Virus record (IMG/VR): IMGVR_UViG_3300015242_000047
Span: 1-20,490 of that record
Length of the DNA: 20,490 nucleotides
Direction: 5' to 3' (one strand)
Source: a virus
Shown: one piece after another, positions 1 to 20,490 of the stretch
Numbering within the stretch: position 1 is the first letter of the stretch
Layout of the letters: each line of letters begins with the position of its first letter
Program-made: the position numbers and the translations under genes
The notes under the pieces: generated by a model
The model's database searches: none
What the model was told of the DNA's origin: nothing
The model's input: only the letters and a program-made list of their open reading frames with translations

Positions 1-456
1 GTCCTGATACGGCTTGAGATCGAGATCGCGCGGGACCCTGGTCAGGGTTTCGTCCCCGATCCGTTTGACGAATTTGCGCATGAAGCGGTCATAGGCCTGC
101 CAGGTCACTCCCGACGCCCGCACCGCGGCCTGTTCGGCGCGGGTCGCAATCTGGTGCGCATGCAGGTAGCGCAAGCCGAGCTGGTCGATCAGGGCCTTTT
201 CGACCGCCTCATGCAGAATGAGAAAACGATCGGTCTTGATCCGGCGGCCCCGAAAGGTGAACCACCGCGGCATATGCCGATCGATGTAGATGGTCCTGCC
301 GTTGCGGCTGTACCCGGCGAGATACGGGATGTCGTGCCGCCGGTCGAGCTTCTTGATCTGGCGAACCACGGCGTCGAGCGCGCGATCCATCATGAAGCTC
401 GACACATACCATTCAGGCACCCGCAGCTTTGCTGGGCCGGCACGTTTCGCGGGCAT
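1..456 (-). CDS. Conserved hypothetical protein, alphaproteobacterial type, 3' end cut off by the window edge
   Basis: Reading the minus strand from ATG at 456 gives 152 codons without a stop down to base 1, so only the N-terminal part is present. GAAGGA lies 7 bases before the ATG, which decides the start. The product begins MPAKRAGPAKLRVPEWY and contains IPYLAGYSRNGRTIYIDRH (about residues 43-61), LHEAVEKALID (81-91), YLHAHQIATRAEQAAV (97-112) and VPRDLDLKPYQD (141-152). From memory, this pattern matches hypothetical proteins of rhizobia and their prophages; no function is established. His82-Glu83, His99/His101 and Glu108 recall a metal-binding hydrolase, but there is no canonical HExxH, so that is only a thought. 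It is the only convincing minus-strand gene and points away from the phage genes. It may be a right-arm gene of a circularised genome, a host gene, or foreign sequence joined by assembly. Confidence 0.72.
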   Translation of the reverse strand, partial: MPAKRAGPAKLRVPEWYVSSFMMDRALDAVVRQIKKLDRRHDIPYLAGYSRNGRTIYIDRHMPRWFTFRGRRIKTDRFLILHEAVEKALIDQLGLRYLHAHQIATRAEQAAVRASGVTWQAYDRFMRKFVKRIGDETLTRVPRDLDLKPYQD

Positions 457-516
457 CGGCTTGTCCTTCAAAGGGGAGAGCGTGACAACGGCGCGAAGCA
501 GCCGTAAGGTCGTGGC

Positions 517-744
517 ATGACACAAGCACAGGCAATCGCAGCAGTGGCCATGGCCCTAGCAGGCCTCATCGCAGGTCTGGCCTCGTTCGAACTCTGGACG
601 ATGCGCAAGGCCAACAAGACGGCCACGGTCCCTGCCCGGGACATCATGCTCCTGGATGAGATCGAGTTTGAGTTCGAGTACGCCACCCGGGACGAGTCGG
701 ACTGGGACCACCAGGCGTACGTCATGTACCTCGAAGAGGTCTGA
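517..744 (+). CDS. Small membrane-anchored protein of unknown function (75 aa)
   Basis: The product has one hydrophobic segment near its N-terminus (about residues 6-27, AIAAVAMALAGLIAGLASFE), a short basic stretch (MRKANK), and an acidic, aromatic C-terminal part (DEIEFEFEYATRDESDWD). That suggests a single-pass membrane protein with an acidic tail on one side of the membrane. TAAGG lies about 7 bases before the ATG. It is the first gene of a rightward string of tiny genes, and the next start is 2 bases beyond its stop. I recognise no family. Small membrane proteins near phage genome ends include holin-like and superinfection-related proteins, but nothing here discriminates between them. Confidence 0.65.
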   Translation: MTQAQAIAAVAMALAGLIAGLASFELWTMRKANKTATVPARDIMLLDEIEFEFEYATRDESDWDHQAYVMYLEEV

Positions 745-746
745 TC

Positions 747-1079
747 ATGCCAGTCTACGTGCACGCCCCGCTCCCCGGCCCGTTCACGGTTTCGAAGCGA
801 ATCGGTGGCAAGCGCAAGCGCAAGCCCGCGGCCGGTAACCCGATCCTCGGTGTGGCCCTGGCCGTTCTCCTCTTCCCGCTCTTCATCTCGCTCGTGGTCT
901 GGTGGCTGGTGCTGGCCGTGTCCCTTGTTCTCGGGACGACCTTCACCGCGGTCGCTATCTTGCTCGCCCCGCTCCCGGGTCGGGTCCGTAGGTTCGAACT
1001 AGCCCGCCGCCCGTTCAAGGCCCCGGTCATGATGTGGCGAGGCCTTCTCCAGGCTTGCCGAAAGGTGGGCTTGTTATGA
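747..1079 (+). CDS. Small membrane protein with two predicted transmembrane segments (110 aa)
   Basis: After a basic stretch (KRIGGKRKRKPAAG, about residues 18-31) comes a long hydrophobic block from about 31 to 78, long enough for two membrane helices with a short turn (ILGVALAVLLFPLFISLVVWW, then LVLAVSLVLGTTFTAVAILLAPL). A basic C-terminal tail (GRVRRFELARRPF) follows. GAGG lies 7 bases before the ATG. The stop overlaps the next start as ATGA, so translation is probably coupled. Two helices and a charged tail resemble class II holins in outline, but so do many small membrane proteins, and no lysin gene is nearby. Unknown function is the safe label. Confidence 0.65.
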   Translation: MPVYVHAPLPGPFTVSKRIGGKRKRKPAAGNPILGVALAVLLFPLFISLVVWWLVLAVSLVLGTTFTAVAILLAPLPGRVRRFELARRPFKAPVMMWRGLLQACRKVGLL

Positions 1080-1291
1080 CCGCGACACTGGACCCGTACG
1101 AGATCTCGGCTCGGATAGAGAGGCTGGAGAAGCCCGCGCTCCGAGCGGTCTATGTCCTCAGCTGGTCCGAGGATGGCGAACCCCATGGCCGGGCGTTCAC
1201 CTCCAAGGCCTGCCTCAAGATGGCTGTTCGTGAACTCCAAGTCAACCGCTGGGTCGCGTACACGATTCACCACCTGGTGGTGGAGGCATGA
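1076..1291 (+). CDS. Hypothetical protein (71 aa)
   Basis: The start is the ATG at 1076, which overlaps the previous stop as ATGA and follows AAAGGTGGG at 1061-1069. An in-frame upstream ATG at 1034 lies inside the preceding gene without a clear binding site, so it was not used. The product (MTATLDPYEISARIERLEKP...) is soluble-looking with a central charged part and a possible beta-rich C-terminal half (VNRWVAYTIHHLVVEA). No family was recognised. It belongs to the coupled chain of small genes; its stop overlaps the next ATG. Confidence 0.6.
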   Translation: MTATLDPYEISARIERLEKPALRAVYVLSWSEDGEPHGRAFTSKACLKMAVRELQVNRWVAYTIHHLVVEA

Positions 1292-1401
1292 ACACGCTGT
1301 GGAACATCTGGACCACGATCGCCCGGTGGCGGTTCGAGGCGAGTACTCGGGTGATGAAGGCCCGTGAGATTGCCGAACTCGAAAAGAGGTCAAACCGATG
1401 A
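1288..1401 (+). CDS. Mini-gene, 37-aa hypothetical protein
   Basis: This 37-codon frame starts with ATG inside the previous stop (ATGA, 1288-1291) and ends with TGA overlapping the next ATG in the same way (1398-1401). It gives MNTLWNIWTTIARWRFEAS followed by a charged helix-like end (RVMKAREIAELEKRSNR). The N-terminal half is Trp-rich and amphipathic, so membrane-surface association is possible. GGAGG sits only one base before the ATG, so initiation probably depends on reinitiation by ribosomes finishing the upstream gene. The exact fit between two genes is the main evidence that it is real. Confidence 0.5.
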   Translation: MNTLWNIWTTIARWRFEASTRVMKAREIAELEKRSNR

Positions 1402-1625
1402 GCGTGCTCACCGTGATCGGCATCATTCTCTGGGCCCTGGTCATCGCCGGAACGGCGTACTGTGCGTCCCTGAGCCACCAGCTTCGCGTGAACCGTAAGA
1501 ACGAAGCCCAGGCTCAGGCGAGGTACGAGAACAGCCTGGCTTACTTCCACGACCGGATCGTGGCCAAAGAGACCCAGAACATTGACCGTGACGCGGCCCG
1601 GGTCCTGTATGGAGACAAGCCGTGA
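1398..1625 (+). CDS. Small membrane-anchored protein with charged C-terminal helix (75 aa)
   Basis: Residues 2-24 (VLTVIGIILWALVIAGTAY is the core) form one hydrophobic segment close to the N-terminus. The rest is charged and probably helical (HQLRVNRKNEAQAQARYENSL). This is the layout of a signal-anchored, spanin- or Rz-like small protein, but there is no specific family evidence. AGAGG lies 8 bases upstream of the ATG. Both ends overlap neighbours by 4 bases: ATGA at the start and GTGA at the end. Confidence 0.62.
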   Translation: MSVLTVIGIILWALVIAGTAYCASLSHQLRVNRKNEAQAQARYENSLAYFHDRIVAKETQNIDRDAARVLYGDKP

Positions 1626-1705
1626 ACACGGCCTGTGATGAACACTGCGCGGATTGCCCGTTTTCGTGCCACGCGGAAGCTGAGGAGCCGACCGATGTCG
1701 AGTGA
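1622..1705 (+). CDS. Mini-gene, 27-aa cysteine-rich peptide
   Basis: GTG at 1622 overlaps the previous TGA as GTGA, and GGAGA lies 6 bases before it. The peptide starts NTACDEHCADCPFSCH after its initiator and ends acidic (EEPTDVE). It holds four cysteines (5, 9, 12, 16) and two histidines (8, 17) in 13 residues, which could bind a metal ion. Its stop lies 10 bases inside the next gene. A competing reading is an in-frame upstream extension of the next gene from ATG 1635, but the binding site there is poor. The evidence is position, binding site and the striking cysteine spacing, not homology. Confidence 0.4.
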   Translation: MNTACDEHCADCPFSCHAEAEEPTDVE

Positions 1706-2018
1706 AGTTGAGTTTGATGGGGATTCGGCCCTAGAGATTGTCCTGAAAGACTTTGCGTTGAGGACCGGGCAGGATTTTGCTTTGGTCCTTTCCCCCGAGA
1801 GCGATGACGTGTGGACAGCTAAGATCATTCCCGTTTCTGAAATCCCAACGACCGTAGTGGGCAAGGCAGCGGGAAATGAACTTCTTAAAATATCGGATCG
1901 GGCTATCCGCCGTGGCTTGGAATGGTACGCCCAGGCCGAGGCCGATATCGCTGCGGACAAGGCGCTCGAAGAGCGGATCCGAGCCGGACTCGGTGCTGAC
2001 GAGGATGAAGACGAATAA
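1695..2018 (+). CDS. Acidic hypothetical protein (107 aa)
   Basis: The start is the ATG at 1695, preceded 7 bases upstream by GAGGAG. Starting at 1635 would add 20 residues rich in arginine that do not resemble the rest. The protein is strongly acidic, has a possible alpha/beta central part (DSALEIVLKDFALRTGQDFALVL in two pieces, then VWTAKIIPVSEIP), and ends in an acidic tail (GADEDEDE). No family was recognised. It is the last gene of the small-gene chain; a hairpin follows its stop, so transcription or translation may be modulated there. Confidence 0.6.
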   Translation: MSSEVEFDGDSALEIVLKDFALRTGQDFALVLSPESDDVWTAKIIPVSEIPTTVVGKAAGNELLKISDRAIRRGLEWYAQAEADIAADKALEERIRAGLGADEDEDE

Positions 2019-2033
2019 AGCTTACCGGAAGCC

Positions 2034-2068
2034 CTAGACCGCAGGCCCTTACCGGGTGTGTGGTCTAG
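2034..2068 (+). promoter_or_regulatory. Intergenic hairpin (possible attenuator or weak terminator)
   Basis: CTAGACC at 2034-2040 pairs perfectly with GGTCTAG at 2062-2068. Inside the 21-base loop, CCC (2046-2048) can pair with GGG (2053-2055). There is no T-run after it, so it is not a standard intrinsic terminator. It sits between the small-gene chain and the leader-type frame. Confidence 0.4.
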
Positions 2069-2091
2069 AGGCATGTCGCTAGGAGGTTGCC

Positions 2092-2139
2092 ATGGTTACT
2101 CTGGTACTTGCCCCCGTCCTAGGAGGTGGTCCTATCTAG
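2092..2139 (+). CDS. Possible leader peptide (15 aa) coupled to the next gene
   Basis: A consensus AGGAGG (2081-2086) is followed after 5 bases by ATG and a frame encoding MVTLVLAPVLGGGPI. The frame ends with TAG, whose last base is the first base of the GTG start of the next gene (TAGTG). A second AGGAGG (2121-2126), the binding site of that next gene, lies inside this frame, so ribosomes translating the leader would pass over it. CTAGGAGGT is repeated at both sites. The strong site and exact stop/start overlap argue for real translation, but the peptide is too short for composition or homology tests. Confidence 0.4.
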   Translation: MVTLVLAPVLGGGPI

Positions 2140-2366
2140 TGGCCGTCTCAAAACTGGAATTCGGTCGTGGCCACGACCTGTTCGATTATTGGGCTAGTGG
2201 CCCAGGGAGGGCGCGGTGGATTGCCTCGCCCACGCCCTGGACCACGCTCCGTAATCTCCTGGTCAAGGCCGGGGTCCCTGCTCGCGAAGCCCCCGGGCTC
2301 GCAACGAACATCATGCAGTCCACGCCCGAGGGTCGCGCAGCGTTTAAGCTCCATCACTCCAAGTAA
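2139..2366 (+). CDS. Small conserved actinophage-type protein upstream of the packaging genes (75 aa)
   Basis: GTG at 2139 is chosen because it overlaps the leader stop (TAGTG) and has AGGAGG at 2121-2126, although the 12-base spacing is long. In-frame ATGs at 2058 and 2073 would add unlikely N-terminal residues without binding sites. The product contains FGRGHDLFDYWASGPGRARW and SPTPWTTLRNLLVKAGV, then a segment about release or traversal of a small helical fold (GLATNIMQSTPEGRAAF). I recall similar short proteins near the left end of actinophage genomes, with no known function. It precedes the glycosyltransferase pair by 12 bases. Confidence 0.7.
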   Translation: MAVSKLEFGRGHDLFDYWASGPGRARWIASPTPWTTLRNLLVKAGVPAREAPGLATNIMQSTPEGRAAFKLHHSK

Positions 2367-2378
2367 AGAGGCTCCCAG

Positions 2379-3044
2379 GTGGACGTTCACACGATCGTGC
2401 TCACGAACGGCCGTGGTGCGTGCCTGGCCCGGATGATGGAGTCGTACGAGACCTATGTCGGGACCCCGTCCGGGACTATTGTGGACGACTCCGGTGATTC
2501 TAATTACCGAGAGTATCTAGAACGTGACTATCCGGGTTGGAGGATCGCCCCCGTAGCTGACGAGGCCTGCGGCTATTCCGCAGCCATGCAGAAAGTGTGG
2601 TCGATCGCGGCCGAGCACGAATACGTGTTCCTTATCGAAGATGATTTCGTGTTTCAGCGCGCGGTCTCGCCCGGTCTTCTGGCAGAAATCCTGGACAAGA
2701 ATCCACACCTGTTCCAATTTGTATTGGTTCGCCAACCCTGGTTCCCACACGAGGTCGCGGCCGGGTCTTTACTGGCCTCGATCGAGGGCATGGGCTTCCC
2801 GTTGAACCTCACTGGGACTAACGGGAACTCGTACCTCACCCATCTCCGTGGGTGGTCCACCAATCCAACCGTGTTCCGAGGCTCTGATTGGGTCCGTGAC
2901 CGCCCCTGGCCGGAGGGGGAGGGATCAGAGTACCGGTTCGGTCTCAATCTGGTACAGGATGAACCCGGGCGTCTATTTGCCTACTGGGGGGACGGGTCCG
3001 AATACGTGGAACACATCGGCCAACGTACAGGATTCGGACATTGA
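2379..3044 (+). CDS. GT-A fold glycosyltransferase, GT2-like (221 aa)
   Basis: The enzyme probably transfers a sugar from a nucleotide-sugar donor. It starts with a short strand and loop typical of GT2 proteins (HTIVLTNGRGACLARMMES), has VDDSGD at about 35-40, and carries the acidic metal-binding motif as FLIEDDF (E87, D88, D89) after a helix containing CGYSAAMQKVW. The end, YVEHIGQRTGFGH, resembles the C-terminus of other phage glycosyltransferases. GTG is the start; AAAGAGG lies 7 bases before it. The stop overlaps the TTG start of the next glycosyltransferase, so the two are coupled and likely act together. Being next to packaging genes, it may modify a virion protein or the host envelope; acceptor and donor cannot be read from the sequence. 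Confidence 0.8.
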   Translation: MDVHTIVLTNGRGACLARMMESYETYVGTPSGTIVDDSGDSNYREYLERDYPGWRIAPVADEACGYSAAMQKVWSIAAEHEYVFLIEDDFVFQRAVSPGLLAEILDKNPHLFQFVLVRQPWFPHEVAAGSLLASIEGMGFPLNLTGTNGNSYLTHLRGWSTNPTVFRGSDWVRDRPWPEGEGSEYRFGLNLVQDEPGRLFAYWGDGSEYVEHIGQRTGFGH

Positions 3045-3637
3045 CCGCCGCGATCTGCATCCCGTGGAGACCCTCGGCTAAGCGAGAGCCGCTTTTGAGC
3101 GCCCTGATGGACAAGCTCTTGGGCTACACCGTGTACTTCGCGGATTCCGACCCGGGCGAGTTCTCACGGGCTCAGGCAGCGAACAAAGCGGTGGCTCAGG
3201 CATTGGCCGAAGGCCATGACGTAGTAGTGGTCAACGATGCCGACACGATCTCGACTCCGTCTTCTCTTCGTAACGCGATTGACCGGACGCGACTCGATGG
3301 CAGGCCCCGGCTTCCGTATGACAAGTACGTGCTCATGGACCAACCCCAGACTGAATCGTACCTGAAGTCACCTGTTTGGTCAAATCTGCCCGATGAGCCC
3401 GAGTACGTGGGGTCGGTATCGGGTGTTCTCGTGTTTCGTTCGGATTCGTGGCTTGACATTGGTGGCTTCGATGAGCGATATCGCGGTTGGGGCCACGAAG
3501 ACAACGATATGGCAGCTCGGGCCGGGTTCGATCGGGTCCCCGGCCGCGTGTGGTCGCTGTATCACCAGCCAGATGATCGTTCAGTCTCGGATCCACGTAA
3601 TCTCAGGATTTATCGGGAAACCTACGGTCTGACGTGA
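3041..3637 (+). CDS. GT-A fold glycosyltransferase with GT7 (galactosyltransferase) C-terminal motif (198 aa)
   Basis: The metal-binding motif is NDAD (residues 65-68) after the strand HDVVVV. Further on comes GGFDERYRGWGHEDNDMAAR (141-160), the signature of the C-terminal domain of the galactosyltransferase GT7 family and related polypeptide GalNAc transferases (G-W-G-x-E-D-x-D). H175 in SLYHQPDDR is a plausible metal ligand. At about 200 residues it is a minimal catalytic domain without extras. The start is TTG overlapping the preceding stop as TTGA, an uncommon start codon that implies low-level, coupled translation. Its stop overlaps the next gene's GTG. It likely works with the preceding transferase, adding successive or alternative sugars. 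Confidence 0.82.
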   Translation: MTAAICIPWRPSAKREPLLSALMDKLLGYTVYFADSDPGEFSRAQAANKAVAQALAEGHDVVVVNDADTISTPSSLRNAIDRTRLDGRPRLPYDKYVLMDQPQTESYLKSPVWSNLPDEPEYVGSVSGVLVFRSDSWLDIGGFDERYRGWGHEDNDMAARAGFDRVPGRVWSLYHQPDDRSVSDPRNLRIYRETYGLT

Positions 3638-3930
3638 CCACTCACTGGAATCGGGAAAAGCGCGAAGACCGGTTGTACTTTTCTCCGGCCGAGCGCCGGG
3701 CCGTTCTTCGTCGTGACCGATTCAAATGCTATTTGTGCGGCAATAAAGCGACTGAGGTTGATCACGTGGTCCCGGCCGCCGAAGGCGGACAGCATACGCC
3801 CGAAAATGCGGCCGCGATTTGCTCAGGGTGCCACACAGTCAAGACGAGGAACGAAGCCCGGCGCGGTTACGCGCGACGCCAAGCCAAACTCAAGCTTCCG
3901 ACAGACCCACACCCGTTCGATTTTACGTAG
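3634..3930 (+). CDS. HNH endonuclease (98 aa)
   Basis: The protein has a zinc site made by C32-x2-C35 and C63-x2-C66, with the HNH core as D43-H44 in TEVDHVVPAAEGG, N58 in PENAAAICSGC, and H67 followed by K70. These are the standard elements of small phage HNH nucleases. Such genes beside the terminase genes are common in siphoviruses, where HNH proteins can support terminase cleavage and packaging. The GTG start overlaps the previous stop (GTGA). Length and context favour a packaging role over a homing endonuclease, which is more often inserted within another gene. Confidence 0.92.
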   Translation: MTTHWNREKREDRLYFSPAERRAVLRRDRFKCYLCGNKATEVDHVVPAAEGGQHTPENAAAICSGCHTVKTRNEARRGYARRQAKLKLPTDPHPFDFT

Positions 3931-3939
3931 GAGGTCAAG

Positions 3940-4371
3940 ATGGCCGGGTCCCCCATTAAACGCGCCGACGAGAGAATGGGTAAGCCCCGATCCGCCGCCG
4001 ACGCGCCTTCAAACATCGATAAGCTCGAATTCTCTGCGGAGCTCACATATCCAGAGCCGGATTTTGAATGGCACCCCATCGCGCTGTACGCGTGGGAAGC
4101 CTATAAGAAGTCCCCGGGCTCGATTTACTACTCCGAAACAGATATCGCGTTCGGATGGCTCACATGCGAGGCAATCCACGTAGCAGCCCGAGACGGTTCG
4201 GCCATGAAAATGTCTGCGGCCGACTCTATGATGCGTGCCGCCTTGTTCAATGAGGCAGATCGTCGCAAAGCTCGGATCGAGTACACGCGTAAGCCCGTTG
4301 AGCCGAACCCGGAAGCGGACGCGAACATCGAAGAGTTCAGAAAGAGGCGCGCCGCCCGGTCCGCTACCTAG
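3940..4371 (+). CDS. terS: Terminase small subunit
   Basis: This 143-aa protein lies directly upstream of the terminase large subunit and contains the pattern typical of actinophage small terminases: WHPIALYAWEAYKKSPGSIYY (about 44-64 in two parts), then SETDIAFGWLTCEAI and a final basic helix (EEFRKRRAARS). The small subunit would recognise phage DNA and regulate the large-subunit ATPase. AGGAGG lies 5 bases upstream of ATG. The charged, probably disordered N-terminal 30 residues (IKRADERMGKPRSAADAPS) are also usual. No classical helix-turn-helix is obvious to the eye. Confidence 0.85.
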   Translation: MAGSPIKRADERMGKPRSAADAPSNIDKLEFSAELTYPEPDFEWHPIALYAWEAYKKSPGSIYYSETDIAFGWLTCEAIHVAARDGSAMKMSAADSMMRAALFNEADRRKARIEYTRKPVEPNPEADANIEEFRKRRAARSAT

Positions 4372-4386
4372 GCCCAGGAGGCCCAC

Positions 4387-5976
4387 GTGCCCGCTAAGCG
4401 CATTCGCCCGGACGCCCCGGGCCCGAAGAGGACACTGGGCGACCAAGTTCTTGAGTGGGCTATGGCGAACCTCGTTCATGCGGTCACAGGCAAGCCCTGG
4501 GTCCCGATCCCGGAGCATGAGCACTTCATCCTGTCGTGGTACTCGATAGACGAGAACGGCGATTGGACGTATTCAAAGGGGTACATGCGTCGGGCTCGTG
4601 GTACGGCCAAGTCACCTCTCGCGGCCATACTTACGGCCATCGAGCTGTGTGGCCCCTGTCGTTTTGGGGGCTGGGACTCAGATGGATACCCGGTCGCGGT
4701 ACCCGAACCAGCCCCGGAGTGCCAGATCATGGCTACGTCGGTGGCCCAGACACGCCCGATCTTCGCGATCGTGGCGAACTCCTTCTCGCCCGCGGCTGTA
4801 GCCGAGTACGGGCTGGAGTTCGGGAAGGAAATGATCACTAAGTCGGCGAGCCCCAGAGGGCGCCTGGACGTGGTCCCTAACCACGCTCGGGCACTGCGAG
4901 GCTTCCGGCCCACGTTCGTGGCCGTAGACGAGACCTCAGAGCTCGTAAGCGGCAACGGCGGACACGAGTCCATCACTCGTATCGACGGTAACCTAGACAA
5001 GAACCCGGGGGGGCGCGCACGCAGGCTGGACCTGTCTAACGCGTACGTCCCGGGTGAAGACTCGGTTGCCGAACGAGTAACCGTTGCATGGGGAAAGCAA
5101 GTCCAGCAATGGGGCTTCTCGCACACGCTCCTTGACTCACTCGAAGCCGACCCGAGCTTGAAGCTTACGGACCCGGATGAGCTCAGGGAAGCGATTAAGC
5201 AAGCGTCCGGTGATGCCACCTGGCTGAACATTGAACGCTTGGTTCGAACCGCGCAGGATCCGGATAAAGCTGTATCCCATTTCCGGCGCGAGCATCTCAA
5301 TCAGATTACATCCGAAGAAGACTCGCTCATCTCCGCACAAGCTTACGATCGGCGCTCGACAGCGTCCCCGCTTAAGCCCGCTGAAGATGTGATCCTCGGA
5401 TTTGACGGATCGTTGTCGGGGGACGGGACGGCGCTGGTCGCTTATCGTTGCTCGGATCGGTCCTTTCACTTACTCCACTACCAAGAACCGGATCCGCTGG
5501 AGCCGGATTGGCGCGTGGACGAAGAAGCGGTTGACGATGCGTTCCGGGCCGCCATGGACAAATACAACGTCCTGGCCGCGGGTTGTGACGTACACCCTTT
5601 CGAAAGTTGGGTCCTCGCCTGGAATCGAGATTTCGGCGAGAAGATGAAAGTAGCTGCGTCTACGTCTGGCCCCTTGATCCGGGACAACCGGGCCGCGCGC
5701 AGAGATCTTACTCTGGGTTGTGAGTCGCTGGTCGGCGAGATCAACTCGGAGAAGATCGGATTTGCTGAGAATTCTGTTCAGATGAGACAACACTGGCTTA
5801 ACGCCAAGAAGGCCGAGAATCGCTACGGTATCAGTTTCCGTAAGGAAACCAAGAACAGTGTTCGCCGAGTCGATATTGTGGCCGCGTCTCTCATGGCTTA
5901 TTTGCTTTCTCAGAAACTCGATGCCCTGGCGTTAGAAGCGCCGGTTAACCGAAGAGGTTCCGCTATGTCCTGGTGA
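4387..5976 (+). CDS. terL: Terminase large subunit (packaging ATPase and nuclease)
   Basis: This 529-aa protein carries both terminase domains. The Walker A-type loop is RRARGTAKSPLAA (68-80), the variant common in actinophages, and Walker B with its catalytic glutamate is TFVAVDE (176-182). The C-terminal RNase H-like nuclease shows the expected acidic residues: D340 in ILGFDGS, D401 in AAGCDVHPFESW, and D496 in RRVDIVAASLMAY. It drives ATP-dependent DNA movement through the portal and cuts the DNA at the end of packaging. GTG is the start, with AGGAGG 5 bases before it. Length is normal for the family and no motif is missing. Packaging mode (cos or headful) cannot be inferred from this window. 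Confidence 0.97.
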   Translation: MPAKRIRPDAPGPKRTLGDQVLEWAMANLVHAVTGKPWVPIPEHEHFILSWYSIDENGDWTYSKGYMRRARGTAKSPLAAILTAIELCGPCRFGGWDSDGYPVAVPEPAPECQIMATSVAQTRPIFAIVANSFSPAAVAEYGLEFGKEMITKSASPRGRLDVVPNHARALRGFRPTFVAVDETSELVSGNGGHESITRIDGNLDKNPGGRARRLDLSNAYVPGEDSVAERVTVAWGKQVQQWGFSHTLLDSLEADPSLKLTDPDELREAIKQASGDATWLNIERLVRTAQDPDKAVSHFRREHLNQITSEEDSLISAQAYDRRSTASPLKPAEDVILGFDGSLSGDGTALVAYRCSDRSFHLLHYQEPDPLEPDWRVDEEAVDDAFRAAMDKYNVLAAGCDVHPFESWVLAWNRDFGEKMKVAASTSGPLIRDNRAARRDLTLGCESLVGEINSEKIGFAENSVQMRQHWLNAKKAENRYGISFRKETKNSVRRVDIVAASLMAYLLSQKLDALALEAPVNRRGSAMSW

Positions 5977-5997
5977 CACGGCCGAAAGGAAACAACC

Positions 5998-7362
5998 GTG
6001 TCATTCGAGGAACTCGAACGCTTCATCCCTATGAACGAGGCGAAATCCCGCCTGTACTCCTTGTACTTCCGGGCTAAGCAGACCCCCCGAAATACCAGCG
6101 TTATGGCCCCGCCTGAATATAAATTTGCGTATTTCACGAGCGTGGCTTTTTGCAGGCTCGGGTGCCAAGTTCTCTCCGAACGTATCGAGCTGGACTCGGT
6201 CACTGCGGAGAACGACCAGGACACTGAGTACCTCCGGGAAACTCTCATCGCTAACGGTGGTGTAGACATGATGTCCCAAGCCCACATGGCCGCGATGGAG
6301 TATGGCCGCGCTTATCTGGTACCAACCGGGGGCGATCGAGCGGACGGGCTAGCTGTTATCCAAGTTGTCACTGGTCGAGACATGGTTCACGCGGTCGACC
6401 CGTACACCAACGAGGTCACCGAAGCTCTCAGGGTTTACGGAGCGCGTAGGGAGAACCGAGCGTATTACTCCAAGGCCGGGATCCAGTATCGAGTCCCTGC
6501 GGGTAACGGCACGTGGGCTCAGGATCCGGAAGCGACCGATATCGAGTCCAGCGACGGGACAGTGCCTGTTTTCCCCTTGATGTGCCGGGACGAAATTGGC
6601 AGGCCGTGGGGAAGGCCGGAAGCTAAAGATGTGTTCAAGCTCCAGGACGCAGCTTGCCGCGTGGCTACAGACATGTCCGTGACTTCCGGGACCATGGCAA
6701 CGCCAAGGACCATTTTGTTCGGAGTCGAGAAAGAGGACTTTGGCGAGCATGACCCCGAGGGCAACGTCATTGAAGGCACGGTCCCGACCGGTGAGGAGCT
6801 CTATACCGCCAAGCTCCTCACAGTCTCGGACGCGTCGGCAAAGCTAGCGGAGGCCTCGGCAGCTCAGCTCCAGAACTTCTCAACGGCGCTGAACTCAATT
6901 ACGCGACAGGCTGCGGCCCAGATGGGCGTGTCTCAATCCGTGTTTGGTGTGGCTTCGGACGCTAACCCAGCATCGGGCGATTCTATGCGCCAGGATGATT
7001 CCCGCCAGGTCCGGCGCGCGGAACAGCTCACACGCGGATTCGAGCCTGCCTGGAAAGGCATGTTCGAATACATCCTTGTGGGTAATGGCAAGGCCAAGCA
7101 AAAGGTCACTCTTCGCTGGGTAGACCCTGCTTTGCCGAACCTGTCATCTCGTGCCGCAGCTATTTTCCAGCTTGCGGCCGTGGTTGTTAACGGCAAGCCG
7201 TTGTACGACTGGGAGTGGATGCACCAGCTTCTGGGCGATTCTCAGGAAGACATCGATGCGGCAAAGATACGGCAAGAGTCCGAGGACATTAACACGCTTC
7301 TGAATCAACCCCCGCCCCCGGCTCAAGTTCCGCCCGTGACAGCACCCCCGATCAATGGCTAA
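5998..7362 (+). CDS. Portal protein (SPP1 gp6-like)
   Basis: The 454-aa product follows the terminase with a 21-base gap and has the layout of the SPP1 gp6-like portal family of actinophages: an N-terminal helical region (FEELERFIPMNEAKSRLYSL), a wing domain with GGVDMMSQAHMAAMEYGRAY, a region of helices and clip domain (RAEQLTRGFEPAWKGMFEYI), and a Pro-rich end. Portals form a dodecameric ring at one vertex through which DNA enters and leaves. GTG is the start with AAAGGA 7 bases before it. Its last 8 bases overlap the start of the MuF-like gene, usual for this pair. Confidence 0.93.
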   Translation: MSFEELERFIPMNEAKSRLYSLYFRAKQTPRNTSVMAPPEYKFAYFTSVAFCRLGCQVLSERIELDSVTAENDQDTEYLRETLIANGGVDMMSQAHMAAMEYGRAYLVPTGGDRADGLAVIQVVTGRDMVHAVDPYTNEVTEALRVYGARRENRAYYSKAGIQYRVPAGNGTWAQDPEATDIESSDGTVPVFPLMCRDEIGRPWGRPEAKDVFKLQDAACRVATDMSVTSGTMATPRTILFGVEKEDFGEHDPEGNVIEGTVPTGEELYTAKLLTVSDASAKLAEASAAQLQNFSTALNSITRQAAAQMGVSQSVFGVASDANPASGDSMRQDDSRQVRRAEQLTRGFEPAWKGMFEYILVGNGKAKQKVTLRWVDPALPNLSSRAAAIFQLAAVVVNGKPLYDWEWMHQLLGDSQEDIDAAKIRQESEDINTLLNQPPPPAQVPPVTAPPING

Positions 7363-8245
7363 TTCCCCAGCCTTGCGCAAGGCTAAAGAAACCATGTACT
7401 CGAACCTGGTCGACCACACAATCAAGGCGGTAGCGAAGTACCTAGGCCTCACCGTGACCGAGAGCGTTCTCGCTGCTCTGTTCAAGGCCACCAAGCCGCT
7501 CGTGGATCAGGGTCGAAAGAAAGCCCAGGCCATCGCGTTCCAGGACTACCTCCAGTTCATCGCGAAGGTAGACCCGATCCCAAAAATCCCGCTGAATAGG
7601 TTCACAGACGAACTTTGGCGAGGTTCGTTGGCCAAGGTTGCTCCTGTGGGCGAGCTCCTGTCCAATGACGTGGCTACGGAGATCGGCCTTCGGGCGGATC
7701 TGTGGGCCAGGGACGCTGAGTGGGGGCAGCGCGTAGCGTCTGCCAAGTCCGACAGTCGAATCGGCCGAGTAGCCCGGGTGGACTTTGAACCACCCACGTG
7801 CGCGTTCTGTACCCTACTGAACTCGCGCGGTCCGGTGTATGTCTCGGCCGAATCAGGGTCCCGAACACTCCACGTAGGCGATACGTGCGTGATGGTGTTC
7901 GTGGCCCCGGACTCGACTGACTATCCCGGGTCGAATCACACGGCGCAGGCTGAGTCACTGTACAAGGACGCGGCAAAGCGCGCGAAGTCGGGAACCCCCG
8001 AGGACATTCTTCGCGAGCTGAATAAGTCCGGGTCTAGCCAGCACCCAGTGGGTCGAGTCAAGAAGGCCGCGCAGGAGTCCGCCGCTAACGCGTCTGCCTC
8101 CAAGCTAGCTCAAGCCAAAGAACGTGTCCGTAAGATGGAAGTGTTCGTACCCAAATCCGATTCTGCCAAGGCCGCGAAAGAACGCGAACTCACCAAGAAT
8201 CGTCGTATTGTCCAAGCTCTCAGTCCGGGAGGACCCCAAACATGA
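7355..8245 (+). CDS. MuF-like capsid maturation / minor head protein
   Basis: This 296-aa protein sits between portal and scaffold, where actinophages carry the gene called capsid maturation protease or MuF-like minor head protein. The diagnostic pattern is PTCAFCTLLNSRGPVY (about 147-162) followed by LHVGDTC, so that C149, C152, H173 and C178 may bind zinc. The N-terminal half is helical and the C-terminal 80 residues are Lys/Ala-rich. Members of this family are minor internal head proteins that bind the portal; protease activity is often annotated but rarely shown, and I see no proven catalytic triad. Its stop overlaps the scaffold start (ATGA). Confidence 0.85.
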   Translation: MANSPALRKAKETMYSNLVDHTIKAVAKYLGLTVTESVLAALFKATKPLVDQGRKKAQAIAFQDYLQFIAKVDPIPKIPLNRFTDELWRGSLAKVAPVGELLSNDVATEIGLRADLWARDAEWGQRVASAKSDSRIGRVARVDFEPPTCAFCTLLNSRGPVYVSAESGSRTLHVGDTCVMVFVAPDSTDYPGSNHTAQAESLYKDAAKRAKSGTPEDILRELNKSGSSQHPVGRVKKAAQESAANASASKLAQAKERVRKMEVFVPKSDSAKAAKERELTKNRRIVQALSPGGPQT

Positions 8246-8697
8246 CCGCGAATACCTCGCTTGAAGGCTTCCCGCCCGAAGCAATCGAGTATATTTCCGA
8301 ACTCCGCAAAGAAGCGGCCTCGTACCGCGTGGAGCGAAACGAGTTCAAGGCTAAGTTTGAGAGCGCGGGCGATACCCTGGCCGAGGCGAACAAGCACGTG
8401 TCCGAGTTTAACACGCTCCGGGACTCGCACGAGAAGGCTCTTGCGGATGCGAATACGGCCAATGAGAAGTATCAGCGGCTCTCGGTCGCGGCTAAGTTCG
8501 GTATTCCGGATGAGGCTGACCGATTGAAGGGCACGACTCCCGAAGAGCTGGAAGCGGACGCGCAAGCGCTCGCGGCTAAGTTCGGGACCAAGACTCCCGC
8601 TCTCGCGCGGGATGCGGCGGCCGGTGCTGAGAAGCCGGGCGCTCCCGCAGCGGACCCTATATCGGAAGCATTCCGGGCTAAGGGCTTGCTGCTGTAA
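8242..8697 (+). CDS. Scaffolding protein
   Basis: The gene lies immediately before the major capsid gene and encodes a 151-aa, highly charged, mostly helical protein. The coiled-coil-like part spans about residues 15-75 (ISELRKEAASYRVERNEFK, then DTLAEANKHVSEFNTLRDS). A short conserved-type element, RLSVAAKFGIPDEADRL (79-95), an Ala-rich linker and a C-terminal SEAFRAKGLLL tail follow. This architecture is standard for siphovirus scaffolds, which guide capsid assembly and then leave the head. ATG overlaps the previous stop (ATGA). The last codons form the left arm of a hairpin. Confidence 0.88.
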   Translation: MTANTSLEGFPPEAIEYISELRKEAASYRVERNEFKAKFESAGDTLAEANKHVSEFNTLRDSHEKALADANTANEKYQRLSVAAKFGIPDEADRLKGTTPEELEADAQALAAKFGTKTPALARDAAAGAEKPGAPAADPISEAFRAKGLLL

Positions 8698-8732
8698 AGG
8701 GCTGGATGCCCCGTTTGTTCAGACCCCTTTAC
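8694..8732 (+). promoter_or_regulatory. Hairpin between scaffold and major capsid genes
   Basis: GTAAAGGG (8694-8701, including the scaffold stop codon) pairs perfectly with CCCTTTAC (8725-8732) across a 23-base loop. There is no T-run. The capsid ribosome binding site (AAAGGAG, about 8735) begins just after the stem. It may protect or define the 5' end of a capsid mRNA, or act as a weak attenuator. Confidence 0.45.
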
Positions 8733-8747
8733 TAAAGGAGAGCCTCA

Positions 8748-9674
8748 ATGGCTACGCCAGATCCAAACCTGATTAATACTACTGACTTCTTCATCGATCC
8801 GACTACGGTCACGGTTGACCTTTCCGACTCGCGCAAGTACTCGTTTGTCCAGAGCCTTGGGACCCAGGTCCAGTTCGGCTACGCTGGTGGACGGTACCTG
8901 AACCTGGGTGACATCGAGGGCGGCTTCGTTGGGGCTGAGGGTGGCGCCAAGCCGGTCGCTAACCCGGCCACCTCCGCAGGTTCGATCGCGGTTCGCGAGT
9001 GGGCAGTTGTTGTCCCGATTCCGAAGCGCCTCCTGGATGCAAACCCCCAGGCGGCCGTTTCCCTGATTCGGGCCAAGCTCCCCGAGGCCTTTGCTCGCGG
9101 TTTTGACAACCTCGCGACCACGGGTGCGGGTGTCAGCGGCCAGTCGAACCTCAGCCAGGTCACCAACACGGTTTCGCTTGGTACCGCGACCCAGGCCCAG
9201 GGCGGTATCTGGAAAGACTTCAACTCTGGTCTCCGGATCCTGGCCCAGAGCCACAAGCGCCTCTCTGGCACGGTCCTCGATTACATCATCGAGCCCGCCG
9301 TGAACGAGGCTGTTGACACCACGGGCCGCCCGCTGTTTGTGGACTCCCCGGTTGGCCCGGACACTAACTCGGTTGACCGTAGCGGTCGTCTGCTTGGCCG
9401 TCCGGCTTCGTTCGTGGACAGCATCCAGTCCGGTGCTGGCGCGACCGGTACCGTTGGCTACATGGGTGACTGGTCGCGTCTTCTGTGGGGCACAGTTGGT
9501 GGCATCCAGTACATGGTGTCAACCGAAGGTACCTACAACGACGGGACCACGGTTCACTCTGCGGTTCAGGAGAACCTTGTGCTGTTCCGTGCGGAGGCCC
9601 TGATCGGCATCCAGGTTGCGGACACTGACGCGTTCGTGCGTCTGCTCAACGGCACTCTGCCGCCGACCAGCTAA
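8748..9674 (+). CDS. Major capsid protein (HK97 fold)
   Basis: Position after the scaffold, length of 308 aa and composition identify this as the shell protein. HK97-type features include an N-terminal region after PDPNLINTTDFF, the long-strand and E-loop-like part around GGFVGAEGGAKPV with SAGSIAVREWAVVVPIPKRL (about 78-97), the spine-helix candidate AAVSLIRAKLPEAFARGFD, and the C-terminal P-domain strand LFRAEALIGIQVADTDAFVRL. It has Gly/Ala-rich surface loops (SGAGATGTVG). AAAGGAG precedes the ATG. Removal of a large N-terminal pro-domain is not expected at this length, since a separate scaffold is present. Confidence 0.93.
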   Translation: MATPDPNLINTTDFFIDPTTVTVDLSDSRKYSFVQSLGTQVQFGYAGGRYLNLGDIEGGFVGAEGGAKPVANPATSAGSIAVREWAVVVPIPKRLLDANPQAAVSLIRAKLPEAFARGFDNLATTGAGVSGQSNLSQVTNTVSLGTATQAQGGIWKDFNSGLRILAQSHKRLSGTVLDYIIEPAVNEAVDTTGRPLFVDSPVGPDTNSVDRSGRLLGRPASFVDSIQSGAGATGTVGYMGDWSRLLWGTVGGIQYMVSTEGTYNDGTTVHSAVQENLVLFRAEALIGIQVADTDAFVRLLNGTLPPTS

Positions 9675-9697
9675 TCTGACCCGGAAGGCTTGATCTC

Positions 9698-10783
9698 GTG
9701 ACAAACCTGGTGTTGCCTTCCGGATCTCAGATCGGTATCGGGCAAGAAGGCGCGTACCACTTCCTTTATAACGGTGCGCGCCTTCTGGACCCGGCTCCTA
9801 AACAAAAGCTGGTCAAAGTTCCGACCAACCGCAAGGTCAAGGTTCTAGCCGTGGTTCACGGCTGGATGCCGTATCTCGCCGCAGGCTCGGAACGAATGCT
9901 ACAACACATGCTCGCGGCTCTGCCCAAGATCGAGTACGAGATCGAAATCCTATCCCGTGGCTCTGCGGACACCCGATACGAGGCTACCCCATACGAGTAC
10001 GAGGGCATGCTCGTGACCACGGGGTTCACCCCCCAGTTTGAACCCGACTTGATTATTACCCATCACGGGCCGTCAGCACGAGTTGTGTCCTTGCTCCGTG
10101 AAGATTACCCGGGCGTGCCCGTGGTCGCGGTATTCCACAATGAGCGGCTTGATATCCCGGACATTCTCGCGCTGAACGCTGACCTGAACGTGTTCAACAC
10201 GAAGTGGGTTAAGAAGGCTATCGGCCGGAATGGGCTTGTGGTCCACCCCCCGCTTGAGTATGAGCGCCATCACGTGGACGAGACCGGTGACGTAGTCACC
10301 CTGATCAATCTCCAGGAAAACAAGGGTGTGGCCACGTTCCATCGCTTGGCTGAGAGAATGCCTGAGGTCAACTTCTTGGGTGTGATCGGGTCTCACGGTG
10401 AGCAAGAACCGAAACCCGGTCCAAACCTCACCGTGAACCCTGGTACCCAAGATATGCGTGAGGTTTGGTCCCAGACCAAGGTGCTTCTGGCCCCGTCCGA
10501 GTACGAGTCTTTTGGCATGGTCGCGGCCGAGGCATGCGCATCGGGTATCCCCGTGATCGCACACCCAACACCTGGTTTGGTCGAATGCCTCGGGTTTGCC
10601 GGGATCTTCGTTGACCGCGAGGACACAGATACATACGAACGCACGCTCAGGCTCCTCCTTACGGACCGGCAGACCTACGAAGAGCATTCGGCCATGGCTA
10701 CAGAGCGAGGCCACCAGATCGTCGCTCAGACCCAGACCGAGCTTGCCCGGTTCGTGAGAGAAGTGCGGAAGTTGGTGAGGTAA
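9698..10783 (+). CDS. GT-B fold glycosyltransferase, GT4 family, with N-terminal extension (361 aa)
   Basis: The C-terminal half shows the GT4 signature: PSEYESFGMVAAEACASGIP (266-285), with the E-x7-E pair E270/E278, followed by HPTPGLVECLG. The N-terminal Rossmann-like half starts at about residue 47 (VKVLAVVHGW) and contains AAGSERMLQHML, matching the donor/acceptor loop of GT4 enzymes. The first 46 residues (LPSGSQIGIGQEGAYHFLYN) are not part of the GT4 fold and may anchor the enzyme to its target. GTG is the start with GGAAGG 9 bases upstream. It sits directly after the major capsid gene and its stop overlaps the next start (TAATG), which suggests that it glycosylates the capsid or the adjacent fibre proteins. 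That target is inferred. Confidence 0.87.
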   Translation: MTNLVLPSGSQIGIGQEGAYHFLYNGARLLDPAPKQKLVKVPTNRKVKVLAVVHGWMPYLAAGSERMLQHMLAALPKIEYEIEILSRGSADTRYEATPYEYEGMLVTTGFTPQFEPDLIITHHGPSARVVSLLREDYPGVPVVAVFHNERLDIPDILALNADLNVFNTKWVKKAIGRNGLVVHPPLEYERHHVDETGDVVTLINLQENKGVATFHRLAERMPEVNFLGVIGSHGEQEPKPGPNLTVNPGTQDMREVWSQTKVLLAPSEYESFGMVAAEACASGIPVIAHPTPGLVECLGFAGIFVDREDTDTYERTLRLLLTDRQTYEEHSAMATERGHQIVAQTQTELARFVREVRKLVR

Positions 10784-11271
10784 TGGTCGAGGTTTACGCC
10801 AACAGGTGGGGGCCGCAAGGGATTAACTACGCGGACGGACGCTCGGTCGGTGTCGCGTCCGTTCTCGTTCGCCGATCCCCGGATAACACGCTCGCTGCTT
10901 TGTACACGGACCGGATCCGATCTGCCCAGATCTCCAACCCGATGCTCACGGACGCAACTGGCAACCTAACCTTTTTCGCGGACCCGGGCGAGTACACCTG
11001 CACGGTACACGGTTTTACGTTCATCGTCTCTATCCCAGATAACCCGGACGAGCCCGAATCGGGTGGCGGGGGCGGCCCTACTCAGTACGTGTACACGCAA
11101 TCGGTCCCCCTTGCTACGTGGATTATCAACCACGACCTGGGCAGGAAGACCCACTGCACTATTTTTGATCCGTTCGGGGTCGAAGTGGAAACCGATGTTC
11201 AAGCAGGCTCACTGTTCCAGACGACGGTGATCTTCCCCAGCCCTGCCACGGGCTCCGCAGTTATTTCGTGA
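10783..11271 (+). CDS. Putative head decoration / fibre protein (162 aa)
   Basis: There appear to be two beta-rich domains. The N-terminal one (about 1-90) contains NPMLTDATGNLTFFADPGEY, a pattern common in phage fibre and decoration proteins. A Gly-rich linker (ESGGGGGP) leads to a C-terminal domain with YVYTQSVPLATWIINHDLG (100-118) and VIFPSPATGSAVIS, the small Ig-like virion domain seen at the end of many tail and fibre proteins. ATG overlaps the glycosyltransferase stop (TAATG). It is placed between capsid and connector genes, so a head-surface role fits better than a tail tip role, although a receptor-binding role is possible. Confidence 0.68.
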   Translation: MVEVYANRWGPQGINYADGRSVGVASVLVRRSPDNTLAALYTDRIRSAQISNPMLTDATGNLTFFADPGEYTCTVHGFTFIVSIPDNPDEPESGGGGGPTQYVYTQSVPLATWIINHDLGRKTHCTIFDPFGVEVETDVQAGSLFQTTVIFPSPATGSAVIS

Positions 11272-11281
11272 AGGGCACGTT

Positions 11282-12193
11282 ATGGCCAGGAAATTCCTCA
11301 CAGGTGTGGACCTCAATAACCAGAGGGCCCAGGCCGTAGCAGACCCCACCTCCGCTACCGACGCTGCTAACAAGCAGTACGTGGACGCTCTCGTTGCTGG
11401 TCTTCGCTGGAAGACCGCAGTGCGAGCAGCGTCCACTACGAACGGGACTCTAGCGTCCGCGTTCGTAAACGGTTCGACTCTTGACGGAGTTGTTCTGGCG
11501 ACAGGCGATCGAATCCTGCTCAAAGACCAGACCGCTCAGACTGAGAACGGTGTTTATACCGTCAACGCGTCTGGAGCTCCGACACGGGCCCTGGACTCCG
11601 ATTCACCCGCTGAGCTCGACAACGCCACGGTATTCGTGGTCTCGGGCACGGTAAACAACGATCGCGCGTATACCCAGACCACTCCGAGTCCGACCATCGG
11701 TTCGAGCAACATCGTCTGGTCGCAGTTCGGTGGCGGCACAGCTTATACCGCAGACAACAACGGTGTCGAGCTGGTCGGAACGGTCTTCTCCTTGAAGATC
11801 GACGGCACGAGCCTTTCCGAGACCTCAAGCGGTGTCCGAATCGCTTCGGCAGCGGCCGGGGCAGGCCTAATCGAATCCTCGGGTATCCTCGCCGTAGGTG
11901 CGGGGACCGGGATCACGGTCAACGCGAACGATATCGCGGTTGATCCTACAGTGGTTACGACTACCCCGAGCACCGTGGTTCGTAAGTACTCGGTCCTGAT
12001 CGGCAACGGGTCGTTGACTTCGATCCCGGTAACGCATTCACTCGGAACCGCAGACGTTACGTACTCTATCCGCGACGCGGGATCGAACGAGTTCGTGGAG
12101 TGTGACGTGGTGTCAACCTCGACTACGGTTCTCACGCTTACCTTCGCAACCGCGCCCACCTCTAACCAGTACAAGGTCACGGTGCATGGCTGA
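11282..12193 (+). CDS. Fibre-type protein (303 aa), possibly head fibre or receptor-binding
   Basis: The N-terminus has the attachment motif common in phage fibres, DPTSATDAANKQYVDALVAG (about 21-40), followed by the fibre domain with TGDRILLKDQTAQTENGVYT (74-93) and DNATVFVVSGTVNNDRAYTQ (113-132). A repetitive shaft-like region (about 150-220: GVELVGTVFSLKID, then GILAVGAGTGITVNANDIAV) leads to a C-terminal Ig-like domain (IPVTHSLGTADVTYSI) that resembles the end of the preceding protein. GAAGGG precedes the ATG, and the stop overlaps the next start (TGATG). It probably forms a trimeric fibre; whether this attaches to head or tail is not decidable from sequence. Confidence 0.75.
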   Translation: MARKFLTGVDLNNQRAQAVADPTSATDAANKQYVDALVAGLRWKTAVRAASTTNGTLASAFVNGSTLDGVVLATGDRILLKDQTAQTENGVYTVNASGAPTRALDSDSPAELDNATVFVVSGTVNNDRAYTQTTPSPTIGSSNIVWSQFGGGTAYTADNNGVELVGTVFSLKIDGTSLSETSSGVRIASAAAGAGLIESSGILAVGAGTGITVNANDIAVDPTVVTTTPSTVVRKYSVLIGNGSLTSIPVTHSLGTADVTYSIRDAGSNEFVECDVVSTSTTVLTLTFATAPTSNQYKVTVHG

Positions 12194-14277
12194 TGGGGCT
12201 CCAGTACAAGGGGGTTGTTTCTAACCCAGACGGTATTGCTACCAAGCTTTACGTTGACAAGTATGCCCCTGTGTGCTCCCGAACAAGTACCAACACGGGA
12301 AACGATGGATCGTCCAGCACGGGCACGGTAGCAACCACCTTCGCGCGCACGGGGCGCACGTTGCATCGTGTGCTCACAGGGGCTAACGCGCTACGGTTCG
12401 AGTACCTCAATTGGTATACCCAGCCAAACGGGTCCCCGGGTGAGGTAAACAACCCGAACGCGGTTACTTACCGCGCTTCGATCGAATACCCCGCAGGCAG
12501 GTGGCGGCAGATTTCGGGCTCTACCACTTGGTCCTCCGCAACCGCTTACGCCGCGCTCGAACAGGTGGTGTATTCGGGAAACTCGTACGTGGCCTTGAAG
12601 GCAACCACGATCGCGACTGTCCCAACGTCAGCTCTCGGTACGGAATGGCAACTTGTTACGCGTTACACGGTGTCTTTCGAGGGGCAAGACGTGGATCGAC
12701 GCGTGACGGTCGTTGCCGGAGGCAGCGCTACATCACTACCCGTGCTGCTGAATGTCAAAGAGGGCAACTGGTTAGCGGTCACGACTACGGTGGTCACGAA
12801 CAACGCGGCGAACAGTTTTTCGGGGGATATCCATGGCTCGCTGGCGTATGACTTTGCTCAGGACTACCCGAGCTCTGCTCCGACAGTAACCACGGTCGAT
12901 CTGGTCGATAAGAATGTGACCACTGAGACTAACGCTGCGGCAAGTACTCGTATCCCGTACCCCTCGGTTATCTGGGGGAACACCCGAGACTACACCTACA
13001 TAGGCCTGGCAGGTGACTCACTTGGTTACGGGTACGGGGACACGTTTGAGGACTCTGAGCTCAAAGGTTTCTTCGTCCGCGCGATGGATGCAGAGAACCG
13101 GCTTTACCGAAAGGTAGCCATCGGTGCGGACCAGATGCAATTTTGGGCTGGTGGGAATGCGGAGAAGCGCATTCAGCTGCTCGAAAAGGCCGATGCGATC
13201 CTGTGCCATCTCGGCGCGAACGACATCACGGGTGGCCGGACGTTGGCCCAGTTGCAGGCCAACGCGATTGAAGTGTGGGGCTTGCTGGGCAGGTCTGGTT
13301 CGCGAGTATGGCAGACTACGCAACGCCCGAAGTCCGCGAGTACGGACGCATGGGCAACGAAGGCAAACCAGACGCCCACCTCACCAGCTTACGCAGTCGG
13401 TGGAGTGCGCGATACGTGGAACGCATGGCTACGCGGCGGCGCCTCGACAGTAATTCAGGGCAAGACCTTGACTGCTGGGCAATCTGGCCACCCGCTTACC
13501 GGCGTGGCTGATATTTCATACGCACTGGAAGACCAAGCCGACCAATTCTATTACCGGTCCCCGGGGTACACTACTGACGGCACACACCCCACGTTATTGG
13601 GACACACCGATTTTGGCACGGCCTTACGAGCTTATGTCACTCGAATGTTACGACCAGTCCCGACTACGGCGTTGGAAACAACGTCATCCGATCGTAAGTG
13701 GGGGTTGGGCGCGGGCGGGCAATACGCGTACATGTTCCGTAACAACGAGATCATGAGCCCAGCCCCAGCGTGGGCATGCACGAAAACCCAAACCCTGGAT
13801 GCAACAAAAAAAGGGTTGTTTGTGATGATGGGGTATAGTGAAGAATCGGTTGTATTGACCGGCATTCAAACGTTGTACTCTAACATTCCCTCAGCTGCTA
13901 CGAAGATCGCGGCGTATGCCGGTAGCGGCTTCAACATGAACAAGATCGATTCCGATCGAACGATCGCCGCGCAGAACGGGTATCAACGACTGGCGTTCTC
14001 TATACCCCAGCGGGTAAGGGGTTTCATTGGTGTCTACTTCTTTGTGGACACGGCAACGGTCACCCCACCCACCCTACTGGCTACTCCAGTTTCGGACTCA
14101 TTCACGCTAACCACACCATCATACGCAAACTTCACGGCGTTGACCCCACAAAGCTTGGCTCGGGTGGTATCTATCCCGAACACCCCGCTTACGTCGTTGC
14201 CCGCGTCAGTTGATATTACCCTAGGTGGCGGTGTCTGGATCTTGGCTACTCAAATCCCGTTCGTTACGTTCTACTAA
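12193..14277 (+). CDS. Virion SGNH/GDSL esterase with nested carbohydrate-binding-like module (694 aa)
   Basis: The SGNH hydrolase blocks are all visible: IGLAGDSLGYGYGD (block I, nucleophile S276), CHLGANDI (block III, N343) and DGTHPT (block V, D462 and H465). Such enzymes remove acyl groups from polysaccharides. Upstream, about residues 52-220 form a beta-sandwich-like domain (RFEYLNWYTQPNGSPGE; NWLAVTTTVVTN) into which a short module at 113-153 is inserted (WSSATAYAALEQVVYSGNSY ... W152), matching CBM5/12-like sugar-binding modules of phage proteins. The N-terminus (IATKLYVDKY) has a KxYVD attachment motif like the previous fibre protein. About 200 residues at the end form an unknown beta-rich domain. 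The gene is coupled to the previous one (TGATG). Function: likely binds and deacylates host surface glycan during adsorption. Confidence 0.85.
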   Translation: MGLQYKGVVSNPDGIATKLYVDKYAPVCSRTSTNTGNDGSSSTGTVATTFARTGRTLHRVLTGANALRFEYLNWYTQPNGSPGEVNNPNAVTYRASIEYPAGRWRQISGSTTWSSATAYAALEQVVYSGNSYVALKATTIATVPTSALGTEWQLVTRYTVSFEGQDVDRRVTVVAGGSATSLPVLLNVKEGNWLAVTTTVVTNNAANSFSGDIHGSLAYDFAQDYPSSAPTVTTVDLVDKNVTTETNAAASTRIPYPSVIWGNTRDYTYIGLAGDSLGYGYGDTFEDSELKGFFVRAMDAENRLYRKVAIGADQMQFWAGGNAEKRIQLLEKADAILCHLGANDITGGRTLAQLQANAIEVWGLLGRSGSRVWQTTQRPKSASTDAWATKANQTPTSPAYAVGGVRDTWNAWLRGGASTVIQGKTLTAGQSGHPLTGVADISYALEDQADQFYYRSPGYTTDGTHPTLLGHTDFGTALRAYVTRMLRPVPTTALETTSSDRKWGLGAGGQYAYMFRNNEIMSPAPAWACTKTQTLDATKKGLFVMMGYSEESVVLTGIQTLYSNIPSAATKIAAYAGSGFNMNKIDSDRTIAAQNGYQRLAFSIPQRVRGFIGVYFFVDTATVTPPTLLATPVSDSFTLTTPSYANFTALTPQSLARVVSIPNTPLTSLPASVDITLGGGVWILATQIPFVTFY

Positions 14278-14291
14278 GGGAAGTGATCTAG

Positions 14292-14753
14292 ATGGTGTTC
14301 ATACCAAATCCACCAGGTGCCACGATCGCGACCCCCGCTGACGTAGCGGCCCGGGTTGGTCGGCCCCTCACCGCGTTTGAGACGACCCGGGTACAGGCCT
14401 TCCTAGACGATGTCGAGGTCGAGATCCAGCGCCTGGCTGCTGACCGGCTCACGGACCCTCAGTGGGTTGCGGCCGTGAAGTCGGTCGAGTGCTCGGTAGT
14501 GATCCGGGCCGCACGCTTGCCCGACTCTCTCTCGACTGTGGTTCCGGCCACTGAGGGAGCCGGGTTCGCGTCCGCACCCGCGGTTCAGGGCGCGGTTTAC
14601 CTCAGGCGTGAAGAGCGCCGACGCCTGGGCTTGCCCCTCACAGGCGCGGTTTCGATGGCACCTAAGCCCACGGTCTATGTCGATCCCAACGGTGGGGGCT
14701 GGTACCCGTCCGACTCTAATGGGCTGTACGACGACTGTGACAGGAGCTGGTAA
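14292..14753 (+). CDS. Head-to-tail adaptor protein (153 aa)
   Basis: The protein starts with TPADVAARVGRPLTAFETTR (14-33) followed by a helix (VQAFLDDVEVEIQRLAADRL), the helical pattern of HK97 gp6 / SPP1 gp15-like adaptors that bind below the portal. The C-terminal part has LRREERRRLGLPLTGAVS and a Gly/Tyr-rich end. It is the first connector gene after the fibre block. AAGGGAAG precedes the ATG. The stop overlaps the next start (TAATG), as expected in a connector operon. Confidence 0.82.
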   Translation: MVFIPNPPGATIATPADVAARVGRPLTAFETTRVQAFLDDVEVEIQRLAADRLTDPQWVAAVKSVECSVVIRAARLPDSLSTVVPATEGAGFASAPAVQGAVYLRREERRRLGLPLTGAVSMAPKPTVYVDPNGGGWYPSDSNGLYDDCDRSW

Positions 14754-15055
14754 TGGAGAACATCCAGCTAAGCTCTCGTCTTGAGAAAATCATCGCGAGC
14801 TCGAACGAGGTTGAGGGCCTTCTCGGTGATGAAGCGTTCCAGATCGCGGGTCGCGCACGCGCCAACCTGGCACCACATCGGAAACACAGTGATCACAGGA
14901 TTACCCAGACCAAGGGTAAGATCGACCACTTCGTGAACCTGGAAGGCCCTGCCGCGCTCTCGGTAGAAGAAGGCCACTTCTCGAACTCGAATTCCGAGAT
15001 CGTGTACGTGGAAGGCCTCCACGTTCTTCGGGACGCGATTGGTCCGGCGATCTAA
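14753..15055 (+). CDS. Head-tail connector protein of actinophage type (100 aa)
   Basis: This small protein has an N-terminal helix with SSRLEKIIASSNEVEGLL, then QIAGRARANLAPHRKHSDHR, and ends with EGPAALSVEEGHFSNSNSE and YVEGLHVLRDAIG. The pattern (long helix, then Arg/His-rich loop, then E-x-GH and EGLHVLRDA) is that of actinophage neck proteins sometimes annotated DUF5403 or HK97 gp10-like. It would join head and tail as part of the neck. Both ends overlap neighbours (TAATG and TAATGA). The exact step (stopper or tail completion) is not certain. Confidence 0.68.
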   Translation: MENIQLSSRLEKIIASSNEVEGLLGDEAFQIAGRARANLAPHRKHSDHRITQTKGKIDHFVNLEGPAALSVEEGHFSNSNSEIVYVEGLHVLRDAIGPAI

Positions 15056-15468
15056 TGACCGCTAACCAGATTGATGTCATCACCCTGCTCACCCAGATTC
15101 TGACAGACAACGGGTATACCGATGTCGAGTCCGATTACTTGACTGCGGATGCGCTTTCGTCATCGTGCTATGTATGGCTCTCGGAACAGCCGGGGACCAC
15201 GCCTCATGTTAAGTATTCGGACAGGCCTTCTGTGGGCGTGGCCGTTTACTCCAAGGAGGGACCCACGGCCTCGCGTCGGCACGCGTTCGATATCCAAGCT
15301 CTTCTCGCGGATTCGATCGGAGTTCCATACGCGGCCGGGGGGCTTCACCGAGTGTTCACCGACATCAAACCATACCGGTTCGACATCCCGGGTCAACCTT
15401 ACGGTGTGGCGCGGACGTATGCACAGTACTCGTTCATTCTCTCGGACCTGGGGACCAAATGGTCATGA
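15055..15468 (+). CDS. Tail terminator protein (137 aa)
   Basis: Length, position just before the major tail protein, and pattern fit the tail terminator (gpU-like) family: an N-terminal helix (IDVITLLTQILTDNGY), a strand region with VWLSEQPG and VGVAVYSKEG, a helix (RHAFDIQALLADSIG), and a C-terminal strand pair (RFDIPGQPYGVARTYAQYSF). It caps the growing tail tube and joins it to the neck. ATG overlaps the previous stop (TAATGA). No anomalies. Confidence 0.75.
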   Translation: MTANQIDVITLLTQILTDNGYTDVESDYLTADALSSSCYVWLSEQPGTTPHVKYSDRPSVGVAVYSKEGPTASRRHAFDIQALLADSIGVPYAAGGLHRVFTDIKPYRFDIPGQPYGVARTYAQYSFILSDLGTKWS

Positions 15469-15507
15469 CGGCCGATTCGTTTATCTCTTAAATAGAAAGG
15501 CTCCATC

Positions 15508-16113
15508 ATGCCATTGCCAGGACTAGTCGACTCGGGCTACTTCATCACTAGCCGGACCGTCGCGTACACCGCACCCGTAGACACCGCCGCACCCGCAGCC
15601 ACACTCGCAGGCCTCGACACCCCCGGTTCTCCGTGGCTGATTCTGGGCCACATCGGGGATGAGACCGCGAGCGGTAACGCGACCTTTACCCGCGATGGTG
15701 GGGACTCGACCACTAAGGGGTCGATCACCAAGAAAGCCATCCGGACCCTGGTCGACCCGGTCAACTCCGGTATCGACATTGACATCAGCCAGTGGACCCG
15801 CTCCGCTCTTGGCCTCTACCACGGTGGGGCCGGAGGCACCACGCCCGGGACGTTCTCGGTCGAGGGCGCTACTGACGGTACTGCTACCTCGACCGCGCTC
15901 CTTATTGTCTGGGAGGATGGTCTGAACCGGGTCGCTCTGTACGCACCCAACGTCTCCTGGACGGGTCGGGACAACATCAGCACCGACTCGATCGCGGACG
16001 CGGTCCTGATCCCGCTTCACGCGGGGTTCCTGGACTCGAACACGCTCACCGGTCCGAGCTCCAAGCCGCTCCGGTACTCGTGGTTGAGCCCGACCCTACT
16101 CGCACTGAGCTGA
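15508..16113 (+). CDS. Major tail (tube) protein (201 aa)
   Basis: The gene lies between the tail terminator and the tail assembly chaperones, where the tube gene is expected. The product is beta-rich and Ala/Thr/Gly-rich, with SPWLILGHIGDETASGNATF (about 41-60), IRTLVDPVNSGIDIDISQWT, and a final DAVLIPLHAGFLDSN. Tube proteins form stacked hexameric rings around the tape measure. AAAGG precedes the ATG by about 9 bases. It is followed by an unusually structured 185-base spacer that may set high expression of this gene relative to the chaperones. Confidence 0.85.
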   Translation: MPLPGLVDSGYFITSRTVAYTAPVDTAAPAATLAGLDTPGSPWLILGHIGDETASGNATFTRDGGDSTTKGSITKKAIRTLVDPVNSGIDIDISQWTRSALGLYHGGAGGTTPGTFSVEGATDGTATSTALLIVWEDGLNRVALYAPNVSWTGRDNISTDSIADAVLIPLHAGFLDSNTLTGPSSKPLRYSWLSPTLLALS

Positions 16114-16165
16114 TTCAAGGATAATACCGTATCCTTAAACAGGAGCCCGGTCTATTCAAGGATAA
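16113..16165. repeat. Direct repeat ATTCAAGGATAA and hairpin after the tail tube gene
   Basis: ATTCAAGGATAA occurs at 16113-16124 and again at 16154-16165. The first copy also forms a hairpin: AAGGATA (16117-16123) pairs with TATCCTT (16130-16136) over a 6-base loop. No T-run follows. Repeat plus palindrome suggests a protein-binding or RNA-processing site; role unknown. Confidence 0.55.
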
Positions 16166-16199
16166 GTAACTAGCCCGTTGACCGCTGAGGTCCGGGTAA

Positions 16200-16213
16200 T
16201 CGATCGCGATCGA
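16200..16213. promoter_or_regulatory. Perfect 14-bp palindrome in the tail spacer
   Basis: TCGATCGCGATCGA is fully self-complementary. It may be a binding site for a dimeric regulator, or a by-product of CG/GATC-rich sequence. It is listed because it sits within a spacer that also contains two hairpins. Confidence 0.35.
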
Positions 16214-16245
16214 CAGCCGGAGTCGTGGACCGGCCCTTAACTTGA

Positions 16246-16270
16246 CTACTTGCCTAGCCCAGGCAAGTAG
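16246..16270 (+). terminator. Strong 10-bp hairpin before the tail chaperone gene
   Basis: CTACTTGCCT (16246-16255) pairs perfectly with AGGCAAGTAG (16261-16270) around the 5-base loop AGCCC. There is no T-run, which is common for terminators in high-GC actinobacteria and their phages. It could reduce transcription from the tail tube gene into the chaperone and tape measure genes, or stabilise the 3' end of the tube mRNA. Confidence 0.5.
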
Positions 16271-16298
16271 GTATTAGAGGCAACAAACAGGAGTCATG

Positions 16299-16643
16299 AT
16301 GACCGCCCTTTCCCAGTTCCGGACCCAGTCCACCGAGAAATACCCGGGAACCCCGATCACGTTCGATGATGGTGTCACGGTGAACCTCAAGTCGATCATG
16401 GACCTGGACGACCAGGAGCTCAAGGACTTCACCGCGTCCCAGAAGCGCCTGACGGCGCTCGATGCGTCCGAGGATGTGGCCGAGCTCAAGAACGAGTTTG
16501 TGACCACGCTCGCGGGCTTGTCTTCGGACAAGGCTAAGACCGCTAAGGAGCTGGATAAGGAAGCGCTGGGGGTTTTGACCGAGATCTTCAAGGAGTACTC
16601 GGCTAGCGCGCAGGATGCGGCCAAAAGCCAGGATGATTCTTGA
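16299..16643 (+). CDS. Tail assembly chaperone, upstream frame (gpG-like, 114 aa)
   Basis: Position between tube and tape measure genes, and a helical, charged protein (TEKYPGTPITFDDGVTVNLK, then LDDQELKDFTASQKRLTALD), identify the first tail chaperone frame. Two ATGs lie at 16296 and 16299. ACAGGAG ends at 16293, giving only 2 bases to the first but 5 to the second, so 16299 is preferred. The second chaperone frame overlaps the end and is offset by +1 (or -2). Chaperones of this kind coat the tape measure and recruit tube subunits. Confidence 0.82.
   Translation: MTALSQFRTQSTEKYPGTPITFDDGVTVNLKSIMDLDDQELKDFTASQKRLTALDASEDVAELKNEFVTTLAGLSSDKAKTAKELDKEALGVLTEIFKEYSASAQDAAKSQDDS
16623..16626 (+). 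promoter_or_regulatory. Candidate +1 frameshift site in the tail chaperone overlap
   Basis: At the end of the upstream frame the codons read GCG GCC AAA AGC. The AAAA run at 16623-16626 lets a lysine tRNA re-pair with AAA after a +1 slip, moving into the second frame (next codons GCC AGG ATG). The second frame is open from 16579, so a shift must occur between there and 16643. Direct initiation at ATG 16633 is an alternative. Confidence 0.4.
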
Positions 16644-17040
16644 TCTCCTAGAAAAGTACGAGAGTCCGCTTACTGCGGACTTCCGTAGGTTCTACTCGCT
16701 CCGGCTCACGGATGCGGCTCTGACCATGGACTCGGATGAGTTTATTGATCTCGCTCATTGGCTTCCATCAGAGTCCGCGTTTGTGGTCGCGTCCCAATGT
16801 AACGGTGATCTTCGTCAAGCACGAGGGATTCTCGGCTGGTCGCAGACAGACGATCTTCTGGTCGGTCTTCTGAACCTAGTCCAGCACCAAACGTACGTGA
16901 TCGCGGTCGTAGCCGGTGATAAGCGGGCTAAGCCCCCGAAAGCTATTGAAAACCCACGGAGCCTGGCGCCCCCAAAGCACAGAGCTGGAGGCGATGCCTC
17001 GGCATTCGCCCGGGCCTTGCTCGCGCAACAGAAGGGGTAG
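16633..17040 (+). CDS. Tail assembly chaperone, downstream frame (gpT-like)
   Basis: This frame overlaps the upstream chaperone and ends just before the tape measure gene. Its product starts LLEKYESPLTADFRRFYSLR, continues with helical segments (DEFIDLAHWLPSESAFV), and has a Trp/Asp stretch GILGWSQTDDLLVGLLN. This pattern (plasmid-like 'F-Y-x-L-x-L' start, then helices, then a basic Pro/Lys-rich end) is that of actinophage second chaperone frames, which are normally made as an extension of the first by programmed frameshifting. The feature is given from ATG 16633, but the frame is open upstream to 16579 and also has an ATG at 16615. Fusion by frameshift at about 16623 would give a product of about 250 residues. 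Confidence 0.75.
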   Translation: MILDLLEKYESPLTADFRRFYSLRLTDAALTMDSDEFIDLAHWLPSESAFVVASQCNGDLRQARGILGWSQTDDLLVGLLNLVQHQTYVIAVVAGDKRAKPPKAIENPRSLAPPKHRAGGDASAFARALLAQQKG

Positions 17041-17043
17041 GCA

Positions 17044-19857
17044 ATGGCTATCGTTGGGGTCGCTTCCGTCCGGGTTCGTCCCGACCTAACCGAGTTCCGC
17101 AAAGAGCTCACCGCGGAACTGAAGTCTATCAAGTCCTCGCTGGATATCGCGGTACACGCGGACACCAAACTAGCCAAGGCCGAGATCGACGCCTTTGTCA
17201 AGAAGGAGTCTGGCAAGGTCATCAATCAGCGGGTGGACGTTGATACGTCGGGGTTCGATAACGCCTCGGCCTCTTTGGGTCGCCTGGCGGCGTCCACCCG
17301 TGGGTTTGCTGTGGCCTCGGTAGCGTTCACCGTGGTCCAAACCGCGCTCCAGGCTATCGTTCCTCTACTGATCGCGGCTCTCGGATCGTTGCTCTTGATC
17401 CCGGGCGCGGTCGCGGTAATGGGCCTAGCCTTCGCCACAGCCAAGCTGGGCGCAGACGGGATCAAGAAGGCCTTTGAGGGCCTCAAACCTACGCTGGACA
17501 AGCTCAAGGGCCAGGTGTCGGGCGTGTTCCAGTCCGCGCTCATCCCTGCAGTGAACAACCTCAAGGTCTTGATCCCCCAGCTCACCCCTGGATTCAAGGC
17601 ACTAGCCTTGGCTATGTCCGCGGTAGCTGTTCAGTTCACGACCATGCTCAAGTCCACGGCCAACGTAACCATTCTGAAGAGTTTGCTCGACTCTACCAGG
17701 GTTGTTATCCTGAATGTGGGGTCGGCCCTAGCCCCTATCGCACAGGCTTTTCTCACGATCGCGGGTGTGGCCGCAGGCGCGCTCCGGGACCTTACTTCGG
17801 GCTTCTCCGGAGCCGCCACCCAGTTCGCCAAGTTCATCACCGCATCCGCTAACTCAGGGCAGCTCTTGTCTTGGATCCAGGGCGGGCTAGACGCTTTGCG
17901 TACCTTGGGTCAGATCGCGGTCCAGGCCGGAGCGATTGTCGCGGCCGTGTTCAACGGCTTGTCCCAAGGTGCTGGTGATCTTGGGGGCGCCCTTCTCCCG
18001 GTCCTCAAGGCTATTAACACGGCCTTGTCGGGCGGCGCAGGCGCCGCGGCCCTACAAGCCCTCGGTCACGCCTTCTCTGAGGTTGGGAAGGCCATTGGCA
18101 CCGAGCTTCTCTCGGTTCTGAAGGTAGCCCTGCCGATCATCACGCAGGTACTCACCTTTATCGGCGATCACGCGACCTTGGTAGTGAGTGTGGCTACCGC
18201 AGTGTTTGTCATGGCCAAGGCTTTCGGTATTGCTTCCGCAGCCATGAAGGCCTGGACCGTCATCGCGGCTATCTTCAATATCACCATGAGCGCAGGCCCG
18301 ATTGGTCTTGTGGTCTTGGCTGTGGGCGCGCTGGTGGCCGCAGCTGTTCTGATCATTGCCAACTGGGGCCCGATCTCCGCGTTCTTTGTTAAGATCGGCC
18401 AGGCAATTGCAGGTGCGTTCCACGCGGCCATCGACTGGGTCGTAGGCACGTACCAGACCGTAGCCTCGGCCGTGACTGGGTTCTTCACCGCCGTGGTGAA
18501 CTTCTTCAAGTCGTGGGCTGGTGGAATGGCTGCGGCCTTCCACCTCGCGATTGACTGGGTAACGGGCGCGTACCAAGCTGTGGCCTCGGCCATCACGGGG
18601 GCGTTCTCCGCAGTGGGCTCGTTCTTCGCCTCGATCGGGAACGCGATCGCTACCGCGTTCCAGGCTGCGGTATCGTTCATCGCTGGACTCCCGGCCAAGA
18701 TCGGTAACTTCCTAGTGGCCCTCCCTCAGATGCTCCTGGACGGGTTCGTGTTCGTAGTGAACGCGGTTATCCAGGGACTGGAGTGGGTCATCGCGGAGTT
18801 CATCGCGTTCCCGTTCCAGGTCATCCAGGTGGTCAGCAAGCTGATCGGTCTCTTGGTATCTTGGGCTCAGAACACAGGCGTGAAGGTGCTGCTCGCTATC
18901 GTGACTTGGATAAACCAGGTTATAGCCTTCTTCATAGCGCTGCCCGGGAATATCATCACCGCGGTTGCTAACTTCGGGGCTATGCTCGGGACCTGGATTG
19001 TAGGCGTTGCTACGGGCTTCATCGCGAACGTGGTGTTGTTCGTGTCTCAGGTAGTGGCCTTCTTCGTTGCCCTCCCTGGGCAGATTCTCACAGGTATCGC
19101 TAACTTCGGCCAGATGCTTCTTGATTGGCTGACCGTGGTCTCGGATACAGTGAACAACGCGGTGCACGATTTCCTCGCAGGGGTCGTGTCCTTCTTCGTT
19201 GCTCTCCCAGGTAACATCATCAACGGGATCACTAACTTCGCCCAGATGATTTGGGACTGGATGAAGAACGCGGCCGATAGGTTGATTGGGGCTTTGCCCG
19301 GGATCATTTCCGGGGTCCTGAACTTCTTCCGGGATCTCCCTGGGAACATTCTCAGTGCTCTAGGCAACGCAGGTTCGTGGCTCCTGAACATCGGTAAGGA
19401 CATCGTCCGTGGCCTGTGGGAGGGAATCCAGAACGCTGCCAGCTGGCTGTGGGACAAGATCACGGGCTTCGTGGGTGGGATCGTGGACAAGTTCAAGGGC
19501 TTGCTCGATATCTTCTCCCCGTCCCGGGTGTTCCGCGATGAAGTCGGTAAGTATATCGCACAGGGTGTTGGTGTCGGAATCGAGGACAACGCTCCGTTCG
19601 TGTACAAGAAGATCGATGCACTGGCCTCGGGAATGATGGACAGAATGTCCGGGGTTACGGTCGGAGCCGACGTAGCAGGCCAATTCAACTCAGCGATTAC
19701 CGCTTCGGGCGCGCTGAGCTTCACGCCCACGCCAGTGGTTGTTAACGTGTCTACGAACCCGGAAGGGATCAAGGACTTTATCAACGTCCAGGTGGACAGC
19801 AACAACCGTCAGATTGTTCGTGGGGCCAAGGCCGGAATCGGAGGGACAACGACGTGA
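17044..19857 (+). CDS. Tape measure protein (937 aa)
   Basis: The longest gene of the window directly follows the chaperones, as the tail-length ruler does. The N-terminus IVGVASVRVRPDLTEFRKEL (3-22) is typical of actinophage tape measures. Hydrophobic blocks at about 88-133 and 377-450 may insert in the host membrane during DNA entry. Residues 459-545 hold 40-aa repeats starting AFHAAIDW / AFHLAIDW / AFQAAVSF, and 585-805 hold 44-aa repeats centred on FFVALPGQILTGIANFGQML. The conserved C-terminal element SPSRVFRDEVGKYIAQGVG lies at about 824-842. No lysozyme or peptidase motif was noticed. GAAGGGG precedes the ATG, and the stop overlaps the next GTG start. By the usual 1.5 Angstrom per residue, 937 residues predict a tail near 140 nm. 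Confidence 0.95.
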   Translation: MAIVGVASVRVRPDLTEFRKELTAELKSIKSSLDIAVHADTKLAKAEIDAFVKKESGKVINQRVDVDTSGFDNASASLGRLAASTRGFAVASVAFTVVQTALQAIVPLLIAALGSLLLIPGAVAVMGLAFATAKLGADGIKKAFEGLKPTLDKLKGQVSGVFQSALIPAVNNLKVLIPQLTPGFKALALAMSAVAVQFTTMLKSTANVTILKSLLDSTRVVILNVGSALAPIAQAFLTIAGVAAGALRDLTSGFSGAATQFAKFITASANSGQLLSWIQGGLDALRTLGQIAVQAGAIVAAVFNGLSQGAGDLGGALLPVLKAINTALSGGAGAAALQALGHAFSEVGKAIGTELLSVLKVALPIITQVLTFIGDHATLVVSVATAVFVMAKAFGIASAAMKAWTVIAAIFNITMSAGPIGLVVLAVGALVAAAVLIIANWGPISAFFVKIGQAIAGAFHAAIDWVVGTYQTVASAVTGFFTAVVNFFKSWAGGMAAAFHLAIDWVTGAYQAVASAITGAFSAVGSFFASIGNAIATAFQAAVSFIAGLPAKIGNFLVALPQMLLDGFVFVVNAVIQGLEWVIAEFIAFPFQVIQVVSKLIGLLVSWAQNTGVKVLLAIVTWINQVIAFFIALPGNIITAVANFGAMLGTWIVGVATGFIANVVLFVSQVVAFFVALPGQILTGIANFGQMLLDWLTVVSDTVNNAVHDFLAGVVSFFVALPGNIINGITNFAQMIWDWMKNAADRLIGALPGIISGVLNFFRDLPGNILSALGNAGSWLLNIGKDIVRGLWEGIQNAASWLWDKITGFVGGIVDKFKGLLDIFSPSRVFRDEVGKYIAQGVGVGIEDNAPFVYKKIDALASGMMDRMSGVTVGADVAGQFNSAITASGALSFTPTPVVVNVSTNPEGIKDFINVQVDSNNRQIVRGAKAGIGGTTT
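18418..18699 (+). repeat. Tandem 120-bp (40-aa) repeats in the tape measure gene
   Basis: The AFH/AFQ segment recurs with its phenylalanine codon at 18418, 18538 and 18658, exactly 120 bases apart. The first two units are clearly alike (IDWVVGTYQTVASAVTG versus IDWVTGAYQAVASAITG); the third is partial. DNA copies have diverged while the protein pattern is kept. Confidence 0.85.
18796..19455 (+). repeat. Tandem 132-bp (44-aa) repeats in the tape measure gene
   Basis: Units begin at 18796, 18928, 19060, 19192 and 19324, each exactly 132 bases after the last, with consensus FF-ALPG-I---I-NF-QML-DW. Copies 2-4 are closest; the first (EFIAFPFQVIQVV) and last (FFRDLPGNILSAL) are more diverged. 44 equals four times 11, matching the helical 11-residue periodicity known for tape measures. 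Confidence 0.88.
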
Positions 19858-20297
19858 CTGTAACAGCAACGTACAACTCCGACATCGGTCGAGTTCAGAT
19901 ATCCTTCACCGGGTTTTCCGCAGTGGTGGATTCCGCTAAGATCGAACGATCAATCGATGGTATTAACTGGTCCGTGATCCGAGGTGGCGACGTAGTCGCC
20001 GTCACCTCGGGCGCGGGTGCGATCGATGACTTTGAGTTTGTCCCGGGGGTGGTCAACACCTACCGTGTATCTGGTGTTGATACGGCCCTGCCCTCTTTCA
20101 ACTCTGTGGGTGTAGCCTCGACCGGGAACAATATATCGCTCTCGCCTGCGGACCCCTCAGGGCTCGTGGACGGAGACCTCAAGCTCATCATCGCGTCCCA
20201 CCCAACCCCACAACCCCAACCTTCCCGGAACTTGCAGTCCCTCGCACACTCCGAGTCTAATCTCAATCCATCACTCAAACTCTCCTCAAAATCCTGA
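19854..20297 (+). CDS. Minor tail protein, N-terminal part only; probably disrupted at about 20195
   Basis: GTG overlaps the tape measure stop (GTGA). The first 80 residues form a fibronectin III-like domain typical of the actinophage gene after the tape measure: TATYNSDIGRVQISFTGF (3-20), AKIERSIDGINWSVIRGG (28-45), and FEFVPGVVNTYRVSGVDT. A second segment (NNISLSPADPSGLVDGDLKL) starts another domain that usually runs on for hundreds of residues. After IIASH (about residue 115) the frame reads a Pro/Gln/Ser-rich low-complexity string (TPQPQPSRNLQSLAHSESNL) and stops at 147. The change coincides with a sharp change in base composition, so the real gene is probably truncated by recombination or assembly error. 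Confidence 0.72.
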   Translation: MTVTATYNSDIGRVQISFTGFSAVVDSAKIERSIDGINWSVIRGGDVVAVTSGAGAIDDFEFVPGVVNTYRVSGVDTALPSFNSVGVASTGNNISLSPADPSGLVDGDLKLIIASHPTPQPQPSRNLQSLAHSESNLNPSLKLSSKS

Positions 20298-20490
20298 TCC
20301 AGACCTCCATTCAGCCCAAAGATCAAGTTCACCCCAAAGCATCCAAACCACCAAACCAAGATCTTGGCCCCTCACCCCATCCAGCAGTGGCAACAACATG
20401 CCACTTTGCCCTCCCCAAAAAGACCCATCCAAATAATCCGTGCCATGTTGCGGCTATTGAACCTTGAATATAGCGTTCGTGCTGGTGAAA
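20201..20490. other. Compositionally aberrant right end, no supportable gene
   Basis: From about 20200 to 20440 the plus strand is nearly G-free: by eye I count about 24 G and 101 C in 240 bases, unlike anything to the left. No frame on either strand resembles a known protein; the minus-strand 99-aa frame is Trp/Gly-rich and looks like a by-product of G-rich sequence. A perfect 12-bp palindrome CCAAGATCTTGG lies at 20356-20367, and AGTGGCA (20386-20392) pairs with TGCCACT (20399-20405) around a 6-base loop. Composition becomes ordinary again from about 20441. Confidence 0.6.

Follow-up and report, generated by a model that had tools for sequence, protein, structure and literature searches.

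The gene at positions 12193-14277 of the window encodes an SGNH esterase, the predicted structure of which has the two-domain fold of carbohydrate esterases. We consider it probable that this protein is a virion-borne O-acyl (most likely O-acetyl) glycan esterase, the enzyme encoded at the end of a portable cassette of three surface-appendage genes. The window, i.e., the whole stretch of DNA analysed here, is the complete IMG/VR record, a linear fragment of 20,490 bases that stops shortly after the tape measure gene (TMP), with the tail-tip genes lying beyond its end. By Pfam and PHROG assignment, its structural genes run in the order MCP, GT4, small, deco, SGNH, Ad1, neck, tail tube and TMP. 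This agrees with the initial annotation, which had placed the esterase gene between the GT4/capsid genes and the head-tail adaptor and had considered the position unusual. The features relevant to this study are as follows.

9698-10783, + strand: GT4 glycosyltransferase, left border of the cassette (PF00534, E 4e-14; in the sister phage L094 its stop codon directly precedes Ad1)
10783-11271, + strand: cassette gene small, 162 aa (phrog_30556, E 1e-9; homologues in deco loci)
11282-12193, + strand: cassette gene deco, 303 aa (phrog_2647, PDB profile matches, AF2)
12193-14277, + strand: SGNH esterase gene, 694 aa (ORF, motif, PHROG/Pfam, conservation, AF2 and fold evidence)
12223-12264, + strand: putative N-terminal virion-adaptor motif NPDGIATKLYVDKY, residues ~11-24 (resembles the DPTSATDAANKQYVD motif of deco and phage fibres)
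12319-12972, + strand: beta-sandwich ("CBM-like") domain, residues ~43-104 and 155-260, integral to the enzyme fold (AF2; alignment with the CBM-like domain of PbeAcXE and with polyvinyl alcohol esterase)
12508-12660, + strand: nested CBM5/12-like module, residues ~106-156, W113 to W152 (insert alignment; profile match to 1ed7, E 1.3e-5)
12988-13653, + strand: SGNH catalytic domain, residues 266-487, with S276, N343, D462 and H465 (AF2 pLDDT mostly 92-98; conserved columns; PDB fold matches)
13654-14274, + strand: C-terminal region, residues ~488-694, with a beta domain at 541-620 (AF2 pLDDT ~60; counterparts in L132/L234, L232 and L233)
14292-14753, + strand: head-tail adaptor Ad1, right border of the cassette (phrog_137, E 1e-20)

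The limits of the cassette are drawn by comparison with L094, the nearest relative, whose major capsid protein is 67% identical. Left-hand similarity between the two phages ends at the GT4 stop codon, where L094 continues directly with Ad1, and searches of the L094 contig for deco or Lipase_GDSL_2 gave no match. Since L094 is syntenic through TMP yet has no cassette, small-deco-SGNH (~3.5 kb) is an accessory unit that was either gained here or lost in L094. The small protein consists of an N-terminal beta domain and a C-terminal beta domain like that of deco. A homologue was detected in 51 of the 80 IMG/VR deco loci and also in Curtobacterium phage Sunfish (gp37), while the small protein as a single-protein query against viral contigs returned no match. 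The pair of small and deco is widespread in diverse metagenomic phages (L014-L093). Deco itself has an N-terminal DPTSATDAANKQYVD motif, a decoration domain at ~40-150 and a C-terminal beta domain at 231-303; AF2 models the two beta domains with pLDDT above 90. As a separate observation, the GT4 gene follows immediately on the major capsid gene, an arrangement conserved in L094; together with a second glycosyltransferase at 3041-3637 (Glyco_transf_7C), it suggests that the virions are glycosylated. L104, a sister-phage locus, encodes at 1824-2735 an Rv2525c-like, glycoside-hydrolase-like protein that may be the endolysin; a collagen-like gene precedes it.

The esterase ORF, which runs in the same direction as the structural genes, has the coordinates first assigned to it, and the motifs lie exactly where they had been read, i.e., GDS at 274-276, GAND at 341-344, DGTH at 462-465, and the tryptophans at W113 and W152. 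PHROG 8480, "lysophospholipase L1-like esterase," matches residues 37-472 (E 1.6e-31), and PF13472 (Lipase_GDSL_2) matches residues 274-419 with an E-value of 4e-7, slightly below the curated cut-off. A degenerate DNA motif scan of viral contigs yielded at least 120 loci, nearly all of which encode the family. Among the matches listed, 67 aligned family sequences share invariant S276, N343 and G463, with conservation of 90% or more at G274, D275, G341, D344, D462 and H465. The protein thus carries the SGNH/GDSL hydrolase blocks I (S276), II (the nearly invariant G311), III (N343) and V (D462/H465), and its model superimposes on SGNH enzymes with Z-scores of 16.9-29. Chance origin of the motifs was rejected, as motifs, conservation and fold are concordant. 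Four family members (L126, L206, L134, and L119) have an altered GDS or GxND and are perhaps binding-only versions of the esterase.

Close relatives of the esterase are all metagenomic. No match was obtained with the SGNH protein as a single-protein query against viral contigs, with the window against phage records at the DNA level, or with residues 1-270 and ~485-694 against phage records by tblastn. A protein-alignment scan for prophages in 84,980 species genomes found no esterase relative; a motif scan for prophages gave 16 stretches, most with an SGNH core, and deco was detected in none of them.

A structure search of the esterase domain, proposed in the initial annotation, identified the two-domain SGNH carbohydrate-esterase fold. 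The best match to the AF2 model was the acetyl xylan esterase PbeAcXE (7toh; Z 29.0, rmsd 3.0 over 348 residues, model range 21-488), followed by the two-domain polyvinyl alcohol esterase (9kr0, Z 27.9) and CspAcXE (7toj, Z 27.4). Single-domain SGNH enzymes scored well under these, with Z of 20.6 and lower. The same proteins were recovered independently by sequence profile (9kr0, E 1e-27; 7tog, E 3e-20; 7toj, E 5e-12). In PbeAcXE, a sugar ligand is bound between the CBM-like and SGNH domains (PMC9105624). The two-domain matches, taken with the position of this ligand at the domain interface, indicate that the beta-sandwich is part of the enzyme and not a mere fibre stalk. Its pLDDT is mostly 80-95 at residues 50-104 and 160-200, and 55-90 beyond. 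As to substrate, a glycan target as first suggested is probable. The mycolate layer that had also been put forward was set aside, since nothing in the searches pointed there and the nearest folds are polysaccharide and polyester esterases acting on O-acetylated xylan or polyvinyl alcohol ester.

Another feature of the esterase is a stretch of ~50 residues that lies between IEYPAGRWRQ and RYTVSFEGQ and interrupts a strand loop of the beta-sandwich. Relatives without it (10 isolate relatives and nearly all of the aligned metagenomic set) read IEYPAG, two variable residues, and then VTFxG. Among the matches listed there are five carriers, namely the phage protein, L132/L234, L150, L114/L232, and L233; the 67-sequence alignment counts the insert in four, as the N-terminal part of L233 falls outside locus L226. 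Pfam CBM_5_12 matches at the homologous place in all five (E 3e-5 to 0.056), the single-protein matches being below the curated cut-off and that of the phage protein alone sub-threshold at 0.056. A profile built from the five inserts recovers the CBM12 of chitinase A1 (1ed7) at E 1.3e-5 along with other chitin-active enzymes bearing CBM5/12, and the inserts display the conserved W..nTaY..gdqVvY.G..Y pattern of family 5/12. The sequence evidence therefore supports the earlier proposal of a nested sugar-binding module insofar as residues ~106-156 are an insertion assignable to CBM family 5/12. The structure prediction does not add to this, given that AF2 left the insert unfolded (pLDDT ~40 at residues 105-153, where the alignment barely covers it).

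The N-terminus of the esterase offers a possible link to deco. The ATKxY(V/T)D motif located there resembles ATDAANKQYVD of deco. Of 124 related SGNH ORFs among the matches listed, only 4 carry it, and three of these have deco upstream. The three closest homologues of the esterase, L150 (which also has small, in the same order), L132, and L114/L232, all keep the motif and all have deco directly upstream, but they are mutually related, so that the correlation does not represent three fully independent events. Consistent with such a link, L233 has neither motif nor deco; L140 has the motif and no detected deco.

Deco is homologous to decoration proteins. It matches phrog_2647, "head decoration" (E 2.6e-50), and the best full-length match of its profile is PDB 9nx3, called "Capsid decoration protein" by its depositors only (E 2e-43). 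Because only weak matches to common beta-domains (Z about 6) were obtained when the deco model was compared with known structures, the relation to 9nx3 is one of sequence. In Bxz1-type mycobacteriophages, the C-terminal portion of gp232 is identical in sequence to 9nx3; in Mycobacterium phage ET08 (L236, 3184-6639), the gene for the 1151-aa gp232 has four glycosyltransferase genes as well as minor tail genes for neighbours.

Where on the virion the esterase would act is the point on which readings diverge. The initial annotation reasoned from gene order that it is head-borne or else an unusually placed tail enzyme. The position between MCP and Ad1 stands, but gene order is a weak argument because the cassette is removable, as L094 illustrates, and its relatives sit at varied places, i.e., after the portal gene, by the head-tail adaptor, before the terminase gene, or after baseplate and fibre genes. 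Keeping this in mind, a head-borne esterase is plausible. Specifically, we regard it as quite possible, if short of probable, that the protein is a decoration enzyme of the capsid or neck, kept in place by deco and working while the head lies against glycan. In addition to the gene's position, the decoration-protein matches of deco speak for this reading, as do the 36 of 80 loci in which deco is directly upstream of portal and the order portal-small-deco-SGNH in L232. On the other hand, the deco profile also matches orf22 (9efk, E 4e-26), a chain of the portal-tail complex of podophage LME-1, and the deco domain is found inserted in or fused to tailspikes (L014 and L215). The mosaic gene order, with the L039 cassette located after baseplate and fibre genes, is likewise at odds with a strictly head-borne enzyme. 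Of the two tailspikes, that of L014 (2588-5083) is a beta-helix protein holding two inserted "head decoration" domains, and that of L215 (2269-5181) combines in one protein a deco domain, the beta-domain, an SGNH domain in which GDS has become GDR (likely inactive), and a pectate-lyase-like region.

Alternatively, the protein could be an ordinary tail fibre or tailspike enzyme whose gene merely lies upstream of the tape measure, a reading that we hold to be possible, though somewhat doubtful. An equivalent gene among the ordinary tail fibres of related phages had been named at the outset as an argument against a head location, and such cases were found in part: the homologue L233, which bears the CBM but lacks the partner genes, is preceded by fibre genes and by a gene for a baseplate wedge protein (phrog_6), and the L039 cassette comes after a Baseplate_J gene. 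Moreover, the ATKxYVD motif is of fibre type, deco has tail-fibre relatives, and many isolate relatives of the esterase follow TMP and are annotated as minor tail proteins. Unlike in L233 and L039, the gene studied here lies in the GT4-Ad1 interval and not with tail-tip genes; relatives in L232, Sunfish, DoobyDoo, Bibwit, Rabbitrun, and RHph_X2_26 are also upstream of TMP or beside head genes, and a capsid decoration protein as the best full-length match of deco is not what a tail fibre partner would predict. This match and the portal gene that follows deco in 36 of 80 loci lead us to lean slightly toward attachment at the head or neck rather than the tail.

It is improbable that the enzyme works outside the virion, either inside infected cells or once they have lysed, where it might for instance degrade host surface glycan for release. 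An accessory cassette can be a moron, and some SGNH relatives are near lysis genes (BillyTP and AbbyDaisy), but the fibre-type adaptor motif, the structural partner genes and the shared direction with the structural genes argue for a virion component. A virion-borne glycan esterase is the likely interpretation.

Deco is found with more than one kind of payload. In Sunfish and L039 it is followed by an SGNH enzyme of another subfamily, and in L014 by a beta-helix tailspike; downstream of that tailspike lie portal and protease genes and a gene that, on inspection, looks like terminase. These pairings with SGNH enzymes of several subfamilies and with a tailspike suggest that the same partner serves different surface-acting payloads. 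A bolder version, which we consider rather unlikely, is that deco is a socket on the capsid or neck into which phages plug SGNH esterases of several subfamilies or a beta-helix tailspike, so that the processing of host or matrix polysaccharide would fall to the head and not to the tail tip.

We infer esterase activity, substrate, incorporation into the virion and contact with deco, and envisage the following scheme for the virion-borne esterase. A cassette of small, decoration/fibre and payload genes would have been gained between GT4 and Ad1, or lost in the sister phage. The beta-sandwich and SGNH domains would form one enzyme of the acetyl-xylan-esterase/polyvinyl-alcohol-esterase fold, with substrate expected at the domain interface, and the CBM5/12-type module looped out of the beta-sandwich could add grip on polysaccharide. 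The N-terminal ATKxYVD motif would join the esterase to the virion, most likely via deco, and the C-terminal region may possibly form a tip or an oligomerisation domain. As the phage approaches or adsorbs, the enzyme would then strip acyl groups from polysaccharide of the host surface or of a matrix.

Esterases and depolymerases of phages are commonly treated as tail-tip components. If the cassette is head- or neck-mounted, phages would carry interchangeable head enzymes for polysaccharide handling. Even if it is tail-mounted, it constitutes a clear exchange unit, present in one of two sister phages and cleanly absent from the other, and its carbohydrate esterase has a sugar-binding module that loops out of the enzyme's own binding domain. 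The question of location can be tested directly in cultured relatives, Sunfish among them. Exchangeable esterases in actinophage structural regions are already in print: the paper on DoobyDoo describes a highly variable spot among the structure genes where an esterase, a lipase or a hydrolase is found (PMC11955846), and there is a catalogue of the SGNH enzymes with which Curtobacterium prophages degrade glycans (PMC9862828). The nested CBM and the small-deco-payload cassette appear to be new, as a limited literature search found no description of either.

Compared with known enzymes, the phage protein shares with the FjoAcXE-type acetyl xylan esterases (PbeAcXE, 7toh, and CspAcXE, 7toj; PMC9105624) the N-terminal CBM-like beta-domain packed on the SGNH domain, the Ser-Asp-His triad and the oxyanion Asn. 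That family, which deacetylates 2-O-MeGlcA-3-O-acetyl xylan, has the signature GNSI around the catalytic Ser, whereas the phage protein has GDSL at 274-277; we therefore liken it to the FjoAcXE type in architecture and probable chemistry and do not count it as a member. Structural-alignment identity is 16-18%, and the nested CBM5/12 module, the fibre-type N-terminus and the added C-terminal region are peculiar to the phage protein. The SGNH/GDSL polyvinyl alcohol esterase (9kr0 and 9kqz), the closest PDB relative of the family profile, has the two-domain fold in common, but no such insert or virion adaptor is reported for it and its biological setting is unrelated. Known members of CBM family 5/12 have a small independent beta fold and bind chitin or cellulose-like glycan.

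Among phages, the phrog_8480 esterases of Gordonia phages Bibwit (gp25), Rabbitrun (gp24), and DoobyDoo (gp4) and Arthrobacter phages TripleJ (gp31) and BillyTP (gp31) share the beta-domain and SGNH core at 24-29% identity, and several are upstream of TMP in structural regions; they differ in having no nested CBM, no ATKxYVD adaptor and no detected deco neighbour. The C-terminal part of Bxz1-cluster gp232 (9nx3) and LME-1 orf22 (9efk) are homologues of the cassette partner deco, and neither protein includes an esterase. Sunfish has an esterase of another SGNH subfamily, one that is not matched by the family profile, is shorter and has no CBM insert, yet its gp37-39 present the same arrangement of small, deco and SGNH esterase beside the head-tail adaptor and upstream of TMP.
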